A DNA stretch of 64,000 nt from Acidimicrobiaceae bacterium (lineage in GTDB: Bacteria > Actinomycetota > Acidimicrobiia > Acidimicrobiales > Aldehydirespiratoraceae), in the NCBI GenBank assembly GCA_016845585.1, contig JAERSO010000035.1:1-64000 (forward strand), in the 5' to 3' direction. The notes under the pieces are model-generated. The model saw nothing but the letters and a program-made list of their open reading frames with translations, did no database searches and had not been told where the DNA came from. The translations under genes were made by a program, and so were the position numbers. Shown here piece after piece: positions 1 to 64,000 of the stretch (its first letter is position 1; the number at the start of each line of letters is the position of its first letter).

Positions 1-143
1 CAGAGCCTCCGCGGAACCCAGGGCGAATCATGGACATGCCCATGGGGGCGATGGGCATGTGAGCAATCGCAAAGAGCGAGGCGACGGCCTCTGCCGGCCG
101 CGCTGCACATTCTTGGTCAGCGAGTCGTTCTGCCGAGCTAGGC

Positions 144-506
144 TCAATAGATTGCGAGAAGCTCCGCAAGCACGATCAGGCCGGCAACGACCACGTTCGC
201 AACCCTGACGACGACGACTGGCGTCTTCTCCAAGCGCTTGCCCATCGCTGAGTTCTCGAACCCAGGCACATCGCTCGCTGCAGCCATCAAGTCCTGCATC
301 GCATCATCGAGAAACGCCACGCACCACAGAGATCCGAGGACAACCCACGTGGCCAAGGCCAACTGGACTCCTGAGTCTTGAAGACCGGCTCCGCCAAAGC
401 CCAGTATCAGAGCCAAGCCGACATGTGTGATCGTGAATGAGATGACGATCGCGCGCGCGTCTGCTGCACGAAGTTTCATCATCTCAACGGGAGTGCTCGG
501 GTCCAT
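144..506 (-). CDS. Small integral membrane protein, function unknown
   Basis: I do not recognise a family. The 120-residue product has about three hydrophobic helices: near residues 18-38 (AIVISFTITHVGLALILG), in the middle (LALATWVVLGSLWCVAFL), and at the very C-terminus (VANVVVAGLIVLAELLAIY). A charged stretch rich in D, M and K lies between the last two. I place the start at the ATG at 506 because GAGG precedes it at a normal distance. A GTG at 542 would add 12 polar residues and has no clear ribosome site. The gene stands alone, divergent from the broken dehydrogenase that follows. The membrane location is seen in the sequence; nothing indicates a substrate or partner. Confidence 0.65.
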   Translation of the reverse strand: MDPSTPVEMMKLRAADARAIVISFTITHVGLALILGFGGAGLQDSGVQLALATWVVLGSLWCVAFLDDAMQDLMAAASDVPGFENSAMGKRLEKTPVVVVRVANVVVAGLIVLAELLAIY

Positions 507-722
507 CGCCTGTACCTCATTCTCGGTTCTCTCGGATACCACGTGTCTCGTGATTGCGAGCGTAGCGCAAGCGAATCTCTCGACGCACGATGGTCGACCT
601 GTGCTCCGTCGGAGTGTGGGCGACAGATGTGCCCGTGATGCCCCGAAGTGAGACAGCAGCGCGGCGCAGTGTGTGACCTATGGCGGGCTCGTTCGTCAGC
701 GTCTTCACTGGGGAGCACATGG

Positions 723-1446
723 GTGGGTGAACTCAACGGACAGGTCGTCATCGTTACCGGTTCCACCCGCGGTATCGGCCGTGGGGTCGCCGCGCGGTTC
801 GCCTCCGAAGGTGCTCAGGTGGTGGTGAACGGCACTCGACTGCACGACGTTGAGGCCGTTGCGGCGGAGCTCGGTGCGCATCCCGAACCATGTGACCTTG
901 GCGACACAGAGCAGGCCGCGGCAATGGTTGCCCGCACCGTGGACCGATTCGGACGACTCGACGTGTTGGTGAACAACGCTGCGGTCGCGCTCGACAACTT
1001 CATCACCGATGCGACCGACGAGCGCTGGAAGCGGGTTCTCGATGTGAACCTCACCGGGGCATTCATCACGCTGAGGGAGGCCACCAAGACCATGAGACAG
1101 CAGGGCAGCGGCTCGGTCGTCAACATGGTCTCGTGGGCTGGCACCAGCGGAAGCGTCGGGCAGGTTGCCCACAGCGCTTCCAAGGCTGGTCGGGGTGACG
1201 AAGGCCGCAGCCAAAGAGCTCGGGCCGTTCGGCGTACGGGTGAACGCGCTGTCACCGGCGGTGCCGACCGATATGACCGGCCAGATGTCCGACGATTTGC
1301 TCGAAGAAGCACGCCAGCGCATACCCCTGTAGCGCTTCGGGATGATGAACGAAGCGGTCGAGGGGGCCCTCTGGCTTGCGTCGAGTCGCTCCAGCTACAC
1401 GACGGGGACGGTCCTGTTCGTCGACGGTGGGCTACACCTCAGCTGA
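723..1446 (+). pseudogene. Short-chain dehydrogenase/reductase (SDR), broken
   Basis: Classical SDR, NAD(P)-dependent oxidoreductase of unknown substrate. Starting at the GTG at 723 (GGGGAG just upstream), the protein shows the cofactor motif TGSTRGIGRG, then the NNAAV motif and the serine region VVNMVSWAG. Near 1185, where the catalytic YxxxK helix should be, the frame shifts. The expected continuation is in another frame: KELGPFGVRVNALSPAVPTD, then an in-frame TAG at 1330-1332 where families have IPxxRFG, then LFVDGGLHLS and TGA at 1444. The catalytic tyrosine region reads AHSASKAG, so the usual YxxxK tyrosine appears as S. Two lesions plus the missing tyrosine make a decayed gene likely; sequencing error would have to explain both lesions. 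Confidence 0.8.
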
Positions 1447-1559
1447 CAGCCCGAGTCGATTCGGGAATCGCCCGATTGGTGGTGGAACAGCCCCGGGAAC
1501 TAGGCTTGAGCGAGGTTCGTCTGAACCCAACGCTCAAGCGGAAAGTGGAGGACCATCGT

Positions 1560-1847
1560 ATGGCTTGCATCACAGTCGGAATTCTTCGTGGAGTGAAGGA
1601 CGAAGCAACTTTCGCTGAATATCGGACGGTTGCTGCAGATGCACTTGCCAAGCACGGCGGGACGATCGTGATCCCCCCGAGTCCCCCAACGGTCCTCGAT
1701 GGCGACGATGCACCAGCCGCGGTCGTCGTCTTGGAATTCCCCGACAAGGAGTCCGCCGAGGCCTGGCGGAACGACCCAGAGCTTGCCTCGGTCCACGCGA
1801 TGCGCAACTCCGGTGTTGACATGGACATCCTCGCCGTCGAGTCCTGA
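1560..1847 (+). CDS. DUF1330 family protein
   Basis: A 95-residue protein with the layout of DUF1330 (a ferredoxin-like dimeric alpha/beta barrel fold): an N-terminal strand (ITVGILRG), a helix with EYRTVAADALAKHGGT, the region SPPTVLDGD, then VVVLEFPDKESAEAWRND, which is the most diagnostic piece of the family, and a short C-terminal tail. Biochemical role is not established for the family. The ATG at 1560 is preceded by GGAGG at 1547-1551. The track frame runs on from the broken dehydrogenase upstream, but that is a chance fusion through the frameshifted reading; the real start is here. It is followed by a convergent gene. Confidence 0.8.
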   Translation: MACITVGILRGVKDEATFAEYRTVAADALAKHGGTIVIPPSPPTVLDGDDAPAAVVVLEFPDKESAEAWRNDPELASVHAMRNSGVDMDILAVES

Positions 1848-1975
1848 GGGGCTCGGCGCCTGACGGCCGGGTCGTGCCCGCGATCCAAAACGATTCGACC
1901 CCGGCCCCAACGACTGAGGGCACCGGGGTCGTTGTCGGACCGCGAACCGAGGGGGAATCCCTTCGGTGTCGGGGT

Positions 1976-2584
1976 TTAGAACAGTCGACGGGTGATGACA
2001 CGTCCCAAGATGCTCAAACCACTGGATGCCATCCTGGACCTGACCTCTTCGTCGGCAAACATCGCCTCAGATGCAGCCAGCAGTGAGTCGAGGGAGTCTG
2101 CGGAGGTGACCGCCGTTCCAGTAAACGGCGCAGGCCCAGAGGCAATGGACATCAGGGACATGATCCCATTGGCACCCTTTTCCATATGGGACCAATTGAT
2201 GTCGAGGTCCTGTTGTGCAGTGGCGTCGTCAACTGGTGGACCAGCGGCGTAGAGAATGGTCCCGTAGTTGCCGGTTCTCGAGCCGACTTCGGCTTGTAGC
2301 CGAAAGAGGTTGCGTCGAATCACCTGGACCTGCGTCTCTTGCATCAACTGAACGGTCTTGCCGTCCGCATAGATACCGGCTTGCCCCTCCATCGCGGCGT
2401 CCACAGTTTCATACTCGAAGCCGATGACCACCGAGCCGGATAGCTCGCCGCCCATAACGATCTCGCTCGCCGTGAAGTGCTTGGCGCCGAGGCCCAGCAC
2501 GTGCTCGATGGCCCAATCGTCGGCTGCCTTGGAGAATCCGGCTGTGTCACCGATGCCAGCCAGAACCGAGTAGACGTATGACAT
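1976..2584 (-). CDS. Hypothetical protein with two ferredoxin-like halves
   Basis: Function not recognised. The 202 residues look like two related halves. The first (about 1-75) runs YSVLAGIGDTAGFSKAADDW, then a short strand (SGSVVIGFEYETVDAAMEG). The second (about 105-200) runs YGTILYAAGPPVDDATAQQD, then FTGTAVTSADSLDSLLAASE. That alternation of strand, helix and strand is typical of dimeric alpha/beta barrel proteins of the antibiotic-monooxygenase or NIPSNAP type, but no catalytic residues can be assigned. The ATG at 2584 starts a clean frame. No signal peptide or membrane helix is present, so a cytoplasmic protein is expected. The gene is convergent with the DUF1330 gene. Confidence 0.65.
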   Translation of the reverse strand: MSYVYSVLAGIGDTAGFSKAADDWAIEHVLGLGAKHFTASEIVMGGELSGSVVIGFEYETVDAAMEGQAGIYADGKTVQLMQETQVQVIRRNLFRLQAEVGSRTGNYGTILYAAGPPVDDATAQQDLDINWSHMEKGANGIMSLMSIASGPAPFTGTAVTSADSLDSLLAASEAMFADEEVRSRMASSGLSILGRVITRRLF

Positions 2585-2629
2585 GCTTCATACTCCGCGT
2601 TTGTGTTCGTCTCAGATTACACGCCACAC

Positions 2630-2665
2630 CTAGTGCCGGGCAAACGTTGCCTGACGCGGCACTAG
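2630..2665. repeat. Nested inverted repeat
   Basis: The outer arms are CTAGTGCCG and CGGCACTAG, a perfect 9-bp match at 2630-2638 and 2657-2665. Inside lies a second hairpin, GGCAA-ACG-TTGCC at 2639-2651. It is upstream of the gene starting at 2584 on the minus strand, so it could be a regulatory hairpin, an element end or a transcription stop for something lost. No T-tract follows it. Confidence 0.5.
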
Positions 2666-3014
2666 TTAAGAACAAGCGCACGTCGCCTGACCCGCACAAG
2701 GCCAAGTACCGCTCGCGACGACTCCAGGGCACCTTCTTCAAGCAACTCCGGCCGAGCGTGCTCACCCAGACACAGCTTCCGCCGACGCTGCGGGACTCGA
2801 AGGGTGTCATCCACAAACCGAGTAGTTGGTGAAAACCGCAAGGGCCCGCCGAAGCGGACCCTGCACCCAGCCACCGAAGCGACTGGGGGAATACCTCAAG
2901 ACTATCGGCTACATGGGACATGCAGTCAAGCACTTCATCCGCCCTCGTCACGGGACCGAGATTTGGACAGCGGCCTTCGGGTTTCATGGAGAGCTGATAG
3001 CTGATTGATGTGAC

Positions 3015-3035
3015 TCGTTCTCCTGAGAAGAACGA
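3015..3035 (-). terminator. Hairpin after the toxin gene
   Basis: TCGTTCT and AGAACGA form a 7-bp stem around a 7-base loop, about 35 bases past the toxin stop codon on the minus strand. There is no U-run, so terminator function is only suggested by position. Confidence 0.3.
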
Positions 3036-3069
3036 TTCCATCACACCGACACGAGGGCTTGGGCTCTCG

Positions 3070-3459
3070 TCAGCTGGCCTCGATCGCTGAGCGGAGCATG
3101 AGGGCGATCTCGTCGACATCGTGGTCGCCGGCCGCAATCGCCACGATCACTTCGTAGACTTGGTCATTGCCGGCGGCGGTTGCCTCGACCCCGTTGAGTT
3201 CGAGGAAGACAGCGGTGGCGAGCCAGCCGAGTCGCTTGTTGCCGTCGACGAGCGGGTGGTTCTTGACGATGGACTGCAGCAGCGCTGCCGCCATGGTCCA
3301 CACATCGGGGTACGCGTCCTCGCCGAAGACAGACGTCTGCGGTCGCGCCGCCGCTGATCCGAGCAGGCCGACATCTCGAACGGGGACAGGGCTGCCGAGA
3401 AGCCGCTCCGCGAGGCGCAGCAGGTCGTCGAGGTGGAGGAACTCGATCGGAGCGCTCAA
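3070..3459 (-). CDS. Doc-type (death-on-curing) Fic toxin
   Basis: Type II toxin of the Fic/Doc superfamily. Characterised Doc phosphorylates elongation factor Tu and stops translation. The 129-residue protein carries the motif HPLVDGNKR at residues 68-76, the Doc form of the Fic active site (catalytic His68, metal-binding Asp72, Lys75 and Arg76), followed by a helical C-terminal half. Length matches Doc (about 126). I use the TTG at 3459-3457, which overlaps the antitoxin stop (TTGA), giving the usual coupled antitoxin-toxin order; longer readings of this frame are arginine-rich and implausible. The active site looks intact. Target and activity in this organism are inferred from the family. 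Confidence 0.87.
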   Translation of the reverse strand: MSAPIEFLHLDDLLRLAERLLGSPVPVRDVGLLGSAAARPQTSVFGEDAYPDVWTMAAALLQSIVKNHPLVDGNKRLGWLATAVFLELNGVEATAAGNDQVYEVIVAIAAGDHDVDEIALMLRSAIEAS

Positions 3460-3659
3460 CGACCCAGGCGCGCGATCGCGTCGCCGTGGCGGTCGAGAAC
3501 TCTGCTCGCGGCGTGGTCGACGCGATCGCGGTGCTCGGAGCGGCTGACGTACTCGCGCACGGCCCGGCGTGCCGCTTCCTGCATCGAGATGCCCTCGTGT
3601 TGGGCGCGAGTCCGTAGCGCTTCCTGCTCCTCGTCGGTGAGTCTCAGGGTCATGGCCAT
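3456..3659 (-). CDS. Ribbon-helix-helix (CopG-like) antitoxin
   Basis: A 67-residue DNA-binding antitoxin. The N-terminus MTLRLTDEEQEALRTRAQHE is a ribbon-helix-helix strand and first helix. GISMQEAARRAVREYV is the second helix, with the expected aliphatic and polar pattern. The acidic and basic tail RVLDRHGDAIARLGR probably binds the toxin. The stop overlaps the toxin start by TTGA, so both are translated from one message. Two ATGs (3659 and 3653) are possible. There is little leader sequence between the start and the perfect 10-bp inverted repeat at 3665-3687, which is the likely autoregulatory operator. Family assignment rests on pattern, and the pairing with Doc supports it. Confidence 0.83.
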   Translation of the reverse strand: MAMTLRLTDEEQEALRTRAQHEGISMQEAARRAVREYVSRSEHRDRVDHAASRVLDRHGDAIARLGR

Positions 3660-3664
3660 GAGGC

Positions 3665-3687
3665 AACGGTATCAGTTTGATACCGTT
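3665..3687 (-). promoter_or_regulatory. Probable toxin-antitoxin operator
   Basis: A perfect inverted repeat, AACGGTATCA and TGATACCGTT, is separated by GTT. It lies 6 bases upstream of the antitoxin start. Ribbon-helix-helix antitoxins usually repress their own operon through such sites. Confidence 0.6.
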
Positions 3688-3711
3688 CGCGCCGTTGGTT
3701 TCGGCGACGCA

Positions 3712-3744
3712 TTCTCATGAAGAGGACCCAGTTCTCATGAAGAG
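3712..3744. repeat. Two 13-bp direct repeats, 20 bp apart
   Basis: TTCTCATGAAGAG occurs at 3712-3724 and again at 3732-3744, exactly two helical turns apart. Each copy is partly palindromic (TTCTCATGAAGA), so tandem binding sites for one regulator are plausible. The repeats lie between the toxin-antitoxin promoter and the coiled-coil gene. Confidence 0.5.
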
Positions 3745-3867
3745 ACCTGTCAGATAGTCCATCCTGGATGCCTCCCGAGCTGTCCAGTTCGGCTTCGGCT
3801 CGGCCTGTCACACCCCGGTAGTAGCTTCGGGATTGCTTCCCCTCATGCCTGTCTCATCCCAAGGGGA

Positions 3868-4287
3868 ATGCCCATGCCCGCCGACGAATCCATCCGCATC
3901 CGGCCCCACCAGCGCCTCGTGGAGCTGCTTGACCCCGAGTTGGCTGATGCCATGATGGAGTCCATGCCGCCAACACCTTGGGACCAGCTCGCGACCAAGA
4001 CCGATCTCGCTGCCATCGACCTTCGCTTCGATCGGCTCGAGGCGGCGATGGACACACAGAGCACGGCAATCGCCGCGCAAGGTGAACGGCTCGAGGCCAC
4101 GATCGCCGCGCAGGGTGAACGACTCGACGCCATGTACGCCGCGCGAGGTGAACGGTTCGAGGCGAAGCTGGAGCGTGTCGAGAGTCGCCTGGCGGTGCGC
4201 TACATGGAAACGACTCGGATGATCGTGTTCGCCATGATGACCCTTTTCGTCGGCACCGTCGCCGCGATGGTTGCCATGGTCGGGTGA
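3868..4287 (+). CDS. Coiled-coil protein with C-terminal membrane anchor
   Basis: A 139-residue protein. An N-terminal conserved block (residues about 10-40, RLVELLDPELADAMMESMPP then WDQLATKTDL) leads into a long coiled coil containing three 11-residue repeats of type AAQGERLEATI. A single hydrophobic helix ends the protein (RMIVFAMMTLFVGTVAAMVA). The C-terminal anchor with a coiled-coil stalk resembles small DUF1640- or CCDC90-like proteins, but I cannot name a family. A clear paralogue lies at 6877-7248 with the same head, stalk and anchor, and the two share upstream sequence (GTCACACCCCG). The second ATG at 3874 is an alternative start. Role unknown. Confidence 0.75.
   Translation: MPMPADESIRIRPHQRLVELLDPELADAMMESMPPTPWDQLATKTDLAAIDLRFDRLEAAMDTQSTAIAAQGERLEATIAAQGERLDAMYAARGERFEAKLERVESRLAVRYMETTRMIVFAMMTLFVGTVAAMVAMVG
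4069..4167 (+). repeat. Three 33-bp tandem repeats in the coiled-coil gene
   Basis: Units begin at 4069, 4102 and 4135. Each encodes 11 residues close to I-A-A-Q-G-E-R-L-E-A-T. An 11-residue period is characteristic of hendecad coiled coils, which wind nearly straight or right-handed. Confidence 0.7.
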
Positions 4288-4422
4288 GACCGCGCCACCA
4301 CTCCGCTGGGTCCGCCGGACTCCCCATCGAGCCCAACTCGTTCTCCTGAAGAACCGACTCACCTCCGCACTGAGCGCGTACGGCCCCTCAGTGGAAGTCT
4401 GTGCCAAAGGGAGCCCAGTTCG

Positions 4423-4575
4423 TCATCGACTCATCGGCTCGCCAAATGCTGCGCAGTCGGGGTTCTCGCACCTTGATGGCTCACCGTGGGCCTCCGGCGG
4501 CAGTGCACTCACGCCGCACGCGGGGCAGATCGGTGAGACATCGCCATCGTCGATCTCGTCCCAGAGGTCACTCAT
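4423..4575 (-). CDS. 50-residue zinc-ribbon protein
   Basis: A short gene read directly from the reverse strand: ATG at 4575, TGA at 4423-4425. The product begins MSDLWDEIDDGDVSP and then has ICPACG, a spacer of about 14 residues, and RCENPDC. The CxxC and CxxxxC pairs are the knuckles of a zinc ribbon, and the protein ends EPMSR. Such mini zinc ribbons often act as metal-binding or adaptor proteins; no partner can be named. It is divergent from the mobile mystery A gene. There is no strong ribosome site, which lowers confidence, but the cysteine pattern is unlikely by chance. Confidence 0.6.
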   Translation of the reverse strand: MSDLWDEIDDGDVSPICPACGVSALPPEAHGEPSRCENPDCAAFGEPMSR

Positions 4576-4704
4576 GGTGTCAGTGTCGCTGCGGCAGAGG
4601 CGATTCGTTGACTCCGTGCTGGATCTCCGAACGAACCGCCACTACGCCTGTGTTGGAAGGGATAACTGCCGATCCAAGTGCCCTATCGGAACATTTAGCT
4701 ACTG

Positions 4705-4735
4705 TTAGAAGTTGCTAGCGGTAGACTTATCTACC
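4705..4735 (+). promoter_or_regulatory. Promoter with overlapping palindrome for the Fic pair
   Basis: A possible -35 TTAGAA (4705-4710) and -10 TATCTA (4728-4733) are 17 bases apart. The palindrome GGTAGA-CTTA-TCTACC at 4720-4735 covers the -10 box. The downstream gene encodes a helix-turn-helix protein, so this is a likely autoregulatory operator. The local sequence is AT-richer than its surroundings. Confidence 0.45.
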
Positions 4736-4759
4736 AATAACTCGACCAGGAGATCTGCT

Positions 4760-5236
4760 GTGGCCCGCCGCTCGACATCTCGACAACTCGAACAAAGCCA
4801 ACGTGCCCGCGCCGGCATGACCCGCGCCATCGCTCCTCTCGTCGGCCTTGCCATTCCCCAGCCCAACAAGGGTTGGATCGCGGCGACCCGCGAGGCTCTC
4901 GGCATGAGCCGTCAACAGATGGCGGATCGAATGGGGGTGTCCGTTCGGCGAATCCCCCAGATCGAAGAAGGCGAGCAGCGCCAGGCGATCAAGCTCGACA
5001 CGCTGCGTCGCGCTGCCGAAGCACTCGACTGCGAGCTCGTCTACGCGATCGTGCCCCGAGGTTCGTACGACGAGACGATCGAACGACAAGCGGCGGCTCG
5101 CTCGACCCACCGTGTAGCTCGAGCCGCCCACACCATGCGGCTCGAGAACCAGGAACCGGAGCCTGAGGTGGTCGCTCGCCTCGTCGCTGAGTACACCGCC
5201 GAGCTCCTCGAGTCAGGAGAGCTGTGGGGCCCCTGA
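4760..5236 (+). CDS. Mobile mystery protein A, helix-turn-helix antitoxin-like
   Basis: A 158-residue DNA-binding protein matching the mobile mystery protein A type: a basic N-terminal helix (SRQLEQSQRARAG), the segment KGWIAATREALGMSRQQMAD, and an XRE-like helix-turn-helix at about residues 47-70 ending IPQIEE. An alpha-helical C-terminal region with YAIVPRGSYDETIERQA, typical of the family, follows. The start is the GTG at 4760, preceded by AGGAGA. It overlaps the Fic gene by 13 bases, so the two are coupled. Known members are paired with a Fic partner on mobile elements; by analogy with HTH/Fic pairs it is probably an antitoxin and repressor. That role is inference. Confidence 0.85.
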   Translation: MARRSTSRQLEQSQRARAGMTRAIAPLVGLAIPQPNKGWIAATREALGMSRQQMADRMGVSVRRIPQIEEGEQRQAIKLDTLRRAAEALDCELVYAIVPRGSYDETIERQAAARSTHRVARAAHTMRLENQEPEPEVVARLVAEYTAELLESGELWGP

Positions 5237-5817
5237 CCGACGGCGATGACGACGCCAACACGCCGATCAGCGAAGCCGACGCCAGGGGGCTCATCCCCTC
5301 ATGGGTCGCGACGCGCTCCGACCTCAACGAGGTCGAGGCGACGAACGTCTCCCGCGGCTACGGCTGGATCTTCACCAACCGCTTCTCCATCGCCGAGATC
5401 ACCGACATCGTCTTTGTTCAAGAGCTGCACAGACAAATGTTCGGCGATGTGTGGGAGTGGGCCGGAGCATTTCGCACGACCGACCTCAACATCGGGATCC
5501 ACTGGTTCGAGATCACCGAAGCCGTGAAGCAGCTCGTCGACAACTTCGCGGTTCGATTTGAAGGGCCTGACCACACCGACGCCGAGTGTGTCGACCTCCA
5601 CCACCAGATGGTTCGAATCCATCCGTTCATCAACGGCAACGGCCGCCATGCCAGGGCCATCGCCGATGCTGCAGCGGTAGCGCTCGGCCACATGCCGTTC
5701 TCCTGGGGTAGCGGCTCGATCGTGACAGCCGAGGCCACGCGCACCGCCTACATCACGGCCCTGCGTCGAGCCGACCAAGGCGACCTCGCGCCGTTGAACG
5801 AGTTCGCTCGCTCGTAG
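5224..5817 (+). CDS. Mobile mystery protein B, Fic-domain protein
   Basis: A 197-residue Fic enzyme. The Fic core spans about residues 55-165, with the motif HPFINGNGRHAR at 133-144 (catalytic His133, GNGR loop). The position that usually holds a metal-binding Asp or Glu is Asn137, which is normal for mobile mystery B proteins but differs from classical AMPylating Fic. Upstream is the flap-like region MFGDVWEWAGAFRTTDLNIG. Fic proteins transfer AMP or other phosphate-containing groups to target side chains; the target here is unknown. The start is the GTG at 5224, with AGGAGA close by, overlapping protein A. The pair sits near a recombinase remnant, in keeping with its mobile habit. Confidence 0.88.
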   Translation: MGPLTDGDDDANTPISEADARGLIPSWVATRSDLNEVEATNVSRGYGWIFTNRFSIAEITDIVFVQELHRQMFGDVWEWAGAFRTTDLNIGIHWFEITEAVKQLVDNFAVRFEGPDHTDAECVDLHHQMVRIHPFINGNGRHARAIADAAAVALGHMPFSWGSGSIVTAEATRTAYITALRRADQGDLAPLNEFARS

Positions 5818-6005
5818 ATCCCGCGAGACCGGGCGCCGGCGACTGGCCCCGTCGATTTGAATCTGAGCGATCGTGCACATATTGCCGTCGTCTTGAACAG
5901 TCGGACGGATTCCCGGCCCCCTCATGCGCGAACGTGCAGATCCATGTGGGAGGCGAGGGACCTCCGTGCCGCGCTTGATGCGATGCCATGGGCGAGGCTG
6001 TCCTC

Positions 6006-6806
6006 GTGCTCCACGCTTTGACGATTCCCCCCTACGGCGAGCTTGCCGACCCTTCCGCGCTGATGGAGGTCGCCGTCACGGCTGAACGAGCGGGGTGGGA
6101 TGCGGTCTTTGTCTGGGACCATGTGCTTCGCCGGCCCGAGGATCCGCAGGAGACGGCCGACCCGTGGGTTGCGATGGCGGCGATGGCCGTTGCGACCGAA
6201 CGGGTTCGGCTCGGCCCCATGGTCACCCCGATCACCCGCCGCCGGCCGATCAAGCTGGCCCGTGAGTGCACCACCCTCGATCACCTGTCCGGAGGGAGGC
6301 TCACCCTCGGGCTCGGCCTGGGCGTCGACACGACTCGTGAGCTCAGCGGATTCGGCGAGGTGGTCGACGCCCGAGCGCGCGGTGCCCGTCTCGATGAGGG
6401 TGCCGAGCTGTTGCGGCGCCTGTGGTCCGGTGAGGAGGTCGACTTCCACGGCGAGCATTTCACCGCCGACCGGGTGACGGCGTTGCCCCGACCGGTGCAG
6501 CGGCCTCGGATCCCGATGTGGTTCGCGGCCCGGGGGTCGGCACGCAAGCCCGTGGTGCGGGCCGCTCGGTACGACGGGCTCTACCCGATCGAGGTCAACG
6601 AACCCGATCTCCGGGCGATGTTGGACGTCGTCGTCGAGGAGCGGGGCTCGCTCGAGGGGTTCGACGTGATGGTGCGGCCGACCGAGGAGTTGTCGTACCG
6701 GCTGCTCGAGGAGCTGAGCGTGACGTGGGCGATCATGGGGACCGCACCCGGCGACGCCGCAGTGTTCGAACTGGCGGGAGCGCAACCGGCCGACGTCTTC
6801 GGCTGA
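6006..6806 (+). CDS. LLM-class (luciferase-like) flavin or F420 oxidoreductase
   Basis: A single-domain TIM-barrel oxidoreductase of the bacterial luciferase superfamily, 266 residues. Visible landmarks are LTIPPYGELADPSALMEVAV at the N-terminus, GWDAVFVWDHVL, the ATERVRLGPMVTPITRRRPI strand-loop, TLDHLSGGRLTLGLGLG, which marks the cofactor phosphate region, and RPRIPMWFAARGSARKPVVR. The family uses FMN or F420; which one is used cannot be told. The substrate is unknown. I prefer the GTG at 6006, with GGCGAGG 8 bases upstream; the ATG at 5988 would add six residues. The gene stands between the Fic pair and the second coiled-coil gene and shows no operon partner. Confidence 0.85.
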   Translation: MLHALTIPPYGELADPSALMEVAVTAERAGWDAVFVWDHVLRRPEDPQETADPWVAMAAMAVATERVRLGPMVTPITRRRPIKLARECTTLDHLSGGRLTLGLGLGVDTTRELSGFGEVVDARARGARLDEGAELLRRLWSGEEVDFHGEHFTADRVTALPRPVQRPRIPMWFAARGSARKPVVRAARYDGLYPIEVNEPDLRAMLDVVVEERGSLEGFDVMVRPTEELSYRLLEELSVTWAIMGTAPGDAAVFELAGAQPADVFG

Positions 6807-6876
6807 CCCGTCACACCCCGTCGGTAGGTTCGCAACTACTTCCCCGCGTCGTACTTCCGCACACCGAGGGAAACCC

Positions 6877-7248
6877 ATGTCTTCCGACGAACCCATCCGT
6901 CTTCATCTCCACCACCGCCTGACCGAGCTCCTTGATTCCGACCTTGCAGATGCCATGATGGAGTTCATGCCGCCCATGCCCTGGGATCAACTCGCCACCA
7001 AGGACGACGTGGCGCGCCTCGATGGAGCGCTGGCCGACACCGAAGAACGCCTCGACTCCGCCATCCGCGCACAAGGCGAACGCCTCGAAGGCCGCGTCGA
7101 CGCACAAGGCCACCACCTGGCCGGTGAGCTGGCGCTGCTCGAGGGTCGGCTGTCGGTTCGCTACATCGAGACGACGCGCATGATCGTCTTCGCCATGATG
7201 ACGCTGTTCGTCGGCGTCGTCGCGGTGATGGCCACAACGCTCAGCTGA
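6877..7248 (+). CDS. Coiled-coil protein with C-terminal membrane anchor, paralogue
   Basis: A 123-residue paralogue of the protein at 3868-4287. Both have the same head (HHRLTELLDSDLADAMMEFM and WDQLATKDDV), a shorter coiled-coil stalk with AQGERLEGRVDAQG, and a nearly identical anchor (RYIETTRMIVFAMMTLFVG). The upstream DNA also shares GTCACACCCCG followed by GGTAG and TTCG, 60-70 bases before the ATG, suggesting a shared promoter or recent duplication. Stalk length differs because the other copy has expanded 11-residue repeats. The pair flanks the Fic genes and the oxidoreductase. Function is not known; a membrane-tethered coiled coil is all that can be read. Confidence 0.72.
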   Translation: MSSDEPIRLHLHHRLTELLDSDLADAMMEFMPPMPWDQLATKDDVARLDGALADTEERLDSAIRAQGERLEGRVDAQGHHLAGELALLEGRLSVRYIETTRMIVFAMMTLFVGVVAVMATTLS

Positions 7249-7306
7249 CCACGGTCGCCCCCCATGGACGCGCCCACGCGCGGCCGGCCACCCGATCCTG
7301 CGCCGA

Positions 7307-7828
7307 CGTTTCGCGAGTGGTGAACTCGCCGCGCTCCGGGCCAAGCGGGTCGATGTCGATGCGGCGACGGTCGAGGTCGTCGAGACTCGCACCGTGGCCC
7401 GCGACGGCACGCCGGCGTTCGGCCCACCGAAGTCGAGAGCCGGCCTCCGCACCGTCCCGGTCCCCGGGTTCGTGATGGAGGAGCTCGCCGCCGACATGGC
7501 CACGCGAAACGTCGGGCCCGGCGAGCTCATCTGGACGTCACCCAACGGATCGCCGCTGAGCGACACCAACTTCCGTCGACGTGTCTGGAAGCCGGCAACG
7601 AAGGCGGCGGGCCTCGACGGGCTCCGCATCCACGACCTCCGCCACACCTGTGTCGTCATGTGGAGCCGGTCGCTGGCCTCGCCACAAGCCGCGGCCAAGT
7701 GGGCCGGCCACTCGAATCCGTCGCTGATCCTCGGCGTCTACGGCGGAGTCTTCGACGACGAGAGCCAGTCCGTCATGGAACGCCTGGCCGACTACGCCAG
7801 CGGGGCGCGCCCGCCAGAGCCCAGGTGA
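7307..7828 (+). pseudogene. Tyrosine recombinase (phage integrase), C-terminal remnant
   Basis: Only the C-terminal catalytic part of an integrase is present. From about 7307 the frame reads RRFASGELAALRAKRVDVD, then PPKSRAGLRTVPVP (beta-hairpin lysine region), IHDLRHT (HxxR), AAKWAGHS and VYGGVF, which holds the catalytic tyrosine. The arm-type and core-binding N-terminal domains are missing, and no start precedes the homology; the GTG at 7394 is internal. It follows the second coiled-coil gene directly. Since half the protein is gone it cannot catalyse integration by itself, and it marks an old element next to the two Fic systems. No flanking attachment-site repeats were found by eye. Confidence 0.8.
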
Positions 7829-7829
7829 G

Positions 7830-8636
7830 TCACGACACCCTCGGCTTGTGCCCGCGGAAGTGGCTCTGCAGCAGCCCACCGTCGCGCAGAGCCACGTACC
7901 GCACCTCACACCACCGGCGAAAGGCGTCGAACCCGTCCTCGCCCAGCGACTCCACCAGCGGCCCGCGCAGCTCACGATCGGTCCGTTCCAGTGATTCACG
8001 CGAGAACTCCGTGAATGCCGCCGTTCGGTCGGCCAGGGAGAGATCGACCAGACCGGCTTCCTCGAGCGCCTGGACGAACGTGGCGCGATCGACGAACCAG
8101 AAGTCGAGCCCCCGCTCCCGCAGGAAATCGTCCCAGCCACCGAAACCGCCCTCGGGGTCGCCAACCAGCCACTCGGAGCCGGCGAGCACACCTCCCGGTT
8201 TCAACACCCGGCAGATCCCCGCGAAGAACCCGGCCAGGTCATCGAGATGACAACTCACGGCATTCACATACACACAGTCGAACGTGTCGGCCTCGAACGG
8301 CAGCGGGCCCGGCTCCCCTTCCACGAGGGTGCAGCGCGACTGCACGCCCGCCGCCGTCACCAGTTCATCGGCGCGGCCCAAGACGCTCGGATCGACGTCG
8401 AAACCCGCGACGTGCTTCGCGCCCAGGTCACCCAACATGGCAACCGTGGCACCACCCAGGCCGCATCCGACATCGAGAACGTGCGCGTCGCTCAGATCGA
8501 GCCCATCGAGGATCAGCGCCACCTCATCCGCTCCCCCACCCGACAGGAAGCCACGCCCGTAGAGCATCTCCATGTTGTCGATGTTGCGCCGGTCGTAGCG
8601 GTTTCCAGAGCTCACGGGCCCGACAGTAGCCCTCAC
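7830..8636 (-). CDS. Class I SAM-dependent methyltransferase, phosphoethanolamine-type
   Basis: A 268-residue Rossmann methyltransferase. Motif I is VLDVGCGLGG at residues 53-62, motif II acidic loop GFDVDP near 79, post-motif region PLPFEADTFDCVYVNAVSCH, and motif III LKPGGVLAGSEWL. The N-terminal piece YDRRNIDNMEMLYGRGF before the SAM fold resembles phosphoethanolamine or glycine-betaine-type N-methyltransferases, in which that helix covers the active site; the true substrate is not determined. The start is the ATG at 8636, close to the divergent SOS-type promoter of the HNH gene. The recombinase remnant converges on it with one base between the stops. Confidence 0.8.
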   Translation of the reverse strand: MRATVGPVSSGNRYDRRNIDNMEMLYGRGFLSGGGADEVALILDGLDLSDAHVLDVGCGLGGATVAMLGDLGAKHVAGFDVDPSVLGRADELVTAAGVQSRCTLVEGEPGPLPFEADTFDCVYVNAVSCHLDDLAGFFAGICRVLKPGGVLAGSEWLVGDPEGGFGGWDDFLRERGLDFWFVDRATFVQALEEAGLVDLSLADRTAAFTEFSRESLERTDRELRGPLVESLGEDGFDAFRRWCEVRYVALRDGGLLQSHFRGHKPRVS

Positions 8637-8659
8637 GACCGGCGATGGCCGAAGTCAAC

Positions 8660-8700
8660 ACGAACATATGTTTGCTTTTGCCGAGATGGGTTGGTAGAGT
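8660..8700 (+). promoter_or_regulatory. SOS box and promoter of the HNH gene
   Basis: CGAAC-ATAT-GTTTG at 8661-8674 closely fits the actinobacterial LexA box TCGAAC-N4-GTTCGA, with changes only at the outer bases and one inner base. It overlaps a possible -35 TTGCTT (8672-8677), which is 17 bases from -10 TAGAGT (8695-8700). LexA bound here would block the promoter. In mycobacteria several 13E12-family genes are LexA-controlled, which agrees. Confidence 0.6.
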
Positions 8701-8783
8701 GTCCATACAACCGGTCGCCAGGCCCGGGTTTCTCGTCTGGTCCTTTGTTCGTACTTCCCCACGCATTGAGAACTGGGTGAGCT

Positions 8784-9872
8784 GTGTTCGAGGACTGGAC
8801 GCGTACGTTGGGTGCGCTCGATACCGCCGAGTTGACGGTCGCCGAGGCGCGCCGACTCCTCGCGAGTATCTCCAGACACCGCGCCGCAGTGGACGCCACC
8901 GAGGCGCGGCTCGCCTCACGGGTTGGAGAGGCATCGGTTGTGCGAGGCGCAACCAGGTGCACCCAACGTGAAGCCGATCGAGCGGTGGCTCGCGGCCAAC
9001 TCATCGAAGCGCTCCCCGTGGTCGGTGAAGCACTTGCATCCGGCGAGATCTCCGGTGCCCACCTCGACACGTTGCGCCGCGCCGCCGATCGCACGTCAGT
9101 GGAAGACCTCGCCTCCTCATCGCTGCTGACGGTTGCCCGGGCGAAGCCGGCCGACGCCATGGCGAAGCAGGTCAACGAGTTCGTTCGCAAGGCCGCATCC
9201 GATGCCGACCTCGCGGCCCGGCTGGAGAGGCAGCGTTCCCGACGTCGTGCCCACCTCTTCTCGTCTGAAATGGGCGTGCTCCACGCCGAGTTCGACGACT
9301 CCACCTTCGGCGACATCCGAGCCGCCATCGATGCGGAGACCGATCGCCTCTACTGGGCCGATGGTGGCCGCGACGGTGCCGACGAGCGACGCACGCCGGA
9401 GCAACGCCGAGCCGATGCCGTGGCGTCACTGCTTCTCGGCCAACGACCCGCTCAGGCCGGGCCGCCTGCCGTCCGCAACCAGGCGCTGCTCATCGTCCAC
9501 GAAGACGGAACCGGCGAGATCCCCGGGGTAGGGCCGTTGCCCAAGTCCGAGGTCGAGCGGTTGATGTGCATCTCCGATCTACATGGCCTCGTGTTCTCCG
9601 CCGACGGCCGGCCGCTCTGGCTCGGTGATGCCGTGCGTCTCGCCACCGACGACCAGTGGCGGGCGCTCATCGCCCGCGATGGCGGCTGCATCGGCTGCGG
9701 TGCCGACCCGTCCCGCTGCCAGGCACATCACATCGTGTGGCGGCGGCACCATGGCCCGACCGACATCGACAATCTCGTCCTCGTCTGCAGCCACCATCAC
9801 CACCTCATCCACGACAAGGGATGGAGAGTTGTCCGGGGCCCCGACGGTCGATGGACGCTGGCCCCACCATGA
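8784..9872 (+). CDS. HNH endonuclease with DUF222 (13E12 repeat) domain
   Basis: A 362-residue protein. The N-terminal two thirds is DUF222: helical, with LTVAEARRLLASISRHRAAV, an SGEISGAHLDTLRRAADRTS region and LFSSEMGVLHAEFDDSTFGD. The C-terminal HNH nuclease fold at about residues 300-350 has paired cysteines CIGCGADPSRC, AHHIVWRRHHGPTDIDNLVLV and CSHHHHLIHD. The HH, N and H residues of the active site are present, so it looks functional. Such 13E12 genes are multicopy in Actinobacteria, and their role is unsettled. The GTG start at 8784 follows a GGGTGAG ribosome site. The gene lies behind a LexA-type box, suggesting induction by DNA damage. It converges on the broken alcohol dehydrogenase. 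Confidence 0.9.
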   Translation: MFEDWTRTLGALDTAELTVAEARRLLASISRHRAAVDATEARLASRVGEASVVRGATRCTQREADRAVARGQLIEALPVVGEALASGEISGAHLDTLRRAADRTSVEDLASSSLLTVARAKPADAMAKQVNEFVRKAASDADLAARLERQRSRRRAHLFSSEMGVLHAEFDDSTFGDIRAAIDAETDRLYWADGGRDGADERRTPEQRRADAVASLLLGQRPAQAGPPAVRNQALLIVHEDGTGEIPGVGPLPKSEVERLMCISDLHGLVFSADGRPLWLGDAVRLATDDQWRALIARDGGCIGCGADPSRCQAHHIVWRRHHGPTDIDNLVLVCSHHHHLIHDKGWRVVRGPDGRWTLAPP

Positions 9873-9881
9873 TCCCCGGCT

Positions 9882-10779
9882 CTACGCCTCGCGTTCTCCG
9901 CCGTCGATTGTCACCACGACCTTGCCGAGTGCTCGCCCCTCACCGACGTGGGCGAGTGCTTCGGCCACCTCGTCGAGCCCGTACTCGCGATCGATGCACA
10001 CGTCGAGCGCACCGCTGCTGCACAGCTCCGCCACCGGGGCGAAGTGGCTTGGCCCCGGCCTCACGGCCAACACCGCGATCCGGCGCCCGGTCAGCCGACC
10101 GATCACCCATCCGAGGGTGGCCACTCGCAGCATCGTCCGCACCGACCCACCCACACAGCGATACCGACCACCACGGGCGAGCGCTCGCCGGTAGGCGAAC
10201 ACCGACCGATGGGCGACGAGATCGAGAATGAGGTCATACCCCGCTGCACCCTTGGAGAAGTCGTCGACCCGATAGTCGATCACCTCGTCGGCGCCGAGCG
10301 ACCGCATGAAGTCGAGCTTGCCGGCGTTGTCGACCCCGGTCACGTGGGCGCCAAGTCGCTTGGCGAGTGGAATGGCGAACGCACCCGTGCCTCCCCCGCC
10401 GCCGTTGATCAGCACTCGGTCCCCGGCGTCAACGCCGGGCGAGGGGCGACTCGGGTGCGATGGCGTATTCGGCGAAGCCGCCCTTCAGATCCAGAATGTC
10501 GCCATACACCTCATCGCCGGGCTGGAACATCGTCACATCGGCGCCGATGGCCTCGACCCGCCCGGCGATGTGCGATCCCAGCGTCCTCCGGGCGGGCGAG
10601 CGCAGCCCACCCATGCGGGCGTACAACGGCTTGCCCACCAGGCACTCCCAGTCCGACAAGTTGATCGACGTCGCCGCGACCTTGACCAGCACCTGATCAC
10701 CGACCGGTGAAGGCATCTCCACCTCCTCCACCCGCACGACGTCCGGCCAGCCATAGCGGTCGTAGACAGTTGCCTTCAT
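9882..10779 (-). pseudogene. NAD(P)-dependent alcohol dehydrogenase / quinone reductase, internally deleted
   Basis: A member of the zinc-free or quinone-oxidoreductase branch of medium-chain dehydrogenases. Residues from the ATG at 10779 read MKATVYDRYGWPDVVRVEEV, then GRVEAIGADVTMFQPGDEVYG and FAEYAIAPESPLARR, where a stop follows. In another frame the protein resumes as GVDAGDRVLINGGGGGTGAF, the Rossmann motif, and runs to KVVVTIDGG. About 30-40 codons between catalytic and nucleotide domains, including the interdomain helix, are absent and the frame changes, so this is an internal deletion, not a point error. It is certainly not a normal enzyme. The flanking DNA shows no other disturbance. 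Confidence 0.8.
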
Positions 10780-10850
10780 CTCGCAGAACCTAGCTTCCTC
10801 ACGATCTCGGCTGTCGAGGGCGCTCGGCCGCGCCGTGCGATGCTGGCCCG

Positions 10851-11228
10851 ATGTTCTTCCCGTACCGACTCGACACTCGCTACCAGCTGATGTGGAAGCC
10901 GATCGGGGTCGGGAAGAACGACGGCGTCACGATCACCGACGACACGTTCACCGCCACCTACGGCCGCAAGCGAGTCGTGACACCGCTGGCCAACGTGACA
11001 GAGGCGCATGCGACGCTCGACTATCAGTGGTGGAAGGCGATCGGTATGCGCCTGTCGTTCGCCGACGACGGTCTCACGTTCGGCACGTCTACCCACGGGG
11101 GTGTCTGCGTGCACTTCGATCAACGCATCCCGAAGGTCATCGGACTTCGCGACCACTCCGCCCTCACCGTCACGGTTGACGACCTCAACGGACTCGTCGA
11201 CGCGATCAACTCCCGGGTTGCCGACTGA
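10851..11228 (+). CDS. Small PH-like or hypothetical protein
   Basis: A 125-residue soluble protein with short strands: PYRLDTRYQLMWKPIGVGKN, TITDDTFTATYGRKRVVTPL, ATLDYQWWKAIGMRLSFADD and HGGVCVHFDQRIPKVIG, ending in a helix (DDLNGLVDAINSRVAD). The alternation of six or seven strands and one final helix resembles a pleckstrin-homology-like or SCP-type fold, and similar unnamed proteins occur in Actinobacteria. I cannot assign a function. The ATG at 10851 begins the frame close to the divergent broken dehydrogenase. A hairpin 3 bases after the stop probably ends transcription. Confidence 0.6.
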   Translation: MFFPYRLDTRYQLMWKPIGVGKNDGVTITDDTFTATYGRKRVVTPLANVTEAHATLDYQWWKAIGMRLSFADDGLTFGTSTHGGVCVHFDQRIPKVIGLRDHSALTVTVDDLNGLVDAINSRVAD

Positions 11229-11230
11229 AG

Positions 11231-11262
11231 CCATCTCAACTCGGCTCGCCTCGGTGAGATGG
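11231..11262 (+). terminator. Hairpin after the PH-like gene
   Basis: CCATCTCA and TGAGATGG form a perfect 8-bp stem with a 16-base loop, beginning 3 bases after the stop at 11228. There is no U-tract. Position suggests a transcription terminator. Confidence 0.45.
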
Positions 11263-11552
11263 TGCGCCTTCCGGGCTCGACGGCCTGACACGGGGCCCTG
11301 CGGGAATGGTCACGCGACTCCGCAGGATCGCCACAACGCAGCTGATCTGATGGCCACGATCGCCAACCTCGACAACCGTCGCGCCTGGCTCGTCGGCCCA
11401 TCGGGCGACAATGTCGGAGCCCACCGTGACGGACGCGAGGGCCTGCGAACACGAGCCGAACGACTCCACCAGCGCCTCGAGCAACTGGATTCGGCCTTGG
11501 CTGACGAGGTGTTGCTCTGGGCCGTCGTCCGCCCAGCAACTACGTTCGCTTC
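11263..11552. other. Gap without a supported gene
   Basis: Together with the hairpin, 324 bases separate the PH-like gene and the BNR-repeat gene. Short open frames on both strands lack domains and ribosome sites. Nothing else was recognised; a promoter for the long gene downstream is expected but not clear. Confidence 0.5.
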
Positions 11553-14500
11553 ATGAGCAGCGACCCCTCCACTCTCGCCCCTGTCACCCGTGCCCTCGGC
11601 GGACTCGGCCTGCGCGCCATCGGCCCCGCCTTCATGGGCGGCCGGATCGCGGATCTGGCCGTGCACCCGACGAAGTCCTCGACCTGGTACGTCGCCGTCG
11701 GCTCAGGCGGCGTGTGGAAGACGACCAACGCCGGCACCACGTGGACGCCGATCTTCGACCATGAGCGCTCGTACTCGATCGGCTGCATCGCCCTCGACCC
11801 ATCGCGTCCCGAGACCATCTGGGTCGGCACCGGCGAGGCCGTCAGCGGCCGCCACGTGGCCTGGGGTGACGGCGTCTACCGCAGCCTCGACGGTGGCGCG
11901 TCCTGGGACCACATGGGCCTGAGCGGCAGCGAACACATCGCCGACATCCTCGTCGATCCCCGCGACGGCGACACCGTGCACGTCGCGGCCGAAGGGCCGC
12001 TGTGGTCATCCGGCGGCGAGCGGGGCCTGTTCTCGACCCGGGACGGCGGCGCCAACTGGAGCCGGTCGCTCGAAACCGACGGGGACACCGGCGTCACGTG
12101 CGCCGTCTTCGCCCCCGACGATCCCGACACGATCCACGCCGCCACCTACCAGCGTCGCCGCAACGTCCGCGCCTTCATGGGCGGCGGTCCCGGCTCCGGC
12201 ATCCACACCTCCACCGACGGCGGTGCCAGCTGGACCCAGGTCAGCGAAGGCCTCCCGTCGGGCAACCTCGGCAAGATCGGCCTCGCCGTCACACCCGCCG
12301 ACCCGACCCTCGTCTACGCCACCGTCGAGGCACCCGAGCCCGCCGGCCCCGCAACGTCAGGCAGCGAGACCGGAGGCAAGGGCTTCTACCGCTCCACCGA
12401 CCGAGGCCGCACATGGGAGCGCCGCAACGGCTACATCTCCGGCGGCACTGGTCCGCACTACTACCAGGAGATCTTCGCCTCCCCGACCGACGCCGAGAAG
12501 GTGTACCAGGTCGACGTCTTCCTCCAGGTCACGACCGACGGCGGCAAGACGTTCAACCCCGCCGAGACGGGCAGGAACAAACACAGCGACAACCACACCG
12601 TCTGGATCGACCCCGCCGACCCCGATCATCTCCTCGTCGGCTGCGACGCCGGCCTCTACGAGACGTTCGACGACTGCACCACGTTCCGCCACATCCCCAA
12701 CCTGCCGATCTCACAGTTCTACCGAGTGGCCGTCGACGACAGTGTCCCGTTCACCAACATCCTCGGTGGCGCCCAGGACCTCGGCACCCTCGCCGGACCG
12801 ACGCGCACCACCCACGTCGACGGTGTCCGCAACCAGGACTGGTGGGTGCCGCTCGGCGCCGACGGCTACCGGGTGGCCTTCGATCCGCACGATCCCGACA
12901 TCAGCTACTTCGAATGGCAGGTCGGCAACGTGATGCGCCACGACCGGCGCACCATGGAGCTCACCGACATCCAGCCCCAACCCGCAGCGGGCGAGCCGAC
13001 CGAACGGTTCAACTGGGACACCCCGATCGTGATGAGCCCGCACCGGGCCGGCCGCATCTATGTCGCGTCACAGCGGGTGTGGTGCAGCGACGACCGGGGC
13101 GACTCGTGGACCGCGATCAGTGTCGATCTCACCACCGGCGGCGAACGCCTGGAGATGCCGACGGGCGATCGCGTGTGGAGTGTCGACGACCTCTACGACC
13201 ACATGGCGATGTCGTTCTACGCCACGATCACCGACCTCGCCGAGTCACCGGTGACCGAGGGCGTCTTGTGGGTGGGCACCGACGACGGGCTCGTTCAGAT
13301 GTCGCCCGATGGAGGTGCCACGTGGCGCCGCTGCGGCGATCTGCCCGGGTTGCCGAGGGAGGCGTTCGTCAACGATGTCGAGGCGTGTCTGCACCGCGCC
13401 GATGCCGCCTTCATCGCGGCCGACGATCACAAGAGTGGCGACTACACGCCCTATCTCTACGAGACGGTCGACGGAGGAGAGACCTGGCGCTCGATCCGCG
13501 GCGACCTGCCCGACGGCGTGATCATCTGGCAGATCGAGCAGGACCATGTCGATCCCGACCTGCTCTTCGTCGGGGCCGAGAACGGACTCTACGTCTCACT
13601 CGACCGCGGTGATCACTGGCATCTGCTCGGGAAGGGGCCGGCCGGCGACGGCGATGGCGCCACCGTGCCGACCATCGCCATGCGCGATCTCGCCATCCAG
13701 CGGCGCGACGACGACCTGGTCGCCGCCAGCTTCGGTCGCGGCTTCTACGTGCTCGACGACTACTCGCCGCTGCGGGGGCTGGCCGGTGATGCGCTGAGTG
13801 CCGCCGCCACGATGTTCCCGATCCGTCGGGCGTGGCGCTACATCCCCCATCACCGGGCGCAGGCCAAGGGTCAGCCCACGCTGGGTTCGTCGGCGTTCCG
13901 GTCCGACAACCCTGCGTTCGGTGCCACCGTCACCTACCACCTGGCCGACGACATCCAGACCGAACGGGCCGCTCGCCGAGCCGGCGAGAAGGACCTCGAC
14001 GGCGACGTGCCGTTCCCCGGTTGGGACACACTGCGGGCCGAACACCTCGAGACCGAACCGGTCGTCCTGCTCGTGGTGCGGGACGCAGTCGGCACGGTCG
14101 TGCGCTCACTCGCCGCACCGTGCACCGCCGGCCTGCATCGGGTGACGTGGGATCTTCGCGGACCGGCCCCCGACCCGGTGTCGCTGGCCAAGCCGGCATT
14201 CGTCGAGCCATGGGTCGAGGATCCCGTCGGGCCTCTCGTCGGTGCCGGCCGCTACACCGTCGAGTTGGTTCACATCGCCGATGGTGCCGTCGAGATCCTC
14301 GCCGGCCCCGAGTCGGTCGACGTGGTCGACACGCCGGCCGTCGACGGTGCGTCTGGTGGCGCCGACTTCGGCCAGGAGACCGCCGACCTCCGCCGTCGCA
14401 TCGCCGGTGCAGCCAAGGAGATCGAGGCCGCCCGGGACCGGTTCCGTCACCTGCGCGTCTCACTCGCAGCCGCCCCCAGCGCCGGGCCGGAGCTGTTCGG

Positions 14501-14795
14501 CCGGCTCGACGACGTCCATCGACGCATCGAGGCCGTCGCCCATTCCCTCACCGGCGACCCGGTGCGCGCCAGGTTGCACGAACCCCTGGCGCCGTCGGTC
14601 AGGGAGCTCGCTGATCGGGTTGGTGGCTTCGACTGGTTCACCACGCGGCCCCCGACCGCGACCCAACGGGCGAGCCTCGCTCGAGCCACTGCCGAGTTCG
14701 CCCCGCTGCGAGACGATCTGACCGCCGCACTCGCCGACCTGGCCGACGTGACCGCAGCCATCGACGATGCCGGCGGCCCGTGGACACCCCGCTAG
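11553..14795 (+). CDS. BNR/sortilin-type beta-propeller protein
   Basis: A 1080-residue protein made of tandem Asp-box (BNR) blades, as in sortilin (VPS10), photosystem-stability factor or glycosyl hydrolase-type propellers. Asp boxes are TTNAGTTW, SLDGGASW, TRDGGANW, STDGGASW, STDRGRTW, TTDGGKTF, SDDRGDSW, SPDGGATW, TVDGGETW and SLDRGDHW, spread from about residue 50 to 700. A C-terminal non-propeller part (about 750-1080) includes a fibronectin-like segment (VRDAVGTVVRSLAAPCTAGL then TWDLRGP) and a helical tail. No signal peptide is visible from the ATG at 11553, although secretion is common in this family. Enzymatic activity is not predictable. A hairpin follows the stop. Confidence 0.85.
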   Translation: MSSDPSTLAPVTRALGGLGLRAIGPAFMGGRIADLAVHPTKSSTWYVAVGSGGVWKTTNAGTTWTPIFDHERSYSIGCIALDPSRPETIWVGTGEAVSGRHVAWGDGVYRSLDGGASWDHMGLSGSEHIADILVDPRDGDTVHVAAEGPLWSSGGERGLFSTRDGGANWSRSLETDGDTGVTCAVFAPDDPDTIHAATYQRRRNVRAFMGGGPGSGIHTSTDGGASWTQVSEGLPSGNLGKIGLAVTPADPTLVYATVEAPEPAGPATSGSETGGKGFYRSTDRGRTWERRNGYISGGTGPHYYQEIFASPTDAEKVYQVDVFLQVTTDGGKTFNPAETGRNKHSDNHTVWIDPADPDHLLVGCDAGLYETFDDCTTFRHIPNLPISQFYRVAVDDSVPFTNILGGAQDLGTLAGPTRTTHVDGVRNQDWWVPLGADGYRVAFDPHDPDISYFEWQVGNVMRHDRRTMELTDIQPQPAAGEPTERFNWDTPIVMSPHRAGRIYVASQRVWCSDDRGDSWTAISVDLTTGGERLEMPTGDRVWSVDDLYDHMAMSFYATITDLAESPVTEGVLWVGTDDGLVQMSPDGGATWRRCGDLPGLPREAFVNDVEACLHRADAAFIAADDHKSGDYTPYLYETVDGGETWRSIRGDLPDGVIIWQIEQDHVDPDLLFVGAENGLYVSLDRGDHWHLLGKGPAGDGDGATVPTIAMRDLAIQRRDDDLVAASFGRGFYVLDDYSPLRGLAGDALSAAATMFPIRRAWRYIPHHRAQAKGQPTLGSSAFRSDNPAFGATVTYHLADDIQTERAARRAGEKDLDGDVPFPGWDTLRAEHLETEPVVLLVVRDAVGTVVRSLAAPCTAGLHRVTWDLRGPAPDPVSLAKPAFVEPWVEDPVGPLVGAGRYTVELVHIADGAVEILAGPESVDVVDTPAVDGASGGADFGQETADLRRRIAGAAKEIEAARDRFRHLRVSLAAAPSAGPELFGRLDDVHRRIEAVAHSLTGDPVRARLHEPLAPSVRELADRVGGFDWFTTRPPTATQRASLARATAEFAPLRDDLTAALADLADVTAAIDDAGGPWTPR

Positions 14796-14812
14796 CGGTA
14801 CTGACCCGGTAG

Positions 14813-14839
14813 GCACGCTGGGGACAGACCCCATCGTGC
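14813..14839 (+). terminator. Repeated palindrome, copy 1
   Basis: GCACG, CT, GGGG, ACAGA, CCCC, AT and CGTGC form a stem with a C/A-rich loop, 17 bases past the stop codon at 14795, followed by TTTCTGG. It has the same core as three later elements and likely ends the message. Confidence 0.6.
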
Positions 14840-14897
14840 TTTCTGGCGTCTACCGTTGAGGCAACGGAACCGGACACAAGACGACGGAGGATGCAGG

Positions 14898-15158
14898 TTG
14901 AGCGACGAAGACGTGACAGAGCTGTTGAACGAGCTGCGGGCCACCATCGCCCAGAGCGAAGGCCTGGCCGGTGACGACCGCGACAAGCTCGGCGCGCTGA
15001 TCGGCCGCATCGAATCAGAGATCGATGAGGACGAGGACGACGATCCCAATCTGATCGATCACATCTCCGATGCCATCGGCCAATTCGAGACCGACCACGT
15101 GGACCTCGTGGCCACCATCAACCGCATCGCCAACGCCCTCAGCGCCGGGGGCCTCTAG
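14898..15158 (+). CDS. DUF4404 family protein
   Basis: An 86-residue acidic helical protein. The sequence SDEDVTELLNELRATIAQSE, a linker and EIDEDEDDDPNLIDHISDAIG, then FETDHVDLVATINRIANALS matches DUF4404, a small family with a ParD-like or helical-bundle appearance and no known reaction. The start is the TTG at 14898, preceded by GGAGG at 14886-14890; the longer frame upstream has no good ribosome site. Cytoplasmic, with no membrane segment. It follows the repeated palindrome of the upstream gene and precedes a VOC protein by 56 bases, possibly in one message. Family assignment rests on pattern. Confidence 0.68.
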   Translation: MSDEDVTELLNELRATIAQSEGLAGDDRDKLGALIGRIESEIDEDEDDDPNLIDHISDAIGQFETDHVDLVATINRIANALSAGGL

Positions 15159-15214
15159 CCACCGGCCAGAAACCACGCCCTTGCCGGGGAGACGTCCGTG
15201 AGAAGGAGTGGCGC

Positions 15215-15550
15215 ATGGCGTTTCATCCCTACCTCTACTTCGGCGGAAACTGTGCCGAGGCATTCACGCGCTACCAGGGCATCTTCGGAGGCGAGTTGAC
15301 GATGCTCACCGGCGATGCGTTGCTCATGGCATCCGATTCCTACGACGACGGGTTCGACGGCATGCGGGGGATGTGCGTGCACTGGGTCAGCAACGACGTC
15401 GCCGAGGCGCAGCGCGTGTTCGGCGAACTCATGGTCGGTGGCGACATCACTGCTGAGGGCGAGGAGTTCTGGACCCCGTTCTACGCCTCGGGTACCGATC
15501 GCTTCGGCACCCCCTGGCAGATCAGCGTCGAGACCCCCGACCACGCCTAA
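15215..15550 (+). CDS. VOC-family (PhnB-like) protein
   Basis: A 111-residue vicinal-oxygen-chelate fold protein. YLYFGGNCAEAFTRYQGIFG at the N-terminus is a classic PhnB/glyoxalase beginning. The middle repeats the strand-helix unit: GMCVHWVSNDVAEAQRVFGE, then EEFWTPFYASGTDRFGTPWQ and ISVE. The size is slightly below the 130-140 usual for PhnB-like proteins. The family includes dioxygenases, isomerases and unknowns, and the metal-binding His/Glu positions are not obvious, so an enzyme function is not claimed. The start ATG at 15215 follows GAAGGAG. Located between DUF4404 and the AAA ATPase. Confidence 0.75.
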   Translation: MAFHPYLYFGGNCAEAFTRYQGIFGGELTMLTGDALLMASDSYDDGFDGMRGMCVHWVSNDVAEAQRVFGELMVGGDITAEGEEFWTPFYASGTDRFGTPWQISVETPDHA

Positions 15551-15612
15551 CCTCCTGTCCATCTCCGCGCCGACCAAGACGGGATTGACGGCGCCGATGG
15601 AGCCATAACACG

Positions 15613-16830
15613 AGTACTGATCATTCCGACGACTCGGTCATCGAGGCTCTGCGGGCGGCGCTCGAAGCGGACCCCGACGCACCCGGCAGCCCCGCTCTTC
15701 GCGAGCACCTCGTCCAGCTCCTTCGCGACGCCGGTCGGCTCGAGGAGGCGCTCGACGTCGCGACGGGTGCTGAGACCGCGGCCGAATCCGACGATCGGGA
15801 CGATTCGCCGCGGCGCGTCCCCGCGCCTTTGGCCGTCGGCCCTGATTTCGATCCCGAAATCGACCCTGAGGAGATCCCCGACACGATCGACGAGCTCCTC
15901 GAAGAATGGGACGGCACCGACGCGCTCGAGGAGCCCGAAGTCGGGCACCTGTCGATCTCTGATGTGAAGCTCGACGACGTCGGCGGTATGCAATCGGTCA
16001 AGGATCGGCTCCGGCTGTCATTGCTCGGCCCGATGCAGAACCCCGAGATGCAGGAGGCGTTCGGCAAGTCGATGCGTGGTGGATTGCTCCTGTGGGGCCC
16101 GCCCGGCTGTGGCAAGACGTTCATGGCTCGCGCCGTCGCCGGCGAACTCGGCGCCAAGTTCTACGAAGTCGGTCTCGCCGACGTGCTCGACATGTGGATC
16201 GGCTCGTCGGAACGCAACCTGCGCAGCATCTTCGACGTCGCCCGGGCCAACCGGCCGTGCGTGCTCTTCTTCGATGAGCTCGACGCCCTCGGCATGAAGC
16301 GCACCCATCTCCGGGGCGGTGGCGCGGCGATGCGCGGCGTGGTCAACCAGCTCCTCACCGAGATGGACGGCGTGTCCTCCGACAACGAAGGCGTGTTCAT
16401 CCTCGCCGCAACGAACCACCCATGGGACATCGACACTGCGCTGACCCGGCCCGGCCGCCTCGATCGCACCCTGCTCGTACTTCCGCCAGATGAGGCCGCT
16501 CGCCTCGAAGTCCTGCGCTACCACCTGAGGGACAGGCCGGTGGCCGACGACCTCACCGACGACGGACTCGTCAAGATCGCGGCCACCACCGAAGGCCTCA
16601 CGGGTGCCGACCTCTCCCTCGTGTGCGACACGGCCGTCGAGGAGGCGTTGGCCGAGTCGATGACGTCCGGCGAGATCGTGCCGATCACGCTGAAGCGCTT
16701 GGCCAAGGCCGCGAAGTCGACCCGCCCATCGATCGGCGGATGGATGGAGACACCACGCAACCACGCCACGTTCGCCAACCAGGACGGCACCTATGACGAG
16801 CTCCTCGCGTACATGCGAAGGCGCAAGTAG
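15613..16830 (+). CDS. AAA-type ATPase with helical N-terminus
   Basis: The ATPase part has Walker A WGPPGCGKTFMA, Walker B CVLFFDELDALG and the second region of homology LTRPGRLDRTLLVLPPDEAA, so it is an AAA protein of the FtsH/Cdc48 grade, with the linker DVKLDDVGGMQSVKDR before it. The first canonical start, TTG at 15829, gives 333 residues. The same frame continues upstream as a coding-quality helical segment (VIEALRAALEADPDAP then LREHLVQLLRDAGRLEEALD, TPR-like) back to about 15613, and GGAG lies at 15599-15602. No ATG, GTG or TTG opens this stretch; AGT stands at 15613 where ATG would be expected. Oligomeric ATP-driven remodelling is expected from the family; the partner is unknown. Confidence 0.78.
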   Translation, partial: STDHSDDSVIEALRAALEADPDAPGSPALREHLVQLLRDAGRLEEALDVATGAETAAESDDRDDSPRRVPAPLAVGPDFDPEIDPEEIPDTIDELLEEWDGTDALEEPEVGHLSISDVKLDDVGGMQSVKDRLRLSLLGPMQNPEMQEAFGKSMRGGLLLWGPPGCGKTFMARAVAGELGAKFYEVGLADVLDMWIGSSERNLRSIFDVARANRPCVLFFDELDALGMKRTHLRGGGAAMRGVVNQLLTEMDGVSSDNEGVFILAATNHPWDIDTALTRPGRLDRTLLVLPPDEAARLEVLRYHLRDRPVADDLTDDGLVKIAATTEGLTGADLSLVCDTAVEEALAESMTSGEIVPITLKRLAKAAKSTRPSIGGWMETPRNHATFANQDGTYDELLAYMRRRK

Positions 16831-16851
16831 CGCGCTGAAGGCAGGCAGCAG

Positions 16852-18042
16852 CTACCGGAGTTCGGCCGGGATGAGGATCGTGGCGTAACCCGGCCATGAG
16901 GTGTCATCGCTGGACTTGCCCGCTTCGTGCACGGCCAGCAGAGCCTCGCCGGCCACCGTCTGCTCCCAGAACCACGCCTTCAAGGCGTACGCACTCATGT
17001 CGCCGGGTTGCGCGCTCGCCGCCTCGGTGACCCAGGCCTTCAGGTCCTCACCCGCGAGGCGGAGGACGTCGCCCACCCCCACGCCGCCGGACGCGTCGGG
17101 CAAGACTCCATCGATGATCGCCACGAGCATCGCGGCGATGTCTTCGATGGCGAGGCCGGCACCGCCGAACGCCGTGCGGCCGGTGCGTTCGACGCTGAGG
17201 TCGTACCAGCTCGCGAGGGAAGCAATCTCGTCCGCCAGCCGATTGCCGAGCGACCCGTCGTGTTGGAGCGGGGCGTAGTTGACCGGGCACGACTGGCCAT
17301 CGAGCTCCGCTCCCCCATCGGCTTCCTCGGGATGGTCGACCAGGATCGGCACATCCTCGACGGCTTGTTCCAACAGACCGAGCGCGCCATGCAGCACCCG
17401 GCGCTGAAAGGCCGCATCGTTCGGCTGCCCGAGCGGACGGCCGAGGATGAACGGCACCCACAGCGCCCGCGGCGGCTTCATCACTTCGGAGTGTTCACGA
17501 ATCAGACTGATCTGGGTCGTGGCCAGTCCATCGGATTCGAGATAGTGCGAAAGCCCGCCCACGGCGCGCGTGCACGCGGGTCAGATGGGGATGAGCAGCA
17601 CCGCGTCGACACCGTCGCCGGCGAGATGCCGCGCCAACTCGTGTGCGGTGGCCTCCATCTGCTCCGGCGGTGTTGCACCCATGAAGGAGTAGTGCAGGTC
17701 GGCCACCGACCCGATCTCACCGTCGGCCGCCATCTCCCGCAGCCGTTCGATCGGCAGGGCGATGTTCACGTCGGCCTGGTAGCCCGTGCGGTCGAAGTTG
17801 GGCGAGATGTGCGACATCACGATGTCGGCGGCCGGCGTGTCGCCGGGGATGACCCGGTAGTCCTGTGCGCCGAGCGTGAACGGACGATCACCACGCCGAT
17901 GCAACCCGGCCGTCGAGATGATCGCCACCCGGCGTTCGCGCAGCGGTGGTCCGGCCACCGCAGGCTGCGTGTCGAATGTGGGCAGGTGCAGCCCCAGAAT
18001 CACGTTGCGTTCGGCTTCGGGGACGTCGATGAGGCGGGCCAT
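16852..18042 (-). CDS. Glycine/sarcosine/betaine/D-proline reductase selenoprotein B family protein, predicted selenoprotein
   Basis: Two open halves on the minus strand are in the same frame and separated by one UGA at 17581-17583. Read through as selenocysteine, they give 396 residues. The first half (153 aa) runs from MARLIDVPEAERN through IISTAGLHRRGDRPFTLGA and SFMGATPPEQMEATAHELAR to GVDAVLLIPI. The second continues PACTRAVGGLSHYLE, then PRALWVPFILGRPLGQPND. Together they make U-P-A-C, a UxxC redox motif at residue 154, as in the GrdB/PrdB superfamily. A hairpin follows the UGA at SECIS distance. In this family some members have Cys and some Sec. The role in an aerobe is unclear; the domain suggests reductive cleavage or redox chemistry. 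No sel genes are in this window, so reading through the UGA remains a prediction. Confidence 0.75.
17545..17583 (-). promoter_or_regulatory. SECIS-like hairpin after the UGA codon
   Basis: Downstream of UGA, positions 6-9 (GUGC) pair with 33-36 (GCAC), 12-13 with 27-28, and 15-18 (CGCC) with 22-25 (GGCG), closing a GUG apical loop at 19-21. Bacterial SECIS elements have a small apical loop carrying G near its start and lying about 16-37 bases from the UGA, which agrees. The outer CCCGC/GCGGG pairing is an alternative fold. Confidence 0.5.
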
Positions 18043-18065
18043 CCGGTGAGCGTAGGCGACAGGGT

Positions 18066-19853
18066 CTAATCGGTCACCGCCGCTCCCACGCCGGCGATCG
18101 CCACCCCGGCCGCACTCTCCGCACCCGGGTCGAGTGCTGCGTTCCCACCGACGACGACCGCGTTGACGGACTTCGCCACGTCCTTCACCGGCTCCTCCAT
18201 GTCCTCTGGCATGAGGATGTCGGCGGCTCCCTGGCTCACCACTCCGGCCGCATCACCGGCAGCCTTGACCGCCGCGATCGTGCGTGCTCCGCTGCGCAAG
18301 CCCGATCCGGCGGATGCGGCGCTGACGTTGCCCACCATCGAGGCCGATCCGACCCCGATGAAGATGCCGGTGGCCACTCCCCTGGCGAGCCCATCGGTCA
18401 GTTCGTCATCAGTCAGGCTGTTGACCGCCAGGATCGTCGACCCCGCGGCCACCCCGCCGGCTACTCCGGCCACCCCGGCGGTGACGATGAGGGCCATCGG
18501 CGTCGCAGTGCCCGCACTCAGGATGACAACCGCGCCTCCGGCAACCATCGCCGCGGCGTAGGCCAGCTCCTCTCGGTGCTCCTGCAGCCAGCTCTGATCG
18601 AACCATCCGTTCTCGAGTGCGAGGTTCAGCGCCACAGTCGCCGACTCCGGTAGCTCGTTCACCGACGCGCCGGCCAGGAAGTCCTCCAGATCGCGGCGGG
18701 AGTGCACCCCGTCGACTTCGCCGAGCGGATCGGCGGCGATGTCGATCTCATCCGCGAACGGGGCCAGGATGTGGGTGAGTTGCGCCTTGTACAGGAACGC
18801 TTCGAGGTCATCGTATGAAATGACGCCGTCGCCGCGTTCGGTGTTGCCGAAGTGTCCAGCGCCGAGGACCTCATCGTTCTCCCCCGCCGTGTCGAGGCGA
18901 TTCAGGAGCATCGGGTTGGCGAGCAGGGCTGCGGCCGCCATGACCTGGCCATCGGTGTATCGACATTCGTTCGACACGATGTGCTCGAGTTCCTCGATGG
19001 TGACACGGTCGTTCGAGATGCCACTGCCGGGAAGGCGATCCAACTCGGGGAAGTACTCCCGGAGCCCCATCAACGCGTCGAACTCGTGGGCGCTGACTCC
19101 CAGCCCTTGACCGGCGATGACCCTGCCCATCGCATCGATGAGCGAGGCGTTGCCGTCCGCCGCGTAGGCGAGCGCCGCGTCGAGGTCAGCGGCGTACTGG
19201 AACCCGAGCGCCACGACGGCCTCGGCCTCGGCTGCATCGAACCCGAGCAGATGAAGCCGGGTCAGGTCGGCGTCGATCCGGGCGATGTGCTCCCTCGCCT
19301 CGGGTGTGGTGATGCCGAACGCGGACACGATTCCGGCCACCCGATCACGGAGTACCAGTTCCGCGCAGGCTGCGTCGATCGCTTCGCCGTAGCTCAGGCC
19401 CCGATCGAGCTCCCCCGCAACGAGCCCCACCGCAAGGACATCGCCACCGAGCAGCGACAGAAGCAGTGCATGCCTCCGAGCGCGGTCCGCCACGAACGTG
19501 TCGTCCTGGGGTGGCCCTGCCCATGCGAGAATCCTGCCGTTCAGCCGGTTGAGCTCACCGACATCGGCGCGGACCTGTCGAACGGCAGCCACCCGCCGGT
19601 GGAGATCGGCCGCCAGCGACTCGATGTCTCGCACCACTCGTCGCAGCGCCAGATCGGGGTCGCCACGGCCAAGGCGGCGGGGGTCGAAGCCCAGTACGGC
19701 GGCCGCCTCGTCGAGGGCCCGGTCAAGGGCGAAGTAGTCGAGCGACAGCTCGGTAGCTGCCTGCGACATCGATCGTGCCAGTTCGTGGGCACGATCGACA
19801 TCAAAGACCAACAGGTCGGTCAGATCTGTTTCGGTCGCGAACGTTCGAGGCAC
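18066..19853 (-). CDS. Large protein with helical head and Gly-rich hydrophobic tail, unknown function
   Basis: A 595-residue protein with no recognised family. The N-terminal 100 residues are alpha-helical with ESX/WXG-like composition (RAHELARSMSQAATELSLDY). The middle, to about 330, is mainly helical. A degenerate EF-hand-like loop, ERGDGVISYDDLEAFLY, lies near 345. The C-terminal third is hydrophobic and glycine- and alanine-rich (YAAAMVAGGAVVILSAGTAT, ALIVTAGVAGVAGGVAAGST, TGIFIGVGSASMVG), looking like membrane-inserting hairpins. This layout resembles polymorphic-toxin or contact-delivered effector carriers, but no toxin domain is visible. Start GTG at 19853, with a palindrome directly upstream. 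It is convergent with nothing and lies 23 bases from the selenoprotein start. Confidence 0.75.
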   Translation of the reverse strand: MPRTFATETDLTDLLVFDVDRAHELARSMSQAATELSLDYFALDRALDEAAAVLGFDPRRLGRGDPDLALRRVVRDIESLAADLHRRVAAVRQVRADVGELNRLNGRILAWAGPPQDDTFVADRARRHALLLSLLGGDVLAVGLVAGELDRGLSYGEAIDAACAELVLRDRVAGIVSAFGITTPEAREHIARIDADLTRLHLLGFDAAEAEAVVALGFQYAADLDAALAYAADGNASLIDAMGRVIAGQGLGVSAHEFDALMGLREYFPELDRLPGSGISNDRVTIEELEHIVSNECRYTDGQVMAAAALLANPMLLNRLDTAGENDEVLGAGHFGNTERGDGVISYDDLEAFLYKAQLTHILAPFADEIDIAADPLGEVDGVHSRRDLEDFLAGASVNELPESATVALNLALENGWFDQSWLQEHREELAYAAAMVAGGAVVILSAGTATPMALIVTAGVAGVAGGVAAGSTILAVNSLTDDELTDGLARGVATGIFIGVGSASMVGNVSAASAGSGLRSGARTIAAVKAAGDAAGVVSQGAADILMPEDMEEPVKDVAKSVNAVVVGGNAALDPGAESAAGVAIAGVGAAVTD

Positions 19854-19857
19854 AACA

Positions 19858-19881
19858 CATCATTTCATGTATGTCATGATG
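19858..19881 (-). promoter_or_regulatory. Palindrome before the 595-residue gene
   Basis: CATCAT and ATGATG are 12 bases apart in an AT-rich patch that is unusual here. TTGAAA lies on the minus strand just upstream. It may be a promoter with an operator for the gene starting at 19853. Confidence 0.35.
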
Positions 19882-19883
19882 TT

Positions 19884-20903
19884 TCAACCTGGCGATTCGC
19901 GGGTCCCATCCGCGTGGAGCGCGAACCGCCCCGAATCACGGCCATGATCCGGAGCCGGGGTCGGCCAGGGCCAGCCACCGAACTGGGTGCGCTGGTAGTC
20001 GGCCATCGTTTCGCTGATCTCGTCCTCGGTGTTCATGACGAACGGGCCGTACTGCGCCACGGGTTCGCCGATCGGGCGACCCTGCAGCACCATCATCTCG
20101 ATGCCATCGGGGCCGGCGATCAGCCTGATCTCATGGGCGGCATCGACCACCGCTCCCGTCCCCGCATGGAGCGATTCACCATGGATCGCCACCGACGAGC
20201 CGTCGAAGGCATACAGCACCCGCTGCGTGTTCGCGCCGGCCGCCGCCGGGATCGTCCACTCGGCACCGGCATCCATGCGAATGTGCCAAACGGCCACATC
20301 GGCCTCGGCGCGAGCCGCCCACGAGTTCGGTGGTGGCGTCGGCGCATCATGACCTTCGAGCGACCCGGCGATGATCGTGATCTCCGTGAGCCGCCCCTCG
20401 TCGTCCTTCGCCACGTGGCGCGGGGTCATGTCGTTCCACAGCATCGTGAAGTACGGCTCGACCATCTTGTCGGCGGCGGGCAGATTGAGCCATATCTGGA
20501 ACAACTCCAGCGGGTTGGGCGCATCGCGGTTCACCAGCGGGAACATCTCCGCGTGCTGCACGCCGCCACCGGCGGTCATCCACTGGGTGTCGCCGTGGCC
20601 GAATCGGGCGGTGGCTCCCATCGAGTCGGCGTGGTCGCAGAGCCCCCGGCGCAGATGGGTGATCGTCTCGAAGCCTCGATGGGGATGCTGGGGAAACCCG
20701 GGAACGATCGACCCGTGGTACATGCTCCAGCCGTCCTGACCGGAGAAGTCCTGGCCGATCGCTCGCCCACCGAGCGACGCAGCCGGACCGAGGTCATCGC
20801 GACCCTCGGGGTAATCGTCATGATGATGGGCGACGAAGAGGAACGGGTCGAGTGTCGGCCACTGGGCACCGAGGGGGAAGGTCTGCTGCACGGGACTGGT
20901 CAT
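19884..20903 (-). CDS. Pirin-family cupin protein
   Basis: A 339-residue bicupin. Pirin landmarks are GFPQHPHRGFETITHL (metal-binding HPHRG and Glu), GDTQWMTAGGGVQHAEMFP, which gives the third His and Glu, then NPLELFQIWLNLPAADKMVE. The second cupin domain (VAVWHIRMDAGAEWTIPAAA, then AIHGESLHAGTGAVVDAAHE) lacks the metal ligands, as is usual. Pirins bind Fe(II) and some have quercetinase activity; others act in redox signalling, so the precise reaction is open. Length is at the longer end of the family (about 290-310), mainly because of the C-terminal tail. Start ATG at 20903. A small hypothetical gene follows upstream on the same strand with a 17-base gap. Confidence 0.88.
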   Translation of the reverse strand: MTSPVQQTFPLGAQWPTLDPFLFVAHHHDDYPEGRDDLGPAASLGGRAIGQDFSGQDGWSMYHGSIVPGFPQHPHRGFETITHLRRGLCDHADSMGATARFGHGDTQWMTAGGGVQHAEMFPLVNRDAPNPLELFQIWLNLPAADKMVEPYFTMLWNDMTPRHVAKDDEGRLTEITIIAGSLEGHDAPTPPPNSWAARAEADVAVWHIRMDAGAEWTIPAAAGANTQRVLYAFDGSSVAIHGESLHAGTGAVVDAAHEIRLIAGPDGIEMMVLQGRPIGEPVAQYGPFVMNTEDEISETMADYQRTQFGGWPWPTPAPDHGRDSGRFALHADGTRESPG

Positions 20904-20920
20904 AGCGTGTCCGGGTCAAC

Positions 20921-21214
20921 TCACACCATGGCGGCAGTATTCCCCGGCTTCCCCGGCCGGATCGAGCGCACGAACCGCGCCATGGTCCGATCATCCGGAT
21001 CGAGGCCCGCGAACTGGTAGGGATTGCCCCGCTCATCGAGGTTGAGCCAGGCCAACGTCGCGCGATCTCGAAACAGGTGGATGCGATGCCCATCCCCTCG
21101 TTGGGCAACGCCCACATAGTCGAGTTCGTCCATCCCCGCGAACGGGCGGTCGGCGGCAATGTCAGGAGGGCGGAAGCGGTAGCACTCGGGTTCGGCGGAG
21201 TTGTTGTCTGGCAC
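20921..21214 (-). CDS. Small hypothetical protein
   Basis: A 97-residue soluble protein beginning VPDNNSAEPECYRFRPPDIA. Then come GMDELDYVGVAQRGDGHRIH, LFRDRATLAWLNLDERGNPY and LDPDDRTMARFVRSIRPGKP. The mix of strands and one helix could be a small RNA- or protein-binding fold, but there is no recognised motif. The start is the GTG at 21214, with GGAAGG about 8 bases before. Its first codons overlap the truncated protease frame on the other strand by 14 bases. It precedes the pirin gene on the same strand by 17 bases, so the two may be one operon. Confidence 0.6.
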   Translation of the reverse strand: MPDNNSAEPECYRFRPPDIAADRPFAGMDELDYVGVAQRGDGHRIHLFRDRATLAWLNLDERGNPYQFAGLDPDDRTMARFVRSIRPGKPGNTAAMV

Positions 21215-22385
21215 CCCCGCAGCCTTCCAGCCGGGTGTGACAGTGCGGACTGGATCCCTCATCACCAATTCGGTCGTCTTGACCGCGGCGCACTGCGTCG
21301 ACTGGGCGACGCCACAGGAGATCGATGTCGCGGCCGGACAAACGCTTCTCTCCGCCGTCACGCCGAGTGACCGTCTCGCCGTCGCGGAGATCGCGATCCA
21401 CCCCGACTGGGTGATCGGCGGCGCCGACGAGACCGACCTCGCGCTCCTCCGCCTGACCGAGCCGATCGCCGGGGCCACCACCGTCCTCATGGAGGATTCC
21501 CTCACCGAACCGACCCTTCACCGGCTCATGATCGGGGTCGGGTGGGGATTCATCGACCCGGATCGGACTGTTCTCGTCGATGCGATGCAAGCCGCGCCCA
21601 TGCTCGCGGCCAGTAGCCCGTCCACGCACCCCGCCACCACGAGTGCCCTGTGCCTCGTGGTGGCGCCCGCCGACGACTTCTGCATCGGCAGCAACACCAC
21701 CGGCATCTGTCAGGGCGACAGCGGCGGCCCCGTTCTCGCCGAGACGTTCACCGATTCGGGTGTGTTCGAAGTCGTCGGGGTGGTCTCGTTCGGCCCGGCC
21801 GCCCAGTGTCTCCACCCGACCATCTATGACGCGGCACAGAGCGTGGCGCCCTACCGACCATGGATTGATTCCACGACCACGGCCTGGGCTGCGGAGGGAG
21901 TCACGCTGCCAACTGCACCCGGCGCGCCCACGGTCGATCGCGGCAACGGCACGGCCACGTTGACCTGGACCGCACCCGACGACGACGGCGGCGATCCGGA
22001 CCTCAGCTACACCGTCACCGGTTCACCCGCCGGAACCTGCACCACCTCGTTGCTCACCTGCGAGATCACCGGCCTCACCAACGGCGTGGCGCATTCGTTC
22101 ACGGTGGCGGCCACGAACGCCGCCGGCGCGGGCCCTGCATCTGCCCCTACCGGCGCCACGGTGCTCGCCGCGGTGCTCGCCGCGGTGCTGTTCAACTGCT
22201 CGGGAACCGTGCCTCATCCGTTCAGCGATGTCGGCACGTCGTTCGCCTCCAACGACATCGGCTGCATCGCCGAACTCGAGGTCACCAAGGGCATCTCACC
22301 CACGACCTACTCGCCCGACGACGACGTCACCCGCGAACAAATGGCCGCCTTCATCGCCCGCCTCTACCGAGAAATCACGGGCTGA
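21201..22385 (+). CDS. Trypsin-like serine protease, N-terminus missing, with fibronectin and S-layer-type tail
   Basis: A chymotrypsin-family (S1) protease. His is in TAAHC, Asp in ETDLALLRL and Ser in CQGDSGGPVL, so the triad is present. After it comes a fibronectin type III domain (about 230-320: APTVDRGNGTATLTWTAP, then LTNGVAHSFTVAATNAAG) and one S-layer-homology domain (HPFSDVGTSFASNDIGCIAE, then SPDDDVTREQMAAFIARLY). The signal peptide, propeptide and first strands are absent: the frame opens just after a TAG at 21180 and starts with a weak TTG, inside the start of the divergent small gene. It is therefore probably a 5'-truncated gene and may not be exported. The S-layer domain resembles those of the broken gene at 30268-32569. 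Confidence 0.7.
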   Translation: MLSGTPAAFQPGVTVRTGSLITNSVVLTAAHCVDWATPQEIDVAAGQTLLSAVTPSDRLAVAEIAIHPDWVIGGADETDLALLRLTEPIAGATTVLMEDSLTEPTLHRLMIGVGWGFIDPDRTVLVDAMQAAPMLAASSPSTHPATTSALCLVVAPADDFCIGSNTTGICQGDSGGPVLAETFTDSGVFEVVGVVSFGPAAQCLHPTIYDAAQSVAPYRPWIDSTTTAWAAEGVTLPTAPGAPTVDRGNGTATLTWTAPDDDGGDPDLSYTVTGSPAGTCTTSLLTCEITGLTNGVAHSFTVAATNAAGAGPASAPTGATVLAAVLAAVLFNCSGTVPHPFSDVGTSFASNDIGCIAELEVTKGISPTTYSPDDDVTREQMAAFIARLYREITG

Positions 22386-22417
22386 CCGGCACGCGACGGT
22401 AGGCCCGCTGGCCTCGC

Positions 22418-24526
22418 TCAATCGGACTGCCCCGCATAGCCGAGCGCGATCGGCGTGACCGGTCCGCCGCCGGTGGCGGCCAGCCGCTGTGCCACCACCG
22501 TCATCGTCCACTTCGAATCGACGATGTCGTCGAGCAGAAGGCACGGTCCGGGAGGCGGCGCGGCGCCGAGCTCGTAGGCCCCCCAGCTGTTGGCGACCTG
22601 CGTGGTGGAGTTGTTCATCGCCGGCTGCGGCTCGGTGGCGCGGACCTTGCGGACGATGTCGTGGACAGGGACACCCAATCGACCGGCCAGACGAGCAGCG
22701 AACCCCAGGATCAGATCGGGCCGCCGCTCTGACGGCACGAAGGTCAACCACCCGAACGGGCCGGGACTGCCGGGCTGGGCAGGGAGCCGCTGCCCGATCA
22801 TCTCCGCCATGGCGTCGACGAGTTCGTCAGCGAACGCACCACCGTCGAGACCCTGCCGCACGAGCGGGCCCCACCCCGGCCCGTCGAGCCGTGTGAGACA
22901 CCATCCCGGTTCCGCCCGTTCCTCGACGGCGATCCGCCCCGTGGGCTCGTCGAGTCCACTCGGCCACTGCTTTCGGGCACCGATCTCGATGTGTTCGTGG
23001 CGCAGTCGATCATCGGCTTCGGCAATGACCGACACCGCGGCGTCAACGCCGAAGCGTTCGCCGCGACAGTTGTCGCAGATGCCGCAAGCGTCAGTGTTGT
23101 GGTCGTCGAGCAGCGCCCTTATGAACGCCATCCGACAGCCGTCGTACTCGAGATACTCCTCCATCGCCTTCTGCTCGACGCGCCGCCAGTCGTTGACGCC
23201 GCCGGTGCGCTCCACCGGGTATGTCCATGGCGACAACGTGCGGCTCCATCCCTTGTCCGACTTGGCGACCGCACCTTCCACTTCGAGTTGAACGAGCAGG
23301 TTGTCGAGGCGGGCGGTGCCGATGTTGACCCGAGCCGCGAGCTGGCCGACCCTGAGTGGACCCGCCTCCTCCTCCAACGCGGCGAACACGGCTGCCACTT
23401 CTTCTTCCGATGGGAACGCCCGGGTGATGAACCAGTCCTGGATGTCTCGGTCTTCGCTGCCGGAGAAGAGGATGCCGTAGGACTCATCGAGCGCTCGACC
23501 GGCCCGCCCCACCTGTTGGTAGTAGGCGATCGGGCTCTGCGGGGTCTGGTAGTGAACAACGAAGCCGACGTCGGGTTTGTCGTAGCCCATACCGAGCGCC
23601 GAGGTGGCAACGAGGCACTTCACCTCGTTGGCCAGGAAGCGACGGAGGGTCTCGGACTTGTCGTCGGGTCCGCCGTCACCACCCATGTACGAGGCGGCCT
23701 CGATCCCGTGTTCGCGCAGAAACTCGGCGACGACGAACACATCACGCCGGGTGAGGCAGTAGACGATGCCGCTGCCCGGAAGGTCGGGAATGTTGCGCAC
23801 GAGCCAGGCGAGGCGGGCGTCGTGGCGCCGCTTGTCGGTGTGGACCTCGAGCCGCAGGCCCTCACGGCCCAGCGGGCCCCGGACGGTGAGGAGGCCCTCG
23901 CCGAGCTGTGACTCCACGTCCTCCACCACTCGGTCGTTGGCGGTGGCCGTGCAACCGATGACCGGCACGCCCGGCGGAAGACCCTGGAGGAAACGGCCGA
24001 TGCGGCGGTAGTGGGGCCGGAAATCGTGGCCCCAGTCGCTGATGCAATGCACCTCGTCGACCACCAACAACCCGACCCGGCTCCCGAGCTGGGGCAGCCA
24101 CTCGCGGCGGAAGGCGTCGTTGGCCAGGCGCATCTCGGAGATCAACAAGAGGTCGATCTCACCGAGCAGGAGTCGCTCGTGGATCTCGTCCCAGTCATCT
24201 CGATTGGCTGAGTTGACCACCGCGGCCCGCAGCCCCATCCGACCGGCCGCTTCCATCTGATTGTCCATCAGCGCGATCAGCGGCGACACGAGCAGGCTGG
24301 CGCCGAGGCCGCGGTCACGAAGCATGCGCGTGGCGATGAAGTAGACCGCCGACTTGCCCCACCCCGTGCGCTCCACGACCAGCACCCGCCGACGATCCTC
24401 GACCAGCGCGGCGATCGCCTCGAGCTGGCCCGGCCGGAACTGTGCGCCGGGTCGGCCCGTCAGTGCCTGAAGATGAGCCAACGCTTCCGCCGCGAGTTCC
24501 GTCACGCCCACAGGTCTAGCGGACAC
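22418..24526 (-). CDS. RecQ-family ATP-dependent DNA helicase with C-terminal phosphoribosyltransferase-like domain
   Basis: A 702-residue protein. Superfamily-2 motifs are visible: motif I RTGWGKSAVYF (residues 53-63, TGWGKS instead of TGTGKS), motif II VVDEVHCISDWGHDFRPHY (DEVH), motif III CTATAN, motif V VKCLVATSALGMGYDKPDVG, motif VI QQVGRAGRAL, and the RecQ zinc site from CRMAFIRALL to CGICDNC. After residue 600 a different domain begins with LGFAARLAGRLGVPVHDIVR, and CLLLDDIVDSKWTMTVVAQR has the Asp-Asp pattern of a type I phosphoribosyltransferase. The fusion suggests coupling of unwinding with nucleotide metabolism, or a structural role. The start ATG at 24526 and all helicase motifs look intact. 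Confidence 0.9.
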   Translation of the reverse strand: MSARPVGVTELAAEALAHLQALTGRPGAQFRPGQLEAIAALVEDRRRVLVVERTGWGKSAVYFIATRMLRDRGLGASLLVSPLIALMDNQMEAAGRMGLRAAVVNSANRDDWDEIHERLLLGEIDLLLISEMRLANDAFRREWLPQLGSRVGLLVVDEVHCISDWGHDFRPHYRRIGRFLQGLPPGVPVIGCTATANDRVVEDVESQLGEGLLTVRGPLGREGLRLEVHTDKRRHDARLAWLVRNIPDLPGSGIVYCLTRRDVFVVAEFLREHGIEAASYMGGDGGPDDKSETLRRFLANEVKCLVATSALGMGYDKPDVGFVVHYQTPQSPIAYYQQVGRAGRALDESYGILFSGSEDRDIQDWFITRAFPSEEEVAAVFAALEEEAGPLRVGQLAARVNIGTARLDNLLVQLEVEGAVAKSDKGWSRTLSPWTYPVERTGGVNDWRRVEQKAMEEYLEYDGCRMAFIRALLDDHNTDACGICDNCRGERFGVDAAVSVIAEADDRLRHEHIEIGARKQWPSGLDEPTGRIAVEERAEPGWCLTRLDGPGWGPLVRQGLDGGAFADELVDAMAEMIGQRLPAQPGSPGPFGWLTFVPSERRPDLILGFAARLAGRLGVPVHDIVRKVRATEPQPAMNNSTTQVANSWGAYELGAAPPPGPCLLLDDIVDSKWTMTVVAQRLAATGGGPVTPIALGYAGQSD

Positions 24527-24590
24527 GTGTGACAGACCCGCGGGACCTCAACCCCTGGCTCCAGGGCCAAGGGCGGGCAACGATGGTCGG

Positions 24591-25200
24591 ATGGCCCAGA
24601 TCAAATCGTCCGACGCCCTCCCCACCGACACACCCGCCGGCGCCGAAAACTACACCACCGGTGGCCGACTGAAGAAGCGGTACTACGAGCAGCGGCGAGA
24701 TCGTGCTGTTCGACCGCAGCTGGTACAACCGCTCGAATGTCGAATGGGTGATGGACTTCTGCACCGAGGACCAGCACCAGGAGTTCCTTCGTACCTGCCC
24801 GGAGTTCGAGCGGATGCTGGTGCGCTCCGGCATCGTCATCCTGAAGTACTGGTTCTCGGTCAGCTACGGGGAACAGGAACGTCGGTTCAAGGCTCGCAAC
24901 GAAGAGCCGTTGAAGCGCTGGAAGCTCTCCAAGATGGACCTCGAAGAGCACCGTCTCTACACCCGGTACTCGATGGCGAAGGACACCACGTTCCAGTTCA
25001 CCGACATCAAGCAGGCGCCATGGTTCGTCGTGCCCTCCGACGACAAGCGGCGGGCACGGCTCAACTGCATCGGCCACATCCTGTCGCGGATCCCCTACGA
25101 GGACGTCGTCCCGGAACCGATCGACATCCCCGTGCGCGAGGACCAGTCCTACATCCGCCCCCCGATGCGCGAGCAGACCTTCGTGCCCCTCGCGTACTGA
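24591..25200 (+). pseudogene. Polyphosphate kinase 2, Walker A region deleted
   Basis: PPK2 transfers phosphate between polyphosphate and nucleotides. The N-terminus (GGRLKKRYYEQR) joins directly to GEIVLFDRSWYNR in another frame; the intervening roughly 55-60 residues, with the Walker A loop (G-x-D-A-A-G-K-G) and its helix, are gone. The remainder is well preserved: MDFCTEDQHQEFLRTCPEFE, LKYWFSVSYGEQERRFKARN, DIKQAPWFVVPSDDKRRARL and the C-terminal SYIRPPMREQTFVP. Without the P-loop it cannot bind nucleotide, so it is a pseudogene. Codons after the junction read cleanly, so sequencing error would have to be a large deletion. Confidence 0.82.
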
Positions 25201-25301
25201 TCCGGACCGCTCGCGCCAGGCGAGTGCCTAGTGGGTGAACTTGCCCTGGCGAATCCTGGCGGCGTCCATCAACTCGACCGGAAGCGGCTGCGGCCCGAGG
25301 A

Positions 25302-26735
25302 TCAGCCGGCGGGGCAGGCTGCGTCCAGTTGGGCTTCGACCGTGTCCCTCAGCGCGATCAGCTGCGGGTCGCCGGCCGATGCTTGGGCCGCCTCGGGCCC
25401 CGTCTTCGCGATCTCCGAGTACGCCGCCGCGTACGCCTCGAGTTCGGACGTGGCCGGGGACGCCGCGGCGACGAGCCTCTTGAGATAGCCGTCGACGTCC
25501 GCGAGGTAGGCGGCGATGTCCGCGGGGTCTTCCGAGGCAGGGCCGCCGGCCAGCCCGGCGGAGAACTCCTCCACCACGGTGCAGAAATCCTCTGCGTCGG
25601 CGGCAGGAGCGACGGTCGTCGAAGCGACGGTGCCGGTGGTGCTGCTGGTCGGAGCTGACGAGGCGGAGATCGTGATGGTCGGGGCCGGATCCGGCGAGGT
25701 CGAGGTCGTTGCGGCGGCGGCAGCAGAGGGCGCTACTTCCCGCTCCACTGCTGCAGGCTCATCGCCGGACCGGGAGATGACGAGCGACGCGCCGGCCACG
25801 AGGATCACCGCTGCGGTTGTCGCCGCGAGCTTCACCGCAGTCGCTGATCCTGCCGTCACCGAAGCGGACGCCGAGGTCGCCGAGGTCGCCGAGGTCGCCG
25901 AGGTCGCCGAAGCCTGTGACCCACCGGTGGCCGCGGACATCGCGGAGGCACGGCTCTGATCGGCGGCGATGGTCGACATCGCCACCACCGGCACCAGCGC
26001 CAGCAGCGCGGCGGGCGTGACCTGAAGGCGACGGGTCTCGCTGCACACGCCGCACTTCTTCAGATGGCGGGCAAGTCGCTTGCGCAGCAGTGGTGTGAGT
26101 TCGCCGTCCCAGCCGTCGAGCAGATCGTCGAGATCGCCACAGTCCTCACGACCCTGACGGGCAACGATCAGCGACGAGACCGATGCCTCGAACCGACCCC
26201 GCGCCGCGTGCAGCAACTGGTAGGCGTTGTCCCGGGTGACATCGAGTGACACGGCGAGCTCGTCACCGCAGAGCTCCTGCCGCTCGGCCAATTCGAGTAC
26301 GGCCCGATCTCGCGGCTCCAGCCCGTCGAACGCCGCCGTCACCAGACGAGCGAGATCCTCTTGATGCAGGCCGGCGACGAGCTGGTCGTTCGAGTCGACG
26401 CGAGCAGCGGACTCGACCCAGTTGCCGTCCCCCGGATCGTGGGCGAGCTCCCGACTGCGGCTGACGATGTCGAGCGAGTGTCGCCGGGCGATCGCGAGCA
26501 GCCACGGCCGTAGAGCCGCTGGATCGCGGAGCTGGTCGATCGACTCGACCGCCTTGAGAAAGGTGGCCGACACAACGTCCTCGGCGTCGGCACCCCGCCG
26601 AACGATCCCGTGGGCGAGCCGCCAGACCCGGTCGCGATACCGGTCGAAGATCACGCCCCACGCGGCAGGGTCGCCGCCCCGAATGGTGGCGACCAGCGCG
26701 GCGTCGTCGGCGTCTCGTGGGGTGGTGTCGGTCAT
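25302..26735 (-). CDS. ECF sigma factor fused to an anti-sigma-like tail
   Basis: A 477-residue protein. Residues 1-190 form sigma-70 region 2 (WGVIFDRYRDRVWRLAHGIV then AEDVVSATFLKAVESIDQLR) and region 4 (LEPRDRAVLELAERQELCGD then LAVSLDVTRDNAYQLLHAAR). Next comes a zinc-binding anti-sigma-like stretch with RHLKKCGVCSETRR. Then follow an Ala/Ser/Thr linker with ATS repeats, a membrane helix (LAATTAAVILVAGASLVISR), and an extracytoplasmic domain with FCTVVEEFSAGLAGGP that ends CPAG. This puts a sigma factor and its membrane sensor in one chain. Start ATG at 26735. The DUF6777 lipoprotein gene lies 84 bases upstream, same strand; it may be a target or a sensor partner. Confidence 0.85.
   Translation of the reverse strand: MTDTTPRDADDAALVATIRGGDPAAWGVIFDRYRDRVWRLAHGIVRRGADAEDVVSATFLKAVESIDQLRDPAALRPWLLAIARRHSLDIVSRSRELAHDPGDGNWVESAARVDSNDQLVAGLHQEDLARLVTAAFDGLEPRDRAVLELAERQELCGDELAVSLDVTRDNAYQLLHAARGRFEASVSSLIVARQGREDCGDLDDLLDGWDGELTPLLRKRLARHLKKCGVCSETRRLQVTPAALLALVPVVAMSTIAADQSRASAMSAATGGSQASATSATSATSATSASASVTAGSATAVKLAATTAAVILVAGASLVISRSGDEPAAVEREVAPSAAAAATTSTSPDPAPTITISASSAPTSSTTGTVASTTVAPAADAEDFCTVVEEFSAGLAGGPASEDPADIAAYLADVDGYLKRLVAAASPATSELEAYAAAYSEIAKTGPEAAQASAGDPQLIALRDTVEAQLDAACPAG
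25873..25908 (-). repeat. Four 9-bp repeats in the sigma-factor linker
   Basis: GAGGTCGCC occurs four times in a row. Read on the minus strand it gives the Ala-Thr-Ser repeats of the linker. Copy number probably varies by slippage, which would change linker length. Confidence 0.75.
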
Positions 26736-26819
26736 GGCTACGCCCTCACCCCACCCGTCGGCCGGCGCCGGGCCGAACCAAGGGGTGGGGTGTCCCCGAC
26801 GCCTTCAACCCGCCGGGGA

Positions 26820-28130
26820 TCATACACCGAGCTCGGTGCCCTCGATCAGCGGGCCGTATCCGGCGTCGATCAGCAGCTGCTGCATCGCCCGTGCGCCCTG
26901 GCAGCCGATCTCCTCATTGGCGAGCATCAGCGACAGGTCCGACACGTCGAACTCCGGGCCGGGGTCGAAGCCGTTGACCAAGGCCTGCATGGCGTCGACG
27001 TAGAACTGGGATGTGGCGGCGTGGTCGAGCCCGAGATCGTCGGCCACCATGATCAGCAGGGCGAACTGCAGGCTTCCGCAGTGGCCGGTGGAGCCATCGT
27101 CGGAAGGCACCGTGTCGTCGACGGCGGGATCCTCGACATGGGTCGGCGGGTCGATGTCGTCGACCTCGCTGAATCCCTCGCCGCAGAAACGGATGAGGAA
27201 GCTCTCGAATCGCTGACCGGCGAGGGCCGCCTCCGGGGTCGGGGTCAGATCACCGGTGGCGAGGGCATGGGCGATGGCGGCTCGATAGATCTCGAGGTCG
27301 GCGAGTGCTTCAGCCTGGAATCCCGGCGTCGCATTGGCCACCTCGAGGAGCTGGTCCAGGCCATCGAGAACGATAGTGAGGTACTCGGTCATCGCCGCCT
27401 CGCTGGAGCCCGACGGGCCGGCACTCATGGTGGGGCGCAGGGCCTGCCAGGTGCCGCAGAAGTCGAGCTGGGTCTGCGTCGCCGGGGGTGCCGTGGTCGT
27501 GGTCACCGGAACCTGCGTCGGGGCGTCCGGAACCTTCGTGGGGGTCACCGGCTGTGCCGGGGCGAGCGGATTCCCGCAGGCACAGCGGACCCGGGGCACG
27601 CCGGCGTCGTCGACGAGCACCGCGGTTCCGGCCTCGAGTGTTGCCTGGAAGCCTCGAGCGACCCCACCGCGATACGCATGATTGGTGACTCGGGTGTCGA
27701 CGGTGAGCACCATCGACGTGTACGAGCGGATCGTGGCGGCGATCTCTTCGGCCTCGACACCGGCAGCGTCGGCCCATGCCGCCGCGATCCGCGGCTCGGA
27801 GTCGAGGAATGCGATGAGCTCCTCCGGGCGACACTCGGCGATCTCGGCCTCCGGAGCGAACGGTGCCTCGCCCCGAGTGTCGGCGGCCTCGTAGACCACC
27901 TGATCGGGGATGCCGATGACGAGCATCTCGGCCTCGGCTCCCGAGACGTCGGGGGTCGCGTCGACCGTGAGTTCGATGTCGTCGCTGACAGGCTCGGCGT
28001 TGCTGACGGGACCACAGGCCGACAGGACGAGCAGCATGGCCATCATCGCGGCCATCACGAAGCCGAAGCGGATTCGTCGATGGAACGGCGTGTGCTCGGT
28101 GGTCGAGTCGGTGGTCTTCTCGGTGGGCAT
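26820..28130 (-). CDS. DUF6777-type lipoprotein
   Basis: A 436-residue exported protein. The N-terminus has an arginine cluster (FHRRIRFG), a hydrophobic core and the lipobox LVLSACGP, so the mature protein starts at the Cys. The first domain contains SMVLTVDTRVTNHAYRGGVA, FQATLEAGTAVLVDDAGVPR and RCACGNPL, which identify DUF6777. A Pro/Thr-rich linker with TTTTAPPATQTQ follows, then a helical C-terminal domain containing LDFCGTWQALRP and LIRFCGEGF. The substrate is not known. It lies just upstream of the ECF sigma gene on the same strand. Two further Cys pairs may form disulfides outside the membrane. Confidence 0.83.
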   Translation of the reverse strand: MPTEKTTDSTTEHTPFHRRIRFGFVMAAMMAMLLVLSACGPVSNAEPVSDDIELTVDATPDVSGAEAEMLVIGIPDQVVYEAADTRGEAPFAPEAEIAECRPEELIAFLDSEPRIAAAWADAAGVEAEEIAATIRSYTSMVLTVDTRVTNHAYRGGVARGFQATLEAGTAVLVDDAGVPRVRCACGNPLAPAQPVTPTKVPDAPTQVPVTTTTAPPATQTQLDFCGTWQALRPTMSAGPSGSSEAAMTEYLTIVLDGLDQLLEVANATPGFQAEALADLEIYRAAIAHALATGDLTPTPEAALAGQRFESFLIRFCGEGFSEVDDIDPPTHVEDPAVDDTVPSDDGSTGHCGSLQFALLIMVADDLGLDHAATSQFYVDAMQALVNGFDPGPEFDVSDLSLMLANEEIGCQGARAMQQLLIDAGYGPLIEGTELGV

Positions 28131-28186
28131 TGCAGTGTCTCCTGGTTGGGGGGTGTGTGAAGGAGACGGGGAACTGCACGGTGTCT

Positions 28187-28208
28187 GAGACTTTTCGCGA
28201 GAAATCTC
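28187..28208. promoter_or_regulatory. Imperfect 22-bp palindrome in a divergent gap
   Basis: GAGACTTTTCG and CGAGAAATCTC are imperfect complements (9 of 11). The site lies between the DUF6777 gene and the cupredoxin gene, so it could control either. Weak on its own. Confidence 0.3.
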
Positions 28209-28299
28209 GGAAATGTTCTCTCCAGACCACCGAATCCACCGCCGGGCAACGGGACTTCGGTCCCTGGCCCGGCAGACCCCAGGTCCGCACGATCAGACG

Positions 28300-28752
28300 A
28301 TGAGCAACGCATCGCGTCGCGCCCAACAGGCGAAACGACGTCAACAACGGCTGCGTCGCGTCCGCGTCGTGGCGCTCTCCGGCGTTGTCCTCGTTGGTGC
28401 ACTGATCGCGGTGCTCGTGGTGAGCGGTGGCGGGGAGGACGACGCCGGGAACCTCGATGGCAAGATCGACATCGAGATGTTCGACTACGGGTTCGCCGGC
28501 GATCTGACCGCGCCGGCCGGACCCATCGAGCTGTCCGCAACGAACGTCGGTCGACTCAACCACAACATCGGGATCCGAGGTGGCCCGATCAGCCAGGAGG
28601 TCGGCGCCGGTGGCCGCGTCAGTCTCGACCTCGGCGAGGTACCGGTCGGCACCTACGAGCTCTACTGCGACGTCATCGGTCACGAGGCCAAAGGCATGGT
28701 CGCCACTCTGGTCATCACCGAACCAGAGCCAGACGCGGCATCCGATGGTTGA
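28300..28752 (+). CDS. Membrane-anchored cupredoxin-like protein
   Basis: A 150-residue protein with a basic N-terminus (RRAQQAKRRQQRLRRVRVVA), a membrane helix, VLVGALIAVLVV, and a type I copper domain of about 95 residues. The expected copper ligands are visible: His in NHNIGIRGG, then CDVIGHEAKGM, giving Cys, His and Met. The order resembles plastocyanin and nitrosocyanin-like plasma-membrane proteins. It is probably an electron carrier facing outward. It is followed by the DsbA-like gene, whose ATG overlaps its stop by 8 bases, so both are on one message. The start ATG at 28300 follows the divergent lipoprotein; no strong ribosome site is seen. Confidence 0.8.
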   Translation: MSNASRRAQQAKRRQQRLRRVRVVALSGVVLVGALIAVLVVSGGGEDDAGNLDGKIDIEMFDYGFAGDLTAPAGPIELSATNVGRLNHNIGIRGGPISQEVGAGGRVSLDLGEVPVGTYELYCDVIGHEAKGMVATLVITEPEPDAASDG

Positions 28753-29380
28753 GTCGGATTCCGCCGCCACCATCGTCGAGGTCTTCGCGGACATCACCTG
28801 CCCGTTCACGCACGTTGGGCTCAAGCGGGTGGTCGAGCTCACCGCCGCGACGTCGCAGGCGCTCGAGGTGATCGTTCGGGCGTGGCCGCTGGAGTGGGTC
28901 AACGGCAGCGTCATGGATGTCAGCGCGGTGCAGGTGAAGGCAAAGGCCCTCTGCCGACAACTCGACGTCGTCGACTTCGACGGACTCCGCGCCGACGCAT
29001 GGCCGACGAGCACGATTCCCGCCCTCAACCTTGCTGCCGCCGGCTACGGGCGAGACGCTGCGACCGGGCTGGCCGTGTCGCTCGCGCTCCGCTCGGCGCT
29101 GTTCGAGCAGGGCCGCGACATCGGCGACTCCTCCGTTCTGGCCGAGATCGCCGCCGACCACGGCCTCGAGTCGCCATCGACGGAGGCCGATCCAGTGGTC
29201 CGTGGCGACTATGAGGACGGCAAGGCCCGCGGCGTCACGGGATCACCGCATTTCTGGATCGATGACCAGCACGACTTCTTCTGCCCGGCCCTCGACCTCG
29301 GCCATGACGACGGGGGCAACCTCACCGCCCGCTTCGACGCCTACGGTTTGGAACAGTTCCTCGCCCGCATCGGGCAGTGA
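28745..29380 (+). CDS. DsbA-family (FrnE / hydroxychromene isomerase-like) protein
   Basis: A 211-residue thioredoxin-fold protein. The N-terminal VEVFADITCPFTHVGLKRVV carries a CPFT motif, i.e. the second Cys of the usual CxxC is Thr, as in kappa-class GST, hydroxychromene-carboxylate isomerase and FrnE-like enzymes. An inserted helical domain spans about 60-160. The C-terminal GVTGSPHFWIDDQHDFFCPA has the cis-Pro loop SPH. With one Cys, a glutathione- or mycothiol-dependent role is more likely than disulfide formation. The ATG at 28745 overlaps the cupredoxin stop, suggesting joint expression. Cytoplasmic as predicted; no signal peptide. Confidence 0.82.
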   Translation: MVESDSAATIVEVFADITCPFTHVGLKRVVELTAATSQALEVIVRAWPLEWVNGSVMDVSAVQVKAKALCRQLDVVDFDGLRADAWPTSTIPALNLAAAGYGRDAATGLAVSLALRSALFEQGRDIGDSSVLAEIAADHGLESPSTEADPVVRGDYEDGKARGVTGSPHFWIDDQHDFFCPALDLGHDDGGNLTARFDAYGLEQFLARIGQ

Positions 29381-29399
29381 GCCGAACCGGAGGAAACGT

Positions 29400-29855
29400 A
29401 TGACCAAGACGTGGAACGTCTATCTGTCGGGTGAGATCCACACGGATTGGCGCGATGCGGTGCGGACGATGACGGACGCGACCGGTCTCCGAGTCGAGTA
29501 CACCGGCCCGGTCACCGACCACGCCACGTCCGACGATGCCGGGGTCGCGATCCTCGGTGCCGAGGAAGACCCGTTCTGGCATGACCACAAGGGCGCGAAG
29601 GTCAACGCGATCCGTACTCGCACGCTGATCCAGGACGCTGATGTCGTTGTCGTGCGCTTCGGCGAGAAATACCGCCAATGGAACGCGGCATTCGACGCCG
29701 GTTACGCCGCCGCACTCGGCAAGCCGCTCATCGTCATGCATCCCGACGAGTTTCGTCACGCGCTGAAGGAAGTCGATGCCGCCGCGCTGGCCGTGGCCGA
29801 GACCCCCGAGCAGGTCGCCCAAATCCTCGGCTACGCGGTCACGGGCGGACTCTGA
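29400..29855 (+). CDS. ytoQ: YtoQ family protein
   Basis: A 151-residue protein matching the YtoQ family (about 148): WNVYLSGEIHTDWRDAVRTM at the start, TGPVTDHATSDDAGVAILG, EDPFWHDHKGAKVNAIRTRT and a C-terminal AAFDAGYAAALGKPLIVMHP. The fold is like nucleoside 2-deoxyribosyltransferases, but no activity is established for the family. The ribosome site GGAGGA at 29390-29395 precedes the ATG at 29400. It follows the DsbA-like gene by 19 bases, so co-transcription with the cupredoxin and DsbA genes is likely. It converges with a small lipoprotein gene. Confidence 0.88.
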   Translation: MTKTWNVYLSGEIHTDWRDAVRTMTDATGLRVEYTGPVTDHATSDDAGVAILGAEEDPFWHDHKGAKVNAIRTRTLIQDADVVVVRFGEKYRQWNAAFDAGYAAALGKPLIVMHPDEFRHALKEVDAAALAVAETPEQVAQILGYAVTGGL

Positions 29856-29864
29856 TGCCCACGA

Positions 29865-30155
29865 TCAGCGCAGCGCGTCCTGGCAGTCCGCGGCGCGGAG
29901 GCTGTTCCCGAGGTAGGTCTCGAAGTCAGCGGTGGAGAGCGCCTCGAGAGCGTCCTCTTCACTGATCGAGATCCGGTTGAACCACTGGATGTGTTCTGTC
30001 GTGCAGTCGAACCCGGTGCATTCACAGGCGGCATCGGCGTGCTCGGTTGATTCCTCGACGATCGAGCCGCTGCTGTCGCCGCCACAGCCGGCGGCGAAGA
30101 AGGCCGCGGCGGCCACGATGGCCGCTCGCGAGACTATGGCCTGAGTCTTGATCAT
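29865..30155 (-). CDS. Small Cys-rich lipoprotein
   Basis: A 96-residue exported protein. The N-terminal MIKTQAIVSRAAIVAAAAFF ends in the lipobox AAGCGG. The mature part has a cysteine-rich sequence, ACECTGFDCTTEHIQWFNRI, and ends DCQDALR. I do not recognise a family. Several cysteines suggest disulfides or metal binding outside the membrane. The gene ends 9 bases from YtoQ (convergent). Composition is typical for the genome. Confidence 0.72.
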   Translation of the reverse strand: MIKTQAIVSRAAIVAAAAFFAAGCGGDSSGSIVEESTEHADAACECTGFDCTTEHIQWFNRISISEEDALEALSTADFETYLGNSLRAADCQDALR

Positions 30156-30267
30156 CTGTCATCCGATCTGTCGTGGGTATCCGACCCGTTGATGCGGGCC
30201 CTCGCGGGCCCACACCAACGTGATCGGTCATCCGCGTTCTGTCTTGACCTTAACCGCAGAGCGTGAC

Positions 30268-32569
30268 TCAGCTCGGGAAGTGGGCCTTGGTACGCCAGAG
30301 CCGGCCGAGGAAGGCCGCCGTCTCTTCACGCGTGACCGGCTGGCCCGGTGAGAACGTCGTTGCCGTCGTGCCGGTCGTGATCCCGAGCTCGGCGAGACAG
30401 CCCACATCCTCACTTGCGAACGAGGACCCGGCCACATCGGTGAATGGATGGGTGAACCCGGTGCAGGGCTGCCCGGTGAGCGCACGATAGGTGCGGGCGA
30501 CGAACGCCGCCATCTGCTCACGGGTCACCGGGCGAAATCTCGGTCTCGCTCGTGCCCGTCGTGATGCCGAGGCCGTAGATGCACGCCACGTCCGCGGCGG
30601 CATAGGAGCCGCCGGACACGTCGGTGAACGGCGTCGCCGCGGTCGGGCAGACCCGGTACTGATCCTCGATCCAGAAGAGATCGCCGCTCACGGCGTCGCT
30701 GACCGTCCAGGCCAGACGGCCGTCCGCCAGCTGCAGCACACCACCCCAGATGGCGAGGTGTTCGTTGTAGCCGCTGGCGAGCGTCGAGAGCGGCCAGGTG
30801 ACGTGGGCGATTGAGATCTGCTCACGCCAGACACCATCGTCGAGCGCGGAGATCCCGGTGTGGCCGCCGTAGGAGTTGTCGTACCAGACGACAACGACAC
30901 GGCCGGCGTGATCGAAGTGGACGCTCGCGGTGCTTCCCCAGCCCTGCGCTGCCATGAGGCGAGACGATGCAATGTCCTCGACCTCCCAGACGCCGTTCGT
31001 CCGGATGCCCCACCACGTCTGTTCGACGATCGTGTCCTGGACCGCGATGGCGAGGTTCCCGTTCGGATCGATCGCGAGCGACGGAGCACTCTGCGCGCCG
31101 AACCAGGCGTTGCCGTCGGCCAGCGTCTCGGGGCCGCGGACCCTGCTCTCGTCCCATGACGCGCCGTTCCATTCGGCGAGGCGCATCTCGGCGTTGGGGC
31201 CATCGGCGTAGGCGATGTAGACGTCGTCCCCGTCGACGAGCGATTCGGTCCAGACGCCGTTGATCCGTTCGGCGAGCCGAAGCTGAAAGTCCGCGGCGGT
31301 CGAGGAGTAGGCACTCTAGGCGACGCCGATGTCCGGGTCGATCCACCCACCGGGGCCATCGAGATCCAGCACCTCGGTCGACCAGGTACCGCCGGTGTCG
31401 CGCTCGGCCCACCACAGTTGGACATCGCGGTCATAGGCGAACCCCGGCTCGCCGTTCGGGAGTGCGACCAGGCTCAGCTGCCCGATGTTGGGCGTCGCGA
31501 AGGTGTCGATGGTGACGCTGGTCCAGACGCCGTCCAGATCACGTTCGGAATAGCGCACCACATGGTCGGTGTAGGCGGCCTCGTCGACCATCAGGTGGGC
31601 GATACCGACACGACCATCGGCGAACTGGACCGCTGACGTCGACATCCCGGAGTAGTCGTCCACGCCATCACCGAGTGTGTCGACGACCTGCGACATGCCA
31701 CGGATCTGCCCCGCATAGACCGCGCGCATGACACCCTCGGTGTCACCGGGGCCGTACTTCAGGTCGCTGATCTGGATGCTGTATTCGGTGCCCGCGACCA
31801 TGTCCATCGCGACGGACATGTTGCCGCCCTCGACGCACGTGTGCGGGGTGAGCGACGCCAGCGAACTGCCGGTGTAGACGGTGAAGCTGAACCCCTGCTC
31901 GGACAAGCCCTGCAGCATCCAGGCGCCCGACATGTCCGGAGTGAAGCTCATCCAGTCGTGTTCGTCGTCGGGATCGAGCCGCATTGGCTCGGCTCGCCGG
32001 CCTCACTCGTCAGGTTCTTCGCCTCGAAGCCGCGGACCGCAATCGGCGCGCCGTCGCGGAACTCCAGCGGCGCCCGGTCGGCCCAATCGTCGCTGTCGAT
32101 CGCCGGCCATGCCCGGGTGACACCGACACCGACCAGCCCCCCGATCACTCGTCGAGAACGGCGACATCTGCAGCCACACGGATTCACCCGTCGTCATGGG
32201 GTACGCCGGAATGACCCCGTCGAACGAGCCTGCGGTGTCATCGGCGCAGTGAAAAGGGACGAGGCTCGCCAGCGCGGAGCTCAAGCCGATCACCGTGTCG
32301 ATCGAGGAGCAGTGGGCGTAGGCGAAGTAGTTCCCGTCCGCCGGAGCGGTGAACTCCCAGTACGACGTCGGGCCGTCTTCGCAGAGGTCCTCGGTCGCTT
32401 CGATCGTGGCGGCGTAGTTGCTTGTGGTCACCTCGATGCCTTCGTGGATCGGTGCCGCGTCCGCGAAATCGTCATTCGGGGCGGCGGCCGCCGCAGCGGT
32501 GATGGATCCGAGCAGGGCGATCATCGCGACGATCGCGGCCGTTCGGGTTCGGTGAACACGTGAGGTCAT
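30268..32569 (-). pseudogene. Secreted multidomain protein with S-layer domains, broken at four places
   Basis: One gene read across several frames. It begins with MTSRVHRTRTAAIVAMIALL, a signal peptide ending SITAAAAAAPND, followed by a pre-peptidase-like domain (DGPTSYWEFTAPADGNYFAY). The reading then shifts frame near 32160 and again near 31985 (second domain: RLDPDDEHDWMSFTPDM). A TAG at 31316-31318 interrupts propeller-like repeats (SSTAADFQLRLAERING resumes in frame). Near 30525 the frame shifts once more before the second of three S-layer-homology motifs (FTDVSGGSYAAADVACIYGL, then FTDVAGSSFASEDVGCLAEL). It was likely a surface or secreted protein. The number of breaks makes a decayed gene the simpler view. 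Confidence 0.78.
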
Positions 32570-32639
32570 GCGCACTGAGTCGGCAGCCGCGCGCGAGTTG
32601 ACCCTTCGCTGCGATCTGCGGTCGCAGCCGGAGGCGGGG

Positions 32640-33155
32640 TCAGAGATCGAAGTCGTCGGCGAGCAGCGTCTCGCTGGTGAGCCCGCCCAGGGGCTCGGCC
32701 CCGGCACCGGAAAACCCCTGTTGCCGCCACGCTTCGTAGACCACGATCGAGACTGCATTCGCCAGGTTGATGCTCCGGTTGCCCGGCCGCATCGGGATCG
32801 TGAGCATCTGCTCCAGGGTGATCGTCGCCTTGACCTCGTCGGTGAGCCCAGCTCGCTCGGCACCGAACACGAGCACGTCGTCATCCTCGAACTCGACCTC
32901 CGCGTAGGAACGGGTCGACCGGGCGGAGAAGCCGAACCATCGACCCGTGAGCGCAGTTCGGGCATCGTCGAGCGAGGCGTGAACCGTCATCGACGCGGCC
33001 TCGTGATAGTCGAGTCCGCCACGGCGAAGCAACCGGTCGTCGAGCGAGAAACCGAGAGGTTCGACCAGATGGAGCCGGGCGCCGGTGTTGGCGCACAGCC
33101 GGATGATGGCACCCGTGTTGGGGGCGATCTCGGGGTGGACGAGCAGCACATGCAC
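32640..33155 (-). CDS. trmL: tRNA (cytidine(34)-2'-O)-methyltransferase TrmL
   Basis: A 171-residue SPOUT-class enzyme. LLVHPEIAPNTGAIIRLCAN is the N-terminal family signature, RLHLVEPLGFSLDDRLLRRG follows, then LVFGAERAGLTDEV (SAM-binding knot) and IPMRPGNRSINLANAVSIVV. These are the TrmL/YibK motifs; the enzyme methylates the wobble base of tRNA-Leu isoacceptors. The start is placed at the GTG at 33155; longer readings of the frame are a chance extension. The next gene runs divergently. Confidence 0.9.
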   Translation of the reverse strand: MHVLLVHPEIAPNTGAIIRLCANTGARLHLVEPLGFSLDDRLLRRGGLDYHEAASMTVHASLDDARTALTGRWFGFSARSTRSYAEVEFEDDDVLVFGAERAGLTDEVKATITLEQMLTIPMRPGNRSINLANAVSIVVYEAWRQQGFSGAGAEPLGGLTSETLLADDFDL

Positions 33156-33219
33156 GCACTGACCGTACGCTGGCGACGCGGGAGTCTGAACTGGCAGAAG
33201 AAAATGCCGACGGAGAGCT

Positions 33220-33387
33220 GTGACGGCGGACGAACGCGACCCGGCAACCTCGCCATCGAGCCGTGGCGGCCGTGAAAGCCGAGGCGCATCCCTCGGCCTG
33301 CTCGGCATGGCCATCTTCTTGCTGATCGGCGCACTCGTGATCTCCGCCAGTCCGGAAATCCTGTATCCCCGCCGGTGGTCGACATGA
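33220..33387 (+). CDS. 55-residue membrane protein
   Basis: Read directly from the sequence: GTG at 33220 (GGAGAG just upstream), TGA at 33385-33387. The product has a charged N-terminus, TADERDPATSPSSRGGR, then one hydrophobic helix (LGLLGMAIFLLIGALVI) and a short tail (SPEILYPRRWST). Its stop overlaps the start of the next membrane protein (ATGA), so the two are translationally coupled and probably work together. The overlap and ribosome site support reality despite its small size. Confidence 0.6.
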   Translation: MTADERDPATSPSSRGGRESRGASLGLLGMAIFLLIGALVISASPEILYPRRWST

Positions 33388-34219
33388 GCGACGACGTGCT
33401 CTTCATCGCCGCCGGGAGCGCCGGCGCGTTGTTCGGCCTCTGGCGAGTCGTGTCCGGGCGCATTCCGGAGCGGGACGCCTTGGGCCTGCTGGGTCTGATC
33501 GGTGCCGCACTCCTCGGTGGCCTGATCTACGACGGGATCACGAGCATCGCCGACGGTGGCGCGTTCCTCGACCACCGCGCCGACTCCGGCGCGTTCGTTC
33601 TCCTCGGCGTTGTCATGACTCTCCCGCTCTGGGGATTCTTCGACGAACGGATACTGGCCCGGGTCAGCGAGATCGGGGTCGCCTCGATCGGTTTGACGAC
33701 GGCCTGCCAGCTCGCCGACCACAGCGGTGCCGCGGTGGCCGTCCTCGTGGTAGTCGGGTCGGTCCTCCTGTCACTGGCGGTGGCGCGGTCGCCCGAGAGT
33801 GGGGTCCTCCGACTGTTCGCCTACGGCTGGTTCCTCGCCGGCGCCGTCGTTCTCGCGATCGTCGAGGCCAGTGAGGTGCTCGACCCACTCCGGTCCGAGA
33901 TCACCGACGTTTCGGCCGGTCCGACATTCGCAGCGTTTGCCGCCCTGCTCTGGCTCTCGTTCCACGGTGTGTTCGCGGCCAAGTTCTCTCTCATCGTGTT
34001 CACGTGCCATCGGCGCCGCGGACGCGGCCTCGCGTTCGACTTCGCCGAACGCGTCGTGGCGCGAAGCCACACCCGACTCATCCCCGCCGTGGCACTCCTG
34101 GGGTTGGAGGGGGACTCCTGGTCAGCGACCTCGTGCTCGACTGGGCATCCAACACGGTGATCGTGGCGGTCGCGATCTTCGTTATGCCTGTGGCCGAACG
34201 GATCAGCGCCCGCCCCTGA
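33384..34219 (+). pseudogene. Multi-pass membrane protein with a G-run frameshift
   Basis: The first 240 residues read SDDVLFIAAGSAGALFGLWR, IGAALLGGLIYDG, FVLLGVVMTLPLWGFF and VLVVVGSVLLSLAVA, with about six hydrophobic helices. The track frame ends soon after GLEGDSW with a non-hydrophobic tail. In the +1 frame the protein continues GLLVSDLVLDWASNTVIVAV then AIFVMPVAERISARP, a proper membrane helix, to TGA at 34217. The switch is at GGGGG (34109-34113), the kind of place where a base is gained or lost. Sequence error is possible; programmed shifting is less likely. Family not recognised; the earlier 55-residue gene overlaps its start. Confidence 0.6.
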
Positions 34220-34241
34220 GCACCAGCGGTAGCTTGCGTCC

Positions 34242-35342
34242 ATGGCCGAGCCGCTCAAGGACCTCTTCGACGAGACCGTGGTGGACCAGTTCGCCGCTGC
34301 GGCCCCCGCCACCGATCCCGACTTCGATGCCCAGGCCTTTCGCGATCGCATTCTCGAAACGCTCAACGAGCTGGAGTTGAAGGAACGGATCAACCTCATC
34401 GCCGATGAGCTACGGGCCGGATTTGCGGACGACTACCCGGCCGCGATCACCCACGTCGTCGCAATGGCGCCGGAGATACGCGGCCCGTCGGGCATGGAGC
34501 CGTGGCCGCTGTGCTCGGTCGTCGAACGACACGGCGTCGACCACCCGACCGAATCGCTGGCGGCCATGGAGCGGCTGACCCAACACTTCTCGTGCGAGTT
34601 CGCGATTCGGCCGTTCCTCGAGCACCACCTCGACGACACGCTCGCTGCATGCAGGCGATGGTCGAGCCATGCTGAGCCAACGGTGCGCCGCTTGCCTTCC
34701 GAAGGCACCCGTCCCTACCTGCCCTGGGGGCCGAAGGTGCAGTCATTGCTCGACGACCCGGAGATCGGGATCGACCTCATCACCCAGCTGCGCCACGATC
34801 CTGACGAGGTCGTCCGCCGATCGGTCGCCAACCATCTCAACGACATCGCCCGCAACCACCCCGACCGGATCGCCGGTTTGGCAGCGACGTGGACCGCCGA
34901 GTCGGTGACCGATCCGCAGATGATTCGCCACGCGCTCCGGGGCCTGGTCAAGAAGGGGCACACGGGAGCCATGGCGGCACTCGGGTTCACCACGACGGCG
35001 TCAGTCGACATCGACAGCTTCAGCGTCGCTCCGGCGGAGATCGAACTCGGCGAGTCGATCGAGCTTGCGGCGACGATCACGTCCTCGGCGGACCAGACGC
35101 AGCGTCTGATCGTCGACTTCGTGATCCACCACGTGAACGCGAACGGTGCCACGTCACCGAAGGTCTTCAAGTGGACGACGGTCGAACTGGAGTCGGGCGA
35201 GACCGTGTCGCTGACCAAGAAGCGCAGGATCGCCACCGCATCGACCCGCCGCTACCACCCCGGCGTCCACCGCGTGCAGCTCCAGATCGCCGGCTCAGCC
35301 GTCGCCGAGTCGCCGTTCACCCTCACCAACAGCAGCCAATAA
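34242..35342 (+). CDS. DNA alkylation repair protein, AlkC-like
   Basis: A 366-residue protein of HEAT-like repeats as in AlkC/AlkD DNA glycosylases. The C-terminal repeats show the family's sequences: PEIGIDLITQLRHDPDEVVR, SVANHLNDIARNHPDRIAGL and MIRHALRGLVKKGHTGAMAA. The segment GTRPYLPWGPKVQSLLDDPE is also characteristic of AlkC. Such proteins remove alkylated bases without the usual base-flipping pocket. An extra C-terminal beta domain after residue 250 (SVDIDSFSVAPAEIELGESI), probably immunoglobulin-like, occurs in AlkC variants. The start is the ATG at 34242. The stop lies inside the palindromic terminator shared with the convergent TerC gene. Confidence 0.85.
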   Translation: MAEPLKDLFDETVVDQFAAAAPATDPDFDAQAFRDRILETLNELELKERINLIADELRAGFADDYPAAITHVVAMAPEIRGPSGMEPWPLCSVVERHGVDHPTESLAAMERLTQHFSCEFAIRPFLEHHLDDTLAACRRWSSHAEPTVRRLPSEGTRPYLPWGPKVQSLLDDPEIGIDLITQLRHDPDEVVRRSVANHLNDIARNHPDRIAGLAATWTAESVTDPQMIRHALRGLVKKGHTGAMAALGFTTTASVDIDSFSVAPAEIELGESIELAATITSSADQTQRLIVDFVIHHVNANGATSPKVFKWTTVELESGETVSLTKKRRIATASTRRYHPGVHRVQLQIAGSAVAESPFTLTNSSQ

Positions 35343-35374
35343 CGCACACTGGGGACAGACCCCAGCGTGCGTTA
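35340..35374. terminator. Repeated palindrome, copy 2, between convergent genes
   Basis: The palindrome starts with TAA, the stop of the gene before, and ends with TTA, which is the stop of TerC on the other strand. The arms, about 15 bp with one mismatch, surround the core GGGG-ACAGA-CCCC. It therefore terminates both transcripts and carries both stops. Confidence 0.75.
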
Positions 35375-36343
35375 TTGGCGGGCTTGGCGGCGGGTGATGC
35401 GTTCGCTGAGGACGATGGCGGCGATGAGGATCACGAGGATGACGGCGAGCGACACATAGGTGTCGAGGTGGTACCACTCACTGGCGGCCATCTTGAGGCC
35501 GACGAAGACGAGGATGCCGCCGAGCGCGTGCGACAGGTAGTGGAAACGCCGGCGGGCATCGGCGAGCAGGAAGTACATCGCCCGCAGGCCGAGGATGGCG
35601 AAGGCGTTGGAGGCGAAGACGAGGTAGGGCTCGTTGCTCACCGCGAGCACGGCCGGCACCGAGTCGACGGCGAAGATCACGTCGGTGACCTCCACGACGA
35701 CGAGGGCGGCCAGCAGAGGTGTCGCCGTGCGCACACCGTTGCGCATGGTCAGGAACTTGTGGCCGTCGTACTCGTCGCTGACTGGCATGATCCGGCGCAG
35801 CAGACCGAGCCCGGCAGCTGACGCATCCTCACCCTCGTCCTCGCGGTGACGGATCACCCGAAGCCCGGTGAACACCAGGAAGACGCCGAATCCGACGAGC
35901 ACGATCGAGAAACGTTCGATCAGCGCCGAGCCGATCAGGATGAAGAGAAGCCGAAGGGTGAGGGCACCGAAGATCCCCCAGAAGAGAACCCGGTGTTGGT
36001 AACGCAGCGGTACCGCCATCGAGGAGAAGAGGATCGACCAGACGAAGACATTGTCGACGCTGAGCGACTTCTCGATCAGATAGCCCGAGATGTACTCGCC
36101 GAAGGCGTCACCACCGAAACCAATGAGGACGACGATGCCGAAGGCGAGACCGCAGGCGACCCAGCCGGTCGACTCGATCGCGGCGCTTCGAGCCGTCGGT
36201 TCATGGTCTCCTCGATGCCGGTAGAGGTCGAAGCCGAGCATGGCGACGACCGCGATGGCCAAGCCGATCCACCACTCGACGCTGACGTCGAGGTCGACGA
36301 AGTTGTCTCGTGACGACTCCGCGGCCAGCACGGCCGGCCTCAC
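35372..36343 (-). CDS. TerC-family integral membrane protein
   Basis: A 323-residue membrane protein with seven or more hydrophobic helices. TerC markers include EWWIGLAIAVVAMLGFDLYR, YISGYLIEKSLSVDNVFVWS (the conserved acidic/Asn motif in TM3), FWGIFGALTLRLLFILIGSA and VVEVTDVIFAVDSVPAVLAV, which is the second acidic motif. TerC and Alx proteins act in manganese or calcium efflux and in tellurite resistance. The metal-binding Asp and Glu residues in both motifs are present, so function looks intact. The GTG at 36343 is the first start, but residues before GLAIAVV are polar; a later start cannot be excluded. Confidence 0.88.
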   Translation of the reverse strand: MRPAVLAAESSRDNFVDLDVSVEWWIGLAIAVVAMLGFDLYRHRGDHEPTARSAAIESTGWVACGLAFGIVVLIGFGGDAFGEYISGYLIEKSLSVDNVFVWSILFSSMAVPLRYQHRVLFWGIFGALTLRLLFILIGSALIERFSIVLVGFGVFLVFTGLRVIRHREDEGEDASAAGLGLLRRIMPVSDEYDGHKFLTMRNGVRTATPLLAALVVVEVTDVIFAVDSVPAVLAVSNEPYLVFASNAFAILGLRAMYFLLADARRRFHYLSHALGGILVFVGLKMAASEWYHLDTYVSLAVILVILIAAIVLSERITRRQARQ

Positions 36344-36356
36344 GAGGCCGACTCAC

Positions 36357-37100
36357 TCACGATGGCCTGGCGACGACCTCGTCGAGGAACCAGTCAACGA
36401 GGGCATGGCACTGCTTCTTGTTGCGCTCCTCGTGGAAGTGACCGCCGGCCACCATGTCTTCCCGGTCGACGCCCCACTCGGCGAGATACTCATCGGTGGC
36501 ACCTTCGAGGAAGCCGGCGAGGTGGGGCACATCCACTTCGGGATGGAACTGGGTGCCCACGGTGCGGCCCATGCGGAACAGCTGGGTGGCGTTGTCAGTC
36601 ACCGCCAGGATCTCGGCCTCTGCGGGCGGATGGAAGCGGTCATGGTGCCATTCGAGCCACGGGCCGGGACCGACAGGGTTCTCGCGACCATCGACCTCGG
36701 ACAGCTCGTACCAGCCGATCTCGGTGACCGGAGCGACCTCGACCGAGCCGCCGAGCGCGTCGGCGAGGAGTTGGCCGCCGAAGCACACGCCGAGCATCGG
36801 GATGCCGGCGTCGTGGGCTTCGCGGAGGATGTCGAGCTCGTCGTGGATCCACGAGGCGATCTCGTCCTTGTTGGTCAGCGACCGGACCGATCCCATCGGC
36901 ACGATGATGTCGTACTCTCGCCAATTCTCGGGCCACGGCTGGGCCACGTCGGGCTGGTCGTACTCGAGGGTGATGATGTGGGTGTCGACCGCATACCCGC
37001 GTTTGTGCAACGCCATCTCGACCTGGCCACCGACACCGTCGGGCTCATGGGCGAGGACCAGCGCTCGCGGTTGATGCACGGGTTCGGAGGGAGCCGTCAC
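36357..37100 (-). CDS. Class I glutamine amidotransferase-like protein
   Basis: A 247-residue GATase-1 domain. The nucleophile elbow is GVCFGGQ, with catalytic Cys. HPEV near the C-terminus supplies the His-Glu pair. Upstream are ALVLAHEPDGVGGQVEMALH, DIIVPMGSVRSLTNKDEIAS and WIHDELDILREAHDAGIPML. GMP-synthase-like proteins and gamma-glutamyl hydrolases of the PuuD type share this fold. In this cluster, with a glutamine-synthetase-like ligase further on, hydrolysis of a gamma-glutamyl group is attractive but unproved. The GTG start overlaps the preceding dioxygenase stop (GTGA), so it belongs to the same operon as the dioxygenase and P450. Confidence 0.83.
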   Translation of the reverse strand: MTAPSEPVHQPRALVLAHEPDGVGGQVEMALHKRGYAVDTHIITLEYDQPDVAQPWPENWREYDIIVPMGSVRSLTNKDEIASWIHDELDILREAHDAGIPMLGVCFGGQLLADALGGSVEVAPVTEIGWYELSEVDGRENPVGPGPWLEWHHDRFHPPAEAEILAVTDNATQLFRMGRTVGTQFHPEVDVPHLAGFLEGATDEYLAEWGVDREDMVAGGHFHEERNKKQCHALVDWFLDEVVARPS

Positions 37101-37957
37101 ACGTCGAACCATACGTGGGCCTGGCCGGTTCCCGACACCGCCTCGTACTCGCCGAACTGGGTGCCCTGCGCAGTGCAGGCCGACCCGCCGAGCGCACCGA
37201 CCATCGTGAGGTAGTGGCCGAACTTCCCCTCCGGCTTGAACTCCAGGTAGTCCGGCACGAAGTCGACCACGGCCGCGTGGTTGCCGTCGGCGAACCACTC
37301 GAGCACTTTGCGGTCGGCCGCGGCGGCCTCGGGGGTGCGCACGTGCTTGTCCGGGTCCGCGCCCTCATGATCTCGGAACTGCTTCAGCGGCCAGAACCGG
37401 TGGCTCAATCCACCGCTGGCCAGAACCACCACGCGCCGGTCGACTTGGGCGACCGCTTCCGCGAGCAACTCGCCGAAGAGCAGGAAGTCGTCGGTCTCGC
37501 CGGTCTGCACGATGCCGGCCGAGATCCACCGCTCGTCGCCCTGCAGGAACGGCAGGAGGTTGATCGTGGGGTAGTTGACCGGCAGATACGGGTCGTCGAT
37601 CGGCGTGATCCACGTGTCGTCGCGATGGTCGGAGAGCGCACCCCATGCCTCGGCCAGCTCGCGATCGCCGGGCATGTCGTACGGCATCTGCGACATGCCG
37701 CGGGGCAGTTCTTCTGACGTGTACAGGCCCTCGCGCCGATCCGCCGACGTCACCACATGTTCGATGGTGGTGAACCAATGCGAGTCGATCACCACGACAG
37801 TGTCGGCCTCGATCGGCGCCAGCTTCTCGGCCCGCATGTCGTGCAGGCCCTGCACGAGCGACGTGTCGTCGCCGTCGTTCATCGCCCGGCGAACCTCCTC
37901 GGGCAGCACCAACGGCGGCACATGCGACACAACGGCCGCGCCCACGATCTCACCCAT
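37097..37957 (-). CDS. Class III extradiol ring-cleavage dioxygenase (LigB type)
   Basis: A 286-residue protein of the LigB superfamily: GAAVVSHVPPLVLPEEV with the first metal-binding His (12), VVVIDSHWFTTIEHVVTS with the second (60), and SGGLSHRFWPLKQFRDHEGA with the catalytic His. It resembles homoprotocatechuate-type 2,3-dioxygenases (HpaD-like in the class III lineage). It uses Fe(II) to open a catechol ring next to the hydroxyls. Starts at ATG 37957, one base after the P450 stop. The downstream GATase overlaps its stop. With FAH and ALDH genes at 62.8-64 kb, a meta-cleavage route of homoprotocatechuate type is suggested. Confidence 0.85.
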   Translation of the reverse strand: MGEIVGAAVVSHVPPLVLPEEVRRAMNDGDDTSLVQGLHDMRAEKLAPIEADTVVVIDSHWFTTIEHVVTSADRREGLYTSEELPRGMSQMPYDMPGDRELAEAWGALSDHRDDTWITPIDDPYLPVNYPTINLLPFLQGDERWISAGIVQTGETDDFLLFGELLAEAVAQVDRRVVVLASGGLSHRFWPLKQFRDHEGADPDKHVRTPEAAAADRKVLEWFADGNHAAVVDFVPDYLEFKPEGKFGHYLTMVGALGGSACTAQGTQFGEYEAVSGTGQAHVWFDV

Positions 37958-39226
37958 CTACGCCACCACCTTCACGGGCATGCGCTTGATGCCGGCGATG
38001 AAGTTGGACCGTAGGTGATCGATCTCACCGTTGGGCTCGAGGTGGTCAATTCGCTTCATGAGCTCCTCGAACACGAGACGAACCTCCATGCGGGCAAGCC
38101 AGGCGCCGAGGCACAGGTGCGGACCATTGCGGCCGAATGCCATGTGGTCGTTGCGCGCACGATCCATGTCGAACCGGAACGGATGGTCGAACCCGTCCTC
38201 GTCATGGTTGGCCGAGTTGAACCACATGGCGACCTTGTCACCGGCCTTGATCTGCTTGCCACGCATCTCGATGTCGGCGGTGGCGGTGCGGCGGAAGTGC
38301 ATGGTGACCGAGCTCGTGCGCAGCACCTCCTCCACCGCCTTGTCCATCAGATCGGGTCGGGCTCGCAGCGTGGCCCACAGCCCCGGATGGTTCATCATGT
38401 TCCACACGCCGTGGGTCATCGTGTAGCGGGTGGTGTCGTTGCCGGCCGCCACGAGCAGGGTGAAGAAGTTGTTGAACTCGAGGTCGGTCAGCGGCACACC
38501 ATCGACGGCGGGCTCGAGGAGCTGACTGATGATGTCGTCCCTCGGGCAGGAGCGCCGATCGCTGGCCTGCTCCTGCGCGAACTGGAAGATCTCGATCGAC
38601 GCCGGCGACCGGAACGGGATCATCCGGAACTCGTCGGTGTCGACGAGGTCGACAGGAAAGTCGGTGAACTCCGGATCCGTGTTGCCGAGCAGGGCATCAC
38701 CCCAGTCGACCAGCTGACGACCATGCTCATCGCTCGTGCCGAGCAGGCGACCGAGCATGCGCATCGGCAGCTCTTCCGCAATGTCATGGACGAAGTCGAA
38801 CTCGTCGTTCTCGAGCGCCTTCTCCACTACCTCGGCTGCGAGCTCGCGAATCGGATCCTCGAAGCTCTCGACGGTTCGGCGGGTGAATCCCTTGTTGACG
38901 AGACGGCGGTACCGGGTGTGCTCCGGCGGGTCCATCTCCATCATCGTCTTGCGGGCCGCTGCCTCTTCTTCGTCCATGTCCTCGAGGCGAATGCCCTTGG
39001 ACGACGTGAACGTGGCGACGTCGCGGCTCACGGCGAGGGCGTCCTGATACTTCAGGATCGACCAGAAGCCGGTGCCGTCTTCTTCCTCGGTCCAGTGGAC
39101 CGGATCCTCGGCCCGCAGGCGGGCGAAGGTCGCGTGGGGCACGCCATCGGTATAGGCATCGTGCGACGTGATGTCGGCATCGTCGGGGCCGAGGTCGGCC
39201 AGGTAGTTGTCGGCGTAGGTACTCAC
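37958..39226 (-). CDS. Cytochrome P450 (first of four)
   Basis: A 422-residue P450 without membrane anchor, as usual for actinobacterial soluble P450s. Oxygen-activation helix motif AAGNDTTRYTMTHG (Gly-x-Asp-Thr-Thr) and the heme loop AFGRNGPHLCLGAWLAR with Cys ligand are both normal. ExxR is EEVLRTSS. The segment MDPPEHTRYRRLVNKGFTRR is the common B'-C region, and DEFRMIPFRSPASIEIFQFA is shared in pattern with the two P450s at 53758 and 57432. Start GTG at 39226, with GGAGGG in front. It follows the decarboxylase-like gene by 5 bases. Substrate probably a terpenoid, steroid or aromatic; not determinable. Confidence 0.92.
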   Translation of the reverse strand: MSTYADNYLADLGPDDADITSHDAYTDGVPHATFARLRAEDPVHWTEEEDGTGFWSILKYQDALAVSRDVATFTSSKGIRLEDMDEEEAAARKTMMEMDPPEHTRYRRLVNKGFTRRTVESFEDPIRELAAEVVEKALENDEFDFVHDIAEELPMRMLGRLLGTSDEHGRQLVDWGDALLGNTDPEFTDFPVDLVDTDEFRMIPFRSPASIEIFQFAQEQASDRRSCPRDDIISQLLEPAVDGVPLTDLEFNNFFTLLVAAGNDTTRYTMTHGVWNMMNHPGLWATLRARPDLMDKAVEEVLRTSSVTMHFRRTATADIEMRGKQIKAGDKVAMWFNSANHDEDGFDHPFRFDMDRARNDHMAFGRNGPHLCLGAWLARMEVRLVFEELMKRIDHLEPNGEIDHLRSNFIAGIKRMPVKVVA

Positions 39227-39231
39227 GCGGA

Positions 39232-40047
39232 TCAGCCCTCCGCCATCGGGTTGGGCTTGGCGGCGACCGTGGTGCCGCCCGCCATGGAGTTGCCCACCTG
39301 GCGGTAGAAACCACCGATCATCTCCTCCACCGGCATGCGGTGCAGCTCTTCGGTCGGGTTCTCGTAGATGTCGAGCTCGGCGTCGCCGCAGAAGACGGGG
39401 CCGACCTCGACGTCGAAGCCACGCATGGTGACGAGCTCGTCGAGCGAGTCGCGGCCGTCCATCTCGATCGCCGGCATCTGTCGGGTGTGCAGCATGGGGT
39501 GGCCGTTCACGAAGCCGGCCGTCTCCGCGGTACCCGTGATGGTGAAACGGGCGTCGGCGATGCGTCGACCCCACGTGGAGACCGTGGCGCCGAACTTGCC
39601 GCCTGGCTCGAGGCGCGGACCGGCCTTGCCGTGGGTGACGTGGCGGGTCATCCAGATCTCGCTCAGCTTCTTGGGGTAGCCCTGCACGACGCCTCGGGCC
39701 ATGGCGAAATCCTTGTCGACCCAGATGTAGGCGGCCCGGCTGTAAGTGTCGCCCTGGTACTGGCAGCGGATGACATGGAAGACCTCTTTGTATTGCGAGC
39801 GAGCCGGGTCGAGCAGCTCCTCGAACGAATCGGAGCAGCTTTGCCACTCCGCCCAGATCAGTGCGACGGCGCCTGGGTCGTCGTCGCACAGCTCCATCCC
39901 GTCGGGCAGCAGCTCCGCCACATTGTCCGGGTTGGTGCGGTACTCGATCGTGAGCATCTCACCGGAGTAGTGCCACGGAGGCCCGGGGAGCACACCTGCT
40001 TTACCCGTCGCGGTGCGCGGGTACATGAATCCTTGAAGCTCGGCCAT
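39232..40047 (-). CDS. Acetoacetate decarboxylase-like protein
   Basis: A 271-residue member of the acetoacetate decarboxylase superfamily. The N-terminal GPPWHYSGEMLTIEYRTNPD and the core DKDFAMARGVVQGYPKKLSE have the family's pattern; Lys126 or Lys127 in YPKK is the Schiff-base position of the true enzyme. A neutral or charged pocket can be seen in FGATVSTWGRRIADARFTIT. In catabolic clusters such proteins decarboxylate or hydrate beta-keto acids, and several have changed activity, so the reaction is unassigned. It is the first gene of a four-gene operon (decarboxylase-like, P450, dioxygenase, GATase) and starts 12 bases from the operator palindrome. Confidence 0.82.
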   Translation of the reverse strand: MAELQGFMYPRTATGKAGVLPGPPWHYSGEMLTIEYRTNPDNVAELLPDGMELCDDDPGAVALIWAEWQSCSDSFEELLDPARSQYKEVFHVIRCQYQGDTYSRAAYIWVDKDFAMARGVVQGYPKKLSEIWMTRHVTHGKAGPRLEPGGKFGATVSTWGRRIADARFTITGTAETAGFVNGHPMLHTRQMPAIEMDGRDSLDELVTMRGFDVEVGPVFCGDAELDIYENPTEELHRMPVEEMIGGFYRQVGNSMAGGTTVAAKPNPMAEG

Positions 40048-40058
40048 CGGGGAACCCT

Positions 40059-40080
40059 AATCGTTCGGTACCGAATGATT
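40059..40080. promoter_or_regulatory. Cluster operator, site 1 (divergent promoter)
   Basis: The 20-mer ATCGTTCGGTACCGAATGAT at 40060-40079 is a near-perfect palindrome with a central TTCGGTACCGAA. It lies between the decarboxylase operon (minus) and the amidase operon (plus). Three similar sites occur at 44670, 62743 and 62788. Confidence 0.75.
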
Positions 40081-40113
40081 CAACCGTTCGATGGCGTTGA
40101 CTATGGTCCGCTC

Positions 40114-41529
40114 GTGGCCCAACTCACTGATTCGACCGCCATCGATCTCCTCGGCGCCCTCGAGCGTCGCGAGGTCTCCGCTCGGGAGCTGCTCGACCAG
40201 CACCTGGAGACCATCGACGCCCACAACCCGGACGTCAACGCCGTGATCACCCTCGACGCCGAGCGAGCGGCCGACGACGCCGCCGCGGTCGACGGACGTC
40301 GGGCCGCCGGCGAGGAGGTCGGACCCTTGGCCGGGTTGCCGATGACCATCAAGGATGCGCTCCTCACCGCGGGGATCCGATCCACCGGTGGCGCGACGGA
40401 ACTCGAAGGCAACGTGCCCTTGCTCGATGCACCCGCGGTCGCTCGGTTGCGTGACGCCGGCGCCAATGTCTTCGGTAAGACGAACCTGCCGCGATGGTCC
40501 GGCGACGTCCAGACCTACAACGAGATGTTCGGCACGACCAACAATCCATGGGACCTCACCCGCTCACCCGGGGGTTCGTCGGGCGGTGCAGCCACCGCGG
40601 TCGCCGCCGGCATGACCCCGTTCGAGCTCGGCACCGACATCGGTGGATCTGTCCGCATTCCCGCCTCGAACTGCGGCATCTACGGACACAAACCGAGCTT
40701 CGGCGTGATCTCCACGCTGGGATATCTCGACCACCCCGGCGGCGGAGAAACCCAGTCCGACGTGAACGTCTTCGGGCCGCTGGCGCGATCCATCGACGAT
40801 CTCGAGATGGCATTCGATCTGCTGGCCGGCCCGTCCGAGCCATTGGACCGGGCGTGGCGATTGGATCTTCCCCACTCACCGGCCACGGCACTCGGCGACT
40901 TCCGCGTCGCCATCTGGCTCGACGATCCGTTCTGTGCGGTCGATCCCGATGTCCGTGCCGTGCTCGACGCAGCGGTCGCGCGACTCGAAGCCGCGGGCGC
41001 ACGAATCGAGGTCGCCCGGCCCGACTTCCCCGCGGGCGAGATGGCGGCCGCCGGGCTGGCGCTGATCGGGGCAGCGGCCAATCCGTATGTCGACCCACAG
41101 GAGCTCGCCGAACGGAAAGACTCCCGGGAGACACTGTCGCAGCTCGAGTGGCACGCGCTCGATCGCCTCCGAATCGCCGGACGCCACGCGTGGGCCGACT
41201 TCTTCGCTGGGTTCGATGTGATCCTCTGTCCCGTTCAGCCCGTTGCGCCGGTCGTTCACCAGCATCCGGATCCTGGCAAGAGCAACTTCGCCGGGCCCCT
41301 GGCCGGGACCGAGCGGCCCTACGCCGACCTCGTCGGGTGGACTGGACTGATCGGGTCGGCGTACCTGCCGTCGACGGTCGCGCCGACCGGACTCACCAAG
41401 GACGGGTTGCCGATCGGCGTGCAGATCGTCGGCGACTTCCTTCAGGATCGCACGACCCTCGCCTTCGCCCGAGCCGCCGAAGATGCCCTGGGTGGCGTGA
41501 CGCCGCCGCCGATCGTGTCCACGCCATGA
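40114..41529 (+). CDS. Amidase signature family hydrolase
   Basis: A 471-residue amidase with the Ser-cisSer-Lys triad: Lys80 in [10 protein letters not shown], the region [20 protein letters not shown] with Ser155/Ser156, and Ser179 in [12 protein letters not shown]. The family cleaves amide bonds of many sizes. With a P450 and gamma-glutamyl-type ligase nearby, cleavage of an N-acyl or glutamylated product is plausible. I use the GTG at 40114 because it starts the usual N-terminal helix ([20 protein letters not shown]); an ATG at 40075 would begin inside the operator. First gene of an operon with a dehydrogenase and a luciferase-like oxidoreductase, each overlapping the previous stop. Confidence 0.88.
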
Positions 41530-42284
41530 CCGACGCGGCCTTCGACCTCACCGGGCGTCGCGCGCTCGTCACCGGCGCCTCCACCGGGATCGGTGCTGCG
41601 ATCGCCTCTCGACTGGCCGGCGCGGGCGCTTCGGTGATCGCCGTCTCCCGGTCCGGACGGGCTCCGGACACCGCTGGCGTCTCGGGCCTTGCGTCCGACC
41701 TGAGCGACGCCGGCCAACTCGACGGCGTCGTCAATGCCGCGGTCGAACGGCTCGGTGGGCTCGACATCCTCGTCAACAACGCCGGATTCGCTGATCGGGT
41801 GCCGCTCGCTGATCTCGACCGCGAGACGTTCGATCGCTTCATCGACCTCAACATGTGGGCGCCCCTACGGCTCTGCCAACTCGCTCACCCTCACCTCGCC
41901 GAGTCCGACGGCGCCTCAGTGGTGATGATCGGATCGATCGATGCCGCTCGACCCTCGGCCGGCGCGCTCACCTACGGCGCGACGAAGGCGGCGATGGGCG
42001 CCGCCATCGTCACCCTGGCCAAGGAGTGGATGGCCGATGGCATCCGCGTGAACCAGGTCGACCCCGGCCTGATCGACACGCCACTGGCCAGCGAGGTGGT
42101 TGCAGCTGTTCGCGCCGACGACGCCACCATCAACATCGTCGGGCGAGTCGGCGAACCCGACGAGGTTGCCGGGCTCGTCCACTATCTCGTCGCCCCGGCC
42201 GGACGTTTCTCGAATGCCACGTCGTACCTCGTCGACGGCGGTGCACTCGCCCTCGGGCCCTCGGACGTCAGGGATCAGGCATGA
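41526..42284 (+). CDS. Short-chain dehydrogenase (SDR)
   Basis: A 252-residue classical SDR. TGASTGIGAAIASRLAGAGA is the cofactor motif, NNAGF the NNAG motif, IGSIDAARPSAGALTYGATK carries Ser and the YxxxK catalytic residues (Tyr-Gly-Ala-Thr-Lys), and the C-terminus has YLVDGGALAL. An Ala or Ser two residues after the glycine motif suggests NAD(H) or NADP(H), not resolvable. Likely oxidises an alcohol released by the P450s or amidase. The ATG overlaps the amidase stop by ATGA, and the next gene overlaps this stop equally, so the three are one tight operon. Confidence 0.9.
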   Translation: MTDAAFDLTGRRALVTGASTGIGAAIASRLAGAGASVIAVSRSGRAPDTAGVSGLASDLSDAGQLDGVVNAAVERLGGLDILVNNAGFADRVPLADLDRETFDRFIDLNMWAPLRLCQLAHPHLAESDGASVVMIGSIDAARPSAGALTYGATKAAMGAAIVTLAKEWMADGIRVNQVDPGLIDTPLASEVVAAVRADDATINIVGRVGEPDEVAGLVHYLVAPAGRFSNATSYLVDGGALALGPSDVRDQA

Positions 42285-43222
42285 CCACGCCCCGACTCCT
42301 CATGATCCTCACCGAGAACGAGCCGCTGATCGAGCTCGACGACCTCGACGCGATGGTCGAGATGGCCCGAACCGCCGATGCCGAAGGCTTCGACGCCGTG
42401 ATGCTGAGCGAACACCTCGCTCTCGGCCCCGCCGCCGGCGCGCTCGGGCGCCCCACCAACCCCCGGGAGTACGCGGCGCCCGGCAATCAGGATCCGGCGA
42501 TGGGCTGGCCCAGCCAGATCGTGATGGCGTCGGCGATCGCCGCCGCCACCGAGCAGGTGCGCATCGTGCTCGGCGCGATCATCGCGCCGCTCCGCCACCC
42601 GGTGGCGATGGCGAAGGAGTTGGCCACCCTCGACCGGCTGAGTCACGGCCGGCTCGTCGTCCAGCCGACCGTGTCGTGGCATCGCGAAGAGTACGATGCT
42701 CTCGGTGTCGACTTCACCAAGCGGGGCCGCATCCTCGACGAGCAACTCGGTGCCCTGATGGCGCTCTGGAACGAGACACCGGCTGAGTTCCACGGTGAGT
42801 TCTTCGACTTCGCCGATGTCTACTCCGTGCCCAAACCCATGGGCTCACGGCGAACACGAACTCGACCAACAATGTGGTTCGGTGGCCAGGCCATGCACGA
42901 TCCGCTGCTGCGACGGATCGTGAGGTACGGCGATGCGTTCCATCCGTTTGGCACACCAACGGCCGCGGACCTGGCGAAGCTGGCCGACGGCATGGCCGCG
43001 GCCGGACGTCACATCGACGAGTTGGAGAAGGTCGGTGGCACCCGCGCCCGTTTCACCGGCGCCGACGACGTCGCCGACATCGATGACGCGATGTCCGACT
43101 TCCCCCAGCAGATCGAGGCCGGCTACACGACCTTCTGCATGAAGCCCGCCCAGCACATCAACTCCATGGACGAGTTGCCGGGCCTGTGTCGCCACATGGT
43201 CGACCACGTGGCCACGCTCTGA
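42281..43222 (+). CDS. LLM-class flavin or F420 oxidoreductase, second
   Basis: A 313-residue luciferase-like protein: AVMLSEHLALGPAAGA in strand 2, SQIVMASAIAAATEQVRIVL and GAIIAPLRHPVAMAKELATL, then LDRLSHGRLVVQPTVSWHRE, and PTMWFGGQAMHDPLLRRIVR with the phosphate-binding strand. Typical single-subunit monooxygenase or F420-dependent reductase. It ends the three-gene operon behind the amidase and converges with a P450 gene (gap 9 bases). The role could be hydroxylation or Baeyer-Villiger-type oxidation; no residue decides it. ATG at 42281 overlaps the SDR stop. Confidence 0.87.
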   Translation: MTTPRLLMILTENEPLIELDDLDAMVEMARTADAEGFDAVMLSEHLALGPAAGALGRPTNPREYAAPGNQDPAMGWPSQIVMASAIAAATEQVRIVLGAIIAPLRHPVAMAKELATLDRLSHGRLVVQPTVSWHREEYDALGVDFTKRGRILDEQLGALMALWNETPAEFHGEFFDFADVYSVPKPMGSRRTRTRPTMWFGGQAMHDPLLRRIVRYGDAFHPFGTPTAADLAKLADGMAAAGRHIDELEKVGGTRARFTGADDVADIDDAMSDFPQQIEAGYTTFCMKPAQHINSMDELPGLCRHMVDHVATL

Positions 43223-43231
43223 TGGGCCGAG

Positions 43232-44515
43232 TCAGTCCCAGGCGATGTCGAGGCGGGTCGGACCGCGGAAGCTGATGTTGGGGAACGTCTCGAACTCGTG
43301 ACCACCCGCGAGCCGCAGCGACGGCAGCTTCTCGGTCAGCACCTCCAGCACGATCTTCGCTTCGAACTTCGCGAACCGGACACCGAGGCAGAAGTGCTTG
43401 CCCTTGCCGAAGGAGATGTTGTTGCGAGCGTCGCGCCGGTGGATGTCGAAGGACTCCGGGTCGGGGAACTCGTCGGGGTCATGGTTGGCGGCGGCGAGGT
43501 TCAGGTACACCTGGGTGCCCTTGAGGATGTCGACGCCGCCGAGTGTCGTGTCACAGTTCGCGATCCGTCGCCAACCGATCTGCGGCGTATCCAGGCGAAT
43601 GACCTCCTCGAGCGCATTGGCGATGAGGTCGCGATCCGCACACAGCGCATCCCAGTCGTCCCGTCGCGGCAGCAGCGTCGACAAGGCGTTGCCGAGAAGC
43701 AGCGTGACGGGTTCGTGGCCGGCGAATGAAAGACCGTAGAGGATCGATTCGACCTCTCGATAGGTGAGATCGTCAGGGTGTGCCTCGTGATCGGCGAGCA
43801 ACTCGGACGCGAAGTCGTCGGCCGGGTTGCCCTTCTTCGCTGCGGTGAACTCCTGGACGTATTGCCAGTAGGCCACCATCTTCTCGGCGATCGCCACCTG
43901 TTCCTCGGCACTCGGCTGGCCCCAGGAGAAGGCCAGACGGTCCCCGCACCACTCCTTCAGCTGGGAGTAGTCCGCCTCGGGGAACCCCATGAACTTGAAA
44001 ACGACCTCGCCTGGCAACGGCTGTCCCACCGCGGCGATGAAGTCCGCCGGGGATCCCTCGGCGATCATCTCGTCGATGAGTTCCTCCGCCCGCCGTCGGA
44101 TGTAGGGCTCCAACACCTTGTTGCGCCGGTTGGTGAAGCCGTTCTTGGTGAACTGGCGAATGCGACCGTGATCGGGCTCCTGGCGGTTCGACATCACGGC
44201 AACGGGACAGAAGCTCGGATCGGCGAGGATGGCGGCGGCTTCCTCACAGATCGGAAAGACCGGGTCCTGCACGTTCTCCGAGGAGTAGACATCCGGGTTG
44301 AGGAAGACTTCGGTCACGAGGTCCATGCGGGAAACGACCACGAATCCCAGCTCCGGGGCCCACGCCACCGGTGCCTCGTCGCGCATGCGGTTGGCGATCG
44401 GATAGGGCGCCTCGACGTACGCCGGCATCAATGGCGTGAAGGCATGATCCACCGGGCACCCCGTCGGCACGGCCGTCGCCGCCGTGCGGATCTGATGGTA
44501 ATCGGTCTCAGTCAT
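43232..44515 (-). CDS. Cytochrome P450 with unusual I-helix (second of four)
   Basis: A 427-residue P450. The heme loop SFGKGKHFCLGVRFAKFEAK with Cys is clear and ExxR is present (EEVIRLDT). The I-helix, however, reads GLSFAGHEPVTLLLGN: where most P450s have (A/G)Gx(D/E)TT, this has AGHEPV, so the oxygen-activating Thr is Pro, as in a minority of P450s that use substrate or another residue instead. The N-terminal PVDHAFTPLMPAYVEAPYPI is typical. The gene is monocistronic, divergent from the ABC importer, with operator site 2 in the intergenic gap. Substrate unknown. Confidence 0.9.
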   Translation of the reverse strand: MTETDYHQIRTAATAVPTGCPVDHAFTPLMPAYVEAPYPIANRMRDEAPVAWAPELGFVVVSRMDLVTEVFLNPDVYSSENVQDPVFPICEEAAAILADPSFCPVAVMSNRQEPDHGRIRQFTKNGFTNRRNKVLEPYIRRRAEELIDEMIAEGSPADFIAAVGQPLPGEVVFKFMGFPEADYSQLKEWCGDRLAFSWGQPSAEEQVAIAEKMVAYWQYVQEFTAAKKGNPADDFASELLADHEAHPDDLTYREVESILYGLSFAGHEPVTLLLGNALSTLLPRRDDWDALCADRDLIANALEEVIRLDTPQIGWRRIANCDTTLGGVDILKGTQVYLNLAAANHDPDEFPDPESFDIHRRDARNNISFGKGKHFCLGVRFAKFEAKIVLEVLTEKLPSLRLAGGHEFETFPNISFRGPTRLDIAWD

Positions 44516-44669
44516 CGCCGACATCCTCGCACGCCCCGCCGTGCCATGCAGCTTCGATCTCGAGCGTCCACAAGGCGACCAGGCCTTCCATCGCACGGAC
44601 CCCTGTCCCCACCGTCCCAACCTCTTGCAATTGGTCGCCTGATCTGAAAGTGTGTTTTTTATACAAAAG

Positions 44670-44689
44670 ATCGTTTGCAGCCGAACGAT
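44670..44689. promoter_or_regulatory. Cluster operator, site 2 (divergent promoter)
   Basis: ATCGTTTGCAGCCGAACGAT matches site 1 in 15 of 20 bases, in both half-sites. It lies between the P450 gene (minus) and the importer operon (plus), in an AT-rich patch with TTTTTTATACA just upstream. A possible -35 (TTGCAG) overlaps it. Confidence 0.65.
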
Positions 44690-44734
44690 CGTTGCGTCTA
44701 GCGTTCGCTGACCAATATCTGGAGGGATTCCCCA

Positions 44735-45979
44735 ATGAAGTTCAAGTTCCTGATCGCGTTGCTCGCGGTCTTCAGTCTCATCGCTGCCGCATGTGGCGAC
44801 GACGACAGCAGCACCGACGCCGGTGATGCCGGTGCGGACTCCGGCGATGACATGGCCGAGGGCGAGGGTCTCGACATCGACGCCATCCTCGCGGCCGATC
44901 TCGCCGCGTGTGAAGCCGCTCCGACCGGCGACGCCATCAAGGTGGGTATGGCGATGGACTTCTCCGACGTCGTCGGCTTCGTCGACATCCCCGGTTCGAA
45001 CCTCGTGCCCTACATCGCCGAACTGGCGAACTGCAACGGTGGCATCAACGGCCGCCCCGTCGAGGTCCAGGTCGCCGAAGTCGGCGACGACGCCGCCCTC
45101 GCCGCCCAGGAGCTCCTCGACTGGGGTGCTCACTTCCTGATCGGCCCGCCCTTCGCCGACTTCGCGCTTCCGATCCTCCAGGTCACCGAGGGCAACGTGC
45201 CGCTGTTCGTGGCTGCCTCGACCGAGCCCACGCTCGCCGACGCCTCCATCAACTCCTGGCTCGTCAGCTTCGACGACAACCTGATGGCCGCTGCGGTCGC
45301 CCAATGGGCGCTCGACAACGGCATCGACCGCGCCATCATCTTCACCGAAGGTGAGGGTGTGCCCTACACCGGCGTCAACCCCGACGCCTTCAAGGCGCAC
45401 TTCGAGGCCAACGGCGGCACCGTCGTCAGCGAGCAGACCTACGTCTGGGCCGCCGACACCGACTTCTCCGCTCAGGTGAACGAGATCGCCGGCATCTCCG
45501 AGAACAACGAGATCGTGTATTCGGCGGCTCTCGGCTTCCAGGTCACCGCCCTTCGCGGCCAGCTCGAAGGTCAGGGCCTCGACGGTCTGACCTACGGCGG
45601 CACCGACGCCCTCGACGCCACCGGCATCCAGTTCGAGGACAACAACGAGGGCATCGTCCACACCCCGCACGTCAGCATCTCGGCGGGCGACCGCAACGAC
45701 GCGATGCTCGCCGGCTACGAAGCCGCGAAGGGTGAGGCACTCGAGAGCCGTGGCTTCATGCCGCTCTACGTCGACTCCATGTTCCTGGGCATCCAGGCCA
45801 TGCTCGACTGTGGCTGCGACGACCCCGCTCAGATCGGCGATGCCGTCGCCGCCATCTCCGGCTTCGAGGGTCTCTCCGGCACGATCACCTACGCCGGCAC
45901 CAACGGCATCCCGCCGAAGGCTGTCCCGATCAACCAGATCGTCGACGGGGCCGACACCCTGGTCGACACCATCGGCTGA
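44735..45979 (+). CDS. ABC importer substrate-binding lipoprotein (branched-chain type)
   Basis: A 414-residue exported protein. The signal LLAVFSLIAAACGDDD ends in a lipobox (Cys). After an acidic linker the ligand-binding region starts with VGMAMDFSDVVGFVDIPGSN, NGGINGRPVEVQVAEVGDDA, and ends with AGTNGIPPKAVPINQIVDGA. This is the Leu/Ile/Val-binding (type I periplasmic) fold. In catabolic clusters such proteins bind aromatic acids, amides or small organics, and the neighbours suggest the cluster's substrate. GGAGGG at 44719-44724 precedes the ATG. It is the first gene of the importer operon, under operator site 2. Confidence 0.92.
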   Translation: MKFKFLIALLAVFSLIAAACGDDDSSTDAGDAGADSGDDMAEGEGLDIDAILAADLAACEAAPTGDAIKVGMAMDFSDVVGFVDIPGSNLVPYIAELANCNGGINGRPVEVQVAEVGDDAALAAQELLDWGAHFLIGPPFADFALPILQVTEGNVPLFVAASTEPTLADASINSWLVSFDDNLMAAAVAQWALDNGIDRAIIFTEGEGVPYTGVNPDAFKAHFEANGGTVVSEQTYVWAADTDFSAQVNEIAGISENNEIVYSAALGFQVTALRGQLEGQGLDGLTYGGTDALDATGIQFEDNNEGIVHTPHVSISAGDRNDAMLAGYEAAKGEALESRGFMPLYVDSMFLGIQAMLDCGCDDPAQIGDAVAAISGFEGLSGTITYAGTNGIPPKAVPINQIVDGADTLVDTIG

Positions 45980-46000
45980 GTGTTGCTGGACTGAGTCACT

Positions 46001-46711
46001 GTGCTCGAAGTCGGGGGACTCACAACCAAATACGGTGCGATCTCCGCACTTCGAGACGCGAGTCTGACCGTCGGGTCCGGTGAGGTCATTGGCCTCATCG
46101 GACCCAACGGGGCAGGCAAGACGACCTTGTTGAATTCGATTGCCGGGTTGCTCACCCCAGCGGCGGGCACGGTCACGTTCAACGGTGCCGATGTCACCGG
46201 CTCATCGCCCGAGAAGCTCCTGCGCGCCGGGCTGGCCCTGGTGCCCGAGCACCGCCGGATCTTCACCGACATGACGGTGGAGGAGAATCTCAAGATCGGC
46301 GGCATCACCCGTTCTGCCTTGGAACGGAGCTCCGATCTCGATGAAATGGCCGAGCTGTTCCCGGTCCTGCGCGACAAGTGGACCACCGCGGCCGGCTTCC
46401 TTTCCGGCGGCGAGGCGCAGCAGCTCGCCATCGCCCGGGCGCTCATGTCGCGCCCGAAGCTGCTGATGATGGACGAACCCTCACTCGGGCTCGCGCCCGT
46501 GCTGGTCGACGTCGTCTTCGATCTGATCGCCAACCTGAGAACGCAGGGACGCACCCTGCTCGTCGTCGAGCAGAACGCCACCCGAATGCTGGAGGCGTCC
46601 GACCGGGCCTACGTCCTGCGCAGTGGCGAGGTCGTGGCCACGGGCACGGGAGCCGAACTCCGAGAACGCGACGACCTCTTCGACACCTTCGTCGGAGGAG
46701 GCGAGTCATGA
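46001..46711 (+). CDS. ABC importer ATP-binding protein, LivF-type
   Basis: A 236-residue ATPase. Walker A GPNGAGKTTLLNSIAG, signature SGGEAQQLAIARALMSRPK, Walker B LLMMDEPSLGLAPVLVDV, and the LivF-like GLALVPEHRRIFTDMTVEEN are all present. It is the LivF member of a branched-chain amino-acid-type importer; its partner ATPase is fused to the LivM permease two genes on. GTG at 46001 begins the frame, 21 bases after the binding protein gene. Its TGA overlaps the next ATG. Confidence 0.92.
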   Translation: MLEVGGLTTKYGAISALRDASLTVGSGEVIGLIGPNGAGKTTLLNSIAGLLTPAAGTVTFNGADVTGSSPEKLLRAGLALVPEHRRIFTDMTVEENLKIGGITRSALERSSDLDEMAELFPVLRDKWTTAAGFLSGGEAQQLAIARALMSRPKLLMMDEPSLGLAPVLVDVVFDLIANLRTQGRTLLVVEQNATRMLEASDRAYVLRSGEVVATGTGAELRERDDLFDTFVGGGES

Positions 46712-47595
46712 CCGAACTCCTGCAGAACCTCATCGACGGTCTCGGCCGGGGCAGCATCTACGCCCTTCTCGCTCTCGGCGTCGCCGTGATCTTCGGCGTG
46801 ATGCATCTGCTCAACTTCGCCCACGGCGAACTCATCACCGTGGGGGGCTACGCGGCCTACGCGGCGTCCAACCAGGGCTGGTCCTGGTATCTGATCACCC
46901 CACTGATCATCATCTGTGCGGTCGCCGCATCGCTGCTGATCGAGCGCATCGCGTTCAGCCGCGTCCGTGGTGCGTCCGACTTCACCCTGCTGCTCACGTC
47001 GTTCGGCGTGCACTTCGTGGTGTCCGCCATCTTCCTCCTCTATGTGTCCGCGTCGGTGAAGACGTTCTCTCGCCCCGGCTGGGTCACCGACACGTACTCG
47101 GTGGGGTCTCTCAACATCGAGGTGTTCGACACGGTCGTGATCGTCGTCACGGTCATCACCCTGCTCGCCACGACCTGGCTCCTGCAGCGCACCATGTTCG
47201 GCATCGCGTTGCGTGGTGCTGCCGCTGACTTCGACGCCGCCCGCCTCATGGGCGTCAACTCCGACTCGGTCATTCGCGGCGCCTTCGCCCTCAGCGGCCT
47301 GCTGGCCGGAATCGCCGGCGTGTTCTGGCTGATGCGTTCGGGCTCGACCACCCCGAGCGGCGGCGTGGACCCGATGCTCTCCGGCGTGCTCGCCGCCCTG
47401 ATCGGCGGCCTCGGCTCACTGCGTGGCGCCGTGCTCGGCGGGTTCGTGCTCGGCCTCGCCGAAGTGGTCCTGCGCTCGCGGCTCCCCGATGGCATCGCCC
47501 CACTCACCGATGGCGTGGTCTTCGTGCTCATCGCCCTGTTGTTCATCTTCCGACCACAGGGACTCATCACCGTGGCCCATGCGGAGCGTGTGTGA
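46708..47595 (+). CDS. ABC importer permease, LivH-type
   Basis: A 295-residue membrane protein with about eight hydrophobic helices. LGVAVIFGVMHLLNFAHGEL is the conserved LivH segment and GVNSDSVIRGAFALSGLLAG the EAA-like cytoplasmic loop. The C-terminal GGVDPMLSGVLAALIGGLGS and LRGAVLGGFVLG agree. It pairs with the LivM half of the next protein. ATG at 46708 overlaps the ATPase stop (ATGA), and its own TGA overlaps the next start. Confidence 0.92.
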   Translation: MTELLQNLIDGLGRGSIYALLALGVAVIFGVMHLLNFAHGELITVGGYAAYAASNQGWSWYLITPLIIICAVAASLLIERIAFSRVRGASDFTLLLTSFGVHFVVSAIFLLYVSASVKTFSRPGWVTDTYSVGSLNIEVFDTVVIVVTVITLLATTWLLQRTMFGIALRGAAADFDAARLMGVNSDSVIRGAFALSGLLAGIAGVFWLMRSGSTTPSGGVDPMLSGVLAALIGGLGSLRGAVLGGFVLGLAEVVLRSRLPDGIAPLTDGVVFVLIALLFIFRPQGLITVAHAERV

Positions 47596-49454
47596 TGTTC
47601 CCCAGGTTCGACCGCGACGTCGCCTTCCCATTCGCCGGCGCACTCATCCTCTTCGCCGCCCTGGTCGGGGGCGGACTCCTCTACCAAGCCCTCTTCAGCG
47701 GTGGCGCCGCCGAACGCCTCGTCACCGTGATGCTCATCGATGCGATCATCGTTCTCGGCATCCAGGTCTATGTGGGGAACACCGGTGTGCTGTCCTTCGG
47801 CCACATCGGCTTCGGCGCCATCGCCGGCTACACCTTCGCGGTGCTGGCCATCTCCCCGGAGGAGAAGGCCAAGCGCATCCCCGACGCGCCGTTCGGACTC
47901 ACCGACGTCGACATGAGCATCACGATGGCGATCATCGTCGCCGTGGTCGTCGCGTGCATCGCCGCGGTGATCCTCGGTGTCGGACTGGCCCGATCGGGCG
48001 CTCAATCCGGCGCGGTCTCGGCCACGGTGATCACGCTGGCGCTGTTGTTCGTCACCCACGAGGTGTCGCGCAACTGGCCCGAGCTCACCGGCGGCGAACG
48101 GGTCGGGCTCTTCTTCCCGATCGGCGGCGCGCTCGACAGCCGGCTGCCCATCTACGGAGCTCTCCTCGGGTCGCTGATCGTCGCCCGGCTCTACGCCCAG
48201 AGCCGCAGCGGTCGACTCGCCGTCGCCGCCCGCGAAGACAACCTCGCGGCGCGTGCCATGGGCGTCAACCCACTCGTGCAGCAGATGGTGGCGCTCATCA
48301 TCTCGGTGGCCATCGTCGCCGTCGGCGCCAGCCTCTCGGTCTACGAGGACGGCTCGCTGCTCCCGGAGAACTTCTTCTTCGACTTCACCCTGCTCACCCT
48401 CGTGATGTTGATCGTGGGCGGGCGCAACAGCGTCACCGGCGCGGTGCTCGGCGTCGCCGTCATGACCTTCGGCCGAGAGCTCGCTCGCCGTCTCGGCCAG
48501 GACGGGTTCGAGATCTTCGGGCTCGGCCTCGACGGCAAGCCGCTCGATTGGGTCTTTCGCGAGAACCTCCAGACCGTCTTCCTCGGGCTCTCGATGCTCG
48601 GCTTCATGATCTGGCGACCCAAGGGGCTGCTCGACGATTGGGAGCTCGACGAGTGGCTGCGAGCCAAACTTCGCCGCGGCGATGAAGCCAAGCCAGAACC
48701 CCTCCCCGAGGTCGAAGCCGACACGTCGTCGGTGCTGCATGCCGAATCGATCGAGGTCCGTTTCGGCGGCTTCAAAGCACTGTCCGACGCCGCCCTGCAC
48801 GCCGACGGCGGGGAGATCGTCGGCATCATCGGCCCCAATGGCGCCGGCAAGACCACGTTCGTGAACGTCATCACCGGCATGGTGCAGCCCACGGCCGGTC
48901 GCTTCTCGGTCGACGGCGACGATGTCACCGACACCGAGACGTACGAGCTCGCCCGTCGCGGTGTCGTACGCACCTTCCAGAATCTCCGCCTCTTCGGCGC
49001 GCTGACGGTGCGGGAGAACGTCGAGGTCTCCTCCCTGATCGCCCAGTCGCACCGCACCGGACGCACGATCCCCGACATCGATGCGCTCATCGGTGAGGCG
49101 GGTCTCTGGGAACACCGCGATCGTCGGGCCGGCGAACTCGACTACGGCAACTCCCGACGCCTCGAGCTCGCCCGCGCCGCGGCCCTCGCCCCTTCGTTCC
49201 TGCTCCTCGACGAACCAACCAGCGGCATGAGCGACAGTGAATCGCTCGAAATGATCGAACAGGTACGCCACATGGCCGCCACGGTCGGCGCCGGCGTGAT
49301 CGTCATCGACCACGACCTCGGTTTCATCACCGGGATCTCGGACCGAATCTACGCGTTCGACCAGGGTGCCGTCATCGCCGTCGGCACCCCCGAAGAGATC
49401 CAGGCCAACGCGCGGGTCCAAGCCGCCTACCTGGGGTCGGCTGCCACCAGATGA
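47595..49454 (+). CDS. ABC importer permease-ATPase fusion (LivM-LivG)
   Basis: A 619-residue fusion. The first 350 residues are a LivM-type permease with multiple hydrophobic helices (GVLSFGHIGFGAIAGYTFAV; AREDNLAARAMGVNPLVQQM). The C-terminal 240 residues, after a short linker, are a LivG-type ATPase: GPNGAGKTTFVNVITGMV, the LivG-specific VVRTFQNLRLFGALTVRENV, LDYGNSRRLELARAAALAPS as signature (LDYGN in place of LSGGQ or LSYGQ), and LLLDEPTSGMSDSESLEMIE as Walker B. Thus three of the five subunits of the importer need only two genes. Start taken at the ATG 47595 overlapping the permease stop; GTG 47592 is an alternative. Its stop overlaps the GntR gene. Confidence 0.92.
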   Translation: MFPRFDRDVAFPFAGALILFAALVGGGLLYQALFSGGAAERLVTVMLIDAIIVLGIQVYVGNTGVLSFGHIGFGAIAGYTFAVLAISPEEKAKRIPDAPFGLTDVDMSITMAIIVAVVVACIAAVILGVGLARSGAQSGAVSATVITLALLFVTHEVSRNWPELTGGERVGLFFPIGGALDSRLPIYGALLGSLIVARLYAQSRSGRLAVAAREDNLAARAMGVNPLVQQMVALIISVAIVAVGASLSVYEDGSLLPENFFFDFTLLTLVMLIVGGRNSVTGAVLGVAVMTFGRELARRLGQDGFEIFGLGLDGKPLDWVFRENLQTVFLGLSMLGFMIWRPKGLLDDWELDEWLRAKLRRGDEAKPEPLPEVEADTSSVLHAESIEVRFGGFKALSDAALHADGGEIVGIIGPNGAGKTTFVNVITGMVQPTAGRFSVDGDDVTDTETYELARRGVVRTFQNLRLFGALTVRENVEVSSLIAQSHRTGRTIPDIDALIGEAGLWEHRDRRAGELDYGNSRRLELARAAALAPSFLLLDEPTSGMSDSESLEMIEQVRHMAATVGAGVIVIDHDLGFITGISDRIYAFDQGAVIAVGTPEEIQANARVQAAYLGSAATR

Positions 49455-50164
49455 GCGAGTCGCCGTACCGTCCCACACCGATCGGCGCACGCCGCGGCGG
49501 ACTCGCCGCGGACGTCGCCGACTACGTCCGCGGCCTCATCCTCACCGGCGCGCTCGAGCCCGGCGTGAAGGTGGACCAGGAGGCGATCAGCCAGGCGCTC
49601 GGCGTGAGCCGCAGCCCGATTCGCGAGGCGCTCGTCGGGCTCGGCAAAGAGGGCCTGCTCGACATCACCCCGCGACGCGGAGCGTTCGTCGCCCGCTTGA
49701 CTCCCGAAGACATCATCGACCACTACGAGCTGGTCGGCATCGTGTCGGGCCGCGCCGCGGCGATGGCTGCCGATGCCTTGAAGGAGGAGGACGTCGAGGC
49801 GCTGGAAGCCGTGCACGATCAGTTCGTGGCCGGCGCATCGCCCGCCGACCTGCAGGTCCTGAACGACGACTTCCATCGGATCATCAACACGGCCGCGCCG
49901 CGGCGAACACGCTGGCTGCTCGGCCACCTGGCCCGCTCCGTGCCGTCGGACTACTACGAGTTCACCGACGGCTGGAATGCCAAGGCCGTCGGGCACCACG
50001 CGGCCGTGCTCGCCGCGATAGTCGGCCGGGACGCCGACGGCGCTCGCGAGGCGATGGAACGCCATCTGCACGAATCCGGCGTCGCGGCCGTTGCCGAGCT
50101 CCGCCGCCGCGGTTTCTGGTCCGACCACGACTCGAACTCCGACATGGACAAGGAATCTGCGTGA
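49451..50164 (+). CDS. GntR-family transcription regulator (FCD)
   Basis: A 237-residue regulator. The winged-helix domain (VADYVRGLILTGALEPGVKV, then QEAISQALGVSRSPIREALV and GLGKEGLLDITPRRGAFVAR) is typical GntR. The C-terminal FCD domain shows VLNDDFHRIINTAAPRRTRW and HHAAVLAAIVGRDADGAREA with metal- or ligand-binding His. FadR-type regulators sense a pathway acid. The gene is within the importer operon, starting four bases before the fused ABC gene ends and overlapping the acyl-CoA dehydrogenase start. It may control the cluster together with the MarR protein encoded at 62.2 kb. Confidence 0.92.
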   Translation: MSESPYRPTPIGARRGGLAADVADYVRGLILTGALEPGVKVDQEAISQALGVSRSPIREALVGLGKEGLLDITPRRGAFVARLTPEDIIDHYELVGIVSGRAAAMAADALKEEDVEALEAVHDQFVAGASPADLQVLNDDFHRIINTAAPRRTRWLLGHLARSVPSDYYEFTDGWNAKAVGHHAAVLAAIVGRDADGAREAMERHLHESGVAAVAELRRRGFWSDHDSNSDMDKESA

Positions 50165-51342
50165 CCGACACGTTCGTCCCCCAACAGGCCAGCGACTTCG
50201 ACGACATTCGCTTCGAAGTCCGCCGCCTGTGCGACAAGTACGGCAACGAGTACTGGCGCGGGCTCGAGCCCGACAACTACCCCACCGAGTTCGTGAAGGA
50301 ACTCACCGATCAGGGCTGGCTCGGGTCGCTCATTCCCGAGGAGTACGGCGGCGGTGGGCTCAGTCTCGCCGGCGCATCGGTCATCCTCGAGGAGATCTCG
50401 GCCAGTGGCGGCAACCCGTCGGCATGTCACGCCCAGATGTACGTGATGGGCACCCTGCTGCGCCACGGCACCGAGGAGCAGAAGCAGAAGTACCTGCCCC
50501 AGGTCGCCGACGGCCGCAAGCGTCTCCAGGCCTTCGGCGTCACCGAACCCACGGCGGGCTCGGAGACCACTGCCATCTCCACCCGGGCCGTGCGCGACGG
50601 CGACACGTGGCGGATCAACGGGCAGAAGATCTGGACCAGCCGGGCGATGCAGAGTGATCTGATGATCCTTCTCGCTCGCACGACGCCGGCCGAGGAGGTC
50701 ACGAACCGGGTCGAGGGCCTCTCGGTGTTCATCGTCGAGATGCGGGGCGACGACGGCGAACTGATTCCGGGACTCACCATCAATCCGATCCCGACGATGA
50801 TGAACCACAACACCAATGAGGTGTTCTTCGACGATGTCGAGATCCCCGCCGACGCACTGATCGGCACCGAGGGCATGGGGTTCCGCCACATCCTCGACGG
50901 CATGAACGCCGAGCGCATCCTGATCGCCGGCGAGTGCATCGGCGACGGCACGTTCTTCCTCGACAAGGCCACCGAATACGCCAACGAGCGCGAGGTGTTC
51001 GGCCGGCCCATCGGCATGAACCAGGGTGTGCAGTTCCCCCTCGCCAAGGCGTATGCCAACCTGCGGGCCGCCGACCTCATGCGCTGGCAGGCCGCCAACA
51101 TGTTCGACCAGGGTCTGTCGTGCGGGGCCGAGGCCAACATGGCCAAGATGCTCGCGTCGGAGGCCTCGTGGGAAGCCGGCAACGCTGCGGTGCAAACCTT
51201 CGGCGGATTCGGGTTCGCCGTCGAGTACGACATCGAGCGCAAGCTGCGCGAGACCCGGCTCTACCAAGTCGCCCCCATCAACAACAATCTGGTGCTCGCG
51301 TTCGTCGCGCAGAAGTGCCTCGGCCTCCCGAAGTCGTACTGA
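50161..51342 (+). CDS. Acyl-CoA dehydrogenase (first of two)
   Basis: A 393-residue flavoenzyme. GVTEPTAGSETTAISTRAVR and DTWRINGQKIWTSRAMQSDL are the FAD-binding strand motifs; EVFGRPIGMNQGVQFPLAKA and FGGFGFAVEYDIERKLRETR are C-terminal family motifs. The catalytic base, normally Glu in the C-terminal half, cannot be assigned with certainty. It should introduce a double bond into a CoA-thioester of the pathway. GTG at 50161 overlaps the GntR stop (GTGA). The downstream alcohol dehydrogenase starts 16 bases later. Confidence 0.92.
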   Translation: MTDTFVPQQASDFDDIRFEVRRLCDKYGNEYWRGLEPDNYPTEFVKELTDQGWLGSLIPEEYGGGGLSLAGASVILEEISASGGNPSACHAQMYVMGTLLRHGTEEQKQKYLPQVADGRKRLQAFGVTEPTAGSETTAISTRAVRDGDTWRINGQKIWTSRAMQSDLMILLARTTPAEEVTNRVEGLSVFIVEMRGDDGELIPGLTINPIPTMMNHNTNEVFFDDVEIPADALIGTEGMGFRHILDGMNAERILIAGECIGDGTFFLDKATEYANEREVFGRPIGMNQGVQFPLAKAYANLRAADLMRWQAANMFDQGLSCGAEANMAKMLASEASWEAGNAAVQTFGGFGFAVEYDIERKLRETRLYQVAPINNNLVLAFVAQKCLGLPKSY

Positions 51343-51358
51343 GGAGGTCGGGCTGATC

Positions 51359-52327
51359 ATGCGCGCTGTCGTTCTCCCCGCCGCCAACGAGAAGCTGGTC
51401 GTCGTCGACGATCACCCCGCGGCCGGCACCGGTCGTGAGGGTGGCGAGATCATCGACGTCACCGCCTGCGGCGTCTGCCACTCCGACATCCATGTGGTCG
51501 ATGGCGATTTCCCGAGCCCGTTGCCGATCGTGATGGGCCACGAGGTCACCGGCGTTCATCCCGAGATGGGGCCGGTGATGGTGTACGCCCCGTGGGGCTG
51601 TGGCAACTGCCAGCAGTGCAGCGACGGCGAGGAGATGATCTGCGCCAACGCCACGGAGGCCGGTCTGTTCACCGACGGTGGCTACAGCGAGCAGATGTGG
51701 GTCAAGGATCGCCGCTATCTCGCCCCGCTCGGCGACATCGATCCGATCGCCGCCGCTCCCCTCGCCTGCGGTGGCCTCACCGCCTACCGAGCCGTTCGCC
51801 ACGGCCTCGACATCCTGCAGAACGTCGGCGAACGCGGCCGGGCTCTCGTCATCGGCGCCGGTGGCCTCGGCCAGTACGCGATCTCGTATCTTCGGCTCAT
51901 GAGCGACGCCCACGTCATCGCATTGGATCTGGCCGAGGACAAGCGCGGGCAGGCCATCCAGATCGGTGCCCACGAGGCGATCGGGCCTGACGACGAACTC
52001 GCTCCGTGCGACGTGGTACTCGACTTCATCGGAGCCGACGTCACCCTCGCCACCGCGTCGGCCAACGTCGCCCGGAAGGGCACCGTGATCGTGATCGGCC
52101 TGGCGGGCGGCACCACTCCGTTCGGCCTCACCAGCGTTCCGCCCGAGGCCCGCTTCATGTCGAGCTTCTGGGGCACCCGTTCCGAGATGGACGATCTGCT
52201 CGCGCTTGCCCGCCGCGAGCCGTCGATCGTCCGTTTCGTCGAGACCCTCCCCCTCAGCGAAGCCCAGACCGCCCACGACCGACTCCGCAGCGGCCAGTTC
52301 ACGAGCCGCCTCGTCCTCCTCCCCTGA
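51359..52327 (+). CDS. Zinc-dependent alcohol dehydrogenase (medium-chain)
   Basis: A 322-residue MDR enzyme. The catalytic zinc site is CGVCHSDIH and GHEVTG (Cys, His-Glu). The structural zinc lobe is CGNCQQCSDGEEMIC. The nucleotide domain has LVIGAGGLGQYAISYLRLMS. Intact and normal in length. It would oxidise an alcohol from the pathway to an aldehyde for the following ALDH. Start ATG 51359 gives the usual N-terminus, MRAVVLPAANEKLVVVDDHP. The repeated palindrome, 4 bases after its stop, probably ends the importer transcript. Confidence 0.92.
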   Translation: MRAVVLPAANEKLVVVDDHPAAGTGREGGEIIDVTACGVCHSDIHVVDGDFPSPLPIVMGHEVTGVHPEMGPVMVYAPWGCGNCQQCSDGEEMICANATEAGLFTDGGYSEQMWVKDRRYLAPLGDIDPIAAAPLACGGLTAYRAVRHGLDILQNVGERGRALVIGAGGLGQYAISYLRLMSDAHVIALDLAEDKRGQAIQIGAHEAIGPDDELAPCDVVLDFIGADVTLATASANVARKGTVIVIGLAGGTTPFGLTSVPPEARFMSSFWGTRSEMDDLLALARREPSIVRFVETLPLSEAQTAHDRLRSGQFTSRLVLLP

Positions 52328-52330
52328 GTT

Positions 52331-52357
52331 GGGACGCTGGGGTCAGACCCCTGTCCC
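52331..52357 (+). terminator. Repeated palindrome, copy 3
   Basis: GGGAC, GCT, GGGG, TCAGA, CCCC, T and GTCCC form nested arms, starting 3 bases after the stop of the alcohol dehydrogenase. A slightly weaker match than the others. A new promoter for the next operon probably lies in the 60 bases after it. Confidence 0.6.
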
Positions 52358-52413
52358 GATCTCGCACCATCCACCAACTCGGCAAGAGCCACACAAACCC
52401 ACAGGTGACCACC

Positions 52414-53748
52414 ATGAGCATGTCCGCTGAAGAGTTCCGTACCCAGTGCCGCGAGGCAGGGGTGCACACTGTCGAGGTCGCCACGCCCGACACACAAGGG
52501 CACCTGCGCGGCAAGCGTGTGCCCGTCGACCGGTTCTTCGACACGACGATCACGAGTGGCGTGAACATCGCGGACGCCATGTTCGTCTTCGACATGCAGA
52601 ACGACCTGCCCGACAACGAGTTCGTCAACATGGACACCGGCTACCTGGACTGCCGGCTCGTGCCCGATGTCAGCACCGGTCGCATCCTCTCCCACCGCCC
52701 GGGCTACGCCCTGGTCTTCGCTTCGGTCGAGGATCCTCACGGCAACAGCCACCCGTTGGCGCCCCGGAACGTGCTGGCCGGCCAGGTGGCTCGCCTCAAC
52801 GACCAGGACCTCGACCCGTACGTCGCCACGGAGCTCGAGTTCTACTTCCTCACCCCCGAGTTCGAGCCGGTGCAGAGCCACATCCAGTACAGCTCGCTGA
52901 CCGACATGATCGAGCTCGAACCGATGCTGCACGACATGCGGGACGCGCTCGACGCGGCAGGCATCGAGGTGGAGTCGTCGAACTACGAGTACGGCCCGGG
53001 CCAGATCGAGATCAACTGTGGGCCGGCCGACGCCATGCGTACGGCCGACAACACCGTGCTCTTCAAGTCGATCGTCAAGCAGATCGCGGTGCAGCACGGC
53101 TACCGCGCCACGTTCATGCCGAAGCCGTGGACCGAGCAGTCGGGTTCGGGCATGCATGTCCACACGAGTCTCAACGCCGACGGCAGCAACGCCTTCGCCA
53201 GCTCGCAGGGCGCGCCAAACGAGATCATGAGCCACTGGCTCGGTGGTCTGCTCGAACACGCCGAGTCCATGACGTTCATCGGTGCGCCCACCCCCAACGG
53301 ACCGCGCCGAATCCGTCCCTACACGTTCGCCCCCACCCACATCCACTGGGGACTCGACAACCGCACCGTGCTGGCCCGCTGCATCTGCGAAGGCGGCGCC
53401 CCCAACCGGGTGGAGTACCGCTCGGCGGGCGCCGACGCCCACCCCCACCTGATCATCGCCGCCATCCTGGCCGCCGGTGCCGACGGCGTGGAGCGCTCGC
53501 TGGCCCTGCCCGAGATGAGCAGCGGCGACATGTACACCAGCCCCGGTGACAACACCCCCATCCCGACCGATCTCGCCGGCGCTGTCGCCGCGTTCGAGGG
53601 TTCGAAGATGGCCGAGATGTTGGGAGACACGTTCTCCCGGAGCTACGCCTCGATCGCTCATGCCGAGGTCGCGATGGCTGCGGAGAACAACCCCGACCCC
53701 GATGAGGTCAACAACTGGGAGCGCGAGCGCTTCATCGAGCACAGCTAG
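52414..53748 (+). CDS. Glutamine synthetase-like (gamma-glutamyl-amide) ligase
   Basis: A 444-residue protein with the glutamine synthetase catalytic fold. Landmarks are DPYVATELEFYFLTPEFEPV with Glu-x-Glu, EYGPGQIEINCGPADAMRTA, MPKPWTEQSGSGMHVHTSLN with the metal-binding His, and NRVEYRSAGADAHPHLIIAA. It is smaller and more divergent than nitrogen-assimilating GlnA and groups by pattern with ligases that form gamma-glutamyl amides of amines (PuuA, IpuC). It is followed by a P450, ferredoxin and ALDH without gaps, so an amine-activating first step is likely. The ATG at 52414 is used; GTG 52405 is possible. Confidence 0.87.
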   Translation: MSMSAEEFRTQCREAGVHTVEVATPDTQGHLRGKRVPVDRFFDTTITSGVNIADAMFVFDMQNDLPDNEFVNMDTGYLDCRLVPDVSTGRILSHRPGYALVFASVEDPHGNSHPLAPRNVLAGQVARLNDQDLDPYVATELEFYFLTPEFEPVQSHIQYSSLTDMIELEPMLHDMRDALDAAGIEVESSNYEYGPGQIEINCGPADAMRTADNTVLFKSIVKQIAVQHGYRATFMPKPWTEQSGSGMHVHTSLNADGSNAFASSQGAPNEIMSHWLGGLLEHAESMTFIGAPTPNGPRRIRPYTFAPTHIHWGLDNRTVLARCICEGGAPNRVEYRSAGADAHPHLIIAAILAAGADGVERSLALPEMSSGDMYTSPGDNTPIPTDLAGAVAAFEGSKMAEMLGDTFSRSYASIAHAEVAMAAENNPDPDEVNNWERERFIEHS

Positions 53749-53757
53749 GAGATTGCC

Positions 53758-55005
53758 GTGACCTCCACCACCTCGGACCCCGTCGACGTCACCACGTCGT
53801 CGCTGTATCTCGACGGCTTCCCCCACGAACGCTTCACCGCGATGCGCGAGACGCCTGGTCTGACCTGGCATCCCTACGGCGACTCCGGCTTCTGGGCCGT
53901 CACCCGGCACGCCGATGTGAAGGAGGCGTCGAAGCGGCCGACCGACTTCTCCTCCGGCATCGGCCACACGAACCTGTGGGATCTCGAACCCGATGCGCTC
54001 GAAGCCCGTCGCTCGATCCTCGACACCGACGCACCCGACCACACCCGCCTTCGTCGCCTCGTGAGCAAGGCGTTCACCCCGAAGGCGATCCGGGTCTGGG
54101 AGGACGTCACCCGCCAGATCACGTGTGAGCTGCTCGACGACTGGATGGAGAAGGGCGGTGGCGACTGGGTGGCCGAGGTGGCGGCCCCGCTGCCGATCCG
54201 GGTGATCCTCACCATTCTGGGCGTGCCGGTCGAGGACGCCGACTATCTCGTCGAGATCTCGAACTACCTCGTCGAGGGCACCAGCGACAAGCCGTCACTC
54301 CCCGCCGATGCCTACGGCAACAGCACCGAGCTCCGTCTCCTGCCGTTCCAGAGCCCGGCCAGTCATGCCCTGTACGAGTACGGCGAACAGCTCGGCGCCA
54401 AGCGCCTGGCCGACCCGCAGGAGGACATGGTCACCATGCTCGTCCAGCTCGAGGACGACGGCGACCGGCTCTCCCACAACGAGTACCGCAACTTCTTCCA
54501 CGCCCTCGTCTTCGCCGGCAACGAGACCACTCGCACCGCGATCACCCACGGGGCGATGGCGTTCGCCGACAACCCGGACCAATGGCAGCGGATCCTCGAC
54601 GATCCCGCCATGGTCGAGCCCGGGGTCGAGGAGCTGCTGCGGTGGGCCACGCCCGTCCTGCACATGCGTCGCACGGCAGCGGCTGACACCGAACTCGCCG
54701 GCACGCCAATCGCAGCCGGCGACAAGGTCGTGATGTGGTACATGTCCGCCAACCGCGACGAGGCCGTGTTCGACGATCCGTTCCGCTTCGACGCCGGCCG
54801 CGATCCGAACCCCCACCTCGCCTTCGGTGGTGGCGGCCCGCACTTCTGCCTCGGCGCCTTCCTGGCCCGGATGGAGGTCACCGTGCTCGTGGAGGAGATG
54901 CGCAAGCGCAACATGGTGCTCGAGACCCGCAGTCCGGCGGTACACGCGCCGTCCAACTTCGTCCATGGCGTGCTCTCGGCCGAGATGGGAGTGAGCCGTG
55001 CCTGA
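53758..55005 (+). CDS. Cytochrome P450 (third of four)
   Basis: A 415-residue P450 with canonical LVFAGNETTRTAITHGAMAF I-helix, EELLRWATP (ExxR) and FGGGGPHFCLGAFLARMEV heme loop. The region LPADAYGNSTELRLLPFQSP is shared with the P450 at 57432 (LPADAYGNTTDLRLLPFGSP), so the two are recent paralogues. The ferredoxin gene overlaps its end (8 bases) and is presumably its electron donor. GTG start at 53758. It follows the glutamine-synthetase-like gene by 9 bases. Confidence 0.93.
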   Translation: MTSTTSDPVDVTTSSLYLDGFPHERFTAMRETPGLTWHPYGDSGFWAVTRHADVKEASKRPTDFSSGIGHTNLWDLEPDALEARRSILDTDAPDHTRLRRLVSKAFTPKAIRVWEDVTRQITCELLDDWMEKGGGDWVAEVAAPLPIRVILTILGVPVEDADYLVEISNYLVEGTSDKPSLPADAYGNSTELRLLPFQSPASHALYEYGEQLGAKRLADPQEDMVTMLVQLEDDGDRLSHNEYRNFFHALVFAGNETTRTAITHGAMAFADNPDQWQRILDDPAMVEPGVEELLRWATPVLHMRRTAAADTELAGTPIAAGDKVVMWYMSANRDEAVFDDPFRFDAGRDPNPHLAFGGGGPHFCLGAFLARMEVTVLVEEMRKRNMVLETRSPAVHAPSNFVHGVLSAEMGVSRA

Positions 55006-55207
55006 CGAGATGGTGAGGCTCACCCTCGACGCCGAGGTCTGCATCGGCGTCGGCCAGTGTGAACTGCTCGAACCCACCGTGTTCTTGCTCGACGAGGACG
55101 AGAACATCTCGACCCTCATCGGTGAGGCGACGTTGCCCCGTGATCGTGCCGAGGCCGTGGTCGACAAGTGCCCGAGTTCCGCAATTCAGATCGCCGAGGA
55201 CTCCTGA
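54998..55207 (+). CDS. 3Fe-4S ferredoxin, P450-type
   Basis: A 69-residue protein: VRLTLDAEVCIGVGQCELLE gives CxxxxxC, and AVVDKCPSSAIQIAED gives the last Cys-Pro. This three-Cys pattern (one Cys of the 4Fe set is absent) identifies the small ferredoxins that pass electrons to actinobacterial P450s. A reductase is not seen in the window. GTG at 54998 lies inside the P450 gene, and its TGA overlaps the aldehyde dehydrogenase ATG by one base. Confidence 0.9.
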   Translation: MPDEMVRLTLDAEVCIGVGQCELLEPTVFLLDEDENISTLIGEATLPRDRAEAVVDKCPSSAIQIAEDS

Positions 55208-56661
55208 TGGAGTCGTACGACAACTGGATCAACGGCGGATGGGCCCAACCTGCTCGACGGATGGAGACCACCACCCCGTTCACGGGCGAAGCGTGGGCCG
55301 AAGTGGCCGACGATGCCGCGGCGGTCGATGCGGCCGTCGCCGCCGCACGAGCCGCGTTCGAAGGCGAGTGGGGCGCGATGCCCGCCGCCGAGCGGGGCCG
55401 CCTGATGCGCAAGCTCGGTGAGCTCCTCACCCGTGATGCCGAGATGCTCGGCCAGGTCGAAAGCCGAGACAACGGCAAGATCATCCGGGAGACCGGCGCG
55501 CAGGCCAAGAGCCTGCAGAGCTACTACGACTTCTTCGCCGGACAGGCCGACAAGATCGGCGGCGAGAAGCTACCCGACCCGGGCGCCAACTTCCTCGTCT
55601 ACACCGAGAAGGTTCCTGTCGGCGTCGTGGGCGCGATCATCCCCTGGAACTCTCCGCTCGCGCTGCTCACATGGAAGCTCGCTCCCCTGCTCGCCGCCGG
55701 TTGCACCGCGGTGGTCAAGCCGTCCGACATCACACCGGTGACCGCACTGCTTCTCGCCGAACGCGCGACCGAGGCAGGCTTCCCGCCCGGCGTCATCAAC
55801 ATCGTCACCGGAGGGCCGGAGGTCGGTGCGGCCATCAGCTCGCATCCGGGCATCGACAAGATCACGTTCACCGGCGGCGGCGCCACCGCCCGCCACGTGG
55901 CCCGTGCCGCGGCCGAGAATCTCACCCCGCTCGTGCTCGAACTCGGCGGCAAGTCGCCCCAGATCGTGTTCGACGACGCTGACCCCGACGCCGCCGTCAA
56001 CGGCATCCTCGCCGGCATCTTCGCGGCAAGTGGCCAGACGTGTGTTGCCGGTTCCCGCGCCTACGTGCAGGAGGGCATCGCCCAGGAGATCATCGATCGT
56101 GTGGTCGAGCGGGCCGGCACGATCCAGCTCGGCGACCCGGCCGACGTCGCCACCGAGATGGGGCCCGCCGCATCCGACGCCCAACGCGACCGCATCATCG
56201 CCATGATCGACCAGGCTCGCGCCGAGGGCGCCACCATCGCCGCCGGTGGCGTGGTCGACCCCGACCTCGGCGGGCGTTTCGTACGGCCGACGGTGATCAC
56301 CGACGTCACCAACGAAACCACCATCGTGCGCGAGGAGGTCTTCGGGCCCGTGCTGACGATCCAGACCTTCGCCGACGAGGCCGAGGCCGTCGCGTTGGCC
56401 AACGACTCGGACTACGGCCTCGCCGCCGGTGTCTGGTCGGTCGACATCCGCCGCTGCCACCGTATGGCCCGCAAGCTCGACGTCGGCATGGTGTGGCTCA
56501 ACACGTACCGCAACGTCAGCCCGCTGGCACCGTTCGGCGGCACCAAACAGTCCGGCTACGGCCGCGACAACGGGCTCGAAGCGATCGACGAGTTCCTCGA
56601 GACCAAGACCGTGTGGGTGGAGCTCGAGGGCGCCACCCGCGACCCGTTCGTCATCGGTTGA
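55207..56661 (+). CDS. NAD(P)-dependent aldehyde dehydrogenase
   Basis: A 484-residue ALDH. The catalytic Cys is in GIFAASGQTCVAGSRAYV, the general-base Glu in LELGGKSPQIVF, and the cofactor strand in PVGVVGAIIPWNSPLALLTW. The C-terminal EEVFGPVLTIQTFADEAEAV agrees. It oxidises an aldehyde to an acid, perhaps a gamma-glutamyl-aminoaldehyde if the operon works like the Puu pathway. TGATG coupling to the ferredoxin. It is followed by the alpha/beta hydrolase 4 bases on. Length and motifs are complete. Confidence 0.93.
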   Translation: MESYDNWINGGWAQPARRMETTTPFTGEAWAEVADDAAAVDAAVAAARAAFEGEWGAMPAAERGRLMRKLGELLTRDAEMLGQVESRDNGKIIRETGAQAKSLQSYYDFFAGQADKIGGEKLPDPGANFLVYTEKVPVGVVGAIIPWNSPLALLTWKLAPLLAAGCTAVVKPSDITPVTALLLAERATEAGFPPGVINIVTGGPEVGAAISSHPGIDKITFTGGGATARHVARAAAENLTPLVLELGGKSPQIVFDDADPDAAVNGILAGIFAASGQTCVAGSRAYVQEGIAQEIIDRVVERAGTIQLGDPADVATEMGPAASDAQRDRIIAMIDQARAEGATIAAGGVVDPDLGGRFVRPTVITDVTNETTIVREEVFGPVLTIQTFADEAEAVALANDSDYGLAAGVWSVDIRRCHRMARKLDVGMVWLNTYRNVSPLAPFGGTKQSGYGRDNGLEAIDEFLETKTVWVELEGATRDPFVIG

Positions 56662-56665
56662 TCTG

Positions 56666-57439
56666 ATGGCCGGCGAACTCGGGGTTCGAAGCGTTGGTCG
56701 GTTCACCTGGACCGAACAGGGTGACGGCCCGCCGGTCGTGTTCCTGCATCCGATCGTCGGGACGCGCGACTACTGGAACCCGCAGCTGGCCGGGCTCTCG
56801 GACCAGTTCCGCTGCCTTGCCCTCGACGCGCCGGGCTACGCCGGCGAGGCGATCGAGCCGCTGAGCTCTGCCGAGCACGGGGCCAGGATCGTCGAGTTCC
56901 TCGACGTCCTCGATGTCGAGCAGGCCGATCTCGTCGGTCTCTCGCTGGGCGGCATGCACGCGCTCTATGCGCTCGGCGCGGCGCGTGATCGTTTCCGACG
57001 GACCGTGCTCGCCGACACGAGCCTGGCGTTCGGCGCCGACCCGGCGACGTGGCTGACCGACTGGCTGGCCCCGATCGACGCCGGAGGGACGCCCGCCGAT
57101 CTGGCGGCAGGCGCCATCGACACAATCGTCGCCAATCCGTTGGCCGACGACGTGCGCCGTGCACTGCACGACTCATTCGGCCGAGTGAGCGAGGCGGCGC
57201 TCCGGCAGGCCTGCGACACCATCGCCAACCATGACGCCACGGCGCTCGTCGCCGCCATCGACAACTCCTGTCTCGTCGTCTGCGGAGAGCTCGACGAGGA
57301 GACCCCCGTCGAATACTCCGAGGCGTTGGCCCAGGCCCTGCCCGACGGCGAGCTCACCGTCATCGCCGGCGCTGGGCACCTCAGTTCGATCGAGCAACCC
57401 CAGACGTTCAACGACATCACGAGGAACTTCCTTGCCTAG
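56666..57439 (+). CDS. Alpha/beta-hydrolase
   Basis: A 257-residue hydrolase. VVFLHPIVGTRDYWNPQLAG begins the fold and supplies the oxyanion region. The nucleophile elbow is GLSLGGMHALYAL (Gly-Leu-Ser-Leu-Gly), and the catalytic His lies in AGAGHLSSIEQPQTFNDITR. The Asp is probably in CGELDEETPVEY. Such enzymes in pathway clusters open lactones or thioesters or cleave C-C bonds after ring cleavage. The next P450 uses a TTG inside its last codons (8-base overlap). Confidence 0.85.
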   Translation: MAGELGVRSVGRFTWTEQGDGPPVVFLHPIVGTRDYWNPQLAGLSDQFRCLALDAPGYAGEAIEPLSSAEHGARIVEFLDVLDVEQADLVGLSLGGMHALYALGAARDRFRRTVLADTSLAFGADPATWLTDWLAPIDAGGTPADLAAGAIDTIVANPLADDVRRALHDSFGRVSEAALRQACDTIANHDATALVAAIDNSCLVVCGELDEETPVEYSEALAQALPDGELTVIAGAGHLSSIEQPQTFNDITRNFLA

Positions 57440-58685
57440 CCATACGCCCCTCGTCGAGGGAATCGACCTGACCGATCCAGCATCATTCTCCGACGGGATC
57501 CCCCACCCCGCGTTTGCGGCGATGCGCGACGCCGACGGCCTCTCCTGGGTGCCGGGCAATGACGAGTTCGACGGCTTCTGGAACGTCACCCGCCACGCCG
57601 ATGTCGTCACCGTCTCGCGAGACACCGACACCTACTCGTCCGCGGCAGGCCACATCCAGATGTACGACATCGACGAGGACGCCCTCGAAGCGCGTGCCTC
57701 GATGATCGACATGGACCCGCCGATCCACACCCGGCTCCGCAGGCTGGTGAGCGCGGCCTTCACGCCCCGACATGTGCAGTCCTACCAGGAAGACATTCGC
57801 ACTCGGGTCAACAAGGCGCTCGATGATCTCGAAGCCGCCGGTGGCGGCGAGTGGATGGATCTCGTCGCCAAGCCGATCCCGATCGGGGTGATCTGCGACA
57901 TTCTCGGCGTCCCTCAGGAGGATGGCGACTACATGATCGAGCTCTCGGATCATCTGGTCGCCGGCACGAGCAGCGAGCAGTTGCCGGCGGACGCCTACGG
58001 CAACACGACTGACCTGCGGCTGCTGCCGTTCGGGAGTCCGGCCGCCCACGGGGTGAACGAGTACGCCCGCGATCTGGCCGACCGGCGCCGCAACGACCCT
58101 GGCGACGACCTCGTCACCAAGTTGCTGGAGGCCGAAGTCGATGGCGAGAAGCTCACTGAAGCGGAGTTCTCCCGGTTCTTCCAACTGATGATCTTCGCCG
58201 GTAACGAGACCACCCGATCGTCGATGGGGCACCTCGCGCTCAACATGGCCGAGTTCCCCACCGAATTCGACCGAGTACGTGCTGATCCCAGCCTCGTCCC
58301 GACCGCGACCGAAGAGGTCATCCGCTACTCGTCCTCGATTCTGTACTTCCGGCGCACCGCCACCCGCGACTGCGAGCTGAACGGGACGGAGATCGCCGCG
58401 GGCGAGAAGATCGTCATGTGGTACGCCGCCGCGAACTTCGACCCGCAGGTCTTCGACAACCCTCAGCGGTTCGACGCTGGCCGACCCACTCCCCCGGCCA
58501 ATGTGGCGTTCGGTGGGGGCGGGGCACATTTCTGCCTCGGCGCCTCGCTGGCCCGGCTCGAGATCGCGATACTCATCGAGGAGCTCGTCCGGCGCGACCT
58601 CCGAATCGAGGTGGTGGACGACCCGGTCTATGTCGACTCGAACTTCGTCAACGGACTCGAGTCCGTGAAGGTCCGCGTCGTATGA
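57432..58685 (+). CDS. Cytochrome P450 (fourth of four)
   Basis: A 417-residue P450, paralogue of the one at 53758. It has LMIFAGNETTRSSMGHLALN, EEVIRYSSSILYFRRTATRD (ExxR), and FGGGGAHFCLGASLARLEIA. The DPPIHTRLRRLVSAAFTPRH region is normal. TTG at 57432 is preceded by GAGGAA, and it overlaps the hydrolase gene, which supports this start. The TTC38-like gene overlaps its stop (ATGA). Ferredoxin from the same operon may serve both P450s. Confidence 0.93.
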   Translation: MPSHTPLVEGIDLTDPASFSDGIPHPAFAAMRDADGLSWVPGNDEFDGFWNVTRHADVVTVSRDTDTYSSAAGHIQMYDIDEDALEARASMIDMDPPIHTRLRRLVSAAFTPRHVQSYQEDIRTRVNKALDDLEAAGGGEWMDLVAKPIPIGVICDILGVPQEDGDYMIELSDHLVAGTSSEQLPADAYGNTTDLRLLPFGSPAAHGVNEYARDLADRRRNDPGDDLVTKLLEAEVDGEKLTEAEFSRFFQLMIFAGNETTRSSMGHLALNMAEFPTEFDRVRADPSLVPTATEEVIRYSSSILYFRRTATRDCELNGTEIAAGEKIVMWYAAANFDPQVFDNPQRFDAGRPTPPANVAFGGGGAHFCLGASLARLEIAILIEELVRRDLRIEVVDDPVYVDSNFVNGLESVKVRVV

Positions 58686-59854
58686 CCGATCGCTGGGGTG
58701 ACGACACGACCGGCACCGCCGAGTCGATCGAGGCCTGGGACACGGCCTGGGAGGAGTTCCTCCACTTCCATGGCGATCCCCTGGCCACCCTCGCTGCGGT
58801 GAACGAGTCCGACGGCTCGTTCGTACTCGGGCCGGTGCTGTGTGCGTTGTACAACATCACTGCCGGGAGTCCGCTGAACGCGCCGGCAGTTGTCGACGAC
58901 CTCGCTCGGGCCCGCGAACGAGCGGCCACCGACCGCGACCGAGGTCACGCCAATGCTCTGGCGCTCGCGGCCGCCGGCAACTTCACCGCCGCAGCCGACG
59001 CCTGGGCCGACCTGGCCGCCAACCGCGACTTCGCCGCCTACCGGTTCGCCCACGACCTCTACCTCCATGTGGGCGACCGCGACCGCCGCCTCTCGGCCAG
59101 CGAACGAACGCGACAACAGTGGATCGACCGACCGGGTGAGAACTTCATCGACGGGATGCACTCGTTCACCCTCGAGGAATCGGGCCGCTACAACGAGGCG
59201 ATCGCCTACGGGCAGGCCGCGCTCGATGCCGACCCGCTCGACCTGTGGGCTCGCCACGCACTCGCGCACGTCTACGAACACACCAACGACACCGAATCGG
59301 CCACCCATCTGCTTCGCGACACGAGCGATGTCTGGGCACCCCAGGACGGCTTGGCCATGCACGTGTGGTGGCATCTCGCCCTGCGGCTCCTCGCGGTCGG
59401 CGCGATCGCCGACGTCCTCGAGATCTTCGACGAGCAATTGCCGACCGCCACCACCGCGTTCCGGCTCTGCGATGCGACCAGCCTGCTCTGGCGAGCCGAA
59501 CTCGCCGGCCACGACGTCGGTGATCGGTGGGACGCCGTCGCCGATCGGTGGGACTCGATCGCCAACCGCCACACCTGCGGCTTCCTCGACCTGCATGCTG
59601 CGCTGGCCTACATCCGCCGCCCAGGCCACCCGGGTGCGGGCCGCTGGTTCGACGGCCTTGCCGCTCGACCCGACGGCGACAGCGAGATCGACGAGGTCTT
59701 CGCCGACGTCGCTCGTCCCCTGATCGCCGCGCTCCGCCAGAATGACCCGATCACCCTCGACCGTCTTGCTGTTGACATCCGACGCATCGGCGGGAGCGAA
59801 GCCCAGCGCGAAATCGTCACCCAGACCCGACTCTCCATGGGAGCCCCCACATGA
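58682..59854 (+). CDS. Tetratricopeptide repeat protein 38 (TTC38)-like
   Basis: A 390-residue helical-repeat protein. Repeats are seen in NALALAAAGNFTAAADAWAD, SGRYNEAIAYGQAALDADPL and DLWARHALAHVYEHTNDTES, the WARHALAHV pattern being typical for TTC38-like bacterial proteins. The C-terminal part is also helical. There is no catalytic motif, so a scaffold or substrate-binding role is likely; nothing is established. ATG at 58682 overlaps the P450 stop, and the acyl-CoA dehydrogenase start overlaps its stop, so it is an integral member of the operon. Confidence 0.85.
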   Translation: MTDRWGDDTTGTAESIEAWDTAWEEFLHFHGDPLATLAAVNESDGSFVLGPVLCALYNITAGSPLNAPAVVDDLARARERAATDRDRGHANALALAAAGNFTAAADAWADLAANRDFAAYRFAHDLYLHVGDRDRRLSASERTRQQWIDRPGENFIDGMHSFTLEESGRYNEAIAYGQAALDADPLDLWARHALAHVYEHTNDTESATHLLRDTSDVWAPQDGLAMHVWWHLALRLLAVGAIADVLEIFDEQLPTATTAFRLCDATSLLWRAELAGHDVGDRWDAVADRWDSIANRHTCGFLDLHAALAYIRRPGHPGAGRWFDGLAARPDGDSEIDEVFADVARPLIAALRQNDPITLDRLAVDIRRIGGSEAQREIVTQTRLSMGAPT

Positions 59855-61056
59855 CCTGGCAACTCACCGACGAACAGCTCGCCATCCAGGCCAAGGCCCG
59901 TGCCTTGGCCGGCGAGGTGATCGGGCCCCGCGCCAAGGCAGTCGACGAGGCCGAGCAGTACCCGTGGGAGAACGTCGCTGCTCTCCAGGAAGCCGGTTTC
60001 ACGGGCATGACCGTACCGAAGGATCTCGGTGGCCCCGGTCACTCATTCCTCGACGCGGTGCTCGTGGTCGAGGAGATGGCGAAGAAGTGTGGTGTCACCG
60101 GCCGCATCGCGGTCGAAGCGAACATGGGCGCCATCTCCGCGGTGATGGCCTACGGCACCGATGAGCAGAAGAAGATCGCGGCCGAATACGTCCTGAGTGG
60201 TGACAAGCCCGCCATCTGTATCACCGAACCGGGCGCCGGGTCCGCGGCATCGCAGATGACGACGCGCGCCGATCGCCGTGGCGACACGTACATCGTCAAC
60301 GGCAAGAAGCACTGGATCACGGGCGGCACGGTGAGCCGCATGCACCTGATCTTCGCCCGCGTGTTCGACGAGGACGGCAACGAGGAGGGCATCGGCGGAT
60401 TCCTCGCCTTCCGGGACGAGACGCCGGGGCTCAGCTTCGGCCGGCGAGAGCCGACCATGGGCCTGCGTGCCATCCCCGAGATGGAAGTCATCTTCGAGGA
60501 CATGGAGGTCGGGGCCGACATGGTCGTGCTGCCGCCGTCGGGCTTCCGCCGGGGCTTCGCCGATCTGATGAACGCCTACAACAGTCAGCGGGTGGGTGCC
60601 GGCACGGTGGCACTGGGCCTCGGTCAGGGCGCCTACGAGTTGGCACTCGACTTCGCCAAGGAGCGTGAACAGTTCGACCGGCCGATCGCCGAGTTCCAGG
60701 GTCTGCAATGGATGCTCGCCGACATGTCGGTCAAGATCGAAGCCGCCCGCAGCCTGACCTACCGCGCCGCGGAGTCCCGCGGCGACGGTGGCTCACCATT
60801 CCCCGACGCCGCGCTCGCGGCGCAGGCCAAGATCTTCACGTCGGAGTCGATGATCCAGGTCGTCAGCGATGCGCTCCAGGTCTTCGGAGCCGCCGGCTAC
60901 AGCCGCAACAACCCCCTCGAGCGCATGTACCGCGATGTCCGCATGTTCACCATCGGCGGTGGCACCGCCCAGATCCTCCGCACCGTCGTGTCGAGCCGCA
61001 TTCTCGACATGAAGCTCCCGCAGACGCGTGGTGGGTTCATGCCCAAGGACGCCTAG
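59851..61056 (+). CDS. Acyl-CoA dehydrogenase (second of two)
   Basis: A 401-residue flavoenzyme. LTDEQLAIQAKARALAGEVI at the N-terminus, ICITEPGAGSAASQMTTRAD and DTYIVNGKKHWITGGTVSRM are FAD-binding, and REQFDRPIAEFQGLQWMLAD, FGAAGYSRNNPLERMYRDVR and FTIGGGTAQILRTVVSSRIL complete the C-terminal domain. It differs clearly from the one at 50161, so the two may act on different intermediates. ATG overlaps the TTC38 gene stop. The CoA transferase follows 2 bases later, and this neighbour suggests activation of an acid to a CoA ester before dehydrogenation. Confidence 0.93.
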   Translation: MTWQLTDEQLAIQAKARALAGEVIGPRAKAVDEAEQYPWENVAALQEAGFTGMTVPKDLGGPGHSFLDAVLVVEEMAKKCGVTGRIAVEANMGAISAVMAYGTDEQKKIAAEYVLSGDKPAICITEPGAGSAASQMTTRADRRGDTYIVNGKKHWITGGTVSRMHLIFARVFDEDGNEEGIGGFLAFRDETPGLSFGRREPTMGLRAIPEMEVIFEDMEVGADMVVLPPSGFRRGFADLMNAYNSQRVGAGTVALGLGQGAYELALDFAKEREQFDRPIAEFQGLQWMLADMSVKIEAARSLTYRAAESRGDGGSPFPDAALAAQAKIFTSESMIQVVSDALQVFGAAGYSRNNPLERMYRDVRMFTIGGGTAQILRTVVSSRILDMKLPQTRGGFMPKDA

Positions 61057-61058
61057 GT

Positions 61059-62207
61059 ATGAGCGCACCGCTCGACGGCATCATCGTCGTCTCGGTCGAG
61101 CAGGCCATCGCCGCGCCGTTCGCCACCCGCCAACTCGCCGACCTCGGCGCCCGGGTGTTGAAGATCGAGCGGCCCGGATCGGGCGACTTCGCCCGCGACT
61201 ACGACACTGCGGTCGAAGGCTCGTCTGCCTTCTTCGTGTGGGGCAATCGGGGGAAGGACAGCTTCGTCCTCGATCTCAAGGATGACGACGACCGGGCCAT
61301 GTTCGAGCGGTTGCTCGCCGGCGCCGACGTCTTCATCCAGAACCTGGCGCCGGGAGCGGCCGAACGGGCTGGACTCCTCGCCCATCAGGTGCGCGAGCGG
61401 TATCCGTCGATCATTGCGTGCGGCATCTCGGGCTACGGACTCGACGGCCCCCGCACCGACGACAAGGCGTACGACCTCGCCATCCAGGCCGAGGCCGGTG
61501 CAATGTCGCTCACCGGGTCCGAGGCCGAGCCGAGCAAGATCGGCTTCTCCGTGGCCGACATCGCGTCCGGCATGTACGGACTCTCGTCGATCCTCGCCGC
61601 ACTCTTTCGCCGCCAGGCCACCGGTGAAGGCGCCACCATCGAACTCTCGATGCTCGAGTGTCTCGCCGAGTGGACCGCGGCCCCCACCTATGGCGCCGTC
61701 GGACGCGGCGCCAACCCGGCTCGAGCCGGCCACCGCCACGCCATGATCTCGCCCTACGGCGTCTACCCGCTCGCCGACGGTCGCGAGATCCTGATCGCCG
61801 TGCAGAACCACACCGAGTGGCTGGCGCTGTGCACCGACGTGTTTCAGAAGCCCGAGCTCGCCGACGACGAGCGCTTCGCCACCAACGAGGCTCGCATCAC
61901 CAACATCGCAGAGTTCGAACCGGTGCTGCGAGCCGCGCTCTCCTCCGCACCGGCGGACGAGATGCTGCAGCGGCTGACGGCGGCTCGTATCGCCTACAGC
62001 TCCGTCAACACCCCGCTCGCCCTGTGGGACCACGACCAACTCCACGCGCGTGACCGCTTCATCGACACGGAACTGCCGACCGGCCGAGCCAAGACCCTCA
62101 AACCGCCGTTCAACATCGACGACGCGGGCGGGGCCAATCCCCGGGTCCCCGCCCTCGGCGAACACGACCCCGACCTCGTCAACGAGCTCATCGCCCGAGG
62201 CAAGTAA
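61059..62207 (+). CDS. CaiB/BaiF family (type III) CoA transferase
   Basis: A 382-residue enzyme. N-terminal IIVVSVEQAIAAPFATRQLA leads to DLGARVLKIERPGSGDFARD, whose Asp is the catalytic residue of the family, and WGNRGKDSFVLDLKDDDDRA follows. LDGPRTDDKAYDLAIQAEAG and MSLTGSEAEPSKIGFSVADI are family motifs. It transfers CoA between acids without a CoA intermediate. It ends the operon; its stop is the first part of the palindromic terminator. Together with the two acyl-CoA dehydrogenases it forms a CoA-dependent degradation limb. Confidence 0.92.
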   Translation: MSAPLDGIIVVSVEQAIAAPFATRQLADLGARVLKIERPGSGDFARDYDTAVEGSSAFFVWGNRGKDSFVLDLKDDDDRAMFERLLAGADVFIQNLAPGAAERAGLLAHQVRERYPSIIACGISGYGLDGPRTDDKAYDLAIQAEAGAMSLTGSEAEPSKIGFSVADIASGMYGLSSILAALFRRQATGEGATIELSMLECLAEWTAAPTYGAVGRGANPARAGHRHAMISPYGVYPLADGREILIAVQNHTEWLALCTDVFQKPELADDERFATNEARITNIAEFEPVLRAALSSAPADEMLQRLTAARIAYSSVNTPLALWDHDQLHARDRFIDTELPTGRAKTLKPPFNIDDAGGANPRVPALGEHDPDLVNELIARGK

Positions 62208-62231
62208 CGCTGGGGACAGACCCCAGCGTTA
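62205..62231. terminator. Repeated palindrome, copy 4, between convergent genes
   Basis: TAACGCTGGGG, ACAGA and CCCCAGCGTTA form a perfect 11-bp hairpin. The TAA is the stop of the CoA-transferase gene. The TTA at the end gives a TAA on the minus strand just past the MarR stop. Both transcripts should terminate here. Confidence 0.75.
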
Positions 62232-62232
62232 C

Positions 62233-62733
62233 TCAGTCGGCGTTGGTGATGACGGTGCGGAGCAGGCGAGCGAGGTCGTCCTTCTCCGTATCACTGAGCC
62301 CATCTGCCATCTCGGCTTCGAAGTCGTTGAAGCGGGGGAAGACCGCTTCGATCGTGGCGAGGCCGGTGTGGGTCAGCGACACCATCACCCGTCGTCGATC
62401 GGACTCCACACGCTCGCGCACCACCAGATCCTGCTTTTCGAGTGTGCCGAGAAGGCCGGTGAGCGTGCCCTTGGCGAGATCACATTCAGCGGCCAACTGA
62501 GCCGTCTCCATCTCGCCCCAGACCCACAGGACCCACAGGGCCGTGAAACCACCCCAGGACAGATTGCGCTCCGCCAACACCGTGCGCTCGGCCCGCCGGC
62601 GGACGGCTGCGGCCGCTCGATAGATGTTCGAGATCGCGTGCAACGACCGGAAATCGAATGGTCGGTCACCCAAGGCAGCCCGAATGTCTCGCTCCGCGTC
62701 GAGCACGCTCTCCTCGTTGGTCGACTCGCTCAC
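62233..62733 (-). CDS. MarR-family transcription regulator
   Basis: A 166-residue winged-helix regulator: RNLSWGGFTALWVLWVWGEM, then AQLAAECDLAKGTLTGLLGT, LEKQDLVVRERVESDRRRVM and VSLTHTGLATIEAVFPRFND show the MarR HTH and wing. The C-terminal helix would dimerise. MarR proteins bind palindromes and release them when a phenolic ligand enters. Its promoter region contains two sites of the same 20-bp palindrome found in the other divergent gaps, so it is the best candidate for the regulator of the cluster. ATG at 62733; FAH lies divergent. Confidence 0.9.
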   Translation of the reverse strand: MSESTNEESVLDAERDIRAALGDRPFDFRSLHAISNIYRAAAAVRRRAERTVLAERNLSWGGFTALWVLWVWGEMETAQLAAECDLAKGTLTGLLGTLEKQDLVVRERVESDRRRVMVSLTHTGLATIEAVFPRFNDFEAEMADGLSDTEKDDLARLLRTVITNAD

Positions 62734-62742
62734 ATCAGCTCA

Positions 62743-62762
62743 ATCATTCGGCCCCCAACGAT
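62743..62762. promoter_or_regulatory. Cluster operator, site 3 (MarR promoter)
   Basis: ATCATTCGGCCCCCAACGAT has the half-sites of site 1 with a changed centre. It lies 10 bases before the MarR start, where a repressor would block its own gene. Confidence 0.6.
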
Positions 62763-62787
62763 AGGCCGAGGCACCGCTCAGCCAAGA

Positions 62788-62807
62788 ATCGTTCGGTACC
62801 AAATCAT
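62788..62807. promoter_or_regulatory. Cluster operator, site 4 (FAH promoter)
   Basis: ATCGTTCGGTACCAAATCAT differs from site 1 only in two bases of the second half. It is 45 bp, centre to centre, from site 3, so two dimers may bind on about the same face of the helix. Confidence 0.7.
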
Positions 62808-62831
62808 TTCCGCATGGACTAGGTTGTCCCG

Positions 62832-63713
62832 ATGACCGAGTACCGACGGATTCTGCTGGATGGCTACCCCTGCGAGGTCGAGCGGGATGGGGATGACCTC
62901 GTCGCCGCCGACGGACGCCGAGTCGCCATCGCTGACGCCACCCACCTCTCACCGGTGGAGCCGACCAAGATCATCTGCATCCACCTGAACTACCGCAGCA
63001 GGGTCGATGAGTTCATGACGAAGCTGCCGGCCGCGCCGACCTACTTCCACAAGCCGATCACCGCGCTGTGCGGCCACGAGGCCGACGTCGTGCGCCCGGA
63101 AGGCTGTGAGTGGCTCAACTACGAAGGCGAGATCGCAATCGTGATCGGCAAGACCTGCCGCAACATCTCCCCAGAAGAAGCCGGCGACTACATCGCGGGC
63201 TACGCCGTGGCCAATGACTACGGCCTCCACGATTTCCGCGACACCGATGCCGGCTCGATGCTTCGGGTGAAGGGCAGCGACACGCTCTGCCCGATCGGCC
63301 CGGCCCTCGTCACCGACTGGGACTTCCGTGGCAAGCGCATCCAGACCATCGTCAACGGCGAAGTGAAGCAGGACGCCTCCACCGACGAGATGGAGTGGGA
63401 CATGCACTACATCGTCGCCGACATCGCCCGCACGATCACCCTGGTGCCCGGCGACATCCTGCTCTCAGGTACGCCCGCCAACTCCCGCACCGTCTACCCC
63501 GGCGATGTCGTCACCGTCGCCGTGGAGGGCCTCGGCGAGCTCACCAACACGATCGTCACCGGTCCGACTCCCATTCGCACCGACGTCGGCGCCCAGGTGT
63601 CGCGCAGCGAAGAAGTCATGTCGACCGCCCAGGGCGGCGACTGGGAGTTCCGCGGCATCCGTGCCCCTCTCGGCCCGGGCGCCGAGCACTACAAGAGCAA
63701 GCTCGATGACTGA
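62832..63713 (+). CDS. Fumarylacetoacetate hydrolase (FAH) family protein, HpaG-like
   Basis: A 293-residue protein of the FAH fold. The metal site is formed by Glu-x-Glu in NYEGEIAIVIGKTCRN and the Asp in VANDYGLHDFRDTDAGSMLR, then KGSDTLCPIGPALVTDWDF and PGDILLSGTPANSRTVYPGD follow. By pattern it fits the isomerase/decarboxylase branch (HpaG, HpcE) acting after extradiol cleavage of homoprotocatechuate, but catechol meta-pathway hydratases share it. Its ATG at 62832 lies behind operator site 4. The aldehyde dehydrogenase start overlaps its stop, as in hpa gene clusters. The overall role is the lower part of a ring-cleavage route. Confidence 0.9.
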   Translation: MTEYRRILLDGYPCEVERDGDDLVAADGRRVAIADATHLSPVEPTKIICIHLNYRSRVDEFMTKLPAAPTYFHKPITALCGHEADVVRPEGCEWLNYEGEIAIVIGKTCRNISPEEAGDYIAGYAVANDYGLHDFRDTDAGSMLRVKGSDTLCPIGPALVTDWDFRGKRIQTIVNGEVKQDASTDEMEWDMHYIVADIARTITLVPGDILLSGTPANSRTVYPGDVVTVAVEGLGELTNTIVTGPTPIRTDVGAQVSRSEEVMSTAQGGDWEFRGIRAPLGPGAEHYKSKLDD

Positions 63714-64000
63714 CGCCGCTCCGCCGGTGGCCGACGTCGACGGCGTGGCCGTCCCCACCGGCCATCTGATCGGCGGAGCATGGGTCGCCTCCCCGACCAC
63801 CTTCGAGAGCAGATCGCCGCTCGACTGGGACGAGATGTTGCTCGCCAACGTCGCCCGCGGGGACGAGGTCACCGCCGACGCCGCGGTTGCCGCTGCGGTG
63901 CAAGGCTTCAGGGTCTGGGGGCACTACTCGCCGGTCGAGCGGGCCGAGGTCATGCACCGTCTGGCCGACCTGATCGAGGCCAACAACGAAGAGATCGCCC
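63706..64000 (+). CDS. Aldehyde dehydrogenase, 5' part (HpaE-like), runs off the window
   Basis: Read directly at the window's end. From the ATG at 63706 the protein reads MTDAAPPVADVDGVAVPTGH, LIGGAWVASPTTFESRSPLD, and VAAAVQGFRVWGHYSPVERA, then EVMHRLADLIEANNEEIA up to base 64000. This is the usual N-terminal half-strand of ALDH; the catalytic Cys lies beyond. The overlap with the FAH gene and the dioxygenase in the cluster support 5-carboxymethyl-2-hydroxymuconate semialdehyde dehydrogenase or a similar enzyme, by context only. Confidence 0.82.
   Translation, partial: MTDAAPPVADVDGVAVPTGHLIGGAWVASPTTFESRSPLDWDEMLLANVARGDEVTADAAVAAAVQGFRVWGHYSPVERAEVMHRLADLIEANNEEIA

What the first reader, a model, noticed from the sequence alone, without database searches (positions are those of the whole stretch)
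16852..18042. Predicted selenoprotein: in-frame UGA joins two halves of a GrdB/PrdB-family protein
Reading UGA at 17581-17583 as selenocysteine gives an uninterrupted family member with motif U-P-A-C. A hairpin with a GUG loop at bases 19-21 after the UGA matches bacterial SECIS geometry. Ordinary gene callers would report two short genes or a pseudogene.
Basis: partly seen in the sequence, partly recalled or inferred. Interest (0 to 1): 0.8.

Follow-up and report, generated by a model that had tools for sequence, protein, structure and literature searches.

The report
UGA-encoded PrdB-like selenoprotein in Acidimicrobiales
One gene on the minus strand is interrupted by a UGA that almost certainly codes for selenocysteine, making a 396-residue redox enzyme of the already described PrdB/GrdB selenoprotein group; its existence is ordinary for that group, but what the enzyme does in this probably oxygen-respiring bacterium, which lacks its usual partner proteins, is unknown.

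Summary
On the minus strand (18042 to 16852) an ATG frame runs through a UGA (17583-17581) to TAG, giving 396 residues with U154-P-A-C. Purifying selection acts on both sides. Of 51 family genomes searched, 33 carry relatives; every match crossing this position has a UGA. Cys homologues exist in the phylum. The genome has tRNA-Sec, SelA, SelB and SelD (itself with an in-frame UGA).

The hairpin after the UGA is no more stable than shuffled sequence (z about 0), so alone it proves nothing. Across 53 distinct relatives, however, it shows strong compensatory change with the GU-containing loop fixed at +19..21, and the Cys homologue has lost it: a real SECIS is very likely.

The protein scores far below the PrdB (105 of 300 bits) and GrdB equivalog cut-offs. 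It belongs to a separate long clade with an extra C-terminal helical domain. PrdA, GrdE and GrdA were not found in the genome, which has haem-copper oxidases. It is PrdB-like, not a demonstrated D-proline or glycine reductase. PrdB-labelled selenoproteins have been known from marine metagenomes since 2005. Verdict: new member of a known kind, substrate unknown.

The parts
16852..18042 (-). PrdB-like selenoprotein gene, 396 residues, ATG to TAG, with one UGA read as Sec
17581..17583 (-). UGA codon for Sec154, first residue of the U-P-A-C redox motif
   Evidence: same codon in every long-form Acidimicrobiales and proteobacterial relative extracted that spans it; Cys in L098 and L115
17548..17574 (-). 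SECIS-like hairpin: core stem at +12..17 with +23..28, outer pairs at +8,9 with +31,32
   Evidence: 93.2% of cells paired, covariation score 0.451 against at most 0.182 for slid controls
17560..17562 (-). GUG apical loop at +19..21 after the UGA
   Evidence: fold; G and U of the loop invariant in 53 distinct sequences
17362..17946 (-). PrdB-like core, residues 33-227, predicted alpha/beta domain with Sec between a strand end and a helix start
   Evidence: TIGR04483 105 bits; AlphaFold2 model pLDDT 87.6
16855..17250 (-). C-terminal all-helical domain, residues 265-396, shared by the long-form clade
   Evidence: no Pfam family at its cut-off, no clear fold match
18066..19853 (-). 595-residue gene of no known family, 23 bp upstream on the same strand; possible operon partner, doubtful
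   Evidence: a gene of similar length and start lies just upstream in L049 and L051 but not in L050

Best explanation
The gene encodes a selenoprotein. During translation SelB, bound to Sec-tRNA-Sec and docked on the hairpin that starts just after the UGA, inserts selenocysteine at residue 154 (inferred from sequence evidence). The product is a single-chain thiol/selenol oxidoreductase. Its PrdB-like alpha/beta core places Sec154 and Cys157 (UxxC) at the N-terminus of a helix (predicted), where the selenolate probably attacks or reduces a small-molecule substrate and is regenerated through a selenenylsulfide with Cys157 (inferred from the UxxC motif and from GrdB/PrdB chemistry). The helical C-terminal domain is typical of this clade and may shape the substrate pocket or mediate oligomerisation (guess). 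The protein does not work as D-proline reductase or glycine reductase in the known way, because PrdA, GrdE and GrdA were not found in the genome. The Sec decoding step is close to certain; the substrate is unknown. The confidence given is for Sec decoding of this PrdB-like protein; for the stand-alone, non-proline function it would be about 0.55.
For: tRNA-Sec at 64 bits, cut-off 47. selA and selB are adjacent on contig C48; selD itself carries one in-frame TGA. 33 of 51 family genomes have relatives, and all matches that span the Sec position carry a TGA; the genome holds five such paralogues. Long forms in Alpha- and Gammaproteobacteria also carry TGA there. Selection is purifying on both sides. 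Hairpin pairs switch GC/AU/UA in step with each other: pairs +16/+24 and +15/+25 are paired in 53 of 53 sequences. All six core pairs form at the UGA in 44 of 68 extracted genes, against 0.35% of other codon positions. The Cys homologue L098 keeps 2 of 6 pairs. Published bacterial SECIS constraints are met: loop with G in its first two positions, 18 nt from UGA to the loop, MFE below -7.5 kcal/mol. In Rhodobacteraceae relatives the gene lies beside selD-like, selB and selA genes. Haem-copper oxidase genes are present.
Against: No expression or mass-spectrometry data exist. The window's own hairpin is not unusually stable and has a G-G mismatch at +14/+26 (sequence; one search counts five of six core pairs). 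The genome is a 176-contig draft with 5.49% estimated contamination and the Sec machinery is on other contigs; the same-genus genome G021 nevertheless has both tRNA-Sec and the 80% identical orthologue. Three genomes with relatives show no tRNA-Sec at 60 bits or more (G018, G019, G030: fragmented or incomplete). The substrate and electron donor are unsupported.
Confidence: 0.93

Rival explanations
1. The UGA is a real stop and the locus is a pseudogene, or two separate genes made by a recent nonsense mutation.
For: UGA is an ordinary stop for neighbouring genes.
Against: The same UGA is kept at 75-80% identity in three sister sequences and in Proteobacteria. dN is well below dS after the UGA. 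Five paralogues in one genome all keep it. A decay explanation cannot give a conserved codon with a covarying hairpin.
Confidence: 0.02
2. UGA is read through or reassigned without selenium, for example as Trp, or as part of programmed readthrough.
For: Readthrough would also give a full-length product.
Against: UGA serves as a stop in neighbouring genes. The aligned residue in the UGA-free relatives checked is Cys, not Trp (L098, L115). The genome has tRNA-Sec, SelA, SelB and SelD.
Confidence: 0.02
3. The protein is a genuine D-proline reductase PrdB subunit whose partner PrdA was missed or replaced.
For: Best NCBIfam match is PrdB, 105 bits over residues 33-227. Metagenome surveys label such proteins PrdB.
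Against: 105 bits against a cut-off of 300. No PrdA match in the genome, although no genome searched there reached the PrdA cut-off either. No Gly_reductase (PF09338) match while the same search rings in 15 of 396 genomes of the phylum. The long C-terminal domain lies outside the 238-position PrdB model. The long forms make a separate clade (100/100).
Confidence: 0.08

Closest known systems
'Proline reductase PrdB' selenoproteins of Sargasso Sea and GOS metagenomes (PMC1088965, PMC2398784)
   Same: UxxC motif, pfam07355, Sec in most members with some Cys homologues, abundant in marine bacteria
   Different: Those were metagenome sequences named by similarity. I could not align them here, so identity with the long-form clade is likely but untested.
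D-proline reductase PrdB (TIGR04483)
   Same: Homologous core around the Sec residue, residues 33-227
   Different: 105 bits against a 300-bit cut-off, extra C-terminal helical domain, no PrdA found in the genome
Glycine/sarcosine/betaine reductase GrdB/GrdF/GrdH (TIGR01917, TIGR01918, NF040794, NF040795; Pfam GRDB)
   Same: Pfam GRDB above its cut-off over residues 20-150; Sec in a UxxC motif in both
   Different: Covers only the end of the GRDB model (positions 208-344); below the equivalog and subfamily cut-offs; GrdA and GrdE-type subunits absent from the genome

Membership tests
Bacterial selenoprotein (Sec encoded by UGA) | Conserved in-frame UGA with Sec/Cys alternation among homologues | tested here: met
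   UGA in all matches crossing the position within the family, Cys in L098 and L115
Bacterial selenoprotein (Sec encoded by UGA) | SelA, SelB, SelD and tRNA-Sec in the genome | tested here: met
[quoted passage not shown]
   GUG loop at +19..21, -15.2 kcal/mol, covariation
Bacterial selenoprotein (Sec encoded by UGA) | Selenium in the protein | not testable with these tools
   needs 75Se labelling or mass spectrometry
Pfam GRDB (PF07355) superfamily | Score above the curated cut-off | tested here: met
   35.4 against 22 bits, residues 20-150
D-proline reductase PrdB (TIGR04483) | Score above the equivalog cut-off of 300 bits | tested here: not met
   105 bits
D-proline reductase PrdB (TIGR04483) | Partner PrdA encoded in the genome | tested here: not met
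   no match in the own genome; no genome in that search reached the PrdA cut-off, so the control is weak, but the wider Gly_reductase Pfam search had 15 positives and none here
Glycine/betaine/sarcosine reductase selenoprotein B (TIGR01917/TIGR01918) | Score above the curated cut-offs (602.2 / 65.45 bits) | tested here: not met
   39.3 and 46 bits
Glycine/betaine/sarcosine reductase selenoprotein B (TIGR01917/TIGR01918) | GrdE-type subunit and GrdA in the genome | tested here: not met
   absent from the own genome; over-cut-off positives in 15 and 14 of 396 phylum genomes

The most novel reading that the evidence does not exclude
The long-form PrdB-like clade, with a C-terminal helical domain and no pyruvoyl partner, is a distinct single-chain selenoenzyme of aerobic Actinomycetota and Proteobacteria. 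It would act on a substrate other than proline or glycine, and the long-standing metagenomic label 'proline reductase' would be wrong for it.
Probability: 0.55. Interest if true: 0.5.

Novelty: new member of a known kind. Interest (0 to 1): 0.33.

Why it matters
Gene callers that read UGA only as stop will miss or split this gene, and a 380-codon antisense ORF overlaps most of it, so this genome is liable to be misannotated at five places for this family alone. One of the abundant marine selenoprotein groups is labelled 'proline reductase PrdB' by similarity. The absence of PrdA, GrdE and GrdA here, alongside oxidase genes, suggests that the label should not be taken as a function, and the paralogues and Cys homologue found here give material for testing what the enzyme does.

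Tried and rejected
Hairpin stability as evidence: rejected, because the MFE equals that of shuffles. Openness of the frame as evidence: rejected, because 23 TGAs in the window pass a similar filter. Rfam over the window at gathering thresholds: no match. Co-occurrence of the family with tRNA-Sec across 51 genomes: 30 of 33 genomes with the gene and 13 of 18 without have a tRNA-Sec at 60 bits or more; consistent but not discriminating. Solved structures by sequence: no relative. Fold searches: the core matches only common Rossmann-like arrangements (best Z 8.2 with a LacI-type regulator, rmsd 3.5 over 142 residues; B12-binding domains also listed) and the C-terminal domain nothing above Z 4.4, so no function could be read from the fold. 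Gene neighbours differ between clades: SelD/SelB/SelA plus a Mo oxidoreductase and GCV_T in Rhodobacteraceae, TauD plus a phosphonate-type binding protein in other Alphaproteobacteria, TauD plus a Mo oxidoreductase beside the own short paralogue on C63. No common pathway could be inferred.

Full report
What is there. The finding gives no strand; the gene lies on the minus strand. From ATG at 18042 the frame reads 153 codons, meets TGA at 17583-17581, and continues 242 codons to TAG at 16854-16852. Read as Sec, the TGA gives a 396-residue protein with ...LLIPI-U154-P-A-C-T-R-A-V-G. Pfam GRDB matches residues 20-150 above its cut-off (35.4 against 22 bits), and NCBIfam PrdB matches residues 33-227 at 105 bits, below its 300-bit cut-off. 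The half after the UGA matches no family alone.

Is the UGA translated? Relatives at 75-80% identity cover the whole protein with the same single TGA. Of 51 genomes of the same family, 33 hold relatives; of 65 matches, all that cross the Sec position carry a TGA, and the two without one do not reach it. Proteobacterial relatives at 38-56% identity also carry it. Nei-Gojobori dN/dS against three relatives (L018, L050, L019) is low on both sides: dN 0.08-0.15 with dS 0.63-1.10 before, dN 0.17 with dS 0.82-1.25 after. Codon-position GC is the same in both halves. A stop or a pseudogene would not show this.

Is it selenocysteine? The genome carries tRNA-Sec (64 bits, C48:32175), selA (C48:53709), selB next to it (C48:54850) and selD with its own in-frame TGA (C147). 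Cys stands in place of Sec in L098 (TPACPMCTRTV, long form) and L115 (short form). L098 sits inside the Sec-containing long clade, which suggests a Sec-to-Cys change. UGA remains a normal stop for neighbouring genes. The draft assembly has 5.49% estimated contamination, but same-genus genome G021 independently has the orthologue and tRNA-Sec.

The SECIS. The evidence lies in comparison. In 53 distinct sequences aligned without gaps from the UGA, the eight-pair stem forms in 93.2% of cells. The covariation score is 0.451 against 0.208 for shuffles and at most 0.182 for slid partners; 56 cells have changes on both sides, against 15.7 in shuffles. Pairs +15/+25 (CG, UA, UG, GC) and +16/+24 (GC, AU, UA) never break, and +15 and +24 are third codon positions, so many of these changes are not explained by the protein sequence. 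All six core pairs form at the UGA in 44 of 68 extracted genes (some loci are duplicates) but at 0.35% of other codon positions; the Cys homologue L098 keeps two of six. Published constraints (PMC13188914) are met. The window gene itself keeps five of six core pairs.

Which family? A tree of the core shows the long forms (66 rows, Actinomycetota and Proteobacteria) as one clade with 100/100 support, apart from the shorter forms (rooting arbitrary, some long branches). The own genome has three long and two short UGA-containing paralogues (C35, C140, C22; C63, C17). The long forms share a C-terminal domain that is predicted all-helical and has no Pfam family at its cut-off and no clear fold match. 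D-proline reductase needs PrdA, and glycine reductase needs GrdE-type subunits and GrdA (established knowledge; GrdA/GrdB/PrdB roles reviewed in PMC13188914). The own genome has none by Pfam PF09338, TIGR04480 and PF04723. The PF09338 and PF04723 searches ring in 15 and 14 (over cut-off) of 396 genomes of the phylum, so those absences mean something; TIGR04480 gave only weak matches anywhere. The genome also has haem-copper oxidase genes, consistent with an aerobic life rather than Stickland fermentation.

How it probably works (inference). The AlphaFold2 model (pLDDT 87.6) puts Sec154 just after strand 147-151 and before helix 155-170, a usual place for a nucleophile. With Cys157 it forms a UxxC redox pair. 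I expect a selenolate that reduces or cleaves a small substrate and is recycled by a cellular thiol system. Neighbour genes differ among clades, so the substrate cannot be named.

Novelty. PrdB-labelled UxxC selenoproteins are known from the Sargasso Sea (42 genes, PMC1088965) and GOS (235 Sec and 110 Cys forms, PMC2398784). A full-text search found no paper holding 'selenoprotein', 'selenocysteine' and 'Acidimicrobi' together, which is weak evidence only. This is a new member of a known kind; the open part is function.

Noticed in passing
window 24703-25200 (+), with 24591-25238 in another frame: A PPK2-type polyphosphate kinase matches only positions 93-226 of the 229-position Pfam model; the N-terminal part is missing and the upstream ORF lies in another frame, suggesting an internally truncated gene or an assembly problem.
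   Followed up: partly
own genome: C35, C140, C22, C63, C17 and C147: Five UGA-containing PrdB-like paralogues (three long, two short) plus a UGA-containing selD in one Acidimicrobiales-like genome, a selenoprotein-rich case for Actinomycetota.
   Followed up: partly
window 18066-19853 (-): A 595-residue protein with no Pfam or NCBIfam match lies 23 bp upstream of the selenoprotein; a similar gene precedes it in L049 and L051, but in L050 a MazF-like pair stands there (by eye).
   Followed up: partly
window 16927-18069 (+): A 380-codon antisense ORF overlaps most of the selenoprotein gene and is longer than either half; likely to be called as a false gene.
   Followed up: yes
window 22418-24526 (-): RecQ-like helicase of 702 residues with a weak phosphoribosyltransferase-like match at its C-terminus (15.4 bits, below cut-off).
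   Followed up: no
L114 (G164) and other matches: Some short-form relatives in the phylum have two or three in-frame TGAs, e.g. PA-U-P-I-U-H in L114, suggesting members with two Sec residues or damaged copies.
   Followed up: no
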